From the NCBI RefSeq assembly GCF_007066085.1, contig NZ_CP041405.1, positions 3,631,001 to 3,695,000 on the forward strand: a stretch of 64,000 nt of DNA. The letters run 5' to 3'. This document shows, piece by piece, positions 1 through 64,000 of this stretch. A program made the position numbers and the translations under genes. Within the stretch, counting starts at the first letter, position 1. Each line of letters opens with the position of its first letter. The notes under the pieces are model-generated. The model saw nothing but the letters and a program-made list of their open reading frames with translations. It ran no database searches and was not told the origin of the DNA. Source of the DNA: Paenibacillus thiaminolyticus (GTDB lineage Bacteria; Bacillota; Bacilli; Paenibacillales; Paenibacillaceae).

Positions 1-163
1 CATCCGCAAACTGCTCCAGTTCACGCGCGTCAGCCGGACCGGCTTGACGGGCCTTGTCTGCCGCAGCGAATGTGGTCGGACCGTACCCAAGACCGGAAAA
101 GACCATTCCTGCGATGGTCATGACAATCACTCCTTTGACCGCTCTGATCCCTATCTTCATCAT
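1..163 (-). CDS. Partial secreted protein, N-terminus only (possible serine hydrolase)
   Basis: Only the first ~54 codons are inside the window; the gene runs off the left edge. The reading begins with a clear signal peptide: a short basic stretch (K3, R7, K10), a hydrophobic core and an AxA-like exit near FAAAD, then the mature start DARELEQFAD. A GGGGAG lies just before the tandem ATGs at 163/160. An alternative ATG at 121 has a better AAAGGAG but would lose the basic n-region. It lies 77 bp downstream of a serine hydrolase gene on the same strand. The DxxELExFxD start resembles secreted beta-lactamase-family proteins, but that is a guess from a short stretch. Confidence 0.5.
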   Translation of the reverse strand, partial: MMKIGIRAVKGVIVMTIAGMVFSGLGYGPTTFAAADKARQAGPADARELEQFAD

Positions 164-240
164 ACTCCCCATCCCTGTTCCCTTCTCTCTTGACATCAAT
201 GGCCACGACTGCAGGGGCGTCCGCAGCAGCGGAGATCCCG

Positions 241-1605
241 TTATCGGATCCGTACGGCATGCGTCTCATGCCCCTCCTCGACGATTACCAGCTTCTCCGC
301 CCGCGTCTGAACTGCCTGAACGATGAACTTCACTTCAACCGGGATCAACCGAACGAAAAATCTCGTGTCACTGGCCGGGTACAGCTCCACGCGCACGGTG
401 CCGGGAGTCTGCAAGTAAAGCCGGCCGTCCTCAATCAAAACGGAGATGATCCCGTCCCCTCCGTCCTCCTGTTGGTACAGTCCGGCATAGCACGGATATA
501 AACCCGTGTCGACGGAAGCAATCCGTTTCTCTAACGGCCGCTGCGGAATCTCATAAGGCTGGTCGAACAAAATTTGTTCGGCGGCGTCGATAACCGCCTG
601 GTCGAACTCGACATCCTGCTCCCGGTTACGCAAATAAATCAGTGTCATATCAGCCTCCAGATAGCGGTTCAGGAGGGAGGCATACCCCGGCCAGCCGCCG
701 CTATGGCTAACGACGCGTCCTTTTCCTTCCTTATCTTCTACTATCCAGCCGAACCCATAATCGAATGTCTCCCCATTGTTCAGGCGAACGGGAGCATACG
801 CTTGCTCAAGCGATGGCCCGCTGACAAGCTTCCCGGCTTGGAGTGCCCGGTCGAAGGCGAGCAGATCATGCACGTTCGAGCTCATCGCGCCATCTCCCTG
901 GATACCGTCAAGGTAGACGACATATTGCGTCTCCGGCACAAGGTCGGGCAGCTCATACCAGGAAGAATGATGATCATACACATAACCGTATGCGTAATTG
1001 TCCATCACATCGTCCTCCATTCTCCGGCTGTAGATTCTCGAAGCGTTCATACGGAGCGGAAGGAAGACCCGCTCGCGCATGAAGTCGGCAAAGATCTGCC
1101 CCGTCGCCCGCTCAATAATCAGCGCAAGCAGCACATAGCCGGTATTGCTGTACAGCCAGCTCTCATTCGGCTCGAAATAAGCCGGCAGCCGATGCTCCGC
1201 CAGCATCGCCAATACATCGGCGTTCGTCGCGATTCGCTTCCGATCCCAGTGCTCGCAGAACAGCTCCATAAAGTCCGGCAGTCCTGACGTATGACAGAGC
1301 AGATGACGGATCGTAATCCCCGGGTAAGGAAGCTCCGGCAGCCACTGGGCTACCGGGTCGTCATAACCCAGCTTCCCCTGCTCTGCCAGCAAGATGATGC
1401 CCGTCGCCGTGAACGGCTTCGACAGCGATGCCAAATCGAATACTGATCCCGTCGTTAGCTGCCGGCCCGTCTCCTGGTCGGCCTCCCCAAAGGCGGCCTG
1501 ATAGATTATCTCGCCCTGCTCGGCGGCGATGAAGACCCCGCTCATTCCTCCCTGCTCTTCCAACTTGCTGAATAATCGCTCGAACCGCTGGCGCTTCGTT
1601 TCCAT
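241..1605 (-). CDS. Serine hydrolase, class C beta-lactamase / PBP4* family
   Basis: This 454-residue protein belongs to the serine beta-lactamase-like family, which acts as D-alanyl or peptide hydrolases or esterases. The SxxK nucleophile motif is S60-L-S-K63 and the YxN motif is Y152-S-N154; a later HSGGWPGY supplies the HxG triad element. No signal peptide is visible, so it is probably cytosolic, with a C-terminal beta-rich extension typical of the longer members. ATG 1605 is preceded by AAAGGAGAG. A 16-bp site shared with the downstream-encoded MarR gene lies 65 bp before its start, so it is probably controlled by that regulator. The natural substrate cannot be read from sequence. Confidence 0.85.
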   Translation of the reverse strand: METKRQRFERLFSKLEEQGGMSGVFIAAEQGEIIYQAAFGEADQETGRQLTTGSVFDLASLSKPFTATGIILLAEQGKLGYDDPVAQWLPELPYPGITIRHLLCHTSGLPDFMELFCEHWDRKRIATNADVLAMLAEHRLPAYFEPNESWLYSNTGYVLLALIIERATGQIFADFMRERVFLPLRMNASRIYSRRMEDDVMDNYAYGYVYDHHSSWYELPDLVPETQYVVYLDGIQGDGAMSSNVHDLLAFDRALQAGKLVSGPSLEQAYAPVRLNNGETFDYGFGWIVEDKEGKGRVVSHSGGWPGYASLLNRYLEADMTLIYLRNREQDVEFDQAVIDAAEQILFDQPYEIPQRPLEKRIASVDTGLYPCYAGLYQQEDGGDGIISVLIEDGRLYLQTPGTVRVELYPASDTRFFVRLIPVEVKFIVQAVQTRAEKLVIVEEGHETHAVRIR

Positions 1606-1669
1606 ACTCCGCTCTCTCCTTTTCTATACCTATTTTCGCAAGTCAATAATGATTGATTTAACTTAATTA

Positions 1670-1685
1670 TTAAGATAACTTAACT
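1670..1685. promoter_or_regulatory. Putative MarR operator 1
   Basis: TTAAGATAACTTAACT lies between the serine hydrolase start (1605) and the end of the marR gene. The same 16 bp occur in reverse orientation at 2240-2255 in front of marR. The surrounding TTAACTTAAT/TATTAAGATAA is imperfectly palindromic, as expected for a MarR dimer site. Function is inferred from the duplication. Confidence 0.6.
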
Positions 1686-1749
1686 GTTGGCCAAAGGAGA
1701 GCCCTCCCTCTCCTGCCCGGGGATGTCCTTCAGATTCCGGCATGAAGCA

Positions 1750-2220
1750 TCAATCCGTCTCTGCCCCGCCCTGACAATCCTTCTCTACGATTCCTTTGAG
1801 CTTCATGATAATGTTCCTCAATGCCACGACTTCTTCATAATCGAGCTGGGTATAGTAGCGGTCGATAATGGTCCGCTCTAACTCCTCCTCCCGGGCGAAA
1901 TGCTCCGCTCCGCGCTCGTCCAGGCGAACGAAAATTTCCCGGCGGTTGTTCGGGTTGATCTCCCGGCTGACGTACTTCGCCTTCTCCAGCTTGCTGACGA
2001 TCTGGCTGACCGCACTGGAGGAGACCTTCATCCGATCCGCAAGCTCGCTGACCGTCAGACGCCCATGGTTGTGAACGAGATCGAGCAATATCGTCTGCTT
2101 CGCTGTAATCTCGCTGTCGATCAGCGACTCATGAGCTTGAAGCAGCATGACATTCATGGCATAATCCGCTTCAGTCATCTCCTTGACGAGTCGGATAAGG
2201 TCGTCGCTTGCCTTTTTCAA
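1750..2220 (-). CDS. MarR family transcriptional regulator
   Basis: A 156-residue winged-helix regulator of usual MarR length. The DNA-binding segment GRLTVSELADRMKVSSSAVSQ is followed by the wing region with NRREIFVRL. It starts with TTG at 2220, eight bases after AAGGAGGTGG. The gene lies upstream of, and on the same strand as, the serine hydrolase gene. Identical 16-bp sites in front of both genes suggest autoregulation and control of the hydrolase. MarR proteins usually respond to small phenolic or oxidising ligands; the ligand here is unknown. Confidence 0.88.
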   Translation of the reverse strand: MKKASDDLIRLVKEMTEADYAMNVMLLQAHESLIDSEITAKQTILLDLVHNHGRLTVSELADRMKVSSSAVSQIVSKLEKAKYVSREINPNNRREIFVRLDERGAEHFAREEELERTIIDRYYTQLDYEEVVALRNIIMKLKGIVEKDCQGGAETD

Positions 2221-2239
2221 TTACATCCACCTCCTTAAT

Positions 2240-2255
2240 AGTTAAGTTATCTTAA
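2240..2255. promoter_or_regulatory. Putative MarR operator 2
   Basis: AGTTAAGTTATCTTAA is the exact reverse complement of the site at 1670-1685. It lies 20 bp before the TTG start of marR and probably overlaps its transcription start. Confidence 0.6.
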
Positions 2256-2459
2256 TTGTTTTCTATTCTAATCCATTCCGTTCGGTTCTGCAACCCAGAC
2301 TTCCCTCTCACCTTGCCTCAAAGCGGCATTCCCTACGGAAATAAGAGCGCGCACGTCTGCATGAGCCTATCTGTCCTTTTAATTTCCGATAATCTGTATA
2401 TTTCTATATATACAGTTGTTGGCTATAGTAAAAAATAGAACACTCAGGAGGGGAATATC

Positions 2460-3029
2460 ATGACCACCGACAGACCAAAAACAGAAGCACCGGTTCGATT
2501 TTTGGAAGGCAAGCGCATTTACTTGCGTCCAATCAGCTCGGAGGATGCAGACTTCTATTACCAGATGCTGTTCAACCCGGAAATGAGACGATTGACGGGG
2601 ACGCAGCGGCATTTTTCGAAGGAGCAAGTCGCCAGTCATATCGAAGGCAAAACACAATCCGCTTCCGACATGCTGCTGCTGATCGCGATCCGCGAATCCG
2701 ATCAAATCATCGGGGATATTGAGCTTCAGGATATCGACAGCATTAACCGCAGCGCTGGCATGCGCATCGCGATTGATGCGCCCGCGAATCAGGGCAGAGG
2801 GTTCGGCAGCGAAGCGATCGGCTTGCTGCTGGAATACGCCTTCGGCATTCTGCAGCTGCATCGGATTGAATTGAACGTATTCGCCTTCAATGAACGCGCC
2901 ATTCACGTCTACGAGAAAATGGGCTTCCGGCGCGAAGGCGTGCAGCGCGACGCCCTGTATTACAATCATGCGTATCATGATTCCATTATAATGAGCATCC
3001 TGGAGCATGAGTACCGCAACCGCGCATAA
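2460..3029 (+). CDS. GNAT family N-acetyltransferase (RimJ/RimL type)
   Basis: A 189-residue acetyl-CoA-dependent N-acyltransferase. The N-terminal RIYLRPISSEDADFYYQML and the acetyl-CoA loop region NQGRGFGSEAIGLLLEYAF (about residues 111-129) followed by ELNVFAFNERAIHVYEKMGF are typical of the RimJ/RimL-like branch, which modifies protein N-termini, amino sugars or small molecules. The ATG is preceded by AGGAGGGGAATATC. A simple terminator follows directly, so the gene appears monocistronic. Substrate unknown. Confidence 0.88.
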   Translation: MTTDRPKTEAPVRFLEGKRIYLRPISSEDADFYYQMLFNPEMRRLTGTQRHFSKEQVASHIEGKTQSASDMLLLIAIRESDQIIGDIELQDIDSINRSAGMRIAIDAPANQGRGFGSEAIGLLLEYAFGILQLHRIELNVFAFNERAIHVYEKMGFRREGVQRDALYYNHAYHDSIIMSILEHEYRNRA

Positions 3030-3040
3030 CCCGATGAATC

Positions 3041-3060
3041 AGGGGCATTTTGCCCCTTTT
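3041..3060 (+). terminator. Rho-independent terminator after GNAT gene
   Basis: AGGGGCA-TTT-TGCCCCT followed by TTT. It lies 11 bp after the acetyltransferase stop and before the convergent kinase gene. Confidence 0.85.
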
Positions 3061-3084
3061 CCGATCACCGTCATACCGATGCGG

Positions 3085-4278
3085 TCACTTGCTTAGCGTT
3101 GGAAACGCCGCCTCGAACGTTGTGCCAACGTCCGGCCTGCTCTGGACCTTGATAAAACCGTTATGTTTTTCCATAATGGCTTTGACGATAGAGAGCCCTA
3201 ATCCAGAACCTGCAATATTGCGGGAGCGTGACTTATCGACACGATAAAAAGGTTCGAATATGTGCGGAAGCTCTTCGTCCCGCATTCCTATGCCTGTATC
3301 CGAAATTTGGATAATTGTATGAGATCCGCGCCGCGCGGTGGAGATTTGAACTTTGCCGCCGGGCGTATTGTATTTCACCGCATTCTCGATCAGATTGAAC
3401 AAGACCCTGTACACCAGCGTCTTATTGCCGACAATCGGATGGCTGCATTCGCCTATCTGGATCTGGACACGCTTCTGCTTGCGCAGCGGCTCCAGCTCCT
3501 GCTCGATCGGCTGTAGCGCTTCAGACAAATCAATCACGTCCGTTGCGCTCTCCTGACTGTCTGCAGTCAGGTGCATTAAGTCTTCCACCACATCAATGAG
3601 CCGTTGGGTGCTTTGTTCCGTAATATCCACGGTTTCTCTGTAGTCTTCAATAGAGGGGGACTCATCCAATTTCAATACCTGAATCCCGGCTTTGATAGTC
3701 GCAAGCGGCGTTTTGAGTTCATGTGCGGCATTGGAGGCGAATCTTTTCTGTCTGGTGAAGGACTCATCCAGCCTGTTGAGCATCGTATTGAAGGAGTCGG
3801 CCAGACTCCCGATTTCATCGTTCGTCGAAATGGGATCAAGGCGTTGGGATAAGTTATTTTCATTGATGTTGCGAATGGTTGTGCTTAGTTGATTCACCGG
3901 ACGCAAAGCTCTTCCCGCGATTGCATAGGTTGCGGCCATTCCGAAGGCAATGATGATAAACATATAGATGACGCTGGCATCTACGAACCTCTCATTGGCC
4001 TCTATTGTACTGACCTGAACAGAGATATTGTTTAATTCCCCATTATCGCCTTTTTCCCCTTCCATTGTGTCAGGATGAGCCCCAATTTCTATCTCCTTCA
4101 TAAAGTCGGATATATCACCTTCAGTCCTGTTCATAGGGACAGCTCCTGCCATGAAAGGCTTCACAAATTTGCTCTCCGCATTATGGATGGAGATCAGCGT
4201 AACGCATACGGCGGTGAGAATAACGATGCAGCCGGTAAGCAACGTCAACCTCATACGCAACGACACCCTATTTAACAT
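3085..4278 (-). CDS. Sensor histidine kinase (HAMP, HisKA, HATPase)
   Basis: A 397-residue membrane sensor kinase. Transmembrane segments lie at about 10-30 and 103-121, flanking a short, Met/Asp/Glu-containing extracytoplasmic loop. A HAMP domain follows, then the phosphoacceptor box SNAAHELKTPLATIK (His186), the N box NLIENAVKYN, G1 DTGIGM, F box FEPFYRVDKSRSR and G2 GSGLGLSIV. It is translationally linked to the preceding response regulator gene, whose stop it overlaps. I chose ATG 4278 after GGGTGAG; GTG 4287 is an alternative. The overlapping regulator gene and the secreted protein upstream suggest one signalling unit of envelope-stress type; the signal is unknown. Confidence 0.92.
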   Translation of the reverse strand: MLNRVSLRMRLTLLTGCIVILTAVCVTLISIHNAESKFVKPFMAGAVPMNRTEGDISDFMKEIEIGAHPDTMEGEKGDNGELNNISVQVSTIEANERFVDASVIYMFIIIAFGMAATYAIAGRALRPVNQLSTTIRNINENNLSQRLDPISTNDEIGSLADSFNTMLNRLDESFTRQKRFASNAAHELKTPLATIKAGIQVLKLDESPSIEDYRETVDITEQSTQRLIDVVEDLMHLTADSQESATDVIDLSEALQPIEQELEPLRKQKRVQIQIGECSHPIVGNKTLVYRVLFNLIENAVKYNTPGGKVQISTARRGSHTIIQISDTGIGMRDEELPHIFEPFYRVDKSRSRNIAGSGLGLSIVKAIMEKHNGFIKVQSRPDVGTTFEAAFPTLSK

Positions 4279-4963
4279 GGTGCTCACCCGCGGAATCGGA
4301 GATCATGTACCCCTGGCCTCGTATATTTTGGATCATATTCTTATCCCCCATCGCACCCGCGAGCTTTTTTTTCAAGGAATAGATATGAAATTTAAGAGAG
4401 TTGGAAAATAAGTCTGTATCGCTGTCCCATGTATGCTCTATCAATCGCTCCGCGCTGATGACACTGTTTTTGTTCAGCATCAGATATTGAAGAAGAGAAT
4501 ACTCCTTCCTGGTCAACTCTATAAGCCGTCCGTTGGCATAGGCGCATTTCCGAGCCGTATCGATGCTGATGGAGCCACAAGCGAGAACCGTATCCTGCTG
4601 CGCGAACGAGCGCCGCAGCAAATTGCGGATTCTTGCCTCCAGTTCATTAAAATCAAAAGGCTTGATCAAGTAATCATTGGCCCCGCAATCCAATCCCTCA
4701 ATGCGATTTTCGATCTCGGAGCGGGCCGACAGTATGAGAATGTTGATTTCTTTGTTGTTGCCGCGAATGAGCTTCAACACTTCCATGCCATCCAATTTAG
4801 GCAGATTCAAATCCAGCACGATGACATCATATTGGTTGATTTCATGCAGTTCGATAGCTTCTTCCCCATCCATCGCCTTGTCTACCGAGTAGCCGCATTT
4901 CTTGAGTCCCTTCGCTAAAAGATTTGCTAGAGCAAATTCGTCTTCAACTAATAATATTTTCAT
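4268..4963 (-). CDS. OmpR/PhoB family response regulator
   Basis: A 231-residue regulator with a receiver domain (acidic pair E7/D8, phosphoacceptor D51 in VLDLNLP, conserved LIKPFDF) and a C-terminal winged helix (RLIELTRKEYSLLQYL, then SLKFHIYSLKKKL, RGQGYMI). The start at 4963 is set by the canonical MKILLVEDE and by GGGGAG seven bases upstream. It overlaps the kinase gene by 11 bp. OmpR-type regulators bind direct repeats about 11 bp apart; such a pair (GGTTAG x2) precedes the secreted protein gene upstream. Confidence 0.93.
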   Translation of the reverse strand: MKILLVEDEFALANLLAKGLKKCGYSVDKAMDGEEAIELHEINQYDVIVLDLNLPKLDGMEVLKLIRGNNKEINILILSARSEIENRIEGLDCGANDYLIKPFDFNELEARIRNLLRRSFAQQDTVLACGSISIDTARKCAYANGRLIELTRKEYSLLQYLMLNKNSVISAERLIEHTWDSDTDLFSNSLKFHIYSLKKKLAGAMGDKNMIQNIRGQGYMISDSAGEHHVK

Positions 4964-4997
4964 TGCTATCCACTCCCCGTAGAGCCTGTACATGACC

Positions 4998-5022
4998 AAG
5001 CAGCCACGGATTGTGGCTGCTT
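4998..5022. repeat. Perfect 10-bp inverted repeat between secreted protein and regulator genes
   Basis: AAGCAGCCAC, loop GGATT, GTGGCTGCTT. No U-run follows on either strand, so it is a weak terminator candidate. It could act as an RNA stabiliser or attenuator between the 5090-5611 gene and the response regulator gene. Confidence 0.45.
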
Positions 5023-5089
5023 GGCTGCTTCATCATACAGTTGCAAGATTATGATTGGTATCAAGTCACACGCTATCGGACATCATTTG

Positions 5090-5611
5090 TTACTTTATTG
5101 TTTTTGTGAGCATTACGCGGCCATCTTGGCCTTCACGCTGCATATTTTGCAGCATGCCAGCCTCCAGCGTAAGTATATCGACCTTCACGTTCTCTGTCTT
5201 ATCCGCTTTAATCGTTTGAGAATCGATGATATTCGCAATTGTTTCATTCAATACCTTGTCCGTCTTCCGATCAAGCTTAAGGCTCTTGACTATTTCCTGC
5301 AGCTTCTTGGAAGTGATTTGCTCGGGCTTGAGGCTAGCGACCATGTCGTTAATTTTCTTTTCCGTCCTCTGATCCAGCTTCAGATCTTTAATCCCCTGGA
5401 CCAATTCTTGTTGCATACCGAAGCCGGAGACTTGCTCCTTATCCATTTCTGGATACGAAGCCATGGATGCTGCCTTCAGCGCCCCCGAAGCCTCAGTTTT
5501 TAAATCCGCTTGGATGGAACTTGCCCCCGTAGCCGCAAAAGCGCTGAGCGGCAGCGCGGCCACCATGGCAGCCACCATAATCCCCGTTTTTAATACATTA
5601 ACCTTTTTCAT
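5090..5611 (-). CDS. Small secreted protein of unknown function
   Basis: A 173-residue protein with a clear signal peptide (MKKVNVLKTG, hydrophobic core, SAFAATG cleavage site). The mature part is Lys/Asp/Glu rich and predicted mostly helical. It contains two related stretches, IKDLKLDQRTEKKINDMVASL and IVKSLKLDRKTDKVLNETIANI, an internal duplication of about 45 residues. It heads the cluster leading to the response regulator and kinase, suggesting either a signalling accessory or a target of that system. RBS GCAGGAGG precedes the ATG. No family recognised. Confidence 0.7.
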   Translation of the reverse strand: MKKVNVLKTGIMVAAMVAALPLSAFAATGASSIQADLKTEASGALKAASMASYPEMDKEQVSGFGMQQELVQGIKDLKLDQRTEKKINDMVASLKPEQITSKKLQEIVKSLKLDRKTDKVLNETIANIIDSQTIKADKTENVKVDILTLEAGMLQNMQREGQDGRVMLTKTIK

Positions 5612-5680
5612 AGAAATCCTCCTGCAGTTCGTTTTTTTGGTGAATGACTTGCAACTGTGACTTTAGTTTACAGGGAGCAC

Positions 5681-5697
5681 GGTTAGATTAAGGTTAG
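5681..5697 (-). promoter_or_regulatory. Putative response-regulator box (11-bp-spaced direct repeat)
   Basis: GGTTAG at 5681-5686 and 5692-5697 (CTAACC-N5-CTAACC on the gene strand), exactly one helical turn apart. It lies 70 bp before the secreted protein gene. A -10-like TGTAAACT follows without a good -35, which fits an activator-dependent promoter. The link to the adjacent OmpR-type regulator is inferred. Confidence 0.5.
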
Positions 5698-5869
5698 GTT
5701 TTAGGAGGATTTCAACGATTTTTTCATATGTTTTATACTTATTTTATCATATTTTAAAATTAATAGTCATTTCTTGTGATATTACCATATTCATAGGAAT
5801 AGCTCTCGCCGAATCAAAGGGAGGAGAGTTGGCAATAGTAAGAGCCTAAGGACTAAGGAGGTGCCGACG

Positions 5870-6001
5870 ATGGAAAATACGCATGAGTATGTAGAGAAGC
5901 TCAAGGAAACGCAGGAGAAGGCGGAGCGCAATCAGCAGAGGCAGGGCAAAGGCTCGCCGGGCAACAAGCTGCCGAACAAGCAGCACAGCACCAATAAGTA
6001 G
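5870..6001 (+). CDS. DUF4023 family small protein
   Basis: A 43-residue hydrophilic protein, MENTHEYVEKLKETQEKAER at the start and SPGNKLPNKQHSTNK at the end. The pattern (THE[FY]VEKLxETQEKAxxN then GxPxxKLPNKQ) matches the DUF4023 family found in spore-forming Bacillaceae and Paenibacillaceae. AAGGAGGTGCCGACG gives a textbook ribosome binding site. The size, charge and lineage suggest a spore-associated role, but the function is not known. Confidence 0.8.
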   Translation: MENTHEYVEKLKETQEKAERNQQRQGKGSPGNKLPNKQHSTNK

Positions 6002-6065
6002 AGGAAATGCCAAGGGGAGCGCGGGAACCGCCGCGTTCCCAATGGTTCCCCCGCCAACCTGTTCA

Positions 6066-6103
6066 TCCCCCCTGCCCGTCTGATTAGACGAACGCAGGGG
6101 GGA
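6066..6103. terminator. Terminator-like inverted repeat
   Basis: TCCCCCCTGC and GCAGGGGGGA enclose a second small hairpin CGTCTGATTAGACG. It lies between the convergent DUF4023 and prenyltransferase genes and could serve both, although no U-run is present. Confidence 0.5.
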
Positions 6104-6146
6104 TAATGCCTTACGGCAAAAAATGATTCTGCAATGCGGCACACCG

Positions 6147-7100
6147 CTATATCAGGTTGAGCAAAATCGCTGCACCCAGAGCGGCAATTCGGGCCATATT
6201 CGTGATGATGAAGTTTTTGACCGCCAAAACGAAGGTATGCTCCTTGGTCTGCTTCTGCTGGAATGCGCGGATATTGCGCTGCACCGGGATCAGCGTGCAT
6301 AGGACAAGCAGCAGAATAATCGGATTGACCTTCAAGATGAACAGGACGATGAGGTCCAGATAGGATGCATAATAAATGATGCGGAACAAGGCCAGCGCAT
6401 TCGCCTTCCCGATATAGACCGGGAGCGTATACCGCTTATTTTCCACATCGTCTTCCATGTCGCAAATATTGTTGGCCAGCATAATATTCGCAATGCACAG
6501 AATCGCCGGTATGGAGATAAGGAACACCAGCAGAACCTCGATAATATTGATATCGACCTTCACATGCCAGTCTTCCAGCCACAAGGCCGCCAGCTGATGA
6601 TCCTCCACATGGATATACGTGGAGATGAAGATGATGACGAACCCCATGAACAACCCGGAGAACAATTCCCCTAGCGGCATGCGGGAGATCGGGACCGGTC
6701 CAAGCGAGTACAAAAAGCCGACCAAAAACGATAATCCGCCTAAAAGAAGAATCAGCAGGCCGGTCTGCAAAAACAGAACAACCCCTGCGCTAATCGCAAT
6801 GACGAGCAGCGTCATGACGGTGGCGACGACCGTCGATTCCTTCATTTTGTACTGCACGATCGCATTATGGACCTCATAGCCGTAGCCATGGGTTTTGATC
6901 GCCTTTTTGTAATCGTAATAATTGTTGATGGCCGTGGTCGCCATATCGAAGGACAGCAGAGAGGCGAGCATCAGCAAGAAATGGCTGACTTCGAAGGATT
7001 GGAACCGAAAGACAGCATACAGACTCCCGATAAAGAAGGGGATCATGCTGGCGGTTTTGGTCTGGATCTCGACCAGCTTGAGAAAGCTTGTGATTGTCAC
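6147..7100 (-). CDS. UbiA family prenyltransferase (MenA-like)
   Basis: A 317-residue integral membrane protein with about nine hydrophobic segments. The two aspartate-rich motifs of the UbiA superfamily are present in modified form: INNYYDYKKA near residue 58 and NICDMEDDVENKRYTLPVYIG near residue 205. These bind the Mg-diphosphate of the isoprenoid donor. Bacillota members of this type include MenA (1,4-dihydroxy-2-naphthoate polyprenyltransferase, menaquinone synthesis), but no men gene is adjacent and the acceptor is unproven. The start is GTG 7100, nine bases after AAAGGAG. Confidence 0.82.
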   Translation of the reverse strand: MTITSFLKLVEIQTKTASMIPFFIGSLYAVFRFQSFEVSHFLLMLASLLSFDMATTAINNYYDYKKAIKTHGYGYEVHNAIVQYKMKESTVVATVMTLLVIAISAGVVLFLQTGLLILLLGGLSFLVGFLYSLGPVPISRMPLGELFSGLFMGFVIIFISTYIHVEDHQLAALWLEDWHVKVDINIIEVLLVFLISIPAILCIANIMLANNICDMEDDVENKRYTLPVYIGKANALALFRIIYYASYLDLIVLFILKVNPIILLLVLCTLIPVQRNIRAFQQKQTKEHTFVLAVKNFIITNMARIAALGAAILLNLI

Positions 7101-7266
7101 GTTTCATACTCCTTTGCATGTACAGCACCCGTTGAGGCTTCTTTCTGTCTTGCTTCTTTTCCTCTAAACTTTATCACCAGATCCAAGGGCCGTCCAGTTC
7201 CTTAGTATCTCCCGAAATGGCCGCAAAAAAGCCTGTAAAAACCAAGTCCGCGCACGCGGTTTCATC

Positions 7267-7295
7267 TTGACAAGGCAATCTATCAATATTAATCT
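7267..7295 (+). promoter_or_regulatory. Putative sigma-A promoter of the PPEP leader
   Basis: TTGACA at 7267-7272, a 17-bp spacer and TAATCT at 7290-7295. It lies about 50 bp before the first c-di-GMP aptamer. The -35 is perfect, the -10 is weak. Confidence 0.55.
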
Positions 7296-7346
7296 AAAGG
7301 TAGATAGATCACTAGATTTTTATTCCAACCGCATATCTATCCTAGT

Positions 7347-7432
7347 GATAAAGGCAAACCCATCGAAAGATGGCGACGCAAAGCTACAGGGGCTTCAGCG
7401 AATGATACTCGCTATGCCAGCCAGTTACCGAT
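7347..7432 (+). ncRNA. c-di-GMP-I (GEMM-I) riboswitch, aptamer 1
   Basis: AAGGCAAACC, a CATCGAAAGATG stem with GAAA tetraloop, GACGCAAAGC, AGGGGCTTCAG and ATGCCAGCCAGTTACCG reproduce the conserved core of GEMM-I in order. P1 can form as GGCAA/TTACC with the usual C.A position that accommodates the ligand. The 3' strand TTACCGA (7425-7431) is complementary to TCGGTAA (7482-7488) inside the following terminator, so ligand-free RNA can pair them and block termination. This predicts an OFF switch: c-di-GMP stabilises the aptamer and lets the terminator form. Confidence 0.93.
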
Positions 7433-7467
7433 AGAGATAGCTTGACGTGTCTTTCGCGAACGTTCCC

Positions 7468-7500
7468 AAGCCCTTCTTACTTCGGTAAGCGGGGCTTTTT
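7468..7500 (+). terminator. Riboswitch-controlled intrinsic terminator
   Basis: AAGCCC-TT-CTTAC-TTCG-GTAAG-C-GGGGCTT followed by TTT. It lies between the two c-di-GMP aptamers and 224 bp before the protease start. Its 3' arm contains TCGGTAA, complementary to the 3' strand of aptamer 1. Confidence 0.88.
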
Positions 7501-7536
7501 CATTAGGATGGACAAGCGAAGGAACAGGTCAACTCC

Positions 7537-7627
7537 GTATTGACAAAGGCAAACCTGTTGAAAAGCAGGGACGCAAAGCTATAGGGGCTTCAGCGCTGCC
7601 AGCGCTCAGCCAGCCAGCTACCAATAT
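7537..7627 (+). ncRNA. c-di-GMP-I (GEMM-I) riboswitch, aptamer 2
   Basis: The core repeats in order: AAAGGCAAACC, CTGTTGAAAAGCAG, GGACGCAAAGC, TAGGGGCTTCAG, GCCAGCCAGCTACC, closed by TATTG/CAATA. No U-rich terminator follows before the RBS (GAGGAGAG at 7707-7714). This second aptamer may act on translation, or on a weaker hairpin in 7630-7700 such as AACTCT...AGAGTT. Tandem c-di-GMP-I aptamers are known to sharpen dose response. Confidence 0.9.
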
Positions 7628-7723
7628 TGAAGCAAGCGCCAGCTGCGCGCTCAACTCTACCAATCCGGATGGACAGGAAGAGTTGCGGAAGCAGAGGCGC
7701 CGGGCTTCAGAGGAGAGATTGCG

Positions 7724-8377
7724 ATGAAATGGGACAAGCGTCTGTTGGGCCTGCTTGTATTGGCCGTTATCTTGTTCACGGTACCGGTCTATCCGGTTCA
7801 CGCCGAGGATGCCATTATCAATAAATTAGTCGTGCTGCCAAGCAGTGAATATAATGTCAAGGAAGCCGAAGCCATGAAGGAACGGCTGGCCAAGATCCCC
7901 GCCCGAATTCTGAACCAGCTGTATGACAAGGGCGTCACAATCAAGCTGACGAACGACATCATTACGAATGAACCGGAGTTAAGTTATTTGAAGGGCGTGA
8001 CGCCGCGAGGCTGGGAAGGCACCGGCATGACATGGGACGATGTTCCCGGCGTCAGCGAGCGCATTGTCGCCGCCCGCATCGGATACAGCAACAAGGGCCA
8101 TGGACACAATTCGTTCAATCTGGAAATTCACGAGACCATGCATGCGGTCGACCGCATCGTCTTCAATGAAATCAGCAGCACCGAGGAATTCAAGAACATT
8201 TTCAATCAGGAAGCGAATATCAAGTATAACGGGGACGGCTACGTGTCGGTCCATCCGACCGAATACTTCGCGGAGACCGCCAGCTTGTATGTATACAGCG
8301 ATGCGACACGGGAAGAACTCAAGGAGCTCACCCCGCTCACCTATGAATTCATGGACAAGCTGTTCGCTAATCCATAA
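7724..8377 (+). CDS. ppep-2: Secreted Pro-Pro endopeptidase, PPEP-2-like zinc protease
   Basis: A 217-residue secreted metallopeptidase of the ATLF-like/PPEP family, which hydrolyses bonds between two prolines. The signal peptide ends at about VHA27. The zinc motif HETMH is at 136-140 (catalytic E137), and the third ligand is expected at E184 in TEYFAE, with Y181 nearby. S111-E-R-I114 corresponds to the substrate-loop SERV of P. alvei PPEP-2, which sets preference for PLP|PVP. The convergent neighbour encodes a surface protein with two PLPPVP motifs, so substrate and protease are adjacent, as in P. alvei. Expression is predicted to be repressed by c-di-GMP through the upstream riboswitches. 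Confidence 0.93.
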   Translation: MKWDKRLLGLLVLAVILFTVPVYPVHAEDAIINKLVVLPSSEYNVKEAEAMKERLAKIPARILNQLYDKGVTIKLTNDIITNEPELSYLKGVTPRGWEGTGMTWDDVPGVSERIVAARIGYSNKGHGHNSFNLEIHETMHAVDRIVFNEISSTEEFKNIFNQEANIKYNGDGYVSVHPTEYFAETASLYVYSDATREELKELTPLTYEFMDKLFANP

Positions 8378-8384
8378 TAGACAT

Positions 8385-8424
8385 AGAAGCTCCTTCCGGG
8401 CAGATGCCGCGGAAGGAGCTTCTT
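8385..8424. terminator. Bidirectional terminator between PPEP and its substrate gene
   Basis: AGAAGCTCCTTCC / GGAAGGAGCTTCTT stem between the convergent protease and surface-protein genes, with T/A richness on both sides. Confidence 0.85.
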
Positions 8425-8444
8425 GTTCATGAGGCGAGCCTGCC

Positions 8445-11400
8445 TTATGGGTATACCCGGTCAGGCTGGATGGAATCCCACGTCTCATAACCGTCCTCGG
8501 AACGGCTGTACTCGTGGTGGTTCGTCGCTTCCAACACGTCCGAATAGTACCATTTGCCCGGCTTGTTGTCCGGCCATTGCTTCGCATCCTCGTGGATATC
8601 GGCTGCCTTCACCTTCCGATTCAGCACACTGTTAATGAAAGCCATCGCTTCCGCCCGCGTAATGTACTGGTTCGGCTTGAAGGTGCCGTCCGGATAACCT
8701 TTAATCCAGCCTTTGTTGGCCGCCGATACGATATATTTCTCTGCCCAATGTCCGGAAATATCCGAGAACATGCCGTTCGCTTGATCATTGAGCTTATCGA
8801 ATCGGGACGCAATCGCGGCGAACTCCGCCCGCGTAATGGATTGGCCGGGCTTGAAGGTGCCATCCTGATATCCGGTGATGATGCCGGCACGTTCCATCGT
8901 CGATATATGTTTGTTCGACCACCGCTTCTTGGCTACATCCGAGAACGAATTCTGGTCGGTCAGATAGTTCACGCGGCTCTCGTTCTCCATCAGACGATAG
9001 AAGATAGCGGCGACTTCTTCCCGGCTAATCTGATTCTCCGGCTTCACCGTGCCATCCGGGTAACCGTTGATGTAATTGTAGTGGTTCTCCATATCCAGCT
9101 TCGGCGGAACCGGCGGCAATGGCGGCACCGGTGGCAGCGGCTTCGGCGACGGCGTTATTGTCGTGGTGCTTCCTCCCGAACTGCCGCCAGTACCCGGATC
9201 CGGATTGGACGAGTTTTTCGTATAATAGAAAATATATTCCTGTCCTTCCGCATCGGTGAACGTGTACGTGCCGCTCGACTTCACCGGCGTATAGCCCGAT
9301 ACCGAGACCGCTGTCAACGTGACTTGGTCTCCCGGCTTGCCGCTCTGCGTCGTCGGCGCAGCCAGCTGTTGGCCCGATCCCTGCTCCAGATACTTCACAG
9401 TCACCTGGCGTTTCGTCTGGGATGAGTCCTTTTTATAGAAAATATTCAACATCTGCTCCGGTTCGTCACTGAATGTATACGGGTAACTTGAATGCTCAGG
9501 GTGATAGACGGCGCCCGTCACCGTAATCGGAGACGTCCAGTACAAAATCTGATCGCCGGCTCTTCCCTTGACTCGCTCGGAGTCTTTCAGCACATGGTTC
9601 GTCCCGGCTTCCAGATGATTAATCGTCAGAAGCTGGAAATCCCCATGCTCGCCCTTCACATAGTAGAACGTATACTGCTGATCAGGAGCCGTTGTAATCG
9701 TGTAAAGCTCATTGAATTTGAGCGGCGTATATACGGCATCGGTGACGGTAATCTGATCCGCTCTCAACCACAGCACTTCCCCGGACTTGCCGGAATGGGT
9801 GGACGGAGCTTGCAGTGCCAGATTCGATTCTTGATCCACGTAGTGAACCGTTACCGTGTACGTCTCGCCTTCATTTACTTTGTTATAGTAGAAGGTGTAT
9901 TCCTGCTCGGTGTCTGCTGTCACCGTGTACTCGACGCTATACCGTTCCGGCTTGTAGACCGCATCCGTCACCGTAATGTCTTCCGCCGTTAGCGTAAGCG
10001 CCGACCCAACTTCCCCGGTGCGTGAAGTGGACTCCTTCAGGGATTGTTCCGTCGCCCGATCGACGTAATGCACGATTACGGTGCGCTCTTCGCCTGTCGG
10101 ATCATCTTTGGTGTAGTAGAACGTATACACCTGGTCAGCTTCTGCCGAGAACGTGTACTTGTGCGTCGCGTTCAACGGCTTGTAGCCCGCCACTTCTTCC
10201 GACGTCAGTTCGATGGTCTGCCCGGTTACGCCTTCTTTCATCGTTTCGTCAGCCAGTACTTTGTCTGTACCCTTTTCCAGGTACTTCACTGTTAGCGTCT
10301 GACTGCTTCCGACGTAGTAGAAGATGTATTCGTTCGTTCCTGCTTTGAACGTGTACTCATACGTCTCGTTCTCCGCTGTGTAACCCGGAATCGGCTTCGC
10401 TTCCAACATTACCGTCTGACCCGTTACGCCTTCTTTCGTCGTTTCGTCAGCCAGTACTTTATCCGTACCCTTTTCCAGGTACTTCACGGTTACGATCTGC
10501 TTCTGGGCCGTGTAGTAGAAGATGTACTCCTGGTTGCCTTCCGCTGTGAACGTATAAGTATGTTCACTCGGCGCTACTGGCTCATACCCTTCTACCGGCT
10601 TCGCTGTCAGCAGCCTCGTCGAGCCCGTTGGGCCTGTGAACGTATCCGGATCGGCTACCTTAACATCCGTTGTGCCTTCCAGCAGATACTTCACGGTTAC
10701 CGTCTGCTTCTTAGCCTTATAGTAGAAGATGTGCTCCTGGTTGGCGTCCGCTGTGAACGTATAAGTATGTTCACTCGGCGCTTCTGGCTCATACCCTTCT
10801 ACCGGCTTCGCTGTCAGCAGCTTCATCGAGCCCGTTGGACCTGTGAACGTATCCGGGGCGGCAACCTCGACATCCGTTGTGCCTTCCAACAGATACTTCA
10901 CGGTTACCGTCTGTTCCTTGGCCGTGTAGTAGAAAATATACTCGTTCTTACCTGCTTTGAACGTGTACTCATACGTCTCGTTCTCCGCTGTGTAACCCGG
11001 AATCGGCTTCGCTTCCAACGTTACCGTCTGACCCGTTACGCCTTCTTTCGTCGTTTCGTCAGCCAGTACTTTATCCGTACCCTTTTCCAGGTACTTCACG
11101 GTGACCGTCTGCTTCTTAGCCTTATAGTAGAAGACATGATCCGAATTTTCGCCGGCCTTCAGCACATAATTCACTGATTTCGGTTCTTCCGCTTCATAGC
11201 CCGCAATTTCTTCGGGTTTCAGCGTAAGCTCTTCCCCGGTTTTCCCTGTCTTCACACTTGGGTCCAGCAGTTCCTTGCCTGTTGCCCGGTCTACATAGCG
11301 AACCTTTACGCTTTGCTCTATTCCATTGTAGTAGAAGACATGATCTGGATTTTCGCCAGCCTTCAGCACATAATTCACTGATTTCGGCTCTTCCGCTTCA

Positions 11401-13508
11401 TAGCCCGCAATTTCTTCGGGTTTCAGCGTAAGCTCTTCCCCGGTTTTCCCTGTCTTCACACTTGGGTCCAGCAGTTCCTTGCCTGTTGCCCGTTCTACAT
11501 AGCGAACCTTTACGCTTTGCTCTGTTCCATTGTAGTAGAAGACATGATCCGGATTTTCGCCAGCCTTCAGCACATAATTCACTGATTTCGGCTCTTCCGC
11601 TTCATAGCCCGCAATTTCTTCGGCTTTCAGCGTAAGCTCTTCCCCGGTCTTCCCTGTCTTCACACTTGGGTCCAGCAGTTCCTTGCCTGTTGCCCGGTCT
11701 ACGTAACGGACTTTTACGCTCTGATCCTTTGCTGTGTAATGAAAAGTAATCGTTACATCCTTGGCAGGCATCACGCCCGTTACATGCCCTTGGTCCACGC
11801 TCAGTCCGCTGCCCTCGCTAACCTCGGCACTGGCGAACTCATATCCGGCGAAATTCTTGCTGCTTATATCAATCGATTCGCCCGGCTTTTTGTCCGCATC
11901 ACTGCGATCCAGCACCTTGTCTCCCGATTGATGAACAATCGTAAGCTTGTTAGGGACATCGTTGTAACCGAACCAAATAATTGGCGATGGCTTGCTTACC
12001 GTTAAATCAACCTTCGTTGGATTAGCTCCAACTCTCAACGTGTAACCTGGCACCGTTGGCGCTGGAATGGTATAGGATTGGCCGACCTCAAGCGCATCGC
12101 TTCCATTCTCCTCGTGGTAGCGGCTGTACAGCTCTTGGGCCAAATCAGGACGCTCGACTTCTTGACCGTCAGAATTGACCGGCTTGCCGTTGGCATTGAC
12201 CTTATACGCCTTTACAAGAATCGAACCTTTGCCCAAGCCCACTCTCGGCACTTCGAAATCCTTCGACGTACGGTCACCCTTCGCATCGGTGTAATTCATC
12301 GTCGTTGTCTTGTTAGTCGGGTACAATTGTTTCGGATCCGGATTTTTGGAGTGATCCATTTTGACCCGGTAAGTAAGAGTCGCTGGATTGCCTTCCGTGA
12401 CATTGCCGATGTCCCAGTTGAACGTCTCGGTTTGCGGGTTCCAGGTGACCTCCCCTTGAGAGACCTTATAGTCGTCCGGGCCGAAGGAGCTCCCCTTCAA
12501 CTTCAGATCGAACATGTCCCCCATCGGGTCAGTGACTACCGCATTTTCAGCGGCAAAGGCAATTTTGCTGGCCAGCTCGGAGAAGATTCGCTCCAGACTG
12601 TCGCTGCTGCCCGAATAATAACCTTTGTTCCCTACATCCTTCAGCGTATTGGTTGCATTGCTATTGCTCCCCACATCCAACCCGATAGAATAAATGCCGA
12701 TTCCGGCATCATGGGCCAGCTTGGCTTCGGAAATCGTGCCGATGCCATTGTCTTTAATTTCAAACTCATAGCTGCAGCTCCACCAACCACAAGTTTCCTT
12801 GCCCAAACCATACCAGCTAGATCCTAGGCTAAAACTGGAGCCCGACCCGATAATGTTTTTGTAGTTAAAATCAGAAAGAATAAACTGATGGCTATTATTT
12901 CCCCATGAACCTTTTACTGCAGTAGACGCCTTGTAACTATACGTCGGCTCCCCGTCACTCAGCAGAACGATCACTTTGTTGTTGGCCTGGCTTGTCTTTA
13001 AAAGTTCCTGAGCTTCGTGGAGTCCTGCCTGAATATTCGTTCCCCCGGTCGCCTGTATATTATCAATGGCACGTTTCAATTCCGTCTTCTGGTCAAGGCC
13101 TTTGAAGTCAGATACCTGATCAGAAGTCTTATTGAAGGTCACTACTGCAATTCTCGTGTCCGAGTCTTCAATCAACAGATTGTCAACGAATTTCTTGGCT
13201 GCATCCTTCGCCTTTGGCAATCGATTCTGGTTCGGTTTTTGGGTCATGCTTCCCGACTTGTCGATCACGAGCACGACATCGGAGGAGCCCGATTTCAGGT
13301 TCTTGCCTTCGACGGTCAGTGTAATATCCCATTCATCCAGCTTGCCTTCGACCGGGTTGGCTTCCTTCGTGAGCTTCACCGCTCCCGGATTCGGCCACTC
13401 AAGCTCCCCGGAACTCGCCGCCTGGGCGCCGATCGTGCCCGGAATCGTCCCAAATGCGACACTCAACATACACAACCATGTAACTACTAGTCTGAATCGG
13501 CGTTTCAT
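8445..13508 (-). CDS. VWA/MucBP/SLH giant surface protein, predicted PPEP substrate (VMSP-like)
   Basis: A 1687-residue cell-wall adhesin candidate. Order: signal peptide (1-31, AQAASS); VWA domain about 78-320 with MIDAS D83-K-S85-G-S87; a beta-rich domain to about 440; two divergent and then twelve clear MucBP-type repeats (about 593-1427, ~67 residues each); a Gly/Ser/Thr linker ending in two abutting PLPPVP motifs (residues 1457-1462 and 1463-1468); and three SLH domains (about 1475-1687) that bind secondary cell-wall polymer. PPEP-2 cuts PLP|PVP, so cleavage would free everything except the SLH anchor. P. alvei encodes a protein of this type next to PPEP-2. RBS GAGGAGG. The leader holds a GEMM-like riboswitch and terminator. 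Confidence 0.93.
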   Translation of the reverse strand: MKRRFRLVVTWLCMLSVAFGTIPGTIGAQAASSGELEWPNPGAVKLTKEANPVEGKLDEWDITLTVEGKNLKSGSSDVVLVIDKSGSMTQKPNQNRLPKAKDAAKKFVDNLLIEDSDTRIAVVTFNKTSDQVSDFKGLDQKTELKRAIDNIQATGGTNIQAGLHEAQELLKTSQANNKVIVLLSDGEPTYSYKASTAVKGSWGNNSHQFILSDFNYKNIIGSGSSFSLGSSWYGLGKETCGWWSCSYEFEIKDNGIGTISEAKLAHDAGIGIYSIGLDVGSNSNATNTLKDVGNKGYYSGSSDSLERIFSELASKIAFAAENAVVTDPMGDMFDLKLKGSSFGPDDYKVSQGEVTWNPQTETFNWDIGNVTEGNPATLTYRVKMDHSKNPDPKQLYPTNKTTTMNYTDAKGDRTSKDFEVPRVGLGKGSILVKAYKVNANGKPVNSDGQEVERPDLAQELYSRYHEENGSDALEVGQSYTIPAPTVPGYTLRVGANPTKVDLTVSKPSPIIWFGYNDVPNKLTIVHQSGDKVLDRSDADKKPGESIDISSKNFAGYEFASAEVSEGSGLSVDQGHVTGVMPAKDVTITFHYTAKDQSVKVRYVDRATGKELLDPSVKTGKTGEELTLKAEEIAGYEAEEPKSVNYVLKAGENPDHVFYYNGTEQSVKVRYVERATGKELLDPSVKTGKTGEELTLKPEEIAGYEAEEPKSVNYVLKAGENPDHVFYYNGIEQSVKVRYVDRATGKELLDPSVKTGKTGEELTLKPEEIAGYEAEEPKSVNYVLKAGENSDHVFYYKAKKQTVTVKYLEKGTDKVLADETTKEGVTGQTVTLEAKPIPGYTAENETYEYTFKAGKNEYIFYYTAKEQTVTVKYLLEGTTDVEVAAPDTFTGPTGSMKLLTAKPVEGYEPEAPSEHTYTFTADANQEHIFYYKAKKQTVTVKYLLEGTTDVKVADPDTFTGPTGSTRLLTAKPVEGYEPVAPSEHTYTFTAEGNQEYIFYYTAQKQIVTVKYLEKGTDKVLADETTKEGVTGQTVMLEAKPIPGYTAENETYEYTFKAGTNEYIFYYVGSSQTLTVKYLEKGTDKVLADETMKEGVTGQTIELTSEEVAGYKPLNATHKYTFSAEADQVYTFYYTKDDPTGEERTVIVHYVDRATEQSLKESTSRTGEVGSALTLTAEDITVTDAVYKPERYSVEYTVTADTEQEYTFYYNKVNEGETYTVTVHYVDQESNLALQAPSTHSGKSGEVLWLRADQITVTDAVYTPLKFNELYTITTAPDQQYTFYYVKGEHGDFQLLTINHLEAGTNHVLKDSERVKGRAGDQILYWTSPITVTGAVYHPEHSSYPYTFSDEPEQMLNIFYKKDSSQTKRQVTVKYLEQGSGQQLAAPTTQSGKPGDQVTLTAVSVSGYTPVKSSGTYTFTDAEGQEYIFYYTKNSSNPDPGTGGSSGGSTTTITPSPKPLPPVPPLPPVPPKLDMENHYNYINGYPDGTVKPENQISREEVAAIFYRLMENESRVNYLTDQNSFSDVAKKRWSNKHISTMERAGIITGYQDGTFKPGQSITRAEFAAIASRFDKLNDQANGMFSDISGHWAEKYIVSAANKGWIKGYPDGTFKPNQYITRAEAMAFINSVLNRKVKAADIHEDAKQWPDNKPGKWYYSDVLEATNHHEYSRSEDGYETWDSIQPDRVYP
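9105..9140 (-). other. Two tandem Pro-Pro endopeptidase sites (PLPPVP x2)
   Basis: Codons at 9123-9140 and 9105-9122 each encode PLPPVP, head to tail, immediately before the SLH anchor. The codons differ between the two copies (CTG CCA CCG GTG versus TTG CCG CCG GTT). The peptide is therefore kept although the DNA has diverged. Confidence 0.8.
9200..11730 (-). repeat. MucBP-coding DNA repeats inside the surface protein gene
   Basis: Twelve ~200-bp units. Three near-identical 201-bp units occupy about 11127-11730 (each with GTAGTAGAAGACATGATC or a one-base variant). A second sub-family with TTTCCAGGTACTTCAC recurs at about 10275, 10480 and 11085. Units near the SLH end are more diverged. Such identity allows copy-number change by recombination. 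Confidence 0.85.
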
Positions 13509-13624
13509 AGTTTCCTCCTCATTTTTTCATCTGAGTCCTCCTTTGCAGAGTAAAAATTGCCTCCTCACGTCTTATTTATATCGTTCTGCGGGCCAAAAAT
13601 ACCGCGGAGAACCGCCCTATGAAA

Positions 13625-13671
13625 AATAAAAAAATCCGGCTGCAATTTAACGATTGTTAAATGCAGCCGGA
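13625..13671 (-). terminator. Leader terminator of the surface protein gene
   Basis: On the minus strand: CCGGCTGCATTTAAC, loop AATC, GTTAAATTGCAGCCGG, then a run of seven T. Its 5' arm is the same sequence that closes the upstream GEMM-like aptamer, so the two structures exclude each other. It lies about 115 bp before the start codon. Confidence 0.9.
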
Positions 13672-13742
13672 CGATCATGGGCCTGACGACCTTTAGATTC
13701 CTAAGCTTTGCGGCCTAATCTTTCGATTAGTGTGCCCTATGT
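13655..13742 (-). ncRNA. GEMM-like (c-di-GMP-I) riboswitch in the surface-protein leader
   Basis: Reading the minus strand: ATAGGGCACAC, CTAATCGAAAGATTAG (GAAA tetraloop), GCCGCAAAGC, TCTAAAGG, CCATGATCG, CCGGCTGC. These follow the order of GEMM-I landmarks (GGCAAAC, GAAA hairpin, ACGCAAAGC, CTAAGG, ATGACAGCC). The departures are GCACAC for GCAAAC, CCGC for ACGC and a weaker P1, so the ligand is less certain than for the PPEP leader. Because the 3' aptamer strand is also the 5' terminator arm, ligand binding should prevent termination (ON switch). Confidence 0.7.
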
Positions 13743-13787
13743 AATTGGCGTATCCAATCATATCCAGCTAAAGCACTATTCATGCTC

Positions 13788-13816
13788 AATATATGGGACA
13801 GCCTCCTATTTGTCAA
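13788..13816 (-). promoter_or_regulatory. Sigma-A promoter of the surface protein gene
   Basis: On the minus strand TTGACA (13811-13816), a 17-bp spacer, TATATT (13788-13793). It would start an RNA of about 270 nt leader containing the GEMM-like element. Confidence 0.75.
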
Positions 13817-14198
13817 TCACTTTTTTGAAAATTGTTCGATGCACTTCCAAAGGCAGAAAAAAACCCGAAATATCCCCTGATTGGGGGATTTCTTTCGACC
13901 TTAAAATGATATAAAATATTCATTTCTTTGAAAATTTATTGCACACTATTTTCATTATTATAGGCACTTCGACCTAATATTTCACAATTCGACGCTCCCT
14001 CATATAAATGGATGAAGAAGGATGGAGAAGGAAATGAAACCCCAACTCGCATGCCATCGATTCATGCCGAATCGGGTCATACTATAAAGGCAGGTTTGTT
14101 CTGCTCCGTAAAGAGGAGACGACAACTGAACAGGTAATTTGCAGATCTTGGATCGTTGACAAACGGACAAACAGGACATATGATAAATGATGTAACGG

Positions 14199-14218
14199 AT
14201 GTGTAACCGGTTACACAT
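14199..14218. promoter_or_regulatory. LacI-family operator 1
   Basis: ATGTGTAACCGGTTACACAT, a perfect 20-bp palindrome with the central CG typical of LacI-family sites, 21 bp before the regulator's start. The identical 20 bp recur at 15357-15376. Confidence 0.85.
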
Positions 14219-14239
14219 GGAAAGGAAGGATACTCCGTC

Positions 14240-15217
14240 ATGGCCACGATCAAAGATGTGTCGAGATTGGCGGGCGTATCGGTCGCAACCGTCTCCCGGG
14301 TCCTTAATCAAAAAGGGTATGTCCACGAGGACACTGAGAAGAAAGTGATGAACGCGATTCGGGAACTGGACTATATTCCGAATGACGTCGCCAGGAGCTT
14401 GACCAAAAAATCGGCGAAAATGCTGGCGCTTATTGTCCCGGACATCACGAACCCGTTCTTCAATGAACTTGCCCGAGCCGTGGAGAAGGTGACCCAGCTA
14501 TACGGATACGCGACCATTCTGTGCAACTCCGACGACACCCCTGCCAATGAGAAGCAATATATTCATGCGTTGAAGCAGAAATACATCGACGGCTTCATTC
14601 TTGCATCCAATACGCTATCGGCGGAAGAAGTCCAACAGCTGGATGTCCCGGTGGTTACGTTGGACCGGACGATTTCGGACACCATACCGACGGTCGCCTC
14701 CGACAACCGCGAGGGCGCACGGCTGGGCGTGCAATATCTCCTCGATCGGGGCTGCAGCAAAATCGCCCATATTCGGGGCCCACAGCAGCTATCGATTGCG
14801 GACGAGCGCTGCCAAGGATATTTGGATGTGGTGCAGGAGGCTGCATGGTTCTCTCCCGATCTCATCGTCGAGGGCAACTTCAATCTGAACCAAGCGACCG
14901 ACACAGTCAATCGCTTGCTGGACCGCCACCCCGATATCGACGGAATCTTCGCCGGCAACGATATTATGGCGATGGGAGCGCTGCGGGCCGTTCAGAAACG
15001 GGGCATCCCCGTTCCCGACCAGATGCAGATTGTCGGCTTCGATGGCATCTCGCTAGGCGAGATGGTCTACCCGGAACTGACGACCGTCGCGCAATCGATC
15101 TATGAAATGGGACTGCTAGCTGCTCGAATGTTGATTAAAATGATCGAGAGAAAGCCGCTGGATACGATGCATTACAATCTTCCCGTAGAGCTGGTTCGGC
15201 GAGGGACGACGCGATAA
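14240..15217 (+). CDS. LacI family transcriptional regulator (RbsR-like)
   Basis: A 325-residue repressor. The N-terminal HTH is ATIKDVSRLAGVSVATVSRV, with hinge NDVARSLTKKSAK. A periplasmic-binding-protein-like effector domain follows, with IDGFILASN, IFAGNDIMAMGALRA and IVGFDGISLGEMVYPELTTV. It heads the nucleoside hydrolase/transporter/ribokinase cluster. Two identical perfect palindromes, before itself and before the hydrolase gene, suggest autorepression and repression of the operon. The effector is probably ribose, a ribose phosphate or a nucleoside (inferred from neighbours). RBS GGAAAGGAAGG. Confidence 0.92.
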   Translation: MATIKDVSRLAGVSVATVSRVLNQKGYVHEDTEKKVMNAIRELDYIPNDVARSLTKKSAKMLALIVPDITNPFFNELARAVEKVTQLYGYATILCNSDDTPANEKQYIHALKQKYIDGFILASNTLSAEEVQQLDVPVVTLDRTISDTIPTVASDNREGARLGVQYLLDRGCSKIAHIRGPQQLSIADERCQGYLDVVQEAAWFSPDLIVEGNFNLNQATDTVNRLLDRHPDIDGIFAGNDIMAMGALRAVQKRGIPVPDQMQIVGFDGISLGEMVYPELTTVAQSIYEMGLLAARMLIKMIERKPLDTMHYNLPVELVRRGTTR

Positions 15218-15356
15218 TCGGCCCGGCCTCAGCTCGGCTTTCATAGAACTTCATTTTCAGGGAATGCTATTCTTTAGAAAAACAGCGTACGCTCGCTCCA
15301 GTCTGATTTTTCTTCATACCCATCCGACAGCTTGGGATGAAGAAGTTCTTTGTCGG

Positions 15357-15376
15357 ATGTGTAACCGGTTACACAT
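15357..15376. promoter_or_regulatory. LacI-family operator 2
   Basis: Exact copy of the 20-bp palindrome at 14199-14218, 61 bp before the nucleoside hydrolase start. It separates the regulator from the catabolic operon. Confidence 0.85.
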
Positions 15377-15437
15377 GCAATGGATTTGTTTTCACAAGTC
15401 GCTTTCAACCCACTACATTCAAAAGGAGTGCTTGAAC

Positions 15438-16364
15438 ATGGAAACTGTTAAAAAAATTCCTATCATTCTGGATACGGACCCCGGAATTGATGACGCCGTT
15501 GCCATAGCGGCCGCCCTGTTCCATGAGTCCATCGATGTCCGGCTGATTACGACGGTTGCAGGCAACGTCGGCCTCGACAAGACGACCAATAACGCCCTGA
15601 AGCTGCTGCAGTTCTTCGGCAAAGATGTGCCTGTCGCCCGGGGCGCCGCCAAGCCTCTCGTACGTCCGGCCGAAGACTCCAGCCATATTCACGGAGAATC
15701 CGGCATGGATGGATATGAATTCGACGAGCCGACGCAAGCTCCGCTCGATCACGCCGTATTGCAGATGCGTGACACCATTCTGAACAGCCCGGAACCGATT
15801 ACGATCGTTCCGATCGGCCCGCTTACGAACGTGGCCCTGCTGCTGACGCTGTTCCCGGAATGCAAGGCGAAGATTGAGCGAATCGTACTGATGGGCGGTT
15901 CCGCTTCCCGCGGCAACCATACGCCGAACGCCGAATACAACATTTATGCCGATCCGGAAGCCGCCAGCATCGTATTCAATGCCGGTCTGCCGTTGGTGAT
16001 GGTCGGACTTGACGTGACCAGCCTGGCTACATTGACGACCGAGATTGTGGAGAAGATAAAGGAAATGAACAAGACGGGCTTCATGCTCTACTCCTTGTTC
16101 CAGCATTACCGGGGCGGCAGCCTGAAGAGCCGCGGCTTGAAAATGCATGACCTGTGCGCCATTGCCTATCTGGTCAACCCGGGTCTGTTCCAGACGAAGG
16201 ATTGCTTCGTCGACATCGAGCTGGCAGGTACTTATACGGCCGGCACGACGGTCACCGATATTACGAACCGCCTTGGCAAGCCAAGCAACGCCACTGTATG
16301 TCTGGACATTGATGTTCCCGCTTTCCGCGAGTGGGCGATAGAAGTCCTTGGCAAAACCGTATAA
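15438..16364 (+). CDS. Ribonucleoside hydrolase (IunH/Rih family)
   Basis: A 308-residue enzyme that splits nucleosides into base and ribose. The calcium-binding signature ILDTDPGIDDAVAIA is at residues 10-24, with the later NAEYNIYADPEAA and LHDLCA-like KMHDLCAIAYL completing the active site of inosine-uridine preferring hydrolases. The start at 15438 is set by AAAAGGAGTG seven bases upstream and by the position of the DTDPGIDDA motif. It is the first gene after the second LacI operator, followed by a transporter and ribokinase, which completes a nucleoside-to-ribose-5-phosphate path. Base preference cannot be read. Confidence 0.92.
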   Translation: METVKKIPIILDTDPGIDDAVAIAAALFHESIDVRLITTVAGNVGLDKTTNNALKLLQFFGKDVPVARGAAKPLVRPAEDSSHIHGESGMDGYEFDEPTQAPLDHAVLQMRDTILNSPEPITIVPIGPLTNVALLLTLFPECKAKIERIVLMGGSASRGNHTPNAEYNIYADPEAASIVFNAGLPLVMVGLDVTSLATLTTEIVEKIKEMNKTGFMLYSLFQHYRGGSLKSRGLKMHDLCAIAYLVNPGLFQTKDCFVDIELAGTYTAGTTVTDITNRLGKPSNATVCLDIDVPAFREWAIEVLGKTV

Positions 16365-16396
16365 ACCTTCTTATTATATAAGGGAGCGTGTTCAAC

Positions 16397-17758
16397 GTGT
16401 TGGAGATCATCATCAGCATCGTTCTTCTTGTTGCAACCGGGTATTTGATCGCCAAGAACTATGACGCTAAATTTGTGCTCCTGGCCGCAGGTATCGTGCT
16501 TATGATCGCTGCCGCGCTGCTCGGACATCAAGTGCTTAGTCCTGAGGACTCTACAGGTCTTGCCTTATTGGATCCATTCAAACAAATTGGGTTAGTATTC
16601 GTGAGACAATTGGGCGGCGTCGGGTTAACGATTATGGTGTTATTCGGTTTTTCAAGCTACATGACGCACATCGGAGCCAGTGATGTCGCCGTGCATCTAT
16701 TGACAAAACCATTGGGCCGCATCAAATCGCAGTACATTCTTGTGCCAATTGTGTTCCTGCTTGGTAACCTGTTGTCTCTGGTCGTGCCAAGCGCGTCCAG
16801 CCTGGCGGTTCTTCTCATGGCCACCCTTTATCCGGTCTTGAAGAACACAGGAATGTCATCGCTCACGGCTGGAGCTATCATTGCAACCACGGCGACGATT
16901 ATTCCAACGCCTCTGGGAGCGGACAATGTCGTCGCTGCGGAAAATCTGGGGATCGATATTATCGACTATGTATTCACCTATCATGCCAAGATCTCGATTC
17001 CCGTGCTGCTGATTATGGCTGTCGCTCATTATTTCTGGCAGAAATATATGGACAAACGTCAGCAAGGCGCCTTACATCAGGACATCAATGATGAAAAGCT
17101 GTCCGTGAAAAAAGATTTGCCGCCTGCCTACTACGGTTTGCTGCCAATCTTGCCGCTTGTTCTCGTGCTCGTCTTTGGATTACTGATCACGAGTGTCAAG
17201 CTTGGGCTGGTGGAAATTACGTTCATTTGTATGGCGCTGGCCCTGGTCATTGAGATTATTCGCAAAGGTTCCTTCAAAGAAACCTCTAAACAGCTCTCGA
17301 TTTTCTTTACTGGCATGGGCACGGGGTTGGCTCAAGTCGTCTCCCTGATCGTCGCTGCAGGTATGCTGGTCGAAGGCTTAAAATCAATGGGCATTATTGA
17401 TATGCTAATCGAATCGGTTAGACATATCGAGAGCGCCGGCGTTATCCTGATGCTCAGCTTCGCAGGTGTTGAAGGCTTGATTACGTTCATCAGCGGCAGC
17501 GGATTGGCTGTGTTCTATTCCGTGATTAACATCATTCCGGATATTTCGGAGAAGCTGGGGATCAGCGGTGTTATGATTTCACTGCCAATGCAGCTCATTG
17601 CGAACTTGGTCCGCTCCATCTCGCCGGTAGCGGCCGTCATTATCGTCGTCGCCTCAATTATTAAGGTCAATCCGATACAGATCGTGAAGCGGACATCTGT
17701 GCCGGTTCTGGTCGGGGTCGTCTCTTGCCTCATCTTGTCGTTCATTATGTTCGCCTAA
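16397..17758 (+). CDS. DcuC/ion-transporter superfamily permease, putative nucleoside transporter
   Basis: A ~453-residue polytopic membrane protein (about 12 segments) of the DcuC-like branch of the ion transporter superfamily. Repeated re-entrant-like stretches are seen (VVPSASSLAVLLMATLYPVL, then ATIIPTPLGADNV, and GLITFISGSGLAVFYSVINI). GTG 16397 lies ten bases after AGGGAG; GTG 16388 is too close to it. It lies between the nucleoside hydrolase and ribokinase genes, so uptake of nucleosides is the likely role, whereas characterised DcuC proteins move C4-dicarboxylates. The substrate is an inference from the operon. Confidence 0.8.
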   Translation: MLEIIISIVLLVATGYLIAKNYDAKFVLLAAGIVLMIAAALLGHQVLSPEDSTGLALLDPFKQIGLVFVRQLGGVGLTIMVLFGFSSYMTHIGASDVAVHLLTKPLGRIKSQYILVPIVFLLGNLLSLVVPSASSLAVLLMATLYPVLKNTGMSSLTAGAIIATTATIIPTPLGADNVVAAENLGIDIIDYVFTYHAKISIPVLLIMAVAHYFWQKYMDKRQQGALHQDINDEKLSVKKDLPPAYYGLLPILPLVLVLVFGLLITSVKLGLVEITFICMALALVIEIIRKGSFKETSKQLSIFFTGMGTGLAQVVSLIVAAGMLVEGLKSMGIIDMLIESVRHIESAGVILMLSFAGVEGLITFISGSGLAVFYSVINIIPDISEKLGISGVMISLPMQLIANLVRSISPVAAVIIVVASIIKVNPIQIVKRTSVPVLVGVVSCLILSFIMFA

Positions 17759-17820
17759 GAGGACAAGGGAAAAGAGGATCCCGCCAGGGATCTTCTTCAG
17801 GTAGGAGGGAGTGTAAGAAA

Positions 17821-18753
17821 ATGAACCATATATGTGTAGTGGGCAGCTTGAACAGAGATACAAGCCATCTGCTCGCAAGACTGCCGATGGTGGGGGAGAC
17901 GGTGCACGGTATCAGCACCTCTTCCAGCGCCGGAGGCAAAGGCTGTAACCAAGCCGTATCCGCCGCCCGCTTGGGCGCAAAGGTCGCCTTCATCGGCAAG
18001 GTCGGTGAAGATAAAGCCGGTGATCAGCTTCTGACGGTGCTGAAGGAGGAGCAAATCGATACCTCGCATATCGATGTCGATCCGAAGGTGCATTCCGGAG
18101 AAGCGACGATCCTGATTCAAGAGGATGGGAAAAATGCCATTATCGTCACGCCAGGCGCCAATATGAACATCCGCGAGGAAGATATAGAGCGGGCTTACTC
18201 GGCCATCGATAAGGCAGATATCGTCATCGCCCAATTCGAAATTCCGATTCCGGCGGTGACCCAAGCCTTCGTCTATGCCAAGCAGCAAGGCAAAGTAACG
18301 GTTCTTAATCCAGCTCCGGCCAAAGTCATTCCGGAGGAGCTGCTGCGGGCGACCGACATTCTGGTGCCGAATGAATCCGAGATGCAGATCATTACGGGAG
18401 TGGAGCCCTCCAGCGACGATGCCATTCGCCAGGCGGCGGACCGGCTGCTCGGGTACGGCATCCGCTACGTCATCGTCACGCTGGGCGAGCAAGGGGCGCT
18501 CATCTGCCATGCGGATGGAGCCGCTCATGTGCCAGCGAAGCGCGTAACCGCGGTCGATACGACGGCTGCCGGCGATTCGTTCATCGGCGCCTTGTGCAGC
18601 CGCCTCGATCTCACCCAATGGCAGGATGTCCGCCATATGGAAGACATCGTCCGGTTCGCCAACTCCTTCTCGGCGCTGGTCGTGCAGCGCAAGGGAGCTA
18701 TCTCTTCGATTCCTTACGCACATGAACTGGAATCTTTGCAAGAGAAGCTGTGA
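17821..18753 (+). CDS. rbsK: Ribokinase (PfkB family)
   Basis: A 310-residue sugar kinase phosphorylating ribose at O5. PfkB signature 1 is GGKGCNQAVSAARLGA near residue 38, signature 2 is DTTAAGDSFIGALCSRL near residue 248 with the catalytic Asp in AAGD. GAGE-type NPAPAK is also seen. ATG 17821 follows GTAGGAGGGAGTG; longer upstream reading is not needed. It ends the LacI-controlled operon and would trap ribose released by the nucleoside hydrolase. Confidence 0.92.
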   Translation: MNHICVVGSLNRDTSHLLARLPMVGETVHGISTSSSAGGKGCNQAVSAARLGAKVAFIGKVGEDKAGDQLLTVLKEEQIDTSHIDVDPKVHSGEATILIQEDGKNAIIVTPGANMNIREEDIERAYSAIDKADIVIAQFEIPIPAVTQAFVYAKQQGKVTVLNPAPAKVIPEELLRATDILVPNESEMQIITGVEPSSDDAIRQAADRLLGYGIRYVIVTLGEQGALICHADGAAHVPAKRVTAVDTTAAGDSFIGALCSRLDLTQWQDVRHMEDIVRFANSFSALVVQRKGAISSIPYAHELESLQEKL

Positions 18754-18836
18754 ACTTTCCAGAGCTCAAAGCACTTGGATCCGCCCGTCATCGCAACGAT
18801 TTGTCTAGCATGACCAAATTCGGATAACCTAATAAG

Positions 18837-19479
18837 ACGAAGGGGCTGTCCCATAAGCTGAAATTAGCTTATGACGAGACAGCCCCTCCTTATTCTCAAA
18901 GCTCGACTCTGAAATACTGTAAAACTGCATCATTTCCCTGGACACGTCTATCCGGTAGGCAAAATCCGCAAGACTGCACGATTTCTCCAGATACGCCTTT
19001 TCGGTAAGTGAAATCCTGCGTAAATACAGCAATTCGATATGGACGACTTGACCAGAAAGGGAATCCTGCAAAACTGCAGGAATTTCACCCGTTTCGCTTC
19101 GGCTTGAAGCAAAAGGGCCTAAAATGATGTAGATTTGCAGCAATTCCTCGGGATGTGGATTCATTGAGCCGAAATTACTGTAAAATAGCAGCAATTTCCC
19201 TCACACGAAGCCGCAGGAGGCAATGATGCCTCCTGAAGGCGATGATGCCTCCTGAAGACAATGATGCCTCCTGAGAGCGATGATGCCCCCAGGATCCGAC
19301 GCGGTCTCTTGGATCCCGTAAAATAAGGGCGTTGAGAAGTCTATAGGAATATTTCGCCACTTCATTTTTTATATAGTGGAGCTCGTCTCTCCGTGAGAAA
19401 AAATTCTGAGTGCCAAGTTTTGATTGTGTAAATGGACATCTCCACCCCTTCGTAAAAACAGGGGTTTTCCAACAGCCTG
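18837..19479 (-). repeat. Long non-coding repeat element, copy A
   Basis: About 640 bp that matches, in reverse orientation, 52640-53275 at an estimated 80-90% identity throughout. One end is a large hairpin (AGGGGCTGTC...GACAGCCCCT, 18841-18887), the other is AAAACAGGGGTTTTCC. Inside lie degenerate palindromes of the form GAAATCCTGCAAAACTGCAGGAATTTC starting near 18911, 18961, 19010, 19061, 19122 and 19171, a spacing of about 50 bp, then a 19-bp tandem repeat. The ~50-bp period is not a multiple of three and no RBS is evident, so it is unlikely to encode protein. Confidence 0.85.
19221..19296. repeat. 19-bp tandem repeat, four units
   Basis: Units CAATGATGCCTCCTGAAGG, CGATGATGCCTCCTGAAGA, CAATGATGCCTCCTGAGAG and a diverged CGATGATGCCCCCAGGATC. 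The other long copy (about 52845-52903) carries fewer, more diverged units, so copy number varies between elements. Confidence 0.85.
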
Positions 19480-19589
19480 ATTAACGCATGATATCCAGTT
19501 TCTTCCTCCTTCCGCCCCTTTTCCCGCCGCTGTCATCCCGCCTCAATATTTCCTGTTGCTCCGTTCTGCCCCGCATCCTTATGCACTCC

Positions 19590-19946
19590 CTATGGGGCTG
19601 CCTCTTTTTCTGCTTTATTTGCGATATTTCTCGACGGCCAGAGCGGTAGGCAATCCGTAAACCCGCCCGTGGAAGCGCCGGCATCCAGCGCAATCCGGCC
19701 CGTTACGTCGATCTGGAAATGCCGCAGCGCGCCCTCCAGCTTCAGGCCGCCCTTCCCAACGTATTTCCTCTCGCTCCCTTTGACGGCGATGCGGGCATCC
19801 GGTTTCACCCGTTCACCTGCATAAGCCGCTTGCTGCCCGTTCACGAAGACGCTCCCCGCAAGAACCAGACTCTCTGCCTGTGCGCGGCCGTAAGCATATC
19901 CGCCATCCATTAGCGCCCTCCATAAGGGCATTGTCCGTTGTCCCAT
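19590..19946 (-). pseudogene. Truncated tlyA-like rRNA methyltransferase gene
   Basis: The 118-residue reading begins like TlyA, the S4-domain 2'-O-methyltransferase of 16S/23S rRNA. It has the S4 RNA-binding part (AYGRAQAESLVLAGSVFVNGQ, then KYVGKGGLKLEGAL) and the start of the SAM domain (ALDAGASTGGFTDCL). Homology stops right after TDCL; full-length members are about 270 residues, so the catalytic core is missing. It lies 110 bp from the end of repeat copy A. The remaining peptide could still be translated but cannot methylate RNA. Confidence 0.82.
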
Positions 19947-20081
19947 AGCGAATCCTCCCTAAGATAGAAGTCTGAATGCTCAGAGTCTTCTTCCGGGAGG
20001 AGGGGCACGGATTGGACAGCAGCGTTATATCTCGACTATCAGATGATACATCGCTGTCTCCTTCCTGGTACGTCGTCTGTT

Positions 20082-21176
20082 TTATGCTTGATTCAGTGCT
20101 GGAAGTTCGCTCAACAGCTGCTGCGCCTCTTCCATGATCTCCATCACAATGCGGGAGGCCGGATCCCCATCCGTCAGCAGCCGCGTAGCTTGGCCGGCCC
20201 ATAGCGACATGTAATCCGCTTCATTCCGTACTGCCGCGGCCTTCCGAATCTCATTCGTTGCCGAGTTCTGCGTCGGGAACGGCAGGGGCTCTACTCCGCT
20301 CTCATCGAATCGGCGTATAAACGCATTGCTGATCCCCCGTGCCGGACGTCCCGAGAACACCCGCGTAATGACGGTGCTCTCCTCCGTACTATCCAGCAGC
20401 GCTTGCTTATAGGCCCGATGGGCCCCCGACTCGGCGGCGGTGAGGAACCTAGTTCCGAGCTGCACACCGCTCGCGCCCAAGGCCAAGGCCGCCACCAGAC
20501 CGCGTCCATCCATCACGCCGCCCGCCGCGACGACCGGAACCCGAACCTGATCGGCAATCTGAGGCACGAGAGAGAAGGTGCCGATATTGGCTCCGTTCGG
20601 ATGCAAGCCGATGTCGAACGTGCCGCGATGGCCGCCGGCGTCGCTGCCCTGGGCCACGATAACGTCGCTGCCCGCCCGTTCCGCTTCCACCGCTTCGCGG
20701 ACCGTCGTCACCATGGTCGTGACCTTAATCCCGCGCCGCTTCACGACCTCCATGAACCGGGCAGGCAGAATGCCGAACGCCGTGCTGATGACAGGCACTT
20801 GCTCCTCGATCAGCACCTGCATCTGCTGCTCGAACCGATCGGGCGTATGCAGCTCCGGGGCCGGTTCTCCAAGTTCGAGCTCGGAACGGATACCCCGCAG
20901 CACTTCGTTCACCTCGGCGATGCGGCTCGCGTCGTCCGTCATATCGGCCGCGAACAGATTGACTGCGAACGGCTTGGCGGTCCGCTGGCGAATCAGCCGA
21001 ACCGCAGCCCGGATATCTTCCGGCTCCATATAGGCCGCTCCCAGCGTTCCGAGGGCGCCAGCCTCGGATACGCTCGCAACCAGGTCCGGGGTCGTCGGGC
21101 CGCCCGCCATGCCGGCTTGCACGATAGGATACGTAATGTTCAAAGTTTTGCACAGCTCCGTGTTCATCTTGGTCAT
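20082..21176 (-). CDS. Nitronate monooxygenase (NPD/FMN-dependent)
   Basis: A 364-residue TIM-barrel flavoenzyme that oxidises nitronates such as propionate-3-nitronate, a plant and fungal toxin. Motifs: PIVQAGMAGGPTTPDLVASV at the N-terminus; IVAQGSDAGGHRG near residue 173 with the family His; PVVAAGGVMDGRGLVAALALGASGVQLGTRFL for phosphate binding to FMN. GGAG lies 8 bases before ATG 21176. It is transcribed divergently from the qox operon with a 650-bp gap. The name follows the family; enoyl-ACP reductase II (FabK) is the related alternative, but no fatty-acid genes are near. Confidence 0.88.
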   Translation of the reverse strand: MTKMNTELCKTLNITYPIVQAGMAGGPTTPDLVASVSEAGALGTLGAAYMEPEDIRAAVRLIRQRTAKPFAVNLFAADMTDDASRIAEVNEVLRGIRSELELGEPAPELHTPDRFEQQMQVLIEEQVPVISTAFGILPARFMEVVKRRGIKVTTMVTTVREAVEAERAGSDVIVAQGSDAGGHRGTFDIGLHPNGANIGTFSLVPQIADQVRVPVVAAGGVMDGRGLVAALALGASGVQLGTRFLTAAESGAHRAYKQALLDSTEESTVITRVFSGRPARGISNAFIRRFDESGVEPLPFPTQNSATNEIRKAAAVRNEADYMSLWAGQATRLLTDGDPASRIVMEIMEEAQQLLSELPALNQA

Positions 21177-21823
21177 ATTTTCAGCTCCATTCCTTCCATT
21201 ATGGGTCCTGCCGCGTCTAAAGCCGGGTATCCTTTAAGTTCCAAAACCTACCTTTCGGCAGCAAACGAGAGCTTAAGCAAGATCGCCTGCAGCTCGAAGG
21301 TATTTTTGTGCACAACACGAGGACAACCGTACACCCAGGGGATAATTTTTCTTAACCGGATGTTACGATTTTATGACAGCGGAATTGGCATGAGGAACTA
21401 TCCGCCGTGAGCTCGTTCCCCTCGTGCTTGAAAGCAGAAAACCCATTGGAAGCAAGGATCCACCCGCAAATGCCATAGGTCCATTGTACAAATAATTACC
21501 AGTTAAAGCGAGGCCTAATAAGGGAAAAAGCACGCTTTCCATCCCGGCTTTAATGTGACAATATTGAGAACTCGGCCTTTTCGACCATAAATGTGTACAA
21601 AAATCAAAACGGCTGATTTCGGCCGAATAAGCGTGATTTTTGTCACATATCAGAATTAATCATTAATTTTTTTGGTTTTTACACCCAACATCGACCCATT
21701 TAATGTCATATATGGTTTTCTATATGCTTTGTTTTTCTACTCCCTTCTTACTAACATAGACTGTGAAATCATTATCCCGACATATTTCAGCGAAGTTAAT
21801 CACACATAGAAAGGGGTATTTTT
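21177..21823. other. Divergent intergenic region upstream of qox operon
   Basis: About 650 bp without a gene. It holds a CRP/FNR-like palindrome (21632-21647), AT-rich stretches around 21660-21790 suitable for promoters, and no riboswitch or large repeat I could recognise. Confidence 0.6.
21632..21647. promoter_or_regulatory. FNR/CRP-like site before qoxA
   Basis: CGTGA-TTTTTG-TCACA matches TGTGA-N6-TCACA at nine of ten positions. It lies 177 bp upstream of qoxA, suggesting oxygen- or redox-linked control of the oxidase; no fnr gene is in the window. Confidence 0.5.
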
Positions 21824-22849
21824 GTGAAAAAGAGATGGCCGCTATCTTTTCTTTTCCTATCTCTTATCATCCTGCTAACCGGATGTGATTCATCACTGCT
21901 CGTGCTGGATCCAAAAGGTCCGGTGGCCAAGACCCAATCGGACACGATAATCTTCTCCATGTTTATTATGGCGGGCGTACTGCTGGTCGTCTATGTCCTG
22001 TACATCTACATGCTGACCAAGTACCGGGCGTCGAAGGCGGCGCCGGATTATGAGCCGCCTCATATGGAGGGAAGCACATGGCTGGAAGTTACGTGGACGC
22101 TGATTCCGGTCATTATCGTCATCGTTCTGTCGGTCGTTACGGTTCGATCGACCTATGCCGTTGAGACAACGCCGGTGGGGTATGAGGATCAGAAGCCGCT
22201 TATCGTCTATGCTTCCTCCTCGAACTGGAAATGGCATTTCAGCTATCCGGAGGAAGGCGTCGAGACGGTCAACTACGTCAACATTCCGACGAACCGGCCA
22301 GTCGAATTCCGGCTCTATTCGTACGGGCCGATTACAAGCTTCTGGATTCCGCAGCTCGGCGGGCAGAAATATGCCATGAGCGACATGGTGACCAAGCTTC
22401 GGCTCGTCGCCGAGCATGAAGGCTCCTTCATGGGCAAGAACTCCAACTTCTCGGGGGAAGGCTTTGCCCACATGGATTTCGAGGCATTGGCGATGTCGCC
22501 GGAAGCCTTCGACAAATGGGTGAACGAAGTGAAAGCCACCGCTCCGGAGCTGACGAGCGAAGAGTTCGATACCTTGCTCGCGACGGAGCATGTCGGACGC
22601 AAAAGCTACTCTTCGACCCATCTGGCCTTCAAGCCAGCGCCTGAAGGCGAGCATGCAGGACACCATCACGGATCGGACGATGCAACCGCTCCGGAATCAG
22701 ACTCGGTGCACTCCGGCACGAACCATACTGGAGCGGAGCATTCGGACACCGACCATGCGAATATGAATCATTCGGATATGGATCACGGTGCGATGAACAG
22801 TTCAGAGCCGGATCATGAGCAGACGGAGCACTCTCAGCATGGCAACTAG
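21824..22849 (+). CDS. qoxA: Cytochrome aa3 quinol oxidase subunit II, with His/Met-rich tail
   Basis: A 341-residue lipoprotein subunit of the terminal menaquinol oxidase. The lipobox LLTGC at residues 17-21 is followed by two transmembrane helices (about 45-70 and 88-110) and a cupredoxin-fold domain. The CuA-binding Cys pair of cytochrome c oxidases is absent, which identifies a quinol oxidase. Residues 276-341 form an unusual tail rich in His, Asp, Ser and Met (HAGHHHGSDD, then repeats like NHSDMDHGAM). It is first of four genes, qoxABCD. RBS GAAAGGGG. The tail resembles copper-binding peptides. Confidence 0.93.
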   Translation: MKKRWPLSFLFLSLIILLTGCDSSLLVLDPKGPVAKTQSDTIIFSMFIMAGVLLVVYVLYIYMLTKYRASKAAPDYEPPHMEGSTWLEVTWTLIPVIIVIVLSVVTVRSTYAVETTPVGYEDQKPLIVYASSSNWKWHFSYPEEGVETVNYVNIPTNRPVEFRLYSYGPITSFWIPQLGGQKYAMSDMVTKLRLVAEHEGSFMGKNSNFSGEGFAHMDFEALAMSPEAFDKWVNEVKATAPELTSEEFDTLLATEHVGRKSYSSTHLAFKPAPEGEHAGHHHGSDDATAPESDSVHSGTNHTGAEHSDTDHANMNHSDMDHGAMNSSEPDHEQTEHSQHGN

Positions 22850-22876
22850 ATTCGCAGAGAAAGGAGTCAAATCTGT

Positions 22877-24820
22877 ATGAAATGGGACGAATTTTTCGTT
22901 ACCGGAGAACCGATGATCTACGGCGCGATGGCCAGTATCGTCATCGCGTCGCTCGCCATCCTCATCGGACTAACCTATTTCAAAAAATGGGGGTACCTGT
23001 GGCGCGAATGGCTGACGACCGTCGATCATAAGCGCATCGGCGTCATGTACATTATCGCCGCGCTCCTCATGCTATTCCGCGGTGGCGTTGACGCCCTGCT
23101 GATGCGTACGCAGCTCGCGGCTCCGGACATGAAGTTCCTGGACGCGCAGCACTATAACGAAATCTTTACGACACACGGGGTCATCATGATCCTGTTCATG
23201 GCGATGCCATTCATTATCGGCTTAATGAACGTCGTTATCCCGCTTCAGATCGGGGCCCGCGACGTCGCATTTCCTCGCTTGAATGCGGTCAGCTTCTGGC
23301 TGTTCTTCTCCGGGGCAATGCTGTTCAACATTTCGTTCGTTATCGGGGGGTCGCCGGATGCCGGCTGGACCGCTTACTTCCCGCTCGCGAGCCTGGAGTT
23401 CAGCCCGACAGTGGGCAATAACTTCTACTCGATCGCGCTGCAGATTGCCGGTATCGGTACATTGATGACCGGGGTCAACTTCATCGTGACGATTCTCAAA
23501 ATGCGCGCGCCTGGCATGACGCTGATGCGCATGCCGATGTTCACGTGGTCGGTTCTCATCACTTGCGTCATCATCCTGTTCGCGTTCCCGGTTCTGACGG
23601 TAGCGCTCGCCTTGATGATGTTCGACCGGATGTTCGGGGCGCAGTTCTTCACGATGGCCAATGGCGGCATGGATATGCTGTGGGCCAACCTATTCTGGGT
23701 GTGGGGCCATCCGGAGGTCTATATCGTCGTCCTGCCTGCGTTCGGGATCTACAGTGAAATTATATCGACATTCTCGCGCAAAAACTTGTACGGCTATAAA
23801 TCGATGGTATTCAGTATGGTTGCCATCTCGCTCCTGTCCTTCGTCGTATGGGCGCACCACTTCTATACGATGGGTCACGGAGCCATGGTCAACGGCTTCT
23901 TCTCCGTCACGACGATGGCGATTGCCGTGCCGACCGGCGTCAAAATATTCAACTGGCTCTTCACGATGCAAAAAGGGAAGATACAGTTTACAACACCGAT
24001 GATGTATGCCCTCGCCTTCATTCCGATCTTCACCATCGGGGGCGTAACGGGCGTCATGCTCGCGATGGCGAGCGCCGACTATCAATACCATAATACGATG
24101 TTCCTGGTCGCGCACTTCCACTATGTGCTGATTCCAGGCACGGTGTTCGCGGTTATTGCCGGCATGTACTACTGGTTCCCGAAAATTTTCGGCTTCCGTC
24201 TGAACGAGCGTCTGGGCAAAATCAGCTTCTGGTTCATCGCGATCTGCTTCAACATCACGTTCTTGCCGCTGTTCTTCCTCGGATTGAACGGCATGACGCG
24301 CCGGATGTACACGTACTCGGCCGAGACCGGCTTCGGTCCGCTGAACCTGATCGCCACGATCGGCTCCTTCGGTCTGGCTATCGGCTTCGCGATTCTCGTG
24401 TACAACATTTACTGGAGCGCCCGGTATGCGCCAAGAGACAAGACCGGCGACCCTTGGGATGCGCGCACGCTGGAGTGGAGCACGCACAGTCCGGTGCCGG
24501 AGTACAACTTCGCCGTCATCCCGAACGTGAAGAGCATGGACGCATTCTGGTTCTGGAAAAAAGACAAACAGCCGTTGTATGAAGAAAAAATCGAAGAGAT
24601 TCATATGCCGAACAACAGCGGGCAACCGTTCGTTCTGGGCGTCATCTTCTTCTTCCTGGGCTTCTTCCTCATCTTCAGCTGGTGGATTCCGTCCATCATC
24701 GCCGGCCTGGGTGTGCTGATTATGCTTGCGGTCCGCTCCTTCGAGCGCGATCACGGCCACCACATTCCAGTGAAGACGATTCAGGAGACGGAACAACGAT
24801 TGCGGGGTGAACAAGCATGA
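22877..24820 (+). CDS. qoxB: Cytochrome aa3 quinol oxidase subunit I
   Basis: The 647-residue heme-copper oxidase catalytic subunit, with about 14-15 transmembrane helices. The active-site stretch WGHPEVYIVVLPAFGIYSE carries the CuB His and the crosslinked Tyr, followed by the two-His VWAHHFYTMG and the heme-ligand region FLVAHFHYVLI. THGVIMI near residue 96 gives the low-spin heme ligand. It reduces O2 to water with proton pumping. The stop overlaps the start of qoxC (ATGA), showing translational coupling. Confidence 0.97.
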   Translation: MKWDEFFVTGEPMIYGAMASIVIASLAILIGLTYFKKWGYLWREWLTTVDHKRIGVMYIIAALLMLFRGGVDALLMRTQLAAPDMKFLDAQHYNEIFTTHGVIMILFMAMPFIIGLMNVVIPLQIGARDVAFPRLNAVSFWLFFSGAMLFNISFVIGGSPDAGWTAYFPLASLEFSPTVGNNFYSIALQIAGIGTLMTGVNFIVTILKMRAPGMTLMRMPMFTWSVLITCVIILFAFPVLTVALALMMFDRMFGAQFFTMANGGMDMLWANLFWVWGHPEVYIVVLPAFGIYSEIISTFSRKNLYGYKSMVFSMVAISLLSFVVWAHHFYTMGHGAMVNGFFSVTTMAIAVPTGVKIFNWLFTMQKGKIQFTTPMMYALAFIPIFTIGGVTGVMLAMASADYQYHNTMFLVAHFHYVLIPGTVFAVIAGMYYWFPKIFGFRLNERLGKISFWFIAICFNITFLPLFFLGLNGMTRRMYTYSAETGFGPLNLIATIGSFGLAIGFAILVYNIYWSARYAPRDKTGDPWDARTLEWSTHSPVPEYNFAVIPNVKSMDAFWFWKKDKQPLYEEKIEEIHMPNNSGQPFVLGVIFFFLGFFLIFSWWIPSIIAGLGVLIMLAVRSFERDHGHHIPVKTIQETEQRLRGEQA

Positions 24821-25413
24821 AATTAGACAACACGCTGCCGCTTGAATATCGCTCGGAGGAGAACAGCAACCGTATTTTCGGATTCTGGTTGTTCCTGGGG
24901 GCAGAGATTGTCCTCTTCTCCACCCTATTTGCTGTCTATCTGACATTGTGGAACCGTACGGGCAGCGGCCCGACGGGTACGGATATTTTTGAACTGAAGG
25001 GCGTCCTGATCGAGACGTTCCTGCTTCTGACCAGCAGCTTCACCTGCGGTCTCGCGATTCACAGCATGCGTCTCGGATTGAAGAAGCCGTCGCTCGTCTT
25101 CTTCGGCATCACTCTGCTGCTCGGCCTTGGCTTCCTCGGCGTCGAGATTGCCGAGTTCGTGACATATGTCCATGAAGGCGCAACCCTGCAGACGAGCGCC
25201 TTCCTGTCCAGCTTGTTCGTGCTGCTGGGCACGCACGGCGCGCACGTTACACTGGGGCTGCTGTGGGGAGCCGGGATTATGATTCAGATTTCACGCGAAG
25301 GCTTCACGATGGATACATCGAACAAATCGTTCATCTTCTCGCTGTACTGGCACTTCCTTGACGTGGTCTGGATCTTCATCTTCAGCTTTGTCTACTTGAA
25401 AGGATTGATGTGA
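24817..25413 (+). CDS. qoxC: Cytochrome aa3 quinol oxidase subunit III
   Basis: A 198-residue membrane subunit with five helices. Typical motifs are FGFWLFLGAEIVLFSTLFAVYL, FLLLTSSFTCGLAIH and the C-terminal HFLDVVWIFIFSFVYLKGL. It overlaps qoxB by four bases and is followed one base later by qoxD. Confidence 0.96.
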   Translation: MKLDNTLPLEYRSEENSNRIFGFWLFLGAEIVLFSTLFAVYLTLWNRTGSGPTGTDIFELKGVLIETFLLLTSSFTCGLAIHSMRLGLKKPSLVFFGITLLLGLGFLGVEIAEFVTYVHEGATLQTSAFLSSLFVLLGTHGAHVTLGLLWGAGIMIQISREGFTMDTSNKSFIFSLYWHFLDVVWIFIFSFVYLKGLM

Positions 25414-25414
25414 C

Positions 25415-25702
25415 ATGAAACAACTGTTCCCGATTCGTCATGTGATGGGATATGTCTTCTCTCTCATCCTTTCTGTCGTCGCGCTGGCCGTCATCTTCTG
25501 GGATATGTCGTTCGCTATGGGAATGACCATCCTGCTCGTCTGTGCAGCGATCCAGGCATCTGTGCAGCTGTTCTTGTTCATGCACGCTACAGAAGACAAG
25601 ACGACGAAGACATCCAACATGGCGAACCTCGTCTACGCGCTGTTCGTCGGTCTGGTGACCGTCTTCGGTACGCTGTTCACGATGATTTGGGGTTATCAAT
25701 AA
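25415..25702 (+). CDS. qoxD: Cytochrome aa3 quinol oxidase subunit IV
   Basis: A 95-residue subunit with three helices: HVMGYVFSLILSVVALAVIF, a second with AIQASVQLFLFMH, and a third with YALFVGLVTVFGTLFTMIWG. The QLFLFMH motif is typical of CyoD/QoxD. Last gene of qoxABCD; a double hairpin terminator follows. Confidence 0.95.
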   Translation: MKQLFPIRHVMGYVFSLILSVVALAVIFWDMSFAMGMTILLVCAAIQASVQLFLFMHATEDKTTKTSNMANLVYALFVGLVTVFGTLFTMIWGYQ

Positions 25703-25724
25703 ACGGAAATATTCACTTGCGAAT

Positions 25725-25793
25725 AACACCTGTTCCTACCCTGGAACAGGTGTTACTTCAGACTGTCGACAAAGACTTGTCGACAGTCTTTTT
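25725..25793 (+). terminator. Double terminator after qoxD
   Basis: First hairpin AACACCTGTTCC/GGAACAGGTGTT (25725-25754), then AGACTGTCGACAA/TTGTCGACAGTCT with TTTTT (25760-25793). The second is the classical intrinsic terminator. Confidence 0.9.
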
Positions 25794-25918
25794 CTTAGGC
25801 AGGGCGGGGCCGGGGAAGGCAGGACCGTTAGGTCAGGGCAAGCGGGTACGCGCATGAAGGAAGCTCGCCCGCGGTTGTAGCAAGCGGGTACGGCATGAAA
25901 ATGCTGCACAGGCACAGC

Positions 25919-26110
25919 ATTTTTAGCCTCAAGAGGTTAAATTCCGAGAAAATCCTGTCAAACTGCATCATTCCGCCATTTTGAACGCTATCTGCACCTT
26001 GCCGCAGGATTATTACTGTATTTTCGCAGTAATCCTATGTTCGCATACTCGTTCCAATGAAATTGCTGCATTCTTGCAGTATTGGCACAGCAGATTGCTC
26101 AGTTCAGAAG
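25919..26110. repeat. Short relative of the non-coding repeat family, copy D
   Basis: Degenerate palindromic modules of the same kind as in copies A-C (AAATCCTGTCAAACTGCATCATT, then a CAGGATTATTACTG module, then GAAATTGCTGCATTCTTGCAG). Long end hairpins are missing. It lies between the qox terminator and an IS256 remnant. The preceding 25800-25918 contains a direct repeat GCAAGCGGGTACG (25838, 25881) and no gene. Confidence 0.6.
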
Positions 26111-26127
26111 CTCAATCCATATCATGG

Positions 26128-26320
26128 TGTAAAAAGAAAATGGCATAAAAGAAGAGCCATAGCAAGGATCCTCGTATAGGAATAAGGTTGTCGAGACAAC
26201 ATGCCGAAGGAGGATCTAGCTATGACCAGAGATGAGGGGATAGCGCCTTATTAGAATCTATCATGAATCAGGTTTTGCAGGCGCAGGCAACGGAACAGTG
26301 GAAGACGAGACACTATGAGG
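26128..26320 (+). mobile_element. 5' remnant of an IS256-family insertion sequence
   Basis: A terminal segment with GAAGAGCCATAGCAAGGATCCTC (given in part: AGAGCCATAGCAAGGATCCT), GAAGGAGG as RBS and ATG at 26222 lead into a frame-broken transposase N-terminus. The recognisable peptide is ALLESIMNQVLQAQATEQ, characteristic of IS256-family transposases. A frameshift precedes it and the remaining ~370 codons are absent, so the element is dead. Confidence 0.75.
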
Positions 26321-27015
26321 CGCAGGTTTTCATCTTTTTTATTGGCTTTCCTGTCAATTGTCGTCCTGTCGCAACTTACTCCAGTGGTTTCCGCATACGA
26401 AGATAACACAGACCGTTAGCACTGCGAGAATCTGCGGATGCGTTAAATAATCAGCAGCTCGGTGTAATGTCCTCAAGTTCCTGGCTGCGCATGGACCTGA
26501 CTGTTTCTCAACTTTCTACTAAGACCCCAAAAGAATTTCTTTTTAAAAATTCATTTCAATGGTAAACCGAACCTAATTTTACATTAAAAGATGTTGTTGG
26601 CATAACCCATCCTGAGCATTTTTCACATGTAAATAACAGCGAAATATTTAAATATACGTATGATACTTATACCAATATGCTTCCTCCTTCCTTTGTCGGT
26701 ACCAAAGATGTCTACCAATGGGATGCCAACCGAAATAATACGTACGGCATGGCGTTCGTCTACGATTTGCTAGGTTCTGATAGAGATGGGCTTGGAAACA
26801 AGTTAATTGTGAGAAATAATAGAGGATATATGGCTTATCGGGTGACTCTAAATAATAACTCCTACTTCCAGGGCAGTGCGCATGCTCATTACGCACATAC
26901 TCAATATGGCATTAGTGGTTTAAGCATTGATTTAAAGTCGGGAAGTCTGTCCTTATCTGGAGCAATTAGCGTTGATTATGCAGATGATGTGGGGAAAACG
27001 TTTGATATTGAATAA
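26315..27015 (+). pseudogene. Broken gene for a secreted protein
   Basis: ATG 26315 begins a good signal peptide (MRRRFSSFLLAFLSIVVLSQ, then TPVVSAYEDN) that stops at TAG 26417. The reading continues in another frame (LRESADALNNQQLGVMSSSS), meets an in-frame TAA at 26563, and resumes unbroken as TEPNFTLKDVVGITHPEHFS to the stop at 27015. So one frameshift and one nonsense codon separate a ~230-residue exported protein. The C-terminal part is intact and ends in VDYADDVGKTFDIE. No family recognised. An IS256 remnant abuts the 5' end. Confidence 0.7.
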
Positions 27016-27065
27016 TTCGATTTTCTTTGGGTTGCCACAATTTCCCCCATAACGGAGGTGTCACT

Positions 27066-27239
27066 TTGTTTGGCCTATACTTTTTCCTCGTCTTCGTAAG
27101 TGCCATCTGCTTTCTTATCAGTTTTGTCAGCACGATCAAAGGGATTGTCGACCGGTCCACCTACAAAGAGCGCCTGTTCTGGGCTTGTGTAAGCATGGTC
27201 GTCTTTCTCTACTGTATAATGGCAGTCTTGCTCAGATAA
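27066..27239 (+). CDS. Small two-helix membrane protein
   Basis: A 57-residue protein with hydrophobic segments FGLYFFLVFVSAICFLISFV and ACVSMVVFLYCIMAVLL joined by a charged loop (STYKERLFW). TTG 27066 is chosen because GGAGG lies seven bases upstream; no ATG or GTG fits. It follows the broken secreted protein gene by 50 bp and ends in its own terminator. It could be an immunity- or accessory-type partner of that protein, but this is speculation. Confidence 0.6.
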   Translation: MFGLYFFLVFVSAICFLISFVSTIKGIVDRSTYKERLFWACVSMVVFLYCIMAVLLR

Positions 27240-27362
27240 TAATGCAAGTATACATTTCTGGACTGCAAGGAGTATTCTCACTTGATTGAATGCTTTGTTT
27301 TGTCCATATTAGCGCTGTTGAACACAATCCTGCAAGCTCACTGCCACTCTTTCAGCCCCTGC

Positions 27363-27402
27363 AAAATCCTATCCTGGTATTTACCGAGATAGGATTTTCT
27401 TA
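27363..27402 (+). terminator. Terminator after the small membrane protein
   Basis: AAAATCCTATC, loop, GATAGGATTTT followed by CTT. It lies 124 bp after the 27066-27239 gene. The rest of 27240-27525 shows no gene. Confidence 0.7.
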
Positions 27403-27525
27403 TGTCTATAGCGACTCGTTGTAACCCCCCCACTTTTATCGATGCGACTCGCCGCATAGTGACCCATCGCCCCCTTCCAGAATAGGATGCTCTAGGCGAA
27501 TAACTATAGGGAGGATTCGAACGTT

Positions 27526-28431
27526 ATGTATGATTACCCCATGTATCCGTATTACAGCATAATGACGAAGTGCAAGGAGCAGCCGATTACGTTCCCGCCC
27601 CAGCATCAAGATCAACAGCCGGGATTGGAATATGTAATGTGTCCGCGGCCGATCGCAGAGAATCCGGCCTATACCGGCAGCGGCAAGCTTCGGGATCGTG
27701 TCGTGCTCATTACGGGTGGAGACAGCGGCATTGGCCGGGCCGTGGCCATTGCTTGCGCCAAGGAAGGCGGGGCAGTCGCATTCGCTTACCTGTATGAAGA
27801 GGTCGATGCACAGGAGACCAGTGCCCGGATCGAGGAGTTGGGAGGCCCCGTCCTGGCGATGAAAGCCGATCTGCGCAGCCGCGCCGCGTGCTGCGATATC
27901 GTGGAGCAGACGCTTCGCCGCTTCGGACGGCTCGATGTGCTGGTCAACAATATTGGTGTGCAGTATCCGCAGGACAGCCTGCTTGATATTACGGAGGAGC
28001 AGCTGGAGCAGACGTTCCGCACTAATATTTTCTCCTTCTTCTTCGTCACGCAGGCGGCGCTGCCCCATCTGAAGCCGGGCAGCTCGATTATCAATACCGC
28101 CTCAGTTACCGCTTACCGGGGCGAGAAGACGCTGATTGACTATTCATCGACGAAGGGAGCCATCGTATCCTTCACCCGCTCATTGTCTCTCTCGCTGGTC
28201 GATCAGGGCATTCGCGTCAACGCCGTCGCCCCGGGCCCGACCTGGACGCCGCTCACTCCGTCCAGCTTCTCCGCCGATCGGGTGGCGGTCTTCGGCTCGA
28301 ATACGCCGATGAAGCGGGCCGCCCAGCCGTTCGAGCTCGCTCCCGCGTATATCTACCTGGCGAGCGATGACTCCCGCTACGTTACCGGCGAGACGATGCA
28401 TGTAAACGGCGGCGCGTTCATTACCTCCTGA
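27526..28431 (+). CDS. SDR family oxidoreductase (YhdF/YghA-type)
   Basis: A 301-residue short-chain dehydrogenase with an N-terminal extension of ~45 residues typical of the YghA/GsiB39-like branch (glucose/aldehyde reductases linked to stress). The NAD(P) loop is TGGDSGIGRAVAIA near residue 63, then NNIG, the catalytic Ser in NTASVTAYRG, and YSSTKGA with the catalytic Tyr and Lys. The C-terminus ETMHVNGGAFITS is standard. GGGAGG precedes ATG 27526. Monocistronic. Substrate unknown. Confidence 0.92.
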   Translation: MYDYPMYPYYSIMTKCKEQPITFPPQHQDQQPGLEYVMCPRPIAENPAYTGSGKLRDRVVLITGGDSGIGRAVAIACAKEGGAVAFAYLYEEVDAQETSARIEELGGPVLAMKADLRSRAACCDIVEQTLRRFGRLDVLVNNIGVQYPQDSLLDITEEQLEQTFRTNIFSFFFVTQAALPHLKPGSSIINTASVTAYRGEKTLIDYSSTKGAIVSFTRSLSLSLVDQGIRVNAVAPGPTWTPLTPSSFSADRVAVFGSNTPMKRAAQPFELAPAYIYLASDDSRYVTGETMHVNGGAFITS

Positions 28432-28511
28432 CCCGGACCTCAGGGAGCAGGGCGGTTCACAGTACGGCAGCCGGCCAGTCTGCTGATTGCCGGTTGCCGG
28501 TACAAGCCAAG

Positions 28512-28949
28512 CTAGGCCGCCCTTCTCCGCATGACTTGATAGATAACCTCGGAGAACACCAGCCCCATCGCGATCGCTCCCGAGATCATCGCCGCCTTGA
28601 CCCCAAGCTGAACCGCGATGTCGTATTGATTCCCGACCGCATGCCGCATCGCGTCATACGCCATGCCGCCGGGCACAAGCGGAATAATGCCGGAGACATT
28701 GAAAATAATGATTGGGGTCCGGTACTTCTTGGCGAAGACGTGGCTTATCATCGTCACGACGAAGGAGGCGATCAAGGTCGCCGGAATGGCATCGATCCCT
28801 GTCATCGTGAACGAGAGGTAGACGAGCCACCCGATTAACCCGACGAAGCCGCACTGCACTAGATTTTTCCGGGGAACATTGAAAAGTATGCCGAAGGCGG
28901 CCGTCGCGAAGAAGCTGACCGCCAGTTGTTCGATGAAGCTCATTCCCAT
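28512..28949 (-). CDS. ThrE-type exporter, small subunit (DUF3815)
   Basis: A 145-residue membrane protein with four to five helices. The ThrE C-terminal half signature is seen: NVSGIIPLVPGGMAYDAMRH near residue 80. In Bacillota the threonine/serine exporter is split into two genes; this is the second, 10 bp after the larger subunit gene on the same strand. Together they would export small hydroxy amino acids by proton antiport. Confidence 0.88.
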   Translation of the reverse strand: MGMSFIEQLAVSFFATAAFGILFNVPRKNLVQCGFVGLIGWLVYLSFTMTGIDAIPATLIASFVVTMISHVFAKKYRTPIIIFNVSGIIPLVPGGMAYDAMRHAVGNQYDIAVQLGVKAAMISGAIAMGLVFSEVIYQVMRRRAA

Positions 28950-28959
28950 CCTCCTTCCG

Positions 28960-29718
28960 CTAGCCGATGGACAAGACGCATGCGATGCCGGCTCCGATCG
29001 CGAAGGCGGTCAGGAAGGCTTCCGCGCCCTTCGAGATGCCGGAGACAAGATGTCCGGCCATCAGATCCCGTACGGCATTCGTAATCAGCAGTCCAGGCAC
29101 GAGCGGCATGACCGAGCCAATGATGATTTTATCCAATTCGCGCCCCAGCCCATATGTGACGCATAGATAAGATACCGTCCCGATGGCGATCGATGCCAGG
29201 AACTCGGCGAAAAATTTGATGCGTACCAGCCCGTGCACGTACAGCAGCAGCGAGAAGCCGATGCCGCCCGCCAGCATCGCCGGCACGAATTCCGGCCAGC
29301 CGCCCCGGAACATAATGGCGAAGCAGCCGCTCGATATCGTCGCCGCGGCGATTTGCAGCCATAGCGGATAGGCCAGCCGGGCCTTATCGATTCGCTGCAG
29401 CAAGCGCAGCGCCTCTGCCGCAGGAAGCCCGTCGCCGCTAATCTTCCGCGATATATTGTTGACGAGCGTCACCTTCTTCAGATCGGTCGACCGCTCCTCA
29501 ATGCGGAACAACCGCGTCGCCGTCGCGGAGCCGTCGATGGCGAAGATGATGCCGGTCGGCGTCACGAAGCTGTGACTATTCTCGTATCCGTAAGCAGCCG
29601 CAATCCGCCTCATCGTGTCTTCTACCCGGTACGTCTCACCGCCGCACTGAAGCATAATTTTCCCCGCGAGAAGACATACCTGGGTCACCTCGTAGCTTGC
29701 ACTCGGCTGTGCGCTCAT
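28960..29718 (-). CDS. ThrE-type exporter, large subunit (DUF1212)
   Basis: A ~252-residue protein. The N-terminal soluble part has EVTQVCLLAGKIMLQCGGET and YRVEDTMRRIAAAYG; the membrane half ends in GSVMPLVPGLLITNAVRDLMAGH, the ThrE signature. The start is uncertain: ATG 29718 has GGGGAG seven bases upstream and fits family length, while ATG 29793 lies next to the previous gene's terminator without an RBS. Pairs with the DUF3815 gene downstream. Confidence 0.88.
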   Translation of the reverse strand: MSAQPSASYEVTQVCLLAGKIMLQCGGETYRVEDTMRRIAAAYGYENSHSFVTPTGIIFAIDGSATATRLFRIEERSTDLKKVTLVNNISRKISGDGLPAAEALRLLQRIDKARLAYPLWLQIAAATISSGCFAIMFRGGWPEFVPAMLAGGIGFSLLLYVHGLVRIKFFAEFLASIAIGTVSYLCVTYGLGRELDKIIIGSVMPLVPGLLITNAVRDLMAGHLVSGISKGAEAFLTAFAIGAGIACVLSIG

Positions 29719-29791
29719 TCCTTCACTCCCCATACTGGCCATCTGCGCTTTCATTGATGAGTCGCTTGGGACATCCGCGATGTCCATTCGC

Positions 29792-29814
29792 AAAAAGGAG
29801 AGCCATCGCTCTCC
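29792..29814 (-). terminator. Terminator after the metallo-hydrolase gene
   Basis: Minus strand GGAGAGC-GAT-GGCTCTCC followed by TTTTT, 87 bp after the metallo-hydrolase stop and before thrE. Confidence 0.75.
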
Positions 29815-29900
29815 TTCTCTGTCATTCTGCCTATAGTGTAACCGACGCCTCCCGGTTTAGTCCAGATGAGGAAAATGCAGCCTGACAGGCAACCCGTCTC

Positions 29901-30656
29901 CTAGCTGCGGTACACATTGCGATGCCATTCCTGATGGAGGAACGGGCCGTCACAATTCCGCACCGCTTCGTCATAGGACACAGGTTGTTCGCTAGCCAAT
30001 ATCGCCTCGAAGTAAGCGATCCGATTCGCAATATCGCGTTCGATAGCCTCCCGGCCGCTGATGACCGGGCCATGGCTTGGAATAAGCGCATAATCGCCGT
30101 ATTCCTTCAGCTTATTCAGCGAGTCCCGATGCCTCCCCACATACTGGCCGCTGTCCACCGACGGCAGTATCGCTTCTCCGCCGTTCGTGAACATGAGCTC
30201 GTCGCCGATATGAGCGTACTGCCCGTTGATGAGGACAAGCGCACTGCAGTGCGCATGGCCGGGGAAGGACAACAGCGTCAATTCGAAGGAGCCGAACGGC
30301 AGTTGCAGATGCTGGTCGAATACAATATCCGGCGTAAAATAGGGATGATCCCCCGGATCGGTCCACATATCGAGCGTCACCTGGTAATGCGCGCTGCCGT
30401 AAATCGGGACTTGAGGAAGCGCCTTCAGTCCATATATATGGTCAGCGTGGAAATGCGTCAGTATCACCCCCTTAATCGCGATCCCCTGGGAGCTCAAATC
30501 TTCATATACTTGCTGTGCATGCTCCTCAAAGGCGGTGTCGATAAGCATCGCCTGGCCGTTCTCAATCAGGGCCGTAATATTGTAACCGTAATGCCTGTCC
30601 GGGCGCGGCTCGAACATGTAGAGAACGATGCCGTCCGCAATCTGGTGCTTCTCCAT
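29901..30656 (-). CDS. MBL-fold metallo-hydrolase
   Basis: A 251-residue metallo-beta-lactamase-fold hydrolase. The metal motif HFHADHIYG (HxHxDH) lies near residue 69, FPGHAHCSALVLINGQYAHIGDE supplies the next His and the bridging Asp, and IPSHGPVISG the last His. The N-terminus has the usual YNITALIENGQAMLIDTAFE. GGAGG precedes ATG 30656. Substrates of this general family include thioesters, lactones and glutathione conjugates; nothing here decides. Confidence 0.88.
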   Translation of the reverse strand: MEKHQIADGIVLYMFEPRPDRHYGYNITALIENGQAMLIDTAFEEHAQQVYEDLSSQGIAIKGVILTHFHADHIYGLKALPQVPIYGSAHYQVTLDMWTDPGDHPYFTPDIVFDQHLQLPFGSFELTLLSFPGHAHCSALVLINGQYAHIGDELMFTNGGEAILPSVDSGQYVGRHRDSLNKLKEYGDYALIPSHGPVISGREAIERDIANRIAYFEAILASEQPVSYDEAVRNCDGPFLHQEWHRNVYRS

Positions 30657-30731
30657 AGGAACCTCCTGTGTCGAGATAATGATCCTTGCTCAACACCCCT
30701 ACTATAAAAGAAAATGACTGACAACTATATG

Positions 30732-31649
30732 TCAGCCATGATACGACAACCACATCTCATAAATATATTGTTGGACGGCATGTCTAACCTGAGGAGGATC
30801 GACGACCGTACAGTCCTTGCCGAAGCCAATGATGAACTTCAATAGACCTTCTTCATACGGAAAATAATCAGTGACAATAAAATGGCCCTCTTCGGTTCTC
30901 GTTATCGACTCCTTCGGGACATGCTCCGCCAGTTGGCCTCCGATGCGGGCTGAGAATTGCAGCGTCACCTTGATGCTGCTGCGATAGTATCCCGCGTCGA
31001 GCAATCGCTGGACCGCTTCCGCCGTCTCCCACCGCTTCTCATAATGGCCGCCCAGCCGAAGCTGCCGGATCCGCACCAGCTTGAAGCGGCGGTAATCGTC
31101 CCGGATGCGGCAGTAGCCATTCAGATGCCAGTGGCCCCCAGAGAACGCGATCTGAACCGGCTCTACTATCCGCTCCTCGACATCCATGCGCCGGTTCATA
31201 TAATCGAAGACGAGCAGCCGCGATTGCTCCAGCGCTTGATTCATCAGCTGCAGGCTGCTCCTCAGCTCATCCTCCATGCTGAAATGAGACAGGTTGATGC
31301 TCCATGCATCCGCGGAAGGACGTCTGCGCTCATGCTCGAATTTCAACACCATATCGTTGAAATGCGGGTTCTTCCCGAACAGCACGTCCAAACTGTTCGC
31401 GACGGCCAGGAACGTCGCGGCCTCCCCTTCACTCAGGAACAGATTGGAGACTTGATAATTCTCCATCAGATAGTAGCCTCCGCCCGGGCCGCCGAGCGCT
31501 GCGATCGGCACCCCGGCCTCGCCCAGCTTGTCGATATCCCGATAGATGGTGCGAAGAGAGACTTCGAAGTGTTCGGCCAGCTCCTGGCCTGTCACCTTGC
31601 CCCGCTGCGCGATGATTAGCAGCATAGAGAGCAGCCGATCGACTCTCAT
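30732..31649 (-). CDS. HTH-WYL (YafY family) transcriptional regulator
   Basis: A 305-residue regulator with an N-terminal DeoR-like HTH (MRVDRLLSMLLIIAQRGKVT, then ELAEHFEVSLRTIYRDIDKL) and a C-terminal WYL domain (about 140-220). The WYL triad region is DYMNRRMDVEERIVEPVQIA and HWHLNGYCRIRDDYRRFKL, so the canonical Trp-Tyr-Leu is modified to HLNGY. It overlaps the upstream TVP38 gene by four bases (ATGA) and is probably co-transcribed with it. WYL domains sense nucleotides or nucleic acids. Confidence 0.88.
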   Translation of the reverse strand: MRVDRLLSMLLIIAQRGKVTGQELAEHFEVSLRTIYRDIDKLGEAGVPIAALGGPGGGYYLMENYQVSNLFLSEGEAATFLAVANSLDVLFGKNPHFNDMVLKFEHERRRPSADAWSINLSHFSMEDELRSSLQLMNQALEQSRLLVFDYMNRRMDVEERIVEPVQIAFSGGHWHLNGYCRIRDDYRRFKLVRIRQLRLGGHYEKRWETAEAVQRLLDAGYYRSSIKVTLQFSARIGGQLAEHVPKESITRTEEGHFIVTDYFPYEEGLLKFIIGFGKDCTVVDPPQVRHAVQQYIYEMWLSYHG

Positions 31650-32299
31650 GACCCGATCGATTCCTTCCGCCCAGGCATCGGCGGCTCCTGCTCTTCCTCA
31701 GGCGGGAGATCCTTGGTGAAGCGCGCTTCGATCTTCTTACTAACCCACAGCGAAGCGGCAAGGAACAAGACGACGTAAATAATCTGAACCGGATGATGAA
31801 CGAACCGCATGATGTCATGTCCAATGTAAGAGACCGCGAACACCATAATCGCCTTGCCGAGCGTGACCGCAATGAAGAAGGAACGGATGCGCATCCGGGC
31901 GATCGCCGCCGCCATATTGATGATGACGAACGGGCCTACCGGAAAAATACTGAGCAAGAACACATAGCTGAACGCATTGCGCCGCACCCAGAGCAGGCTT
32001 TTCTTCACCTTGGGCTTCTGCGCGTAGCGCTGAAAATAACGATGTCCGGCTATGGAACGGACGATGAGGAACGTAACCATGCATCCGGCAATCATGCCGA
32101 GCCAGGAATAGAAGAACCCCAGCCACAGCCCATATACAGCGGCATTGACGCCGACGATGACGATCGTCGGCAGCGGGGGAATGAACGACTTCATGAAGGT
32201 CAGCAGAATACCGGGCAGCGGACCGAACGAGCGGAACTGCTCCAGCAGATTCCTGAGGTTCTCCTCCGTCACGTAAGACATGATATTCGATAACTCCAT
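31646..32299 (-). CDS. TVP38/TMEM64 (DedA-like) family membrane protein
   Basis: A ~217-residue protein with five to six hydrophobic segments. The family core is PPLPTIVIVGVNAAVYGLWLGF and SWLGMIAGCMVTFLIVRSIA; FPVGPFVIINMAAAIARMRI carries the conserved FPVxPF. Related proteins scramble or flip polyprenyl phosphate or phospholipids. The start is uncertain: ATG 32299 is chosen, ATG 32281 is possible. The stop overlaps the start of the WYL regulator gene (ATGA). Confidence 0.85.
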   Translation of the reverse strand: MELSNIMSYVTEENLRNLLEQFRSFGPLPGILLTFMKSFIPPLPTIVIVGVNAAVYGLWLGFFYSWLGMIAGCMVTFLIVRSIAGHRYFQRYAQKPKVKKSLLWVRRNAFSYVFLLSIFPVGPFVIINMAAAIARMRIRSFFIAVTLGKAIMVFAVSYIGHDIMRFVHHPVQIIYVVLFLAASLWVSKKIEARFTKDLPPEEEQEPPMPGRKESIGS

Positions 32300-32431
32300 A
32301 TTTTGTATGCACCAACTTCTATTCAGCTTGATGGGACAGAGCCAAGCTATCCGCTTCGCCACTTATCCTCCGCCTTAGCATAGCATAAATATCAGGCCAG
32401 GAGATTACCGATCCGCGCTGCCATCAATTGT

Positions 32432-32572
32432 TCAATTATGGAACAGGGGACAGGCTGCCGAACGGACGTCGAACAGCTGCATGCCCTTGTTATAGCCGAA
32501 GACGATATGCCGCTTCTCATAAGTGGCGTACATGCCCTGTCCCGCGAACTCATCCTTGTCCGGCTCTCCTGC
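32432..32572 (-). pseudogene. Possible gene remnant, C-terminal fragment
   Basis: A coding-like stretch without a start: NAGEPDKDEFAGQGMYATYE followed by KRHIVFGYNKGMQLFDVRSA, ending at the TGA at 32432. The composition is normal protein but no upstream continuation or RBS is present. Not recognised. The rest of 32300-32767 shows nothing else. Confidence 0.35.
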
Positions 32573-32767
32573 ATTGTTTTTCCCTTTTAAAACACAAAAA
32601 AGCGCTTCATCAATGGATAGGCCCCGATGGTCAAACTCTATTTCTCCCTCACAACCCCTATCCGGTCACCCGGAGGAAGATTCCGCCCTAAGACGGCAAA
32701 ACAGCAGACAGCCCAAGCCATCTGCTGTACGCTTCCATGCCGCCCGACTTCGAGCGAATGGAATATA

Positions 32768-33625
32768 TCAAGATTGAACTTGCAGAATGAGATGAATCCC
32801 GTTCGGATCCACGGTTCGAACCGTGCCCGCTTCCTCCTCAACCTGCGCATGAAGCTGACGCAGCCGTTCCACGGTCTGCTTCCGTGTCTCCTCGTCCGGC
32901 AGCATGAGCGTGAACCATTTCAAGCCTGCGCTATCCTTGCCAGGAGCGGACTCCCCCGCGCTATGCCATGTATTCAAGCCAATATGATGATGGTACTTGC
33001 CGGTCGAGATGAACAACGCTTGCCGGCCATAACGTGCGACAGTCTCGAAGCCCAGCCCCCGGCCGTAAAATTCCTCCGTCTTCTCCAGATCGGATACCTG
33101 CAAATGAATATGGCCGATGATCGTGCCGCTTGGCATCGCCGTCCACGGACGGCCGGTCGCTTCATGCAGCAGGCTGTCGGCCTGCAGTGCAACGGTCGCC
33201 ATGCCGACCTGGCCCTCGTTCCAGCTCCATGTCTCCGGCGAGCGATCGGCATAAATCTCGATGCCGTTGCCTTCCGGATCCGCCAGATAGAGCGCTTCAC
33301 TCACATAGTGATCCGATGCTCCCTGGAGAGGGTACCCAATCTGGATGAAGTATTGAAGAATATCGGCCAGATCAGATCGGCTCGGGAGCAAGAACGCAAT
33401 ATGGTAGAGCCCGGTCTTGCGCGGGTTCCTAGGCTCGATCGTATCCGGCTGCTCCAACGTGACGAGAGGCGTCACGCCATCCGCCGTCAAGACGGCGCTA
33501 GCGCCGGATTGTTCGAGCACCCTGAATCCGAGTACATCGCGGTAGAACAAAAGCGAGCGTTCCAGACTCTCGACGGCCAGTTGAACATGCCCGACATAAG
33601 TAGACGGGTAACGATGAAAATTCAT
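32768..33625 (-). CDS. catE: VOC-family ring-cleavage dioxygenase, CatE-like
   Basis: A 285-residue protein made of two vicinal-oxygen-chelate modules. Module 1 begins YVGHVQLAVESLERSLLFYR and module 2 IGHIHLQVSDLEKTEEFYGR, each opening with a metal-ligand His. HHHIGLNTWHS and the final Glu-bearing PNGIHLILQV complete the site. In B. subtilis CatE is a thiol-dependent catechol-2,3-dioxygenase forming catDE with the DoxX protein CatD. The same pair occurs here (33 bp apart), next to a CatR-like regulator. Confidence 0.85.
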   Translation of the reverse strand: MNFHRYPSTYVGHVQLAVESLERSLLFYRDVLGFRVLEQSGASAVLTADGVTPLVTLEQPDTIEPRNPRKTGLYHIAFLLPSRSDLADILQYFIQIGYPLQGASDHYVSEALYLADPEGNGIEIYADRSPETWSWNEGQVGMATVALQADSLLHEATGRPWTAMPSGTIIGHIHLQVSDLEKTEEFYGRGLGFETVARYGRQALFISTGKYHHHIGLNTWHSAGESAPGKDSAGLKWFTLMLPDEETRKQTVERLRQLHAQVEEEAGTVRTVDPNGIHLILQVQS

Positions 33626-33657
33626 AAGCTAGTTCCCCCTTCAGGCACTAGGCCTGT

Positions 33658-34080
33658 TCATGCGCTCGGCTTGCTGCCGAACAATAGACGATCGAGCGAC
33701 CACGTATTCCCTGGCGACAGGACGAAATATACCGCCATAACAAAGTAGGCCAAATCCAGTTCATAGCCCGCCATTTCCGGACTGCCGGTAAAGCCTGCCG
33801 CGAACTTCACCTTCACCATCGCCCCAGCCATAATAAGAATGAACAGGGCAGAGAAAAGGCGGGTGCCCAGGCCAAGAATAAGAGCGACGCCCCCGATAAT
33901 CTCAATCAGGGCAACGGCATAAGCCGCAAATCCAGGCAGCCCCAGACTCTCGAAGAATCCCATCGTATTGCCAATGCCGCCCTGGAACTTCTGAAAGCCG
34001 TGAATAAGAAAAGCTACCCCCAAAAAAATCCTTAACAGCAGAGCACCTATTTCGTGAAGTTTCGTCATTTCCGAATACAC
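33658..34080 (-). CDS. catD: DoxX family membrane protein, CatD-like
   Basis: A 140-residue four-helix membrane protein of the DoxX family (LRIFLGVAFLIHGFQKFQGG, VALIEIIGGVALILGLGTRL). First gene of the catDE-like pair and divergent from the HxlR-type regulator gene. In B. subtilis catDE is induced by quinones and catechol. Confidence 0.86.
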   Translation of the reverse strand: MYSEMTKLHEIGALLLRIFLGVAFLIHGFQKFQGGIGNTMGFFESLGLPGFAAYAVALIEIIGGVALILGLGTRLFSALFILIMAGAMVKVKFAAGFTGSPEMAGYELDLAYFVMAVYFVLSPGNTWSLDRLLFGSKPSA

Positions 34081-34128
34081 ATCCTTTAATTTTAGAATAA
34101 ATGCAACCTGGCGTTGCCATCACCTCGG

Positions 34129-34145
34129 TTACTAATTACAAGTAA
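34129..34145. promoter_or_regulatory. YodB/CatR-type operator
   Basis: TTACT-AATTACA-AGTAA, an inverted repeat in the intergenic region between catD and the HxlR-type regulator. It matches the TACT-N7-AGTA architecture of YodB/CatR boxes, placed to repress both directions. Confidence 0.7.
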
Positions 34146-34248
34146 ATATAAATTAGTCAATCAATATTGTCAAGTAATTATATTTTTTTGGGAAAGATGC
34201 TTATTTCCGCTCACCAGTGCTATAATAGAGGGGTAGAGGTGATGGAAC

Positions 34249-34566
34249 ATGAACGGAACATCCAGTGAACGATGCCCCCGCTTCGACAAAGCGATGAGCA
34301 TTTTGAGCCAACGGTGGACAGGGCTTATCATCCATCAATTGCTGGCAGGCCCGCAACGCTTCTGCACGATGGAATCGGCAATCGCGATTAGCGGACGGGT
34401 CTTATCCGAACGATTGAAGGATCTTGAGCGCGAAGGCATCGTGCGCCGCGAAGTTTATCCCGACACGCCGGTGCGCATTGAATATTCTTTGACGGAGAAG
34501 GGACACGCACTCGAACCAATCATTCGAGACATTGAAGCTTGGGCAGCGCAATGGATCGAGCTATAA
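34249..34566 (+). CDS. catR: HxlR/DUF24 redox-sensing repressor, CatR-like
   Basis: A 105-residue winged-helix regulator. The N-terminal CPRFDKAMSILSQRWTGLII holds the single redox Cys (C9) conserved in YodB/CatR, where quinones or disulfide formation abolish binding. SGRVLSERLKDLEREGIVRR is the recognition region and TPVRIEYSLTEKG the wing. TATAAT at 34221-34226 gives its -10 and GAGGTGATGG its RBS. Divergent from catDE with a shared operator. Confidence 0.9.
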   Translation: MNGTSSERCPRFDKAMSILSQRWTGLIIHQLLAGPQRFCTMESAIAISGRVLSERLKDLEREGIVRREVYPDTPVRIEYSLTEKGHALEPIIRDIEAWAAQWIEL

Positions 34567-34602
34567 CCCGCCGCTGCGCTGCGCCTCGTTGCCGATAACA
34601 TC

Positions 34603-34635
34603 AAAGCCGGATCTCCTGCTGGAGACTCCGGCTTT
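34603..34635. terminator. Bidirectional terminator between catR and SASP gene
   Basis: AAAGCCGGA-TCTCC-TGCT-GGAGA-CTCCGGCTTT stem with flanking T/A; serves the convergent genes. Confidence 0.85.
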
Positions 34636-34659
34636 GTTCGCTTGCGCGCCTATGAATGG

Positions 34660-34947
34660 CTACGGCGTCGGCTTCTTTGTAAGCTGCTCTTGTGCAAGAC
34701 GAATCATCTCCCGCACCATCGTGCCGCCAATCCGGCCCCCGACGCGCCCTGCCGACTCCGTCGACAACTCTCCGTTGTCTCCCGGCTGCAGCGGCACGCC
34801 CAACGTCTTGGCAACCTCGTACTTAACGTCGTCCGGCCGGTTCGGATCAACGGCGAAGCCTTCCTGCCGCATCACTTCCGCCTTGAACGCATTGACGCCC
34901 TGCTCTGCTCCGTTCACGAGCAGCCTTCTTCGGTTCCTGCGGGCCAT
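34660..34947 (-). CDS. Alpha/beta-type small acid-soluble spore protein
   Basis: A 95-residue SASP that coats and protects spore DNA. The family core is present: MRQEGFAVDP..., KYEVAKTLGVPL (GPR protease site region E-V-A) and GGRIGGTMVREMIRLAQEQL. AAGGAGG lies 7 bases before ATG 34947. It shows that the organism sporulates. Forespore-specific sigma-G control is expected from the family but was not identified in sequence. Confidence 0.93.
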   Translation of the reverse strand: MARRNRRRLLVNGAEQGVNAFKAEVMRQEGFAVDPNRPDDVKYEVAKTLGVPLQPGDNGELSTESAGRVGGRIGGTMVREMIRLAQEQLTKKPTP

Positions 34948-35083
34948 CATCCTGCCTCCTTGCCAGTATAAAGTATGAATCCTTCATACAATGGCCCGGA
35001 AGCGGCCAAATTATGTGCCTCGCGCGCACTCTCCTTCCTGCCCGTCCATACCGTTCTCCACACGGCAGCGCGGCGCTCCGGCC

Positions 35084-35626
35084 TTAATACGCGTAATGCA
35101 TCGTTATTTTCGTAATGAACATAACCGCGTGATCGTCTTTGTCGGTAAATGTGTCCAGATGGATATCATAATAAAAGCGATCGCTCAGCCGAATTCGATA
35201 TGTCGCCCGATCCGGGCTCTCTTGGGACACTTTTTCGACCAGATGATCGTACAGGCCGTCAGCGCCCTTCTCTTCCGGAGGAACGAGATTATTTAATTTC
35301 GTGGCCACGATCGTCTCGGCATGATTGAGCCACGGATGATGTCCGCCCTCCAGCGCCTTCAACGTGTCCGTGCCAATGGTCGTGATCTCTCCGTCCGCAT
35401 AGAATGGAATCTCGGGTATTGCGCTGTACTTGGCCAGATCCAATTCGTAAATGACAGACTCCGTCATTCGAGGCGGATTAGCCGGCTGTGACTCCAGCCG
35501 GGAAGGCGCGTTGGCTTCACCCTGTCCGGGAGACTGCTGGAGATTCCCGTCCTGACGGGCGCAGGCCGCAGCAATCAGGACCGCTCCGAAGAACAGCATT
35601 ACAGTGAGACACCATGTTTTCTTCAT
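35084..35626 (-). CDS. Putative lipoprotein of unknown function
   Basis: A 180-residue protein with a lipoprotein signal (MKKTWCLTVMLFFGAVLIAA then lipobox AAC22), a Pro/Ser/Gln-rich linker (about 25-55) and a globular part ending DDHAVMFITKITMHYAY. The body contains ALEGGHHPWLNHAETIVATK. No domain recognised. Stands alone; 35627-36060 upstream holds only an LRR remnant. Confidence 0.75.
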   Translation of the reverse strand: MKKTWCLTVMLFFGAVLIAAACARQDGNLQQSPGQGEANAPSRLESQPANPPRMTESVIYELDLAKYSAIPEIPFYADGEITTIGTDTLKALEGGHHPWLNHAETIVATKLNNLVPPEEKGADGLYDHLVEKVSQESPDRATYRIRLSDRFYYDIHLDTFTDKDDHAVMFITKITMHYAY

Positions 35627-35661
35627 TCTTATCTTCTCCGTTTCCTTACGCTTTTGGTTAC

Positions 35662-35990
35662 CTAGGTCTGCCGAAAACCCAAGAAGGTCAAGCGTGGCAA
35701 GGGTTGTAGCGGACGAATATCGATGAAGGCATTATCGCAAATGCTGAGGGAACGAATATGAGGTATGCTCTCAAGAAATGATAAGTCCGACAGACTCTCG
35801 ACCAATTCAACTTAAGCGATCCAAGCTCCTGGAGAGACGATAAATCGGGTATAAGCCGCGCCTTATCGAAGCCGTTCCTTCGTAAAGTGCCCTACTGGAA
35901 TTTTACGGAAATTAACTAAGGAAATCAACCTAAGTTTGTCACCTAAACAATTTTTAAGCGATCGGTAGATGTATTTCAGCAGCGTGAGAA
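35662..35990 (-). pseudogene. Leucine-rich repeat gene remnant
   Basis: Three frames must be joined: KLRLISLVNFRKIPVGHFTK, then DKARLIPDLSSLQELGSLKL, then ESLSDLSFLESIPHIRSLSI continuing to RPLQPLPRLTFLGFRQT and a stop at 35662. Each fragment has LRR spacing of Leu/Ile. At least two frameshifts and no start are visible. Decayed LRR protein gene. Confidence 0.65.
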
Positions 35991-36060
35991 TGTGTCCTTC
36001 GTTCATCGGTGTGATAGTATGGGAAAAGGGAGTACATACCATTGTTTGAGGTGAAGTATC

Positions 36061-37299
36061 GTGAAAAATGAAATTATTCAACGATTTACAACCTACGCCA
36101 AAGTCGATACCCAATCGAATGATGACAGCCAGACATGCCCGTCGACACCGGGGCAACTGGATCTGGCCCGCTTGCTGGTGGAAGAACTGCAAGCGATCGG
36201 CATGCAGGAGGTTACTCTGGATGAGAACGGTTATGTCATGGCCACGCTGCCGGCCAATACGGACAAGGACGTACCGACGATCGGGTTCCTCTCCCATCTG
36301 GATACGGCGACCGATTTCACCGGAGCCAACGTCAACCCGCAGATCGTCGACAATTACGACGGGAATGCAATCGTCTTGAACGAGGCGCTCCAGGTCGTGC
36401 TGTCGCCGGCTGATTTCCCGGAATTGGCCAATTACAAGGGCCATACGCTAATTACGACGGACGGGACGACCCTGCTCGGCGCGGATGACAAGGCAGGCAT
36501 TGCCGAGATTATGACCGCGATGGCCTATCTTATCCAACATCCGGAGATCAAGCATGGCAAGGTGCGGGTCGCCTTCACCCCGGACGAGGAGATCGGGCGG
36601 GGGCCTCATCGCTTCGATGTCGCCGCCTTCGGCGCCAAGTACGCCTATACCGTGGACGGCGGCCCCCTCGGCGAACTCGAATACGAGAGCTTCAACGCGG
36701 CACAAACGAAGATTACGGTCAAGGGGACGAATGTCCACCCCGGATCAGCGAAGGGCAAGATGATCAATTCGGCCAAAATCGCCATGGAGCTGCATAACCG
36801 GCTTCCAGTCGAGGAAGCTCCTGAATTCACCGACGGCTATGACGGCTTCTATCATCTCATTTCCATCCAGGGAGATGTGGAGCAGACCGAACTGCGTTAT
36901 ATCATCCGCGACTTCGATAAGGCCAACTTCGAGGCCCGCAAAGCGAAGCTCGAAGCGATCGTGAAGGAGCTCCAGGGCAAATTCGGTGAAAAAAGCATCA
37001 TTCTCGCCATGAAAGACCAATACTACAATATGAAAGATAAGATCGAGCCAGTCAAGCATATTGTCGATATCGCCTACCAGGCGATGAAGCTGGCCGGCGT
37101 CGAGCCGATCATTACCCCGATTCGGGGCGGCACAGACGGCTCGCAGCTCTCCTATATGGGGCTGCCGACACCGAATATTTTCACCGGCGGAGAGAACTAC
37201 CACGGCAAGTTCGAGTACGTCTCTGCTGATAATATGGTGAAGGCGACAGAGGTCATTATCGAGATTATCAAGCTGTATGAGCAGCAGGCTGCGCAATAA
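36061..37299 (+). CDS. pepT: Peptidase T (aminotripeptidase)
   Basis: A 412-residue M20B zinc tripeptidase, of usual length. Metal ligands lie in [13 protein letters not shown] (HxD), [28 protein letters not shown] (catalytic Glu pair) and the C-terminal [16 protein letters not shown] 36061 follows TTGAGGTGAAG. It releases the N-terminal residue from tripeptides in the cytosol. Monocistronic, with a terminator at 37309-37358. Confidence 0.96.
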
Positions 37300-37308
37300 A
37301 GCATGAAC

Positions 37309-37358
37309 AAGGGGCTAACCCGTATCTGTCACCGTTCGTGACGATGGGATAGCCCCTT
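37309..37358 (+). terminator. Terminator after pepT
   Basis: AAGGGGCTA / TAGCCCCTT arms with an inner GTCACCGTTCGTGAC hairpin. Confidence 0.75.
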
Positions 37359-37418
37359 GCTATGCAGGCCAGCCTTGCGGCCCGGTCAGGCTGCTGTCAT
37401 GCCGCGCCATGCCACGCC

Positions 37419-39368
37419 TCAACAATGCATATGACGCGCAGCTTCCTCCCAGGGCACGCTGTAACCCTGCCCTTTGGCGCAGAAGATAGAGGCTGAGGTG
37501 TAGAGAGGATCCGCGTCTTTATTGTACGCCATCGTCTCCATAATCTCCTCGGCATTATGGCAGCGCTCATATCCGCCGAAGCGCAGCTGCAGCATTCCCT
37601 TGCCCTGGGTAAAGGCGGCCAGCTCGGCGCTGTAATTCATAAAGGTGGCCACCGGCGCCTTGCCCGTTATCACCACCTGCCCTACGGCGAACTCGGGCGG
37701 ATCGAACCGGCCAGACGCCTTCTGTATATCGGTCATGACACGTCCCATATGCTCGGACGCGACCTTCACCTTCACCTCATAGTACGGCTCGAGCAGCACA
37801 TTGTCCGCCTGCTCCAGACCTTGCCGGAGCGCCCGGTAGGCCGCCTCGCGAAAATCGCCGCCGCTCGTGTGCTTATTATGGGCCCGGCCCTTCGTCAGCG
37901 TCATCATGACATCGGTGACGGGGGAGCCGGTCAGCAGACCATGGTGATCCCGTTCCAGCAAATACTGCTCAATGACATGCTGGTAGTTGACGGTGAGCAC
38001 GTCAGGATGGCACTCGTTCCGGAATACGATCCCACTGCCTCTCGTACCGGGCTCCAGCCGAAGATGCACCTCCGCGTAATGCCCGAGCGGTTCGAAATGC
38101 CCGCATCCTGCCACCGCCGAAGCAATCGTCTCCTTGTACAAAATGTCCGGGGGCCCGAAGGAGATATCGATGCCGAACCGCTCCTTGACCAGACGCTCCA
38201 GCACCTCCAGCTGAATGACGCCCATAACATGAATATGAATCTCCTGCAGCGCCTCGTCCCACTGAACCTGAAGCGAAGGATCTTCGGCATCGAGCAAGCG
38301 GAAGCATTGAAGCACCTCCTTCACATGAAGCGAAGTCGGAAAGATGACCTTCGACGTCAGCATCGGCACCATCTCGTATGCCACCCGATCGTTCACCGCG
38401 CCCAAGCCTTCCCCCGCGGCCGCCGCCGACAGACCAGTAACAGCGCAGATCTGGCCGGTCTCCGCCCGCTCGGCATTGTCATATTTGCGGCCGTTCACTA
38501 TTCTTATTGAGGTCACCTTCTCGGCGATCCGGTCCGGTCCGGGGCCATAGCGGATCTCGTCCCTGACCTGCAAGGATCCGGCCAGCACCTTAAGATGAGT
38601 AACGCGAGTGCCGTTCGCGTCATAGCGGATCTTGTATACCCGGGCCGCGAACGGCTGGTCGTTCAGGCCGCCCCCCGGCGTGAAGGCATCCACCAGCTGC
38701 AGCAGATCGGTTACGCCCACGTCCTGCAGGGCGGATCCTGCGGCGCAGGGGAACAGACGATGCGTCCGAATCAGGTCGGCCGCCGCGTTCCGCCATATAT
38801 CCCGATCGTATTCATCCTCCATATAACGTGCGAGCAATTCCTCGTCGCGTTCGGCCAGAAAGATAACCAGCCCGTCATTCCATTCCGCTTCGCCGCAGGC
38901 GGAGCTCATATCCACCGCGTCCGGCGTCAGTTGGGCACGAATTTCGTCCAGCACCCGCCCAGCATCCGCTCCGGTCCGATCCGTCTTATTGATGAAAAAG
39001 AAGACCGGCACCCGATGGCTATCCAGCAGCTGCCAGACCGTCTCCGTATGGCCCTGCACCCCCTCCACCGCGCTGACGACGACAATCGCGGCATCCATCA
39101 CCTGGATGGCCCGCTCCATTTCGGCGGAGAAGTCGACGTGCCCCGGGGTGTCGATCAACGTGTAGATGCTGCCATTGTATGTCATCACCGCCTGATCGGC
39201 GAAGATCGTAATGCCCCGTTCCTTCTCGATCTCATGACTGTCCATGTAGGCATCCCGGTTATCGACCCGCCCCCGGCTCCGAATGCTGCGGGTATGGTAC
39301 AGCATCTGCTCGGCCAGCGTCGTCTTCCCTGCGTCTACATGGGCAAATATGCCGATTGTTCTATGCAT
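37419..39368 (-). CDS. TetM/TetO-like ribosomal protection GTPase
   Basis: A 649-residue translational GTPase of the EF-G-like tetracycline resistance family. G1 AHVDAGKTT (residues 9-17), G2 region KERGITI, G3 DTPGH, G4 NKTD. Domain IV/V follow with the EF-G-like GSGIVFRNECHPDVL. Length and the missing EF-G insert fit Tet(M)/Tet(O)-type proteins, which eject tetracycline from the ribosome. No leader-peptide attenuator like that of tetM is apparent. Chromosomal family members may instead protect against other antibiotics, so resistance is not proven. Confidence 0.85.
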   Translation of the reverse strand: MHRTIGIFAHVDAGKTTLAEQMLYHTRSIRSRGRVDNRDAYMDSHEIEKERGITIFADQAVMTYNGSIYTLIDTPGHVDFSAEMERAIQVMDAAIVVVSAVEGVQGHTETVWQLLDSHRVPVFFFINKTDRTGADAGRVLDEIRAQLTPDAVDMSSACGEAEWNDGLVIFLAERDEELLARYMEDEYDRDIWRNAAADLIRTHRLFPCAAGSALQDVGVTDLLQLVDAFTPGGGLNDQPFAARVYKIRYDANGTRVTHLKVLAGSLQVRDEIRYGPGPDRIAEKVTSIRIVNGRKYDNAERAETGQICAVTGLSAAAAGEGLGAVNDRVAYEMVPMLTSKVIFPTSLHVKEVLQCFRLLDAEDPSLQVQWDEALQEIHIHVMGVIQLEVLERLVKERFGIDISFGPPDILYKETIASAVAGCGHFEPLGHYAEVHLRLEPGTRGSGIVFRNECHPDVLTVNYQHVIEQYLLERDHHGLLTGSPVTDVMMTLTKGRAHNKHTSGGDFREAAYRALRQGLEQADNVLLEPYYEVKVKVASEHMGRVMTDIQKASGRFDPPEFAVGQVVITGKAPVATFMNYSAELAAFTQGKGMLQLRFGGYERCHNAEEIMETMAYNKDADPLYTSASIFCAKGQGYSVPWEEAARHMHC

Positions 39369-39590
39369 CCTGACACCTCTCGTAGCGGATTCATTGATTT
39401 TTGTGCTTTCATGTCACGCATGTTCCATCGCTAAAGAGCTGTTCCCATCATAGCACAGAGATCGCGGAGGCATCACGGGTCGCACCAGATATGCTGGCAT
39501 CCGTCCGTTCTTCTATATAGCCGGCTCAACAGGCAGGCCGCAGCTGGACTTCGGCAAACACCCCCTAACACAGGGTGCGCCGAGACTATG

Positions 39591-40145
39591 CTAGGATGCC
39601 GGATGGATGAAAGCGTCCAGCCGCTCCTTCTGAAGAAGATGGTGGCGGTAATGCATCTCCGGCATCGCGAACCATTCGGCCGCATTCAGCGCGCCGAATG
39701 CCGGATGAGCCGCAGTCTGCTGCAACCGCTGCGGAGCGGCATCCTGCAGCGATGCTCCGATCTCGTGCATGCGGCGTCTTGCTTCCTCCAGCTTGGCGGC
39801 AAGCTGCTCCTTGCTCTCCGGCTGCGGAGGCGTATACTGCGCACCGGCCGGCACCCGAATACGCACCGGCGGGAAGCTCCCCTGTTCGAACACGGACTGG
39901 CCGGCCTCCGTCTTCTCTCCATTCCCCTCGCTGGCGCCGGGTTCCATGCACTGCTCCGCATGGCGAAGCTGCATATCGAGAGCGGAATGGGCCAGATGCA
40001 GGTACATCTGGCCAAGCGACCACTCGTCCTCGGCCGGCTGGCGCCGCAGCTCCTCCATACTATACTTGTCCAGCTCCCGCGCATAATGCTCCGTAATCTC
40101 GTCGAACCGTACCAAAATATCCGTAATGCTCATGTTCTTGTTCAT
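39591..40145 (-). CDS. DinB-superfamily protein
   Basis: A 184-residue four-helix-bundle protein: ITDILVRFDEITEHYARELD, then EWSLGQMYLHLAHSALDMQL with the metal His, and the C-terminal EMHYRHHLLQKERLDAF with HxxxHH. DinB/YfiT proteins bind Ni or Zn and act as thiol transferases. It shares strand and a ~60-bp gap with the WYL regulator gene upstream, which may control it. Confidence 0.82.
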   Translation of the reverse strand: MNKNMSITDILVRFDEITEHYARELDKYSMEELRRQPAEDEWSLGQMYLHLAHSALDMQLRHAEQCMEPGASEGNGEKTEAGQSVFEQGSFPPVRIRVPAGAQYTPPQPESKEQLAAKLEEARRRMHEIGASLQDAAPQRLQQTAAHPAFGALNAAEWFAMPEMHYRHHLLQKERLDAFIHPAS

Positions 40146-40208
40146 AAAATCATCTCCTCGACTACTGAAGTACTGTCAGTATACGGGAGGGCTCCTGACA
40201 GCAGTATG

Positions 40209-41156
40209 TCAGTAGCGATCTGAGATTCTTTTCGCTTCTTCGCGAACCTGGCGGCGCAATGAATCCGGCTCCAGCACGACGACATTCCCGCCCCAGCCGA
40301 GCACCCACGTCAGCAGATCTTCAGGCCTGCGGACGCGGCAGGTGACCAGCATCCCCTCCGGACAAGGCTCCGCCGCTTCCATGTAGTAGAGATTGGATTC
40401 CGCCACTCGATCCGCGATGCAGGCGTCTACCTGCAAGCGGACCCGGACCGTCCGATCATCCGGAGGCGTGTAGTCCGACAGGCGGAAATCCGGCGGGAAC
40501 ACGAACCGTTCTTCGCGCACAGCCAGGTCGCTCATGCGCGATAGCCGGAAGTGGCGAATCGCCTGGCGCAGATGACAATAGGCAATCAGCATCCAGACGT
40601 TGCGGACGAGCACAAGTCCGTAGGGGGCAGCATCACGGATACTGTCCCGGTTCCCGGCATCATCCGGTGCGGCCTTCGTATACCGGAACCGAATCATGCG
40701 CCTGTCCAGTATCGCTTGATGCAGCCGGTCGAGGCGCTCCTTCTCCGGCCCCCGGCTCGATGCCCGCTGCTCGGAGAGCAGCCGGATGGCGCGGCGTGCG
40801 CGATCCGCCTCTTCGCGGACAGGCTGCGGCAGAAGGACTTCGATCTTGCGCTGGGAAGCCCCGGCACATGCGGCGTAGCCGGCAGCGAACTCCTGTGTGA
40901 TGAAGTCGGTGCCGATGAGGAGAGCGACGGCTTCCTCCACGGTGAAGCTGACCGGAGGCAGGAAGTACCCTTCCACCAGCGTATATCCCTGTCCGGGCGT
41001 GCCGGCGATCGGCACACCCGCTTCGCTCAGCGCCTGGATGTCCCGATAAATGGTCCGCACGCTCGTCTCGAATGTCGCCGCCAGATCCTCCGCGCGCCGG
41101 AGTCCGCAGCGCTGCAGCTCGAGCACTATCGCCAAGAGACGGTCCGTCTTGTTCAT
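40209..41156 (-). CDS. HTH-WYL (YafY family) transcriptional regulator
   Basis: A 315-residue regulator with an HTH (MNKTDRLLAIVLELQRCGLR, EDLAATFETSVRTIYRDIQA) and a WYL-type domain (about 145-220) containing RFRYTK, YGLVLVRNVWMLIAYCHLRQ and RHFRLSRM. It is related to the 30732-31649 protein but clearly distinct. Probably regulates the adjacent DinB gene. Confidence 0.88.
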   Translation of the reverse strand: MNKTDRLLAIVLELQRCGLRRAEDLAATFETSVRTIYRDIQALSEAGVPIAGTPGQGYTLVEGYFLPPVSFTVEEAVALLIGTDFITQEFAAGYAACAGASQRKIEVLLPQPVREEADRARRAIRLLSEQRASSRGPEKERLDRLHQAILDRRMIRFRYTKAAPDDAGNRDSIRDAAPYGLVLVRNVWMLIAYCHLRQAIRHFRLSRMSDLAVREERFVFPPDFRLSDYTPPDDRTVRVRLQVDACIADRVAESNLYYMEAAEPCPEGMLVTCRVRRPEDLLTWVLGWGGNVVVLEPDSLRRQVREEAKRISDRY

Positions 41157-41339
41157 GCTCCCCTGTCCTCCCTCACGTCTCGAATCGAAATTGGTGTAAT
41201 CTCCATTGTACCCACAGCAGAGCCGAAATGGCGAGAGGCCATTAGGGCTTTGTTCCGGCTAACGGACAAGCCCTCTGCTTTTTCTCTCCCTTCCTTCTGG
41301 ATGATATTTACATCGAGGAGAATTCATGTTATTATTTAA

Positions 41340-41355
41340 TTACGTAATTACGTAA
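41340..41355. promoter_or_regulatory. Perfect 16-bp palindrome before the HTH-ATPase gene
   Basis: TTACGTAATTACGTAA, its own reverse complement, 23 bp before ATG 41379. The position suggests an autoregulatory operator of the encoded ArsR-type HTH (inference). Confidence 0.55.
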
Positions 41356-41378
41356 AATAATAAAAAGGTTGTGAGAAC

Positions 41379-42518
41379 ATGGGGAACCGGAATTACGGAG
41401 CGGAGCTCGATGCACTGCAGTCCCAACTGAGTGAGATCCAACATCTCGTGAAGCAGCTTGCTGAGCTGCAATCGGAGGTGGAGATTCATATCGAGGAGGG
41501 AGACCTCGGTTCAGAAGACACGCCAAGTCACCCGAGCGAAGAAGAGGAAGCCGGGGGTATCCTGTACTCCGGCCGCTATCGGGGAGAGAAAGGAAGCTGC
41601 CGATGGACGCCGCAGGAGAGAACGGTCCGGCAATTGCTCGATCTGGACGGGGAGAAGGCGGCCAAGGTGTTGGCCGCCCTCGGGCATAAGCAGCGAATCG
41701 ATATTCTCAAATCCGTGTTTGCCGCTCCACTTACCGGAGCCGAGCTGGTCGAACAGCTCCATATGGGCACAACCGGCCAGTTGTACCACCATCTGAAGGC
41801 GCTGCAGGGAGCCGATCTGCTTGTCCAAGAGGAACGGGGCGGCACGTATGTCATTCCTCCCCACCGCGCCCTTCCCCTTCTTCTGCTGTGGGCAGCCGCT
41901 TCCGAGCTGCTCGATGCGAGCGACTATATCGCCCTGACCGAAGCCCGGAACAATGCAGGCGACTATTTAGGAAGCAATCAGAATGGATACGACCCGCTCC
42001 ATTTGGTAACGGCGCTCATCGAGAACTCGGTCCAGGAGCACCAAGCCGGGCACTGCAGCGAAGTGCATCTCTTCATGCACGATGAGGGCAGCGTAACCAT
42101 CGCCGACAACGGCCGGGGCATCCCGGTTCAGGCCTTCGCCCACGCAGACAAGACGCCGCTGCAGGCAATTCTTACCGACATCGGCCGCACCAGCCCAAGC
42201 GCCTTCATTACGGCGCCCGGCGCCGGGCACAGAATCAATGCCGCCGTCGTCAACGCGCTCTCGCACAGGTTGACGGTCGAGATTCGCCGCGGCGGCAGCA
42301 TATTCCGGCAGGACTTCAAGCATGGAATTCCCCAGACCGGATTATTGACGGTAGGGGAGACGCGGGAGACCGGCACAAGCATCACCTTCCTGCCGGATCG
42401 GGATCTCTTCCGCCTTCCTGTGTCACCGGAAGCTCTGAGCCGATATACCCGCTCCGTCTCCGAGGCGAACCCCGGGCTGAACATCCGGCTTCATCGGAAC
42501 GAATTGCGGCAAGCCTGA
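41379..42518 (+). CDS. ArsR-type HTH fused to GyrB-like GHKL ATPase domain
   Basis: A 379-residue protein of unusual architecture. Residues 8-38 look coiled-coil; about 90-175 form an ArsR-type winged helix (KVLAALGHKQRIDILKSVF, TTGQLYHHLKALQGADLLVQ). Residues 205-345 match the GyrB/ParE ATP-binding fold: N box LIENSVQEHQAGHC, G1 DNGRGIP (D243), ATP-lid APGAGHRINAAVVNALSHRL and TGTSITFLPDRDLF. Aligning to GyrB DN(A/S)IDEALAGHC puts Ala212 where the catalytic Glu42 should be, so it may bind but not hydrolyse ATP. No topoisomerase domains follow. A palindrome precedes the gene. RBS AAAGGTTGTGAG is weak. I infer an ATP-responsive transcription factor. Confidence 0.8.
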   Translation: MGNRNYGAELDALQSQLSEIQHLVKQLAELQSEVEIHIEEGDLGSEDTPSHPSEEEEAGGILYSGRYRGEKGSCRWTPQERTVRQLLDLDGEKAAKVLAALGHKQRIDILKSVFAAPLTGAELVEQLHMGTTGQLYHHLKALQGADLLVQEERGGTYVIPPHRALPLLLLWAAASELLDASDYIALTEARNNAGDYLGSNQNGYDPLHLVTALIENSVQEHQAGHCSEVHLFMHDEGSVTIADNGRGIPVQAFAHADKTPLQAILTDIGRTSPSAFITAPGAGHRINAAVVNALSHRLTVEIRRGGSIFRQDFKHGIPQTGLLTVGETRETGTSITFLPDRDLFRLPVSPEALSRYTRSVSEANPGLNIRLHRNELRQA

Positions 42519-42664
42519 CTGCGGCCGGCCCCCTCTGGCAGGAGGGGGATTCCCCTGCACGTCTGGCTCATAGGGGCACGTCCACTTGAAGAATGCGCTG
42601 TGCCCGGAGCCGGACTCCACCGGACAAGCGTGTAACCCCGAACCAGTAAAAGGAGAGCTCAGTA

Positions 42665-42940
42665 CTAACCCTGACGAAGGATGGCTTGGAGTAATTCCGC
42701 GACAGTAACTCCGCCCATCTGTTCAGCGACCTTATCGGCCTTGGTTTTCCTGCGGATCGATCCGACAAGGACAATTTCTACAGCCTGATTGCGATCGAGC
42801 AGGACAGAGTCGACTTGCAGGGCATTGGTCAACAAACCAACGATGACCGCAATTTGTTGCGGGGACAGCTTGGGACCGGCGTTCGTTTTTCTTTTGTTGT
42901 TGCGGTTGTTACTCCCACTCTTCGCCACGGATGTCACCAT
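42665..42940 (-). CDS. Small basic protein of unknown function
   Basis: A 91-residue protein with a basic, Asn-rich start (SGSNNRNNKRKTNAGPKL) and a globular part LSPQQIAVIVGLLTNALQVD ... VGSIRRKTKADKVAEQMGGV. It lies 5 bp downstream of a 40-residue membrane protein gene and is probably co-transcribed. No family recognised; the coding character is supported by composition and the tight arrangement. Confidence 0.6.
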   Translation of the reverse strand: MVTSVAKSGSNNRNNKRKTNAGPKLSPQQIAVIVGLLTNALQVDSVLLDRNQAVEIVLVGSIRRKTKADKVAEQMGGVTVAELLQAILRQG

Positions 42941-42945
42941 CCATC

Positions 42946-43068
42946 TTAAATTATTATCGTTTCCAGCCTACCTCCGCCTTCTTCAGCTCCAAGACCTATA
43001 AAAAATGAAGTGAACACAACAATAAGCACAATCGCGGTAATGGTTCTCACCGTCTCATCTTTATCCAT
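42946..43068 (-). CDS. 40-residue single-helix membrane peptide
   Basis: MDKDETVRTITAIVLIVVFT then SFFIGLGAEEGGGRLETIII. One transmembrane helix with an acidic N-terminus. GAGGAGGG six bases upstream makes translation likely. It forms a two-gene unit with the 91-residue gene, whose ATG lies 5 bp after this stop. Confidence 0.65.
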   Translation of the reverse strand: MDKDETVRTITAIVLIVVFTSFFIGLGAEEGGGRLETIII

Positions 43069-43430
43069 GAAGAACCCTCCTCTCGCATGAAGGTGGTTAC
43101 TTCATCATATGACAATATCGCTCCCGCGTACCGGATATCCGGCAATTTAGCGAGTTTGTCCGTCGGCGAATCGCCCCTCCTTGCAGGTGCTCCGTTCACC
43201 AGCAAGTCCCGCAACGCGAGCCTGCATGATCCCGCCTCCTGCCTGCCGAATCTGGCTATGCAGCCGCCCGCAAGGCTTCGTTGAGTTGGCAGGGCTGGTT
43301 ATGTCCGAGGAATTGGCTGACCGGAGCGGATCGCCGCGGTCTGCAAAGCGAACGGGTAATGGCCGAGTACGTGGGCGTCCAAGCATCGCAATACGATCGT
43401 CATGCCAGCGAAGCCATTTATAGAAGAAAA
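43069..43430. other. Intergenic region without a recognised gene
   Basis: Contains the promoter side of the 43068 gene. Several overlapping open frames exist, none with a convincing RBS or family match; possibly decayed coding DNA (for example around 43290-43420). Confidence 0.4.
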
Positions 43431-43456
43431 GAGACCCGCGTTCCGCTGCGGGTCTC
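43431..43456 (-). terminator. Terminator after the FAD protein gene
   Basis: GAGACCCGC/GCGGGTCTC stem. On the minus strand it is followed by TTTTCTTCT, 47 bp after the FAD-protein stop. Confidence 0.8.
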
Positions 43457-43502
43457 TCAGTCTGTCCGGCTCCACTCGGGATAACCGTCCCCTTCCTGCC
43501 GG

Positions 43503-44957
43503 TTACCGGTTCAGCACAATGCCGTAACTCCGTTCCAAGTATTTATGTATCCGTTGAAAATCGGCTTGCGTCAATTGCTTTAGACGCTTATGCTTCAGCT
43601 CTTTTCCCAAAATAATCCCGATCGTCTCGGCGGCCAGCGCGGTGTTCGGCATAATGCGGGCCGTGCCGTACGCTTTGATCGTCGCCCCGACATTTTTGCC
43701 GACGACGAGCACATTCTCATAGGACTTCAATTGGAAGGAGCGCAGCGGCATGCCGTACGGGTTCGGTTTGCCGAAGCCGATTCCTTTTGGAATCGCCCGC
43801 ACCGCCTGCAGATCGACCGTATAGCCGCCGATGCTGACGTTGTCCCAGAACATTTTGCCTGACATCACGTCCGGATAGTCCAAAATATAATCCGTCTCGA
43901 AGCGGTTGTAATCCCGAATATATAAATAATCGGGGAACCCGTCCAATTCGGCGTTCTTATATCCGGGAATATGCTCTTGCAAAAACTTCAGAATATGCGG
44001 CGCCTCGGCCTTCCCCTTCTTGACCGCGGAGCGGACCGATTCCGGATTCGCCGGATCGACGTTGAAGATGAGCAGCGCATTCATAATCACTTGACCGTTC
44101 CGCTGATAGGTGGAATTGATCCCGCGAAAAGTCAGTTGATCATCCTTCGCCTTGTATTGGAAGGTCAGATTGCTGAAGCCCGTCGCCGTATTCCAATCGA
44201 CATATGTATTCGGACCATACTTCTTCTGCACATTGGTCAGCGGATAATCGAGCAGCACGTGCTGGTGCAGTTCGTTCCAGTCTACATTTTTGAACCTTAG
44301 CATCAGGGTCGCGGCCATATGATCCGGTTTTTTGCCATTATAGATGCTCTCCATGCCGGGAATCCGCTTCACTTCCAGCTTGCTCGTCAAGGCGTTGAAA
44401 TCGGTATTTTCCACGAAATAATCCGCTTCCGCCTTATACTGCTTGCCCTCCTTCGTCCGGTACGTCAGCGATCGGATTGCCTTCTCCTTCCCCCGGGGAA
44501 CGACATCTACCGCCTCGATGCGGATGCTGTTTTGAATCGGAATATTTTTGCTGACCGATTGGAAATAGCGGTTGAATTCTTCTTCCTTGCGAATGGTGCC
44601 TGCGTTATAGCCATTGAATAATCTCCGAATCTCGCCCTGCACGAGGCTGCGCCTCTGATTGTCATTCGGCTGGTCGAGCACGAGCATCTGGCCTTGAATC
44701 AGCTCGCCTCCCGGCTTGCTGCGCGGATCGAGGATGATCACCTTCAGCCCGAGATCGCGGGCGGCCTTCGCCAAGAGCACCCCCTGAATCTCGCTGCCGA
44801 TGACGACAACGTCGTAACGGGTGCAGCCCGTTCCGCAGGAAGACTTCGCCGGGGCGGCAGCCGATCCCGCAGGAAGGACGGATGCGGCAACGAGGACGGC
44901 AGCGAACAACAACATCATGCACCGGATGAAGATGGTGCGGTTCTGTGATGGTTTCAT
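43503..44957 (-). CDS. Secreted FAD-dependent oxidoreductase
   Basis: A ~484-residue exported flavoprotein. The signal peptide has a basic n-region (KPSQNRTIFIR), a Leu/Val-rich core and ends at AGSAAA. The mature start is Cys-containing (SSCGTGCTRYD) and followed by the dinucleotide-binding VVVIGSEIQGVLLAKAARDL, where the usual GxGxxG is changed to GSEIQG. The second FAD stretch is IILDPRSKPGG; VLVVGKNVGATIKAYGTARI near the C-terminus resembles FAD-binding ends of fumarate-reductase-like proteins. GGAGGAG lies 13 bases before ATG 44957; ATG 44993 is the alternative start. Substrate unknown. Confidence 0.78.
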   Translation of the reverse strand: MKPSQNRTIFIRCMMLLFAAVLVAASVLPAGSAAAPAKSSCGTGCTRYDVVVIGSEIQGVLLAKAARDLGLKVIILDPRSKPGGELIQGQMLVLDQPNDNQRRSLVQGEIRRLFNGYNAGTIRKEEEFNRYFQSVSKNIPIQNSIRIEAVDVVPRGKEKAIRSLTYRTKEGKQYKAEADYFVENTDFNALTSKLEVKRIPGMESIYNGKKPDHMAATLMLRFKNVDWNELHQHVLLDYPLTNVQKKYGPNTYVDWNTATGFSNLTFQYKAKDDQLTFRGINSTYQRNGQVIMNALLIFNVDPANPESVRSAVKKGKAEAPHILKFLQEHIPGYKNAELDGFPDYLYIRDYNRFETDYILDYPDVMSGKMFWDNVSIGGYTVDLQAVRAIPKGIGFGKPNPYGMPLRSFQLKSYENVLVVGKNVGATIKAYGTARIMPNTALAAETIGIILGKELKHKRLKQLTQADFQRIHKYLERSYGIVLNR

Positions 44958-45045
44958 TCTCGTGTACGTTACTCCTCCTGCTACAATTTTCATAATTCTA
45001 TAACAACATATCTTTCCTTGGTAAAGGTTACAAAGAAACAGGTTC

Positions 45046-45400
45046 GAGTCCGCGTACGATATCGAGCACCGGGTTATCTATGCGGCATCCGCTGATGGCC
45101 TGGAGCGGCGGGCGCCCGGCGGAGCTACCGCGCTCGGTGTGGAATTCAACTCACTTCGATGCGCTTGTCCGCCCCACGCTGGAGTTCCCCAATTATGCGT
45201 ATGATGACGAGGATATGGTGTCCTTCGATGACGATTCATATGATCGGTATCTTGATTTCGTCCTGGAGATGTTCTCGGCGGGAGAAGCTTCGGAGAATTG
45301 GGGATCGATGTTCGGATTCGCGGAAGGGCCGCTTCGACCGTACCTATTGCTCGCTGTATCCGAGCTGACGGCAACCTGCCCGAACCGCTCAGGAAGCCAG
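45046..45400 (+). pseudogene. Possible decayed coding region
   Basis: A coding-like stretch in one frame (PTLEFPNYAYDDEDMVSFDD, then DSYDRYLDFVLEMFSAGEAS) is preceded in another frame by YDIEHRVIYAASADGLERRA. No RBS and no family match; probably a remnant. Confidence 0.3.
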
Positions 45401-45452
45401 CCGTGCGCAGGCCGGCGGCATCAGCCGCTGACCTGCCCTGCGGCATGCCGCT

Positions 45453-46217
45453 CTACTGTTCGCTCGTCAGGCGCCCCGCTATTGACCACACCCATTCCCT
45501 GGCCGCGTGGAACGTTCTCAGGTCGTATTGAATGCGGCTGCCTTCGGCTCCTTCCACGACCCAGAGCAACTGCTGATGGGCGGCATCGGCCAAGTAGACA
45601 CCTTCTCCGCCGCCGACCGATACCCGCTCAACATGATGGCTGTCGATGTCCGGGACATGTATCCTGTTTTTCGTCGTCGTCAAAATATGAAGCTCGAAAG
45701 AATGCCCCTCCTTGCTATACTCCAACTTGGCTCCCACAAGCCGTTGACTCTTCTTCAAATCCCTGACAATCACAGGCTTGCCGGTTCGGTCCGCTTCATC
45801 ATACATCGCCTGCTTCTCCTGTTCCGTCAAGGAATCAAAGCCATACATGACATAGATCCGTTCCAGCCGCGCATCGTCAGGCGTTGAGAATCGGTATGGC
45901 TGAAGCCGCTCTCGAATCGCATCTATCCCTTCATGCCAAGGCTCCTGCGCGTAATTGGTCTGGTTGCTGATGATTCGGTCCGGGTTGCCGTCCGCAACAT
46001 AGATCGCTTTCCCCGTACCCGGTGTCAATTGCTGAATGATCTGATCTATCGGGTCCTCTTCGCCCAATGTATCGACCGTTACTTTCCCCAGCAGATCGCC
46101 GTTGTTGTTCAGCAGCTCCAGTTCCTTCATCACCTTCCGCTGCAACGACGCAGGCGGACGGATATGTTCTGCCGTCTCCTTCAACGCCTGTCTAATGGCC
46201 TCTATCCCTTCATGCAT
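45453..46217 (-). CDS. Soluble protein overlapping the ECF sigma gene (possible anti-sigma)
   Basis: A 254-residue protein whose gene overlaps the end of the ECF sigma gene by 16 bp, the usual place of an anti-sigma factor. Yet there is no transmembrane helix and no HxxxCxxC zinc anti-sigma motif. The N-terminal MHEGIEAIRQAL recurs at about residue 94 as WHEGIDAIRERL, an internal repeat. The C-terminal half (about 160-254) looks beta-rich (KLEYSKEGHSFELHILTTTK). Function inferred from position only. Confidence 0.7.
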   Translation of the reverse strand: MHEGIEAIRQALKETAEHIRPPASLQRKVMKELELLNNNGDLLGKVTVDTLGEEDPIDQIIQQLTPGTGKAIYVADGNPDRIISNQTNYAQEPWHEGIDAIRERLQPYRFSTPDDARLERIYVMYGFDSLTEQEKQAMYDEADRTGKPVIVRDLKKSQRLVGAKLEYSKEGHSFELHILTTTKNRIHVPDIDSHHVERVSVGGGEGVYLADAAHQQLLWVVEGAEGSRIQYDLRTFHAAREWVWSIAGRLTSEQ

Positions 46218-46759
46218 GCCGAATCCCTCCCTGTTCTGCTCCGCAGCTTCGTTAAGGCCAAGTGAAGTCTGGACTTGACCGTTCCTAGCGGGATGCCGAG
46301 AATCTCCGCAATCTCTTCCTGCGTCAGCTCGTTCAAATAATGGAGAATAATGACCTGCTTCAACTTCGATGACAGAGAGGCGATGTCGTCCATGATTTGT
46401 TGATTCGCTACCTTGTCGATTACCATCAGGGAGAAATCGGGCTCCGCTCGTTCAGCGCTTGCCTGCCGCCCCGTCGCATCATTGCGCCGCTGCTTCCATC
46501 TTTTCCGGCGGTAGGCCTGATGCTGTCTTATCGTGATGCCGTACAACCAGGCAGGGAAAGAGCGTGAAGGATCGAAGGCAGCCAGACTTCGGAACAGCTC
46601 TACATAGATCTCCTGCACAAGATCATCCAGCTCGCGTGTATTATCCGTCAAAAAGTAAAGTGTCCGGTACACCTGGTCTATCGTCTGCTTATAAATCTCT
46701 TCAAAGGCATGAAGATCGCCCGCCATCACATCCGCAATCCGGCCATTGATGTCATCCAT
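46202..46759 (-). CDS. ECF-type RNA polymerase sigma factor
   Basis: A 185-residue sigma-70 family member. Region 2 is FEEIYKQTIDQVYRTLYFLT ... DLVQEIYVELFRSLAAFDPS and FPAWLYGITIRQHQAYRRKR; region 4 is QVIILHYLNELTQEEIAEIL followed by GIPLGTVKSRLHLALTKLRS. The start at 46759 is set by GAGGTGAGGAT directly upstream and by region 2 spacing; a longer reading to 46858 is less likely. Translationally coupled to the next gene. The signal and regulon are unknown. Confidence 0.9.
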   Translation of the reverse strand: MDDINGRIADVMAGDLHAFEEIYKQTIDQVYRTLYFLTDNTRELDDLVQEIYVELFRSLAAFDPSRSFPAWLYGITIRQHQAYRRKRWKQRRNDATGRQASAERAEPDFSLMVIDKVANQQIMDDIASLSSKLKQVIILHYLNELTQEEIAEILGIPLGTVKSRLHLALTKLRSRTGRDSACMKG

Positions 46760-46865
46760 ATCCTCACCTCGCTTCGTGTATATCTTATATTGGAGAAATA
46801 CCCGAAAATCGTTCGGTAGACTATGCCGGACGGATAACTCGATTCCATCCGGGGCCATAATCCGC

Positions 46866-46979
46866 TTACGGCCGCGCTGAGTGAGGCGCTTCCTTCATCC
46901 GCTCATACTCGCTCTTCAACATGCCGGAGATGAGCTCATCATGGTGCCGGCCTCGGGCGAATATCATATCCCGCACCAT
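46866..46979 (-). CDS. Possible 37-residue peptide
   Basis: MVRDMIFARGRHHDELISGM then LKSEYERMKEAPHSARP. AAGGGACGG lies six bases upstream. It lies 45 bp after the phosphotransferase gene on the same strand and 107 bp before the sigma start. Amphipathic and charged. May be a small gene or the tail of a lost one. Confidence 0.35.
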   Translation of the reverse strand: MVRDMIFARGRHHDELISGMLKSEYERMKEAPHSARP

Positions 46980-47024
46980 ATCGATCCGTCCCTTCCCGTT
47001 GCCGTCATGGGCGATTCTGGACAA

Positions 47025-47969
47025 TTACACACGCTCCAGCAGGCTGGCTGCATATTGATCGAGACGCTCCCGCATCAGCCGATCAGACAGCCCCTTCACC
47101 CCCAGATCGGTCCAGCCCCGGTAGACCGATGGCGGTTCGAAGAGGATATCCATCAACGAGACGAGATCCCAATACGGGTCATATCGGAATTCGGGTCCGG
47201 CGTGCCTGATGTAAGCGGACAAAAAGGCATCGGCCGCCTGCGCGCCATGCAGCATCGCGAGATTGAGGCGGCAATGGCCAACATCGATGCCGGCCGGCCC
47301 CAGACAGCCGTTCACCCAGTCGACGACGCCGCTGACCTGACCGCCCAGCCACAGCACATTGGCCGGATGGTAATCGCGGTGGATGAAGCGCGTCGCAGCA
47401 TCTGGGCGCGGACCGCCCGCGATGCGGACCGCCTCGTCCCACCGTTCGGGAATGGCCGACCACTCTTGCCGCGTGATTGCACCAATATCGATGTATGTAT
47501 AGTAATTCCAAGGGAAGCCATCCGGCTCCGTCGCATGAATCTGCGCCAGCGCTTCCGCCAGGCCGTTAACCCAGCCGGCTGTATCGCGCGGCTCAAGCAC
47601 AACCGACCCCTCCAGGCGGGTCATCAGCACGGCTGGCATGCCGCATTCCCGGCCCGTCTCGTCGCAAGCCACAATCCGCGGCGTCGGGAGGCTGCCGATC
47701 CGTGCGGCCTGACGGAGGCATTCCGCTTCGTGGCGAGCCAGATCCGGCTCATCCTCCAGCCATTCCGCATTGTCGAACAGGCGCACGACGACATCGATTT
47801 CTCCGTCGTGAGCAGGGGAACGAAGCGTAACTTGATGAAGCAGCGACGAGATGCCGCCCTGCAAGCGTCGGATCGACCGTACGGCCGCGTGCGGATGGAC
47901 GGCTTGCGCTACCCAGGCCAGCACGCGGTCCGGCAGGTCATGTTCGGCGGTTCGGTTCATCGTTTCCAT
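47025..47969 (-). CDS. APH-family phosphotransferase
   Basis: A 314-residue aminoglycoside phosphotransferase-fold kinase. Catalytic loop RFIHRDYHPANVLWLGGQVS (HxDxxxxN) near residue 193, and the metal motif VVDWVNGCLGPAGIDVGHCR. The N-terminal lobe has ISSLLHQVTL and DVVVRLFDNAEWLEDEPD. Relatives phosphorylate antibiotics, choline or homoserine; no substrate can be assigned. Followed on the same strand by a short possible peptide. Confidence 0.88.
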   Translation of the reverse strand: METMNRTAEHDLPDRVLAWVAQAVHPHAAVRSIRRLQGGISSLLHQVTLRSPAHDGEIDVVVRLFDNAEWLEDEPDLARHEAECLRQAARIGSLPTPRIVACDETGRECGMPAVLMTRLEGSVVLEPRDTAGWVNGLAEALAQIHATEPDGFPWNYYTYIDIGAITRQEWSAIPERWDEAVRIAGGPRPDAATRFIHRDYHPANVLWLGGQVSGVVDWVNGCLGPAGIDVGHCRLNLAMLHGAQAADAFLSAYIRHAGPEFRYDPYWDLVSLMDILFEPPSVYRGWTDLGVKGLSDRLMRERLDQYAASLLERV

Positions 47970-48154
47970 TCCTTTCCTGATAGGTTACGACTCATTTTAC
48001 CATGTCTATCGAATCATTGGGATCGGTTACACGTTTTCACTCGGTCGCAGACCCTCCGTGGATTGACAATGGTAGTACAATAAAGAGTGGCATCATGATC
48101 AATCTATTATAGACCGTAGATAGAAGATTTTATAAGATTGAAGGGGTAGTACAG

Positions 48155-49354
48155 ATGAAATCCATGCTAGACAAAGTGTTCAACCAATATTGGAGCCCTT
48201 ATGCCGCCATGGGCATTGCCGGCGTTCTCAGCGCGGTGTACTTCGGGATCACCGGAACCGTATGGGCGGTCACCGGCGAATTCACCCGGCTGGGCGGCCA
48301 TATCCTGCAGATGCTTGGCGTCGATATTTCCGATTGGGCTTACTTTAATCTGATTCATATGGACGGAACGACATGGAGCCGGACGGACGGCTGGATTGTA
48401 TGGGGCATGTTCATCGGCGCGCTGATGATGATTCTGTTCAGCAACAATTTCAAAATACGCGCTCCGCGGCAGAAGCGACGCTTCGTTCAGGGGCTGATCG
48501 GCGGCATCATTGCAGGCGCGGGAGCACGGCTGGCGCTGGGCTGCAACCTGGCGGCCTTCTTCACCGGCGTTCCCCAGTTCTCGCTCCATTCCTGGATCTT
48601 CATCGTGGCGACGGGAGCGGGGACGTATCTGGGCACGAAGGTCGTCAACACCTCCTGGTGGAAGGGCAAGCCCGCCCTGCAGCGCGGCGGCGCAGCAGCG
48701 CGTCCCGCAAAGACCCGGAAGATTCAGCCGTATGTCGGCGGCCTGATTGCGCTGCTGTATGCAGGACTGATCGTCTATTTCTTCCTTTCCGGCCGCACAA
48801 TGCTGGGCGCGGCTGCGATATTCGGCGCCGCCTTCGGCATTCTGATCGAGAGAGGGCAGATCTGCTTCACGTCGGCCTTCCGCGATCTGTGGATTAGCGG
48901 CCGCGCAACGATGACGAAGGCGATCACGGCCGGGATGGCGGTCAGCTCCGTGGCGACCCTCATCATCATTCTCGTGTACGGCATGGAGCCGATCACGAAG
49001 ATTGCCGCGCCGAGCACCTTCATCGGCGGCATCCTGTTCGGCCTTGGCATCGTCATGGCCGGCGGCTGCGAGACCGGCATGATGTACCGCCTTATGGAAG
49101 GGCAGGTCGTCTTCCTGCCGGTATTTATCGGCAACATTATCGGGGCAACCGGACTGGCCTATGCGTGGGATCATCTCGGCGTATACAGCCTGCTCGTGAA
49201 GAGCGGTTCGCCGATTAATCTGATTGACGTCATGGGTCCTGCCGGCGCGCTTATCGCGACGCTGCTTCTGCTGGGCATCGGCTTCATTATCGCCGTGTAT
49301 TGGCAGAAAAACTACCGCTTCGGCGTCGGATTCAATTACAAGAAAGGAGCTTGA
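48155..49354 (+). CDS. YeeE/YedE (TsuA-like) sulfur-compound transporter
   Basis: A 399-residue membrane protein with about nine to ten helices. The family Cys motifs are GAGARLALGCNLAAFFTGVP (near residue 125), LIERGQICFTSAFRDLWISG and IVMAGGCETGMMYRLMEGQV. TsuA-type proteins conduct thiosulfate by shuttling through these cysteines. The next gene, four bases later, encodes a TusA-like sulfur carrier, as is usual for tsuAB pairs. RBS AAGGGG. Confidence 0.9.
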   Translation: MKSMLDKVFNQYWSPYAAMGIAGVLSAVYFGITGTVWAVTGEFTRLGGHILQMLGVDISDWAYFNLIHMDGTTWSRTDGWIVWGMFIGALMMILFSNNFKIRAPRQKRRFVQGLIGGIIAGAGARLALGCNLAAFFTGVPQFSLHSWIFIVATGAGTYLGTKVVNTSWWKGKPALQRGGAAARPAKTRKIQPYVGGLIALLYAGLIVYFFLSGRTMLGAAAIFGAAFGILIERGQICFTSAFRDLWISGRATMTKAITAGMAVSSVATLIIILVYGMEPITKIAAPSTFIGGILFGLGIVMAGGCETGMMYRLMEGQVVFLPVFIGNIIGATGLAYAWDHLGVYSLLVKSGSPINLIDVMGPAGALIATLLLLGIGFIIAVYWQKNYRFGVGFNYKKGA

Positions 49355-49357
49355 CTT

Positions 49358-49585
49358 ATGACTGTCGATTTCACATTGGATCTGCGAGGAGAACCATGCC
49401 CGTATCCGGTGATTTACACGCTGGAGACGCTGCAAGGGATGAAGAAAGGCCAACTGCTGCAAGTCATCGCCGACTGTCCGGCCGCCTTCCGCAACGTGCC
49501 GGAGGAAGTCGTCAAGCACGGCTACACGATGGCGCAGGAGCCTGTACGGAACGGTCAAGAGTTCACGTTCTATATTACCGCTTAA
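49358..49585 (+). CDS. TusA/SirA-like sulfurtransferase
   Basis: A 75-residue sulfur carrier. The active Cys is in LRGEPCPYPVIYTLETLQGM (CPxP motif, C13). It would take persulfide sulfur from the membrane partner encoded directly upstream. RBS AAAGGAG overlaps the end of the transporter gene. Confidence 0.93.
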   Translation: MTVDFTLDLRGEPCPYPVIYTLETLQGMKKGQLLQVIADCPAAFRNVPEEVVKHGYTMAQEPVRNGQEFTFYITA

Positions 49586-49598
49586 TTGACATCGGGAG

Positions 49599-49635
49599 AG
49601 CCCGGCCTGCAGCGAGTGCAGCCGGGTTCTTTTTC
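49599..49635 (+). terminator. Terminator after the TusA-like gene
   Basis: AGCCCGGC-C-TGCA-GCGAG-TGCA-GCCGGGTT followed by CTTTTTC. Confidence 0.88.
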
Positions 49636-49835
49636 TTATTATGGCGGCAAGATAGAGATAGAGGAAGAAGGAGGAAACTCCGCTGCGGGGCAGAATGTAT
49701 TCGTCCATAAATCATTGGCGGATAGGGGCTGCAGCCCATGTCTGTGCGTATATAAGTCTCCTGTCTTGCTATATGGCATAATCGAATCGCGATGATCCGC
49801 AAATCAGTCATCAGCAAAATGAAAGGGTATGGTTC

Positions 49836-50215
49836 GTGTTGGCGCTTGTCGTGGGCAGCCTAATGGGCTCGACAAGCGCTGCTCCGGCCTGCGCGGCGGG
49901 AACCGTATTATGTGTCCCCGGCCGGGAGCAACAGCAATGCCGGGACGAGTGTGAGCACGCCATGGAAGACGCTGCAGCATGCGGCATGCGGCGGATACCG
50001 CATCCCACAGGCGAATACTGTGCATGTGATGGCGGGTTCTATCATCAAAAGCTGCAAATAAACCGATCCGGCTCGGCAGTGGCGGGTCCGATTACCTTCC
50101 AGAGCGATGCTTCGGATACGGCCGTCATCGATGGGAACGGGACCGGATTGTCTGCGACGAATGTGGAGGTGGGGGAGACGGCGGCGGGACGAGCGGCGGA
50201 AGAGGGGGAGACAGT
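49836..50215 (+). pseudogene. Broken gene for a secreted parallel beta-helix (pectate-lyase-like) protein
   Basis: A signal-like start (LALVVGSLMGSTSAAPACA) leads to YYVSPAGSNSNAGTSVSTPW then KTLQHAA in a second frame, then FYHQKLQINRSGSAVAGPIT and FQSDASDTAVIDGNGTGLSA back in the first. This order is that of right-handed beta-helix repeat/DUF1565 exported proteins (VSPxGSDxxxGT..PWKTLQxAA). At least two frameshifts, and the helix domain itself is missing. Repeat copy C begins just after it. Confidence 0.75.
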
Positions 50216-50223
50216 GAATCCTG

Positions 50224-50478
50224 CATATGTGCAGGAATTTACGCGATTTTAGCGGCGATCTGATGCCATTCCTGCAATAGTGCATCAATTTCGTCGAGTT
50301 TTGCTTTCAATCCATTGGCATAGCTGAAATTCCTGCGGTTTTGCAGGAATTCTTTTAACCGAGGAAACTTCACAAGGGGAAACTGTAATTTCGCAGTTTT
50401 TTGGGCAAGTCGAGCTGTGAGAAGCAAGCGGGGTTGTCTCCGTGTAGCTAAAAACTACTTATGGGACAGCCCCTTATC
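50224..50478 (+). repeat. Non-coding repeat family, copy C
   Basis: About 255 bp with three palindromic modules (AATCCTGCATATGTGCAGGAATTT, CATTCCTGCAATAGTGCATCAATT, GAAATTCCTGCGGTTTTGCAG) about 50 bp apart. It ends like copy B with GTCGAGCTGTGAGAAGCAAG and the hairpin GGGGTTGTC...GACAGCCCC (about 50430-50474). It lacks the 19-bp tandem and left end. Confidence 0.75.
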
Positions 50479-50494
50479 GTCTCCTATGAGGCCA

Positions 50495-51700
50495 TCAATG
50501 CGAGATGGCGGAATCGATGCCGGCCAGATGCTTCCGTCTGGCGGCCAGGAACAGCACGCCGAGCAGCACCATGGAGGCGCCGAACACGAACGGCACCATC
50601 GGATTGAACCATTCGGCCAGCTTCCCGGCGAGCCAAGGGGAGACGGCGCCCCCCATGAACCGGACGAAACTGTAGGCAGCGGAGGCGACCGACCGTTCGA
50701 CCGGCGCCGATTCCATGACGGCCGTCGTAATAAGTGTATTGTTAATGCCGAGGAAAATACCCGACACGACGACACAGGCAATGACGACGGACGGCGTCTT
50801 CACCCCGATCCCCATAATGAACAGGATGACGGCGAACAGCGTCAGTACGATGATAATCGAAGCGACCGAGCCGAACCGCCCATGCAGCCGGGGCGCGACA
50901 AATACCGAAGTGAATGCCAGCAGCAAGCCCCATCCGAAGAAGACCCAGCCGAGGCCGCGCTCATTCAGCTCCATCACATACGGCGAGTAGGCCATCAGTG
51001 TAAAAAATCCAAAATTGTACAGAAAGGCCACGACGCCCAGCGTCAGCAATCCGGGATAGCCCAACGCCTTGAACGGAGCCGACAGCTTGCTCGGCACCTT
51101 CGGTCTGGCCACATTGGGCATAATAAAGAGCAGAAATAAAAAGGCGACGCCCATCAGCACGCTGACGCCGAAGAAGGGCCCGCGCCACGATATCGATCCG
51201 AGCTCGCCGCCCAGCAGCGGCCCGACGGCAATCCCGAGACCAAGCGCGGCTTCGTAGAATATAATCGCTCGGGCCGTCCCGGACGTCGATAAGCCGACGA
51301 TAGCGGACAAGGCGGTCGCCAGGAAGAGCGAGTTCCCCAAGCCCCAGCCTCCGCGCAGCCAGACGATCGCGTTAATCGTATGGGACATGCCCGCAAGCGC
51401 GGAGAAAATAATAATAAGAAACACACCGGTAATCAAGGTCCACTTCGTTCCCAAGCGGCTGGACACGAACCCGGTAATCAGCATCGCAATCCCGGTCACC
51501 AGATTATAGCTGGTGAACAGGAGCGACACCTGGCTGGGCGTCGCCTCCATCTTGGCCGCAATGGCGGGCAGAATCGGATCGACGAGCCCGATCCCCATAA
51601 ATGAAATCACACAGGCAAAAGCAACGACCCATACGGACAGCGGCTGGCTGAACGTACCGGATCGGTTCTTCAACTCCTCATATTGAGTCCCAGAAGACAT
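50495..51700 (-). CDS. MFS drug/proton antiporter
   Basis: A ~401-residue 12-helix transporter of the major facilitator superfamily. SFMGIGLVDPILPAIAAKME near the start, followed by LFTSYNLVTGIAMLITGFVS and the loop 2-3 motif SSRLGTKWTLITG, fit the DHA1 multidrug group. The start at 51700 is set by TTGGAGAG five bases upstream and the normal length. Divergent from a MarR gene with two operator-like palindromes between. Confidence 0.9.
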   Translation of the reverse strand: MSSGTQYEELKNRSGTFSQPLSVWVVAFACVISFMGIGLVDPILPAIAAKMEATPSQVSLLFTSYNLVTGIAMLITGFVSSRLGTKWTLITGVFLIIIFSALAGMSHTINAIVWLRGGWGLGNSLFLATALSAIVGLSTSGTARAIIFYEAALGLGIAVGPLLGGELGSISWRGPFFGVSVLMGVAFLFLLFIMPNVARPKVPSKLSAPFKALGYPGLLTLGVVAFLYNFGFFTLMAYSPYVMELNERGLGWVFFGWGLLLAFTSVFVAPRLHGRFGSVASIIIVLTLFAVILFIMGIGVKTPSVVIACVVVSGIFLGINNTLITTAVMESAPVERSVASAAYSFVRFMGGAVSPWLAGKLAEWFNPMVPFVFGASMVLLGVLFLAARRKHLAGIDSAISH

Positions 51701-51819
51701 CAACTCTCCAACCTCCATCCTCGTGTTGAGCGGACCAGATGGTCCATCATGCGCACCCTGCCTGAGCGGCAGGCACAAAAAAACCCGTCCTTCTGCCGAG
51801 CGTTTGGTGACGGACAATC

Positions 51820-51838
51820 TAGTTGTATGATGCAACTA
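51820..51838. promoter_or_regulatory. MarR operator candidate I
   Basis: TAGTTG-TATGATG-CAACTA, a perfect inverted repeat upstream of the MFS gene. Confidence 0.65.
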
Positions 51839-51846
51839 TAAACTAC

Positions 51847-51859
51847 TTGTATTATACAA
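51847..51859. promoter_or_regulatory. MarR operator candidate II
   Basis: TTGTAT-T-ATACAA, a perfect palindrome of the same GTTGTAT core. A third, imperfect copy (TTGGTTGTATGAATCAA, near 51916) lies closer to the MarR gene. Confidence 0.65.
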
Positions 51860-51977
51860 CTTCTTGACATCCTGTCAATATCCCTTTCCGGGAACCGTGA
51901 TGGATGATGTTGAAATTGGTTGTATGAATCAAGTAAAGTAGCAGGTAGAAGCTTGCATGCGAAAGGGTGAGAAACCG

Positions 51978-52406
51978 ATGGAAGAGAAGCAACTGGCCGA
52001 GATCTACTTTCAGCTCTCCACACTCGTTCGCCACGCCACTTCCTCAGGTATTGATAAAAAACTAAAAATATTGGAACGCTCCGCCTATCTGCTCCTGCAT
52101 GAGCTGTCTACCCGCGGCCCGCTCGGCGTCAAAGCGCTGGCCGATCATTTCCGGCTCGATATCTCCACGATTAGCCGTCAGACCGCGGGACTGGAATCCA
52201 AAGGATACATCCGGCGCCTGCCTGATCCGACGGATGGCCGTTCCAGTTTTTTCGAGATTACGGAATCGGGCATGCATGAATTTGAACGAACGAAGCGGAT
52301 CCGGGTAGAACGGCTGACCCATTTTTTGCAGGAATGGTCTTCCGAGGAGTGCCATACCTTGCACCAATTGCTCGTAAAGCTGAACCATTCCCTGCAAGAT
52401 GGGTGA
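51978..52406 (+). CDS. MarR family transcriptional regulator
   Basis: A 142-residue winged-helix regulator. Recognition region GVKALADHFRLDISTISRQT, wing DPTDGRSSFFEITESG. ATG 51978 follows AAGGGTGAG at a good distance. Divergently transcribed from the MFS exporter with shared TTGTATnATACAA-type palindromes, the classic drug-inducible exporter arrangement. Confidence 0.9.
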   Translation: MEEKQLAEIYFQLSTLVRHATSSGIDKKLKILERSAYLLLHELSTRGPLGVKALADHFRLDISTISRQTAGLESKGYIRRLPDPTDGRSSFFEITESGMHEFERTKRIRVERLTHFLQEWSSEECHTLHQLLVKLNHSLQDG

Positions 52407-52473
52407 CGATTCCGGCATTGACACTTGAGCGATCACTCTGCCTCATTGCCTGCAGAAGGAGGTGCCTGCACTC

Positions 52474-52542
52474 ATGACAACGGTCAATCATAAGCAGCCG
52501 GTATCATTATTTCGCTGGTGGATGCGGGGAGAACGGCGGTGA
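52474..52542 (+). pseudogene. 22-codon gene start, probably truncated
   Basis: MTTVNHKQPVSLFRWWMRGE RR then TGA (shown in two parts). AAGGAGGTG lies nine bases upstream, so translation initiation looks real. The peptide resembles the cytosolic start of a membrane protein cut short; repeat-family modules follow at once (from about 52560). The function is unknown. Confidence 0.4.
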
Positions 52543-52639
52543 GCAAACTGGTGGAAGATGGATGAAGCAGTGAAATGCTGCGTGGATTCAGCACTTTCTG
52601 CTCTTTAAGCCGCTATTTGATGAAATTCCTGCAAAAGTC

Positions 52640-53275
52640 AGGCTGTTGGAAAACCCCTGTTTTTTACGAAGGAGTGGAGATGTCCATTTACACAATCAAA
52701 ACTTGGCACTCAGAGCGTTTTAAATCGATTTTTTCTACTGAAAGGCGAGATCCACCCTATAAAAAATGAGGCAGCAAAAATTCCCATGGACTTCTCAACG
52801 GCCTGATTTTACGGGATCCAAGAGACCGCGTCGGATCCTGGAGGCATTTTCGCCTTTAGGAGGCATCATCGCCTTCAGGAGGCATCGTTGCCTCCTGGGG
52901 CTTGAACGTGTGGAGGGGATTGCTGCCATTTTACAGGAATTTCGGCTCAATGAGTCCACATCCCGAGGAATTGCTGCAAATCCACATCATTTTAGGCCCT
53001 TTTGCTTCAAGTCAAAGCGAAACGGGTGAAATTCCTGCCGTTTTGCAGGATTCCCTTTCTGGTCAAGTCGTCCATATCGAATTGCTGTATTTGCGCAGGA
53101 TTTCGCTTACCGAATAGGCGTGTCTGGAGAAATCGTGCCGTTTTGCAGGATTCCCTGGAACGGAGTACACGTCATAAAGGAAAAGTGTGTTTTTGCAGTT
53201 TTTCGGCGAGGCGAGCTTTGAGAATCAGGGGGGCTGTCTCACTGTAGTCAAACTACTTTTGAGACACCCCCTTTT
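52640..53275 (+). repeat. Long non-coding repeat element, copy B
   Basis: Full-length partner of copy A in opposite orientation. It begins AGGCTGTTGGAAAACCCCTG, carries GGATCCAAGAGACCGCGTCGG, two to three of the 19-bp units (near 52845-52903), then palindromic modules about 50 bp apart, and ends in the hairpin AGGGGGGCTGTCTC...GAGACACCCCC (53227-53270) followed by TTTT. Flanking 52545-52639 holds one more module. No gene is evident in 52543-53293. Confidence 0.85.
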
Positions 53276-53293
53276 CACATTCCCGAATGGGGA

Positions 53294-54343
53294 TTAGTTA
53301 ATCATCTGCTTCACCAGCTCGCGATTGCGCTGCTTGAACAAGTCGTTGTGCGAAGAGACCATCCCGTAGCTGTTCGCCTCCGGCTGAATAAATTGCTTCG
53401 CCTTGTTCACCGCGTTGGCCGCATCCTGGAAGGCCCCCGCGATCAGATGCAGCTTGCCTTCATGATGCAAAATATCGCCTGCCGCATACAAGCCGGGGAT
53501 GGAGGACTCGCTGTTCGCATTGCCTTTGACATAGAAATTGTCCACCATCTCAATGTTCAGCTCGCTATTGCCGAGCAAGGCACTATCCCGCTCATAGCCA
53601 TGATTGATGATCACTTCATCGATGGCCAAGCCCGTCACCTCTCCAGTCGCATGGTTAGTCAGCTCTACGCGCTCGATCACTTCATGATTGGCGCTGGCGA
53701 TCAGCTTCGTAATCGTCGTGTGGAAATAGCATTCCACGGAGCTGTTCTTCAATTGGGTCACCTGCGCCTCATGACCTGACAGCTCTTCCTTGCGGTAGGT
53801 CAGGTACACCTTCTTCGCGATAGGCTCCAACTCATTGGCCCAATCGATCGCCGCGTTCCCGCCGCCCGAGATGATGACCGTCTTATCCTTGAAATGCCGC
53901 AGCGACTTGACCGTATAATTCAGATTCGATACCTCGAACCGTTCGGCCCCTTCGATCTCCAGCTTCTGCGGAGTGAGGATCCCGCCGCCGATCGCAGCGA
54001 TGACCGTCTTCGAATAATGCTGTCTGCCAGAAGCCGCATGAAGCACGAACAGGCCATCTTCATTTTTGGAAATGGATACGATCTTCTCATTCAGCACCAC
54101 TTCCGGATCGAAGGTTAACCCTTGCTTCACCATCTGCTCAATTAATTGAGCCCCAGGAACCGGCGTCACCCCGCCGACATCCCAGATCATTTTCTCCGGG
54201 TAGACATGGACCTTGCCGCCCAGACGGGGCTGGTACTCTATCAGCTTCGTCTTCATCTCTCGCAATCCGCTATAGAAGGCCGAGAACAGTCCTGCCGGGC
54301 CTCCGCCAATTATCGTTACATCAAAGCATTCGTGCTGCGTCAA
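53294..54343 (-). CDS. Ferredoxin/flavodoxin-NADP+ reductase (YumC type)
   Basis: A 349-residue thioredoxin-reductase-like flavoenzyme without the CxxC redox pair, as in YumC-type FNRs. FAD site VTIIGGGPAGLFSAFYSGL, NADPH site VIISGGGNAAIDWANEL, and LYAAGDILHHEGKLHLIAGA. TTG 54343 is chosen because upstream lies a Fur box and GGGAGTG precedes this TTG. It provides electrons to ferredoxin or flavodoxin, possibly for release of iron from siderophores taken up by the divergent transporter genes. Confidence 0.9.
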   Translation of the reverse strand: MTQHECFDVTIIGGGPAGLFSAFYSGLREMKTKLIEYQPRLGGKVHVYPEKMIWDVGGVTPVPGAQLIEQMVKQGLTFDPEVVLNEKIVSISKNEDGLFVLHAASGRQHYSKTVIAAIGGGILTPQKLEIEGAERFEVSNLNYTVKSLRHFKDKTVIISGGGNAAIDWANELEPIAKKVYLTYRKEELSGHEAQVTQLKNSSVECYFHTTITKLIASANHEVIERVELTNHATGEVTGLAIDEVIINHGYERDSALLGNSELNIEMVDNFYVKGNANSESSIPGLYAAGDILHHEGKLHLIAGAFQDAANAVNKAKQFIQPEANSYGMVSSHNDLFKQRNRELVKQMIN

Positions 54344-54376
54344 TCCGCTCACTCCCGCATCGTATTCTAATTGCAA

Positions 54377-54394
54377 TTGATTATCATTATCAAC
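54377..54394. promoter_or_regulatory. Fur box before the FNR gene
   Basis: TTGATTATCATTATCAAC; its reverse strand GATAATGATAATCAAT fits the Fur consensus. 34 bp before the TTG start. Confidence 0.85.
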
Positions 54395-54485
54395 AAGTAG
54401 TATACAGATCTTGCCTGCCCAATACAAGCGAAAAACTATTGACAGTTGAAAAGGTGGCAAACTATAGTAATATCATACTCGACAC

Positions 54486-54500
54486 TGATAATCATTATCA
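54486..54500. promoter_or_regulatory. Fur box before the siderophore ABC genes
   Basis: TGATAAT-C-ATTATCA, a perfect 7-1-7 Fur palindrome, 36 bp before the ATPase start, followed by further ATAATTATT. Confidence 0.9.
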
Positions 54501-54535
54501 ATAATTATTCTATTTTACTCTATGGAGGTTGCATC

Positions 54536-55324
54536 ATGGCTCGCCTATATACCGAAGCCTTAAATATTGGCTATGGTGAACGTCTCATTGTGAAAAATCT
54601 GAGCGTCACGATTCCCGACAAAAAAATTACCACCATTATCGGCTCGAACGGCTGCGGCAAATCAACCTTGCTGAAAGCGATCACCCGCATCATTTCCCAT
54701 CAATCGGGCTCCGTCATTCTGGACGGCAAAAATATCGCAAGCGAGAATACGAAGCTGCTGGCGAAGAAGATGGCGATACTCCCCCAATCCCCGGAAAGCG
54801 CGAGCGGACTGACGGTCGGAGAGTTGGTCTCCTATGGCCGCTTCCCGTATCAGAAAGGGTTCGGGCGCCTGACCAAAAAAGACCTCGACGTCATCGACTG
54901 GGCGCTGGAGGTCACCGGCACGAAGGAGTTCAAGCACCGCACGGTCGACGCGCTCTCCGGCGGCCAGCGCCAGCGCGTCTGGATTGCGATGGCTTTGGCG
55001 CAGGAGACGGATATCATTTTCCTCGATGAGCCGACCACCTATCTCGATATGGCGCACCAGTTGGAAGTGCTGGAGCTGCTGCAGAAATTGAACCACGAGC
55101 AAGAGCGCACGATTGTCATGGTGCTTCATGACTTGAATCAAGCGGCCCGCTTCGCCGACTACATGATTGCGATGAAGGACGGGCACATCATCAAAGCCGG
55201 CGACTGCGAAGAGGTCATGCACCACGACGTGCTGAAGCAAGTGTTCCATATCGATGCCGAGATCGGCCGCGATCCGCGGACCGACAAGCCGATGTGCGTC
55301 ACCTATAACCTGGCTACCGTGTAG
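54536..55324 (+). CDS. Iron-siderophore ABC transporter, ATPase subunit
   Basis: A 262-residue FecE/YusV-type ATPase. Walker A GSNGCGKST, Q-loop LPQSPESASG, signature LSGGQRQRV, Walker B IIFLDEP and switch VLHDLNQA are all present. ATG 54536 follows TGGAGGT. First gene of a Fur-boxed unit ATPase, binding protein and two permeases. Confidence 0.95.
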   Translation: MARLYTEALNIGYGERLIVKNLSVTIPDKKITTIIGSNGCGKSTLLKAITRIISHQSGSVILDGKNIASENTKLLAKKMAILPQSPESASGLTVGELVSYGRFPYQKGFGRLTKKDLDVIDWALEVTGTKEFKHRTVDALSGGQRQRVWIAMALAQETDIIFLDEPTTYLDMAHQLEVLELLQKLNHEQERTIVMVLHDLNQAARFADYMIAMKDGHIIKAGDCEEVMHHDVLKQVFHIDAEIGRDPRTDKPMCVTYNLATV

Positions 55325-55342
55325 AAGAAGGAGAACGTTACG

Positions 55343-56278
55343 ATGAAAAAAGCAATTATCCCGTTTATTCTGCTCTGCCTGCTGCTGGCGACCGCCTGCG
55401 GCAACGGATCAAATAACAACGGCAGCCCCGGCGCCACGGACGCTCAACCGGAGACAAGCGGCTCAAACACGATCACGTATCAATCGGAGAATGGATCCGT
55501 CGAGGTGCCGGCTCATCCGGAGCGCGTGATCGTCTTGTCCACCTTCACGGGCAATGTGATGGCCCTGGACGTCAATCTCGTCGGCGTCGACTCCTGGTCG
55601 AAAATGAATCCGCGCTTCGAGGAGCAATTGAAGGACGTTCAGGAAGTGTCCGATGAAAACTTGGAGAAAATCATCGAACTGCAGCCCGATCTTATCATCG
55701 GTCTGTCCAACATCAAAAATATCGATAAATTGAAGCAAATTGCCCCTACTGTTACTTTCACGTATGGCAAAGTGGATTATTTGACCCAGCATATCGAGAT
55801 CGGCAAGCTGCTGAACAAAGAGAAAGAAGCGCAGGACTGGGTGGACGATTTCAAGAAGCGGACGCAGCAAGCCGGCGAAGAGATTCAGGCGAAGATCGGC
55901 AAGGATGCCACCGTCTCCGTCCTGGAGACGTTCGACAAGCAAATGTACGTCTTCGGCGATAACTGGGGACGCGGCACCGAGATCCTGTACCAGGCGATGC
56001 ATCTGAATATGCCGGAGAAGGTCAAGGAAAAGGCGCTTAAAGACGGTTATTATGCGGTATCGCTGGAAGTGATGCCCGAATTTGCAGGCGATTATGTCAT
56101 CCTGAGCAAGAACAGCGATGCCGACAATTCATTTCAGAACACGGACACGTATAAAAATATTCCCGCGGTGAAGAACAATCGGCTGTTCGAGGTCAATGCG
56201 AAGGAATTCTACTTCAACGACCCGTTGACGCTTGATTACCAATTGGACTTCTTCCGCAAGAGCTTCCTCGGACAATAA
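55343..56278 (+). CDS. Iron-siderophore binding lipoprotein
   Basis: A 311-residue substrate-binding protein. The lipobox LLATAC20 is followed by a Asn/Gly/Ser-rich linker. The body shows the FeuA/FhuD-type pattern: HPERVIVLSTFTGNVMALDV, LEKIIELQPDLIIGLSN, and NRLFEVNAKEFYFNDPLTLD. It captures ferric siderophore outside the membrane; the siderophore cannot be named. Confidence 0.94.
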   Translation: MKKAIIPFILLCLLLATACGNGSNNNGSPGATDAQPETSGSNTITYQSENGSVEVPAHPERVIVLSTFTGNVMALDVNLVGVDSWSKMNPRFEEQLKDVQEVSDENLEKIIELQPDLIIGLSNIKNIDKLKQIAPTVTFTYGKVDYLTQHIEIGKLLNKEKEAQDWVDDFKKRTQQAGEEIQAKIGKDATVSVLETFDKQMYVFGDNWGRGTEILYQAMHLNMPEKVKEKALKDGYYAVSLEVMPEFAGDYVILSKNSDADNSFQNTDTYKNIPAVKNNRLFEVNAKEFYFNDPLTLDYQLDFFRKSFLGQ

Positions 56279-56346
56279 TGCAGAGAAAAGGGCATTGCTC
56301 CGTGAATCTATTGCCATGAATCTATTACAGAAAAGATGAGATATCG

Positions 56347-57357
56347 ATGATGAAGGAAACGAAACGCTCCCTCCCCTTTACGTACAAATGGCTGGTTGGA
56401 TTGCTGTGCTTCGCCGCAACGTTCCTCGTCGCGATGCGGTTCGGCGCAGCCGACACAACACTGAAGGATGTCTGGCTGGCCCTGACGTCCCGCGCCACGA
56501 ATGAGCATATTGCGCTGATCCAGGAGATCCGGCTGCCGCGGGAGATTGCGGCGGCGGCCGTCGGAGCGGCCCTGGCCGTAGCCGGCACCATTATGCAGGG
56601 CATGACGAGGAATCCGCTGGCCGATCCCGGCCTGCTCGGGCTTACGGCGGGCGCCAATGCCGCCCTGGCCATCGCCATCGCGCTCCTCCCGGGAGCCGGA
56701 TACTTGGCGATGGCGGCGGCTTGCTTCCTCGGAGCGGCGGCAGGCGCCGGGATGGTGTTCGGGATCGGCGCCCTGCGCAGGGGCGGCTTCTCCCCGCTGC
56801 GGATGGTGCTGGCCGGCGCGGCCGTCTCCGCGCTGCTGTATGCGATCGCCGAAGGAGTGGCCCTTTATTTTAAAATATCGAAGGATGTCTCGATGTGGAC
56901 CGCTGGCGGCTTGATCGGCATGTCTTGGGTACAGCTGCAAGCGGTGGGGCCGTTCATTGCCCTCGGCATTGTCATTGCCCTGTTGCTGGCCAGACAGCTT
57001 ACCATTCTTAGCTTGAATGAGGAGGTGGCGGTCGGACTGGGGCAGAAGACGAACCGCATCAAGGCGCTCTTGTTCGTCGTCATCGTATTGCTCGCCGGAG
57101 CCTCCGTCGCTCTGGTCGGCAATCTGACCTTCATCGGCCTGATGATCCCTCATATCGTCCGTGCCGTCGTTGGGACCGATTACCGCTATGTGCTGCCGAT
57201 GTCGGCCATGATGGGCGCATCCTTCATGCTGTTGGCCGACACATTGGGACGAACCATCCATGCGCCGTATGAGACGCCGGTCGCGGCGATTGTCGCCATC
57301 GTCGGCCTGCCCTTCTTCCTGTTCATCGTGCATAAGGGAGGGAAGGCATTCTCATGA
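56347..57357 (+). CDS. FecCD-family iron-siderophore permease 1
   Basis: A 336-residue permease with about ten helices. Typical motifs RLPREIAAAAVGAALAVAGT, MQGMTRNPLADPGLLGLTAG and LVGNLTFIGLMIPHIVRAVV, where GLMIPH is the ATPase coupling region. It overlaps the second permease gene by four bases (ATGA). Gap of 68 bp to the binding-protein gene. Confidence 0.95.
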   Translation: MMKETKRSLPFTYKWLVGLLCFAATFLVAMRFGAADTTLKDVWLALTSRATNEHIALIQEIRLPREIAAAAVGAALAVAGTIMQGMTRNPLADPGLLGLTAGANAALAIAIALLPGAGYLAMAAACFLGAAAGAGMVFGIGALRRGGFSPLRMVLAGAAVSALLYAIAEGVALYFKISKDVSMWTAGGLIGMSWVQLQAVGPFIALGIVIALLLARQLTILSLNEEVAVGLGQKTNRIKALLFVVIVLLAGASVALVGNLTFIGLMIPHIVRAVVGTDYRYVLPMSAMMGASFMLLADTLGRTIHAPYETPVAAIVAIVGLPFFLFIVHKGGKAFS

Positions 57358-58361
57358 TCGAACCCGCTCTGCGCGCGAGACAGCGCCTCATCGTATCCAG
57401 CCTGCTGGCCCTTATCGTGATCACGATCGTACTCGGCATGGGAATGGGCTACGCCTCCCTGTCCTACGACAGATTGATCCCGACGCTTCTCGGGCAAGGC
57501 AGCTTCAAGGAAGAGTTTGTCTTATTTTCCGTGCGTCTGCCGCGCATTGTCATCACGCTGCTGGCCGGGATGGGTCTGGCGCTGTCCGGTGCGATATTGC
57601 AAGGCATCACCCGCAATGATCTGGCTGATCCCGGCATTATCGGCATCAACTCGGGTGCCGGTGTTGGTGTGGCCGTGTTCTTTTTATTCTTTCCGGTGAA
57701 TGCCGGCTCGTTCGTATACATGCTCCCGCTGGTCGCGTTCACGGGCGCGCTGCTTACCGCTTGCTGCATCTATCTCTTCTCTTACAAGAGACAGCAAGGC
57801 ATGCAGCCGATTCGGCTCGTCCTGACCGGCGTCGGCTTCTCCATGGCGCTGTCCGGGGTTATGATCGTCCTGATCTCGTCGGCGGAACGCGCCAAGGTCG
57901 ACTTTATCGCCAAATGGCTCGCGGGGAACATATGGGGAACGGACTGGCCGTTCATCGGGGCGCTTCTCCCCTGGCTGATCGTCCTGATCCCGTTCACGCT
58001 GTACAAGGCCAACCGCCTGAATGTGCTCGCCCTTAGCGAGCCTGTCGCCATCGGGCTCGGCATGCCGCTGAACAAGGAGCGGCTCATCCTGCTGTTCACT
58101 GCGGTCGCGCTGGCCGCTTCGGCGGTCTCCGTCACCGGCGGCATCGCCTTCATCGGCCTGATGGCGCCCCATATCGCCAAAGCGATGGTCGGCCCGCGGC
58201 ATCAGCTCTTCCTCCCCGTCGCCATTCTGATGGGCGGCTGGCTGCTGCTGCTTGCCGATACGATCGGCCGCCAGCTGGCGGATCCCGACGGCATCGCGGC
58301 AGGCATCATGGTCGCCTTCATCGGCGCGCCATACTTCATCTATTTGTTGCTGAAGAAATAG
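57354..58361 (+). CDS. FecCD-family iron-siderophore permease 2
   Basis: A 335-residue partner permease: RLPRIVITLLAGMGLALSGA, LQGITRNDLADPGIIGINSG and TGGIAFIGLMAPHIAKAMVG. Forms the heterodimeric channel with the previous product. A terminator at 58376-58405 closes the operon. Confidence 0.95.
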   Translation: MIEPALRARQRLIVSSLLALIVITIVLGMGMGYASLSYDRLIPTLLGQGSFKEEFVLFSVRLPRIVITLLAGMGLALSGAILQGITRNDLADPGIIGINSGAGVGVAVFFLFFPVNAGSFVYMLPLVAFTGALLTACCIYLFSYKRQQGMQPIRLVLTGVGFSMALSGVMIVLISSAERAKVDFIAKWLAGNIWGTDWPFIGALLPWLIVLIPFTLYKANRLNVLALSEPVAIGLGMPLNKERLILLFTAVALAASAVSVTGGIAFIGLMAPHIAKAMVGPRHQLFLPVAILMGGWLLLLADTIGRQLADPDGIAAGIMVAFIGAPYFIYLLLKK

Positions 58362-58375
58362 CTGCTCAACCCAAA

Positions 58376-58405
58376 AATCCCTTGAGTTCGGATGCTCAAG
58401 GGATT
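58376..58405. terminator. Terminator between permease 2 and the sirtuin gene
   Basis: AATCCCTTGAG-TTCGGATG-CTCAAGGGATT followed by CTTT; convergent position. Confidence 0.85.
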
Positions 58406-58425
58406 CTTTGCGTGCGATCGCACGC

Positions 58426-59166
58426 TTACTGATGCGGAAGCCGCTCAAGTTGCGCATCCGTCCACCGCAGCACCTCGCCAATCGAATGGCGGATAATCAG
58501 ATCGGCTGCTCCATCCGCAGGGGTCGGCTCCTGGTTCACAATGACCAGCCGAGCGCCGCGCTCCTTGGCCAGCCGCGGGAATTGATTGGCCGGACTGACC
58601 TGCAGCGAGGAGCCGAGTACGAGAAGCAACTCCACGCCGTCCAGCATGGCGTCGGCCCGGGCAAGCTCCCGCTCAGGCAGCCATTCCCCGAACAGCACCA
58701 CATTCGGGCGCACCTGCCCGCCGCAGCCGTTCCTGACGCAGCGGGTCAACCGCTTCGGCTCCATATAATCGGTGCAAGGGTACTGCGCATGGCATGTCAT
58801 GCACCGAAGGGTGCCCAAGTCGCCATGCAGCTTCGCGATGGCCCCCGTTCCGGCCTGCTCGTGATAATGCTCCACGTTCTGCGTGATGACGCCATGGATC
58901 ATGCCTCTCCGCTCCCAATCGGCCAATATCCGATGCCCGGGATTCGACCCGTGCTTCCGCATCTCCCCGATGCGCCACCGGTAGAACCGGACGAATTCGT
59001 CATGGTTCTCCTTCATCGCGTCCAGGCTGGCCAATGCCGCCGGGTCCCGATCATTCCACATCCCTCTGTCCGCAGACCGGAAATCCTGCAGTCCGCTCTC
59101 GGTCGACATGCCAGCTCCCGAAAATACGACCGTCGACGCCGATTCCTTTAGCCATTTTGCAAGCAT
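58426..59166 (-). CDS. Sir2-family NAD-dependent protein deacylase
   Basis: A 246-residue sirtuin. NAD site GAGMSTESGLQDFRS (residues 17-31); zinc Cys at 122, 125, 143 and 148; GSSLQVSPANQFP and VIVNQEPTPADGAADLII near the end. The catalytic strand reads TQNVEHYH (H102) where most sirtuins have TQNIDxLH: Asp is replaced by Glu and Leu by Tyr. Removes acetyl or acyl groups from lysines. Stand-alone gene. Confidence 0.92.
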   Translation of the reverse strand: MLAKWLKESASTVVFSGAGMSTESGLQDFRSADRGMWNDRDPAALASLDAMKENHDEFVRFYRWRIGEMRKHGSNPGHRILADWERRGMIHGVITQNVEHYHEQAGTGAIAKLHGDLGTLRCMTCHAQYPCTDYMEPKRLTRCVRNGCGGQVRPNVVLFGEWLPERELARADAMLDGVELLLVLGSSLQVSPANQFPRLAKERGARLVIVNQEPTPADGAADLIIRHSIGEVLRWTDAQLERLPHQ

Positions 59167-59209
59167 GAGAAGCCTCCTTCCGCATACGAAAGTACAGAGT
59201 CATCGTTAG

Positions 59210-60946
59210 TCATCGTCGATTCAAATAAGGTTCGAGCGGAATCAGTTCCCCGTTGCTCCGAATTCCGATATCGCCGGACACCTGAACCAGATGGATATCC
59301 TTGCCGATGCGCTGCAATTCAGCCCCGGTAGAACAATCGAACGCAATGGCCGAACCATCCTTCAGCAGCGTCCACAGTTCACCTTCTCCCCCCAGATGGA
59401 TCGATGTTGCCGCCTGCTCCCGATCCCGGAAGTCATTGATTGTTACGATATTTCGGGAATCATCCCACACCGTTATCGAACCGTCCTCATGCAATGCGGC
59501 CGAGAACGAACCGCCTGCATTCGCCATCGCAACAGATGCGGGGATCCCCTCTGGGAACCTGTGTGCGCCATACCCCCAGGCAACAATGGTCCCGTCTCGC
59601 TTCAGGGCCAGATTCGGCGTTCCGGCGGCAATGGCGGCGACATCGGTCAGGCCTGCCGCTCCGGCCACATCATTGAACTTGTCGCTCCCCCACGCGGCGA
59701 CCGTGCCGTCCTTCCGCAAGGCAAGAGAGTATTCATAGCCGGCAGAGACCGCCATGACATCGCTCAGGCCGACGGGCACAGTCGCTTCTCCCTGCTCATT
59801 ACTGCCCCAGGCGACCACCGTCCCGTCCCGCTTCAGTGCCAAGGCATGCTTGTTCGAGGAGAGCGACACCGCCGCCATATCGGTCGCTGCGGCCGGAATC
59901 TTGCCCGATTCCGACGCCCGATACCGTGACCACGTCGACACCGTGCCGTCCTGATGAACCGCGGCATACTCCGCGTAATTGGAGGAGAGGGAGACAATCC
60001 CGGTGGCGGAACGCTCCGGAAGCTGTATCTGCCGCGGGACATCCAACTGCATGACAGAGCCGTCCAGGTTCATGCCAAGCAGCCCATCATCGCCCTGAAC
60101 CGAGATCGCCATTAGCTTCGGCAGGCCTGCGATGGGGGAGATGGTTTGTTCTCTCCATACCGCCAATGAACCGTCTGCACGCAGCAAATAAATCTCGCTG
60201 AAGCCCGCGGAGAGGCCCACGATATCCCGATAGGGCGCTTCATGGATTTTCCCCTTCGGAAATCCATTGCCCCACGCTACCGCCGTGCCGTCCTTCCGAA
60301 GCGCGGCGGACACGCTGCTGCCTGCCGCGACCGCCGCTACATTGTTCAGTCCTGGCGGCACCTTGGCCATTCCTTCATAATTCTTCCCCCATGCCGCAAC
60401 CGTTCCGTCCTTTTTCAAGGCAAGCACATGATACGGTCCCGAAGACACATCCGCCACATTCTTCAAGCCGGCTGGAATGGAGAGCTTCCCGTTACCTCCG
60501 TCATTGATATGGTGGTAGTAGCTTATCTTCCCGTTCCGGTGGACGATGAACAAGGTCCCCAGATTGGCCGATATCGACACCGCGTCCTTTATTTTGGACA
60601 AAGCTGTGCCGCTTTGCGAGGAATGGAGACTCGCTCCCGCCCCCCATTGCGCAATCGTGCCGTCTTTTTTCAGCGCAAACGCCGCGTTACGCGACGAAGC
60701 AACGGCCACGACATCGCGCAGATTCTTCGGAACCGACGGCTCGCCCTTGAGCCGTGTGCCCCATGTCTTCACCGAACCGTCGCTATTCACCGCCATATAA
60801 TGTTCATTGGCTGCAGCCAGCCTTTTTTGGTTGTGCAGCACTTGCTGAATCGACATTGTCTTCGCTTCCGCCTGCACTGGCGACGGATAGCCGTAAGGCA
60901 ATGCCGCCAGCATGACGACCGCCGCAATGAGAATGGCCTTCACCAT
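59210..60946 (-). CDS. Secreted RCC1-repeat protein
   Basis: A 578-residue exported beta-propeller-like protein. The signal peptide ends near PVQAEA. From about residue 45 onward, ~50-residue units repeat the RCC1 pattern HxLALKKDGTVxAWGxN (examples YHVLALKKDGTVAAWGKNYE, YEYSLALRKDGTVAAWGSDK). About nine to ten units are visible, with degeneration at both ends. Bacterial RCC1 proteins of this kind are usually surface or secreted; the partner is unknown. Confidence 0.9.
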   Translation of the reverse strand: MVKAILIAAVVMLAALPYGYPSPVQAEAKTMSIQQVLHNQKRLAAANEHYMAVNSDGSVKTWGTRLKGEPSVPKNLRDVVAVASSRNAAFALKKDGTIAQWGAGASLHSSQSGTALSKIKDAVSISANLGTLFIVHRNGKISYYHHINDGGNGKLSIPAGLKNVADVSSGPYHVLALKKDGTVAAWGKNYEGMAKVPPGLNNVAAVAAGSSVSAALRKDGTAVAWGNGFPKGKIHEAPYRDIVGLSAGFSEIYLLRADGSLAVWREQTISPIAGLPKLMAISVQGDDGLLGMNLDGSVMQLDVPRQIQLPERSATGIVSLSSNYAEYAAVHQDGTVSTWSRYRASESGKIPAAATDMAAVSLSSNKHALALKRDGTVVAWGSNEQGEATVPVGLSDVMAVSAGYEYSLALRKDGTVAAWGSDKFNDVAGAAGLTDVAAIAAGTPNLALKRDGTIVAWGYGAHRFPEGIPASVAMANAGGSFSAALHEDGSITVWDDSRNIVTINDFRDREQAATSIHLGGEGELWTLLKDGSAIAFDCSTGAELQRIGKDIHLVQVSGDIGIRSNGELIPLEPYLNRR

Positions 60947-61161
60947 GAACTTGATTCGCTTCTCCGCATTTCTTGCCGGCGGGTGTCCGGCTTCCTTCCG
61001 ATGTATGCCTATTTCGCTTCCCCTTCCTTGTGAAATTATATGTATGATGTAGTGCCCCAGCCCCCCGCGACCCGTACTTTTTTACTATACAATACCCTTC
61101 AACTCATTGGAATCCAAGCCATACGATGGAAATCAAAAAAACGATCCTGGGAACGAAGGCA

Positions 61162-61195
61162 GCACAAAAGACGGAGCCGCATCTACGGCTCCGCC
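61162..61195 (-). terminator. Terminator after the AGCS symporter gene
   Basis: Minus strand GGCGGAGCCG-TAGAT-GCGGCTCCGTC followed by TTTTG, 25 bp after the symporter stop. The remaining 60947-61161 has no recognised gene. Confidence 0.85.
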
Positions 61196-61217
61196 TCTTC
61201 AAATTGAAATATGAACC

Positions 61218-62639
61218 TTATTTGAGATCAGGTTGCTCGGCCGGATCTCCCCAGCATTCGACGTTGGGAAGCGATTGGAAATTCGAGAGATGGAAGACCG
61301 GGTTGCGGCCCTGACGCTTCTGCTCCCGATAATCCTTCAGCGCGTCGAAGGCGATTCGGCCCAGCATTACAATGGCAATCAGGTTCGTAATGGCCATGAA
61401 CGCCATGAACAGGTCGGCCAAATCCCATACGATAGCGACCTTGGCAACAGACCCGAACAGAACCATGCCCACCACGGCGAGACGATAAAGGAACAGCCAC
61501 TTTTTACTGTTTTTGATAAACTCGATATTCGTCTCCCCATAAAAATAGTTGCCGACGACCGAGGTGAAGGCGAGAAGGAACACGGCAATCGCGACGAAGC
61601 CAACGGCCCAGCTGCCAATATGATTGGCCAACGCGGCCTGAACAAGCTCAATACCCGTCAGATCCTCGGCGCCGTACGCGCTGGAGAACAGAACGATAAA
61701 AGCGGTCGCGCTGCACACCAACAGCGTGTCCACAAATACGCCCAAGGCTTGAACCAAGCCCTGCTTCGCCGGATGGGTGACGTCGGCCGCGGCCGCGGCA
61801 TTCGGGGCGCTGCCCATTCCCGCTTCATTGGAGAACAGACCCCGCTTAATCCCCATCATGATCGCAGCGCCCAATCCGCCGCCGGCCACTTGCTCGAAGC
61901 CAAATGCGCTCCGGAAAATGAGTCCGATCACCGCCGGGAGCTCCGATATATTGGTAACGACGATGTAAAGGGCAAGGAGTACGTAACCGCCCGCCATAAC
62001 GGGAACCAAGTATTCGGAAGCCTTCACGATTCGCTGTACGCCGCCAAAAATGACATATGCGGTGAGGCCAGCGACAACGATGCCTACCCAGAAGCGATCC
62101 ATGCCGTAGGCGCTCTCCAAGGCAAGCGAAAGCGTGTTCGCTTGCACCGAGTTAAATACAAGGCCGTAGCATATGGTGATGAGAACGGCGAACAGCACGC
62201 CCATCCAGCGTTTGTTCAGCCCTTTCTCCATATAATAGGCAGGCCCGCCGCGGAAGCCGCCTTTATCCTTTACCTTATAGATTTGCGCCAGTGTCGATTC
62301 AATGAAAGCAGTGGCCGATCCGAGCAAGGCGATAAGCCACATCCAGAAGACGGCTCCCGGTCCCCCCGCAGCAATCGCGAGCGCTACCCCCGCCAGGTTC
62401 CCCGTGCCTACCCGGGAAGCCGTGCTGATGCAAAAAGCGCCAAACGAGGATACCCCGCCTTGACCGCCTTTGGAGCTGCCTGCGCCTTCTCCCAATAAGC
62501 GAACCATCTCGCCCGCCATTCTAAATTGGACGAACTTCGTTCTGAACGTGAAGTACAAGCCTGCCGCAACCAGAATAACAATCAGTACATAAGACCATAT
62601 CGTATTGTTGAAAGAAATAAAATCGTAAATAAACTCCAA
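61218..62639 (-). CDS. Alanine/glycine:cation symporter (AGCS family)
   Basis: A ~473-residue sodium-coupled amino acid symporter. Family signatures FCISTASRVGTGNLAGVALA, GPGAVFWMWLIALLGSATAF and GIKRGLFSNEAGMGSAPNAA are present. TTG 62639 is chosen, eight bases after GGAAGGTGG; an in-frame ATG at 62669 lacks an RBS and would add ten polar residues. Monocistronic. No glycine riboswitch was seen upstream. Confidence 0.92.
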   Translation of the reverse strand: MEFIYDFISFNNTIWSYVLIVILVAAGLYFTFRTKFVQFRMAGEMVRLLGEGAGSSKGGQGGVSSFGAFCISTASRVGTGNLAGVALAIAAGGPGAVFWMWLIALLGSATAFIESTLAQIYKVKDKGGFRGGPAYYMEKGLNKRWMGVLFAVLITICYGLVFNSVQANTLSLALESAYGMDRFWVGIVVAGLTAYVIFGGVQRIVKASEYLVPVMAGGYVLLALYIVVTNISELPAVIGLIFRSAFGFEQVAGGGLGAAIMMGIKRGLFSNEAGMGSAPNAAAAADVTHPAKQGLVQALGVFVDTLLVCSATAFIVLFSSAYGAEDLTGIELVQAALANHIGSWAVGFVAIAVFLLAFTSVVGNYFYGETNIEFIKNSKKWLFLYRLAVVGMVLFGSVAKVAIVWDLADLFMAFMAITNLIAIVMLGRIAFDALKDYREQKRQGRNPVFHLSNFQSLPNVECWGDPAEQPDLK

Positions 62640-62830
62640 AATTCTATCCACCTTCCTTGTGTTCGTCAATTGTCATCAACCGCATGCAGCTACTGGAAAC
62701 GTGATATGAGGGGCCAGCCAAGAAATAGAGCTGTTCGGGTGGTAGAATCCTAGGGATTACCGTATGAAAATGTTTTACTTATTATACATTCACGAGAATT
62801 ATATGTAAATAAAATCTATTAATTGGTACT

Positions 62831-63349
62831 CTATGACCCTTGATTGGTTAACCGAATCACATCCAGCAATGCTATTTTTTGCTTCGTCTTCTCGTGATAC
62901 AGCCATCTGTCCTTCACATGGTCCACGAACAGCACGCCATTCAGATGATCGATCTCATGCTGAATGCAGCGCGCAAGATACCCTTCCCCCTTCAGCGTGA
63001 AGGACTTCCCTTCCCGGTCCAGACTTGTCACGGTGACCGCATTCGCTCTCTTCACATGTCCGTAATAACCGGGAAACGACAAACAGGCTTCCGGTCCATC
63101 CTGTTCCCCGCTTAATTCCACGATCTCAGGATTGATTAGCTCGATTAAGCCTTCGCCGCAATCCATTACGATCACTCTCCGCAGGACCCCCACCTGCGGG
63201 GCGGCGAGACCGGCGCGTCCGTCGCTGGCATACAGCGTATCCGCCATATCATCCAGCAGCTTGATGATTCGCGGCGTCAGTTCATCCACGGGCTTGGCAA
63301 CCTTGCGCAGAATCGGGTCCCCAAAAGGCAATATCGCGCGTTCTGCCAT
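62831..63349 (-). CDS. def: Peptide deformylase
   Basis: A 172-residue Fe/Zn enzyme removing the formyl group from nascent proteins. Motif 1 GRAGLAAPQVG, motif 2 EACLSFPG (the usual EGCLS has Ala for Gly), motif 3 CIQHEIDHLNGVLFVD. ATG 63349 follows GAAAGGAGTAAAGTG and overlaps the stop of the XRE regulator gene by one base. Probably a second, non-housekeeping deformylase because it lies apart from fmt and priA. Confidence 0.94.
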   Translation of the reverse strand: MAERAILPFGDPILRKVAKPVDELTPRIIKLLDDMADTLYASDGRAGLAAPQVGVLRRVIVMDCGEGLIELINPEIVELSGEQDGPEACLSFPGYYGHVKRANAVTVTSLDREGKSFTLKGEGYLARCIQHEIDHLNGVLFVDHVKDRWLYHEKTKQKIALLDVIRLTNQGS

Positions 63350-63594
63350 CACTTTACTCCTTTCTCCTTCATTGGTGGCGTATGCACCCACAAATCATTC
63401 GGCGTGCATTCCAGCGCCGTGCACAAGGCGTCTAGCGTCTCGGCCTTCATTTGCCGCGGTTGTCCGTTCATCAATGCGCTAATCGATGGGGCGGACAAAA
63501 TATAATTCGCTCGCGCGCGCAGCAAGCGGGACAATGCCGCCCCCGACCATATTCCCCTCTCCGCCATCACCTTGCGCAGCATCCATACGAGCAT
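63349..63594 (-). CDS. XRE-family HTH regulator (YozG-like)
   Basis: An 81-residue Cro/C1-type protein: GAALSRLLRARANYILSAPS as the first HTH part, ISALMNGQPRQMKAETLDAL recognition and CTALECTPNDLWVHTP end, as in YozG-type small regulators. AGGAGG precedes ATG 63594. Two perfect inverted repeats lie upstream. Its stop overlaps the deformylase start, so both are made from one mRNA. Confidence 0.88.
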   Translation of the reverse strand: MLVWMLRKVMAERGIWSGAALSRLLRARANYILSAPSISALMNGQPRQMKAETLDALCTALECTPNDLWVHTPPMKEKGVK

Positions 63595-63617
63595 ATGAAT
63601 GATCCTCCTGTTTCCGG

Positions 63618-63657
63618 AAATTTAGCTGTGGGCTAAATTTATTAGGTATTACCTAAT
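63618..63657. promoter_or_regulatory. Two adjacent perfect inverted repeats (XRE operator candidates)
   Basis: AAATTTAGC-TGTGG-GCTAAATTT (63618-63640) directly followed by ATTAGGTA-T-TACCTAAT (63641-63657). They lie 24-63 bp before the XRE start, the place of an autoregulatory operator. The second is of Cro/C1 size. Confidence 0.65.
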
Positions 63658-63757
63658 ATATGCGATAGAACGCAAAATGTCACCTGAAAATATCCTGAAA
63701 AGACAAAAAAATCATTTTCCGGCAGAGGCGCAAACGTCTATCTCCCGGCCCATGTAC

Positions 63758-64000
63758 CTATCGCCCCCGCATATTATAATGGGGAATAACCTGACAATCC
63801 GGGGCTCCGGATTGTACATGGGAGGGCGATGACCGAATATGAAGCCGCTGTATTGCGATTATTTCTTCTGGAACAACCGGATCGATCACAGCTGCCTCGA
63901 CGCCATTGTCCCGGCTCCGTATGTTCAGCACCAATGAGGTGTTCGGGTTCACAGGCGAGCCGGGGTTCAGATCGATACCGCCAAGCTGTTCGCTGTGTTC
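63758..64000 (-). CDS. Possible C-terminal part of a protein, running off the right edge
   Basis: Open from the window edge to a stop at 63758: EHSEQLGGIDLNPGSPVNPN then TSLVLNIRSRDNGVEAAVID and PVVPEEIIAIQ. Coding-like composition up to about 63840, after which the frame crosses a hairpin (ACAATCCGG-GGCT-CCGGATTGT, 63793-63815), so the true 3' end is unsure. On the other strand a TATAAT (63774-63779) and GGGAGGG (63820-63826) could begin a different gene at ATG 63840. Unresolved. Confidence 0.35.
   Translation of the reverse strand, partial: EHSEQLGGIDLNPGSPVNPNTSLVLNIRSRDNGVEAAVIDPVVPEEIIAIQRLHIRSSPSHVQSGAPDCQVIPHYNMRGR

Follow-up and report, generated by a model that had tools for sequence, protein, structure and literature searches.

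In C. difficile, a class I c-di-GMP riboswitch lies on the gene of the Pro-Pro endopeptidase PPEP-1 and class II riboswitches lie on the genes of its substrates, and the two sides are inversely regulated, as described in the available part of the report (PMC11477304). A second report, likewise available in part, describes the class I riboswitches of this species as OFF switches and the class II ones as ON switches, with one exception, a class I gene whose expression rose overall with c-di-GMP and for which the promoter was held responsible (PMC6200980). In Paenibacillus alvei, PPEP-2 cuts the product of the adjacent gene, VMSP, at PLPPVP, according to the accessible sections of the source (PMC10413326); the structure PDB 6fpc is that of this P. 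alvei enzyme, and the specificity of PPEPs is described, in the part of the article at hand, as being influenced by the beta4/beta5 loop (PMC12828418). In Bacillus thuringiensis, the c-di-GMP riboswitch Bc2 precedes the collagen adhesion protein gene cap, as stated in the available text (PMC4933901), and c-di-GMP riboswitches have been reported, in a source available in part, to be enriched in tandem, each with its own platform (PMC12452182).

The window analyzed here is a stretch of 64,000 nucleotides of the Paenibacillus thiaminolyticus genome (NCBI RefSeq assembly GCF_007066085.1, contig NZ_CP041405.1, positions 3,631,001 to 3,695,000 of the forward strand), and the features of the locus of interest are collected in Table 1. 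The best solved relative of the protease ORF was PDB 6fpc (E 3.9e-94, residues 28-216), which was matched across the whole PPEP domain with the HEXXH motif conserved, the HETMH of the protease being placed opposite the HETLH of 6fpc. In the same alignment, SERI of the protease was placed opposite SERV, in what we take to be the very loop that determines PPEP-2 specificity. The surface protein gene is convergent to the protease gene, and its product contains VWA, GBS104-like Ig, MucBP (five stretches) and SLH (three stretches) domains together with a PLPPVP linker, which is the composition that defines a VMSP. Thus, the pair that the first-pass annotation had read from the sequence alone, a PPEP-2-like secreted protease and a convergent VWA/MucBP/SLH neighbor with PLPPVP sites, was confirmed by the structural and domain matches.

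Table 1. Features of the protease and VMSP locus of P. thiaminolyticus (positions are those of the window).
Feature	Position	Strand	Basis
Probable sigma-A-type promoter of the protease transcript, TTGACA / 17 nt / TAATCT	7267..7295	+	sequence reading
c-di-GMP-I aptamer 1 (T1), protease leader	7343..7432	+	RF01051, 77.1 bits
Antiterminator 5' strand UUACCGA, within the 3' end of aptamer 1	7425..7431	+	pairs with 7482-7488 in cut-segment fold
T1 intrinsic terminator with U run, detached from the aptamer (+36)	7468..7500	+	terminator calls, alignment
CUCC directly 5' of aptamer 2, possible anti-Shine-Dalgarno	7533..7536	+	pairs with GGAG 7712-7715 in fold
c-di-GMP-I aptamer 2 (T2), protease leader	7538..7625	+	RF01051, 78.6 bits
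GGAG Shine-Dalgarno of the protease gene	7712..7715	+	sequence; accessibility modelled
Secreted zinc Pro-Pro endopeptidase, PPEP-2-type, 217 aa	7724..8377	+	HETMH motif; signal-peptide-like N terminus (by eye)
GC-rich hairpin in the convergent intergenic region, possibly a shared terminator	8387..8421	.	sequence reading
VMSP-type surface protein, 1687 aa; signal-peptide-like N terminus (by eye)	8445..13508	-	ORF and domain matches
Two PLPPVP sites, lying between last MucBP repeat and SLH region	9106..9140	-	genome positions 3640106-3640140, translated
Mini-ORF ATGAAAAAATGA (Met-Lys-Lys-stop), stop at VMSP Shine-Dalgarno	13519..13530	-	sequence
Intrinsic terminator, VMSP leader; 5' arm formed by the 3' strand of the aptamer itself	13634..13672	-	terminator calls, alignment
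c-di-GMP-I aptamer (V), VMSP leader	13659..13746	-	RF01051, 64.1 bits
Probable sigma-A-type promoter of VMSP, TTGACA / 17 nt / TATATT	13788..13816	-	sequence reading

The annotation had placed a GEMM-type leader before each gene and had proposed a covariance-model search of both and a comparison of the locus in other genomes. In the search with the Rfam model RF01051 (c-di-GMP-I; gathering score 35 bits), all matches in the protease and VMSP leaders exceeded the gathering score, so that both leaders belong to GEMM-I and are predicted to bind c-di-GMP; the annotation had missed, however, that the protease leader is a tandem of two aptamers. The P. thiaminolyticus genome (6.6 Mb) contained six c-di-GMP-I matches, three of them at this locus. 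Of the other three, two class I aptamers precede a chitinase-like ORF (L005, 1501-1583) and a secreted ORF (L003, 1501-1590), and a c-di-GMP-I-GGC variant, for which the GGC model scored better, stands shortly before a phosphopantetheinyl-transferase-like ORF that is followed by an NRPS-like ORF (L001, 1502-1591), the genes being named by eye.

For the comparison, residues 1-440 of the surface protein served as the query, which matched in 9 of the 19 genus genomes (E 1e-20) and in 47 of 394 genomes of the family (E 1e-15), and loci were taken from the 9 genus genomes and from 28 other genomes with E < 1e-80, leaving out 10 genomes with weaker matches. A c-di-GMP-I aptamer preceded the surface protein in all 37 loci, and a paralogous leader in L052 brought the number of VMSP leaders to 38. 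Contig ends truncate four of the 28 (L082, L083, L084, and L094), so that the flanks were readable in 33 loci, and one or more opposing aptamers were present in 30 of them (9/9 in the genus and 21/24 outside it), at least two being visible in 27 of these 30. No opposing aptamer was seen in L075 and L086, both of which carry a long mask at the place concerned, or in L100, in which nothing is masked; by eye, a T1-like promoter directly precedes the mask in L075, and nothing was recognizable in L086. The place of the protease reads N in those relatives that reach past the VMSP gene, with the exception of L100, the window itself being readable, and the protease is presumably present in these relatives, as suggested by the position of the mask next to the tandem aptamers. 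Searches with the protease sequence gave no match, neither among genome contigs (90 stretches fitted a pattern, and none was confirmed) nor in 394 genomes of the family; as the P. thiaminolyticus genome was itself missed in the latter search and the protease place is masked in the relatives, these negatives carry no information on distribution. With three of the six matches in the genome lying here and opposed aptamers recurring in the related loci, the aptamers of the locus are not a matter of chance. When named genomes were scanned with the surface-protein-aptamer pattern, 28 stretches were returned; every one is from the Paenibacillaceae, and P. alvei DSM 29, P. apiarius, and P. dendritiformis are represented among them. 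In L050, one aptamer before the surface protein is opposed by two. P. alvei DSM 29, of the species of PPEP-2, very probably carries the opposed three-aptamer layout, with the protease stretch masked. It was also observed that the surface-protein frame of L050, L089, and L101 is broken into two overlapping ORFs, by a sequencing error or a true break.

In the VMSP leader, the terminator is built on the aptamer itself. In all 38 leaders, the 5' arm of the terminator started 9-21 nt upstream of the point at which the aptamer match ends, and nine alignment columns were common to the closing aptamer stem and the terminator, indicating a shared platform. Among the 37 aligned leaders, the aptamer stem was paired in 100% of the cells and the terminator in 97.5%. 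On paper, the two structures are mutually exclusive; hence, an aptamer held by its ligand should prevent termination, which corresponds to an ON switch. When the VMSP leaders were folded to the U run without ligand, the terminator formed in 10 of 10 leaders of the genus, the paralogue included. The terminator alignment of the 37 leaders contained no two-sided compensatory change; its 5' strand is in any case fixed by the aptamer. Downstream, the mini-ORF of the VMSP leader has its own Shine-Dalgarno, and its stop codon overlaps the Shine-Dalgarno of VMSP. Among the 38 leaders examined, a start was found in 36, and 17 of these carried the Met-Lys-Lys-stop, every one of the longer-leader type; L075 carried Met-Lys-Ile-stop. 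Translational coupling between the mini-ORF and VMSP is possible.

In the protease leader, by comparison, the terminator of T1 stands apart from the aptamer. The automatic caller placed it at +27 to +37 in 25 of 30 first protease leaders. Five departed from this: L092 is masked, L049 was miscalled, and for each of L076, L077, and L081 the caller reported a single long hairpin enclosing the same terminator core. The same terminator was present in all 27 aligned leaders, with 97.5% of the cells paired. Long antiterminator-type hairpins are mistaken by the automatic caller for overlapping terminators. A control set of other c-di-GMP-I loci of the genus (23 taken, of which L017 and L018 were dropped because their coordinates did not fit) was scored as 8 overlapping, 9 detached, and 4 without a terminator, and the set of 21 was not used as a background, seven of the eight overlapping calls being, by eye, long hairpins of the antiterminator type.

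The aptamer and the terminator of T1 appear to be linked by an antiterminator, in which UUACCGA at the 3' end of the aptamer can pair with UCGGUAA in the loop and 3' arm of the terminator. This pairing, with 5-7 of the 7 pairs, formed in all 27 leaders when a segment was folded that had been cut so that the antiterminator strands make up its two ends, a choice that favors the pairing. The antiterminator was paired in 97.4% of the cells, compared with 29-62% when the partner was slid, and, in shuffles of the linker that preserved dinucleotides only approximately (with a plain shuffle as the fallback), an equally good site arose in 1 to 41 of 200 per sequence. No two-sided compensatory change was found in the antiterminator of the 27 aligned leaders, the 5' strand of which is fixed by the aptamer anyway. 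When covariation was sought in both platforms, a two-sided change appeared only in the T1 terminator (one pair, 8 cells); because the other helices are conserved without compensation, the case for the platforms rests on conservation and mutual exclusion. Binding of the ligand to aptamer 1 should withdraw the antiterminator strand, which corresponds to an OFF switch. Thus, the opposite polarity that had been assigned to the two leaders agrees with their anatomy, that is, with the overlapping terminators on the VMSP side and the antiterminator on the T1 side.

The antiterminator was then the weaker partner in competition folds of the 27 leaders: with the 3' segment including the 3' arm of the terminator, the terminator formed in 24 and the antiterminator in 3, and with the whole first protease leader, in 23 and 4, respectively. 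This outcome speaks against a simple equilibrium switch for T1, and it slightly lowered our confidence in the reading of the locus as a module. Since the equilibrium folds favor the terminators, the antiterminator can act only during transcription, by co-transcriptional switching. Action during RNA synthesis is usual for transcriptional riboswitches.

The second aptamer seems to work differently. No intrinsic terminator was found between aptamer 2 and the protease start codon in P. thiaminolyticus, and the CUCC directly before the aptamer paired with the Shine-Dalgarno GGAG, also in an unconstrained fold of this one sequence without the aptamer enforced. The modelled chance of being unpaired for the four GGAG bases was 0.41-0.65 in the free leader; it fell to 0.30-0.49 once the inner aptamer helices were enforced, and adding the outer helix brought it down to 0.02-0.07. 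CUCC was located 5-7 nt before the last protease aptamer in 17 of 27 leaders, compared with 0 of 30 first aptamers and 0 of 38 VMSP leaders; with the criterion relaxed to CCUC within 20 nt, the counts were 18 of 27 last protease aptamers and 3 of 38 VMSP leaders. In L049, the second aptamer is followed by a terminator instead. From the modelled accessibility, T2 is probably a translational OFF switch in P. thiaminolyticus, which we hold with moderate confidence. In L079 (3683-4130, genome G285), three c-di-GMP-I aptamers stand in a row before the masked place, and the first two carry an identical terminator hairpin, suggesting a recent duplication.

Taken together, it is very likely, in our estimation, that VMSP and the protease constitute an inversely wired c-di-GMP module for display and release. 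When c-di-GMP is high, the VMSP aptamer would bind it and hold its own 3' strand, which would block the overlapping terminator and allow the SLH-anchored protein, presumably an adhesin, to be made; at the same time, aptamer 1 would hold the antiterminator strand, and transcription would stop before the protease, with aptamer 2 adding a further block, probably on translation in P. thiaminolyticus. When c-di-GMP is low, the synthesis of VMSP would stop and the secreted PPEP-2-type protease would be made, which would release the VWA-MucBP ectodomain by cutting VMSP at PLP/PVP, immediately outside its SLH anchor. Stacked OFF switches on the protease, of which there are two, or three in one species, might each suffice for silencing, and the threshold for shut-off might then lie below that at which VMSP is switched on, so that switching would be ordered instead of simultaneous.

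Other explanations depend on how the aptamers themselves are read. It may be supposed that only the protease is under the control of c-di-GMP and that the VMSP leader no longer binds its ligand to useful effect, its terminator being a fixed brake; the lower scores of the VMSP aptamers (47-69 bits, most protease aptamers being higher) and the presence of GGCAC in 37 of 37 aligned VMSP aptamers versus GGCAA in 27 of 27 aligned first protease aptamers are in line with this. A dead aptamer, however, would need neither its stem nor an overlapping terminator, and both have been kept in all of the aligned VMSP leaders. In addition, the bases that we take to contact the ligand (the G before GC, the CAAAG bases, and the C near the 3' end) are all invariant in the VMSP aptamer alignment, and we regard a loss of binding as improbable. 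The difference between GGCAC and GGCAA could instead tune the affinity and hence the order of switching. Some GEMM-I variants prefer 3',3'-cGAMP, so that the ligand might be this or another cyclic dinucleotide; nevertheless, the one position that presumably sets the preference for c-di-GMP is occupied by G in all aligned aptamers (first protease, 27 of 27; VMSP, 37 of 37), which makes a different ligand very improbable.

The relationship between the protease and VMSP could also be incidental, the protease acting elsewhere and VMSP not being its physiological substrate in P. thiaminolyticus. The reported cleavage, in the part of the source available, concerns P. alvei (PMC10413326), and in many relatives PLPPVP is replaced by LPPAP or LPPLP (A or L for V). 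On the other hand, of the 33 readable VMSPs, 32 carry LPPxP in the C-terminal linker (9/9 in the genus and 23/24 in the others), at roughly 220-245 residues from the C-terminus, and in the proteins in which Pfam placed the SLH region (those of P. thiaminolyticus, L092, and L098), the cut site lies N-terminal to it. The sole readable VMSP without LPPxP is that of L100, the locus with neither an opposing aptamer nor a mask; it is a VWA and SLH protein without a MucBP match, has an overlapping-terminator leader, and is among the most divergent surface proteins (45% identity). As a single case, the joint absence of the Pro-Pro site, the opposing aptamer, and the mask in L100 is suggestive but no proof. 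A scan of the P. thiaminolyticus genome for the PLPPVP coding pattern gave four matches; VMSP accounts for two of them, and the other two lie in frames unlike surface proteins. The backward control gave eight, which leaves this search for a second substrate little power. Cleavage of VMSP at PLP/PVP by the adjacent protease is what the site and the protease type predict, and we consider an incidental proximity very improbable. Apart from this, a second VMSP-type leader stands before a MucBP and SLH protein with LPPAP beside the main locus in L052 (1893-12139, genome G265), and this protein is possibly a second substrate without a protease of its own.

The module of VMSP and the protease, which is real, conserved, and coherent, is a variant of the logic known from C. 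difficile and not a new kind of system. If the proposed wiring is true, the inverse control of an adhesin and its shedding protease by c-di-GMP is a recurring solution rather than a peculiarity of C. difficile, and class I riboswitches alone can supply both signs. About thirty natural versions would then be available for studying the ON and OFF wiring of one aptamer and the thresholds of tandem OFF switches, and they would also show how a protease, a riboswitch, and a cut site stay together in evolution. The broader proposal, of a family-wide SLH-anchored circuit that draws opposite outputs from one class, turns the protease off before display by stacked OFF switches, and has a substrate side of separate origin from that of C. 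difficile, has in our judgment an even chance of being correct.

Bc2 of Bacillus thuringiensis is a class I riboswitch. It is likewise the switch of an adhesin gene, and no paired protease with an opposite switch is described in the available text of that report (PMC4933901). The tandem c-di-GMP-I riboswitches reported so far belong to other genes, with no Pro-Pro endopeptidase among those listed in the accessible part of the article (PMC12452182). Neither riboswitches nor c-di-GMP are mentioned in the PPEP papers searched, and our literature search, with the paper on the discovery of PPEP-2 (Klychnikov et al, 2018) and one on PPEP phylogeny outside its scope, found no report that connects PPEP-2 with a riboswitch or with c-di-GMP. 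The P. alvei PPEP-2 and VMSP pair, as far as it is described in the source available, resembles the present one in the type of protease, the type of adjacent substrate, and the PLPPVP site. The parallel with C. difficile, which the first-pass annotation had drawn, holds for the cited reports to the extent of their available parts (PMC11477304, PMC6200980): PPEP-1 (CD2830) and its substrates CD2831 and CD3246 share with this locus a secreted Pro-Pro endopeptidase, an adjacent surface substrate, and class I on the protease. The substrates of C. difficile, according to the same available parts, are anchored covalently to peptidoglycan and carry class II ON switches, whereas in Paenibacillus the substrate is SLH-anchored and preceded by a class I switch of the ON type, and two or three aptamers stand in a row before the protease. 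For the protease side, a common ancestry with PPEP-1 and the class I leader of PPEP-1 is conceivable; on the substrate side, where the two clearly differ, the Paenibacillus circuit may have originated independently of that of C. difficile.
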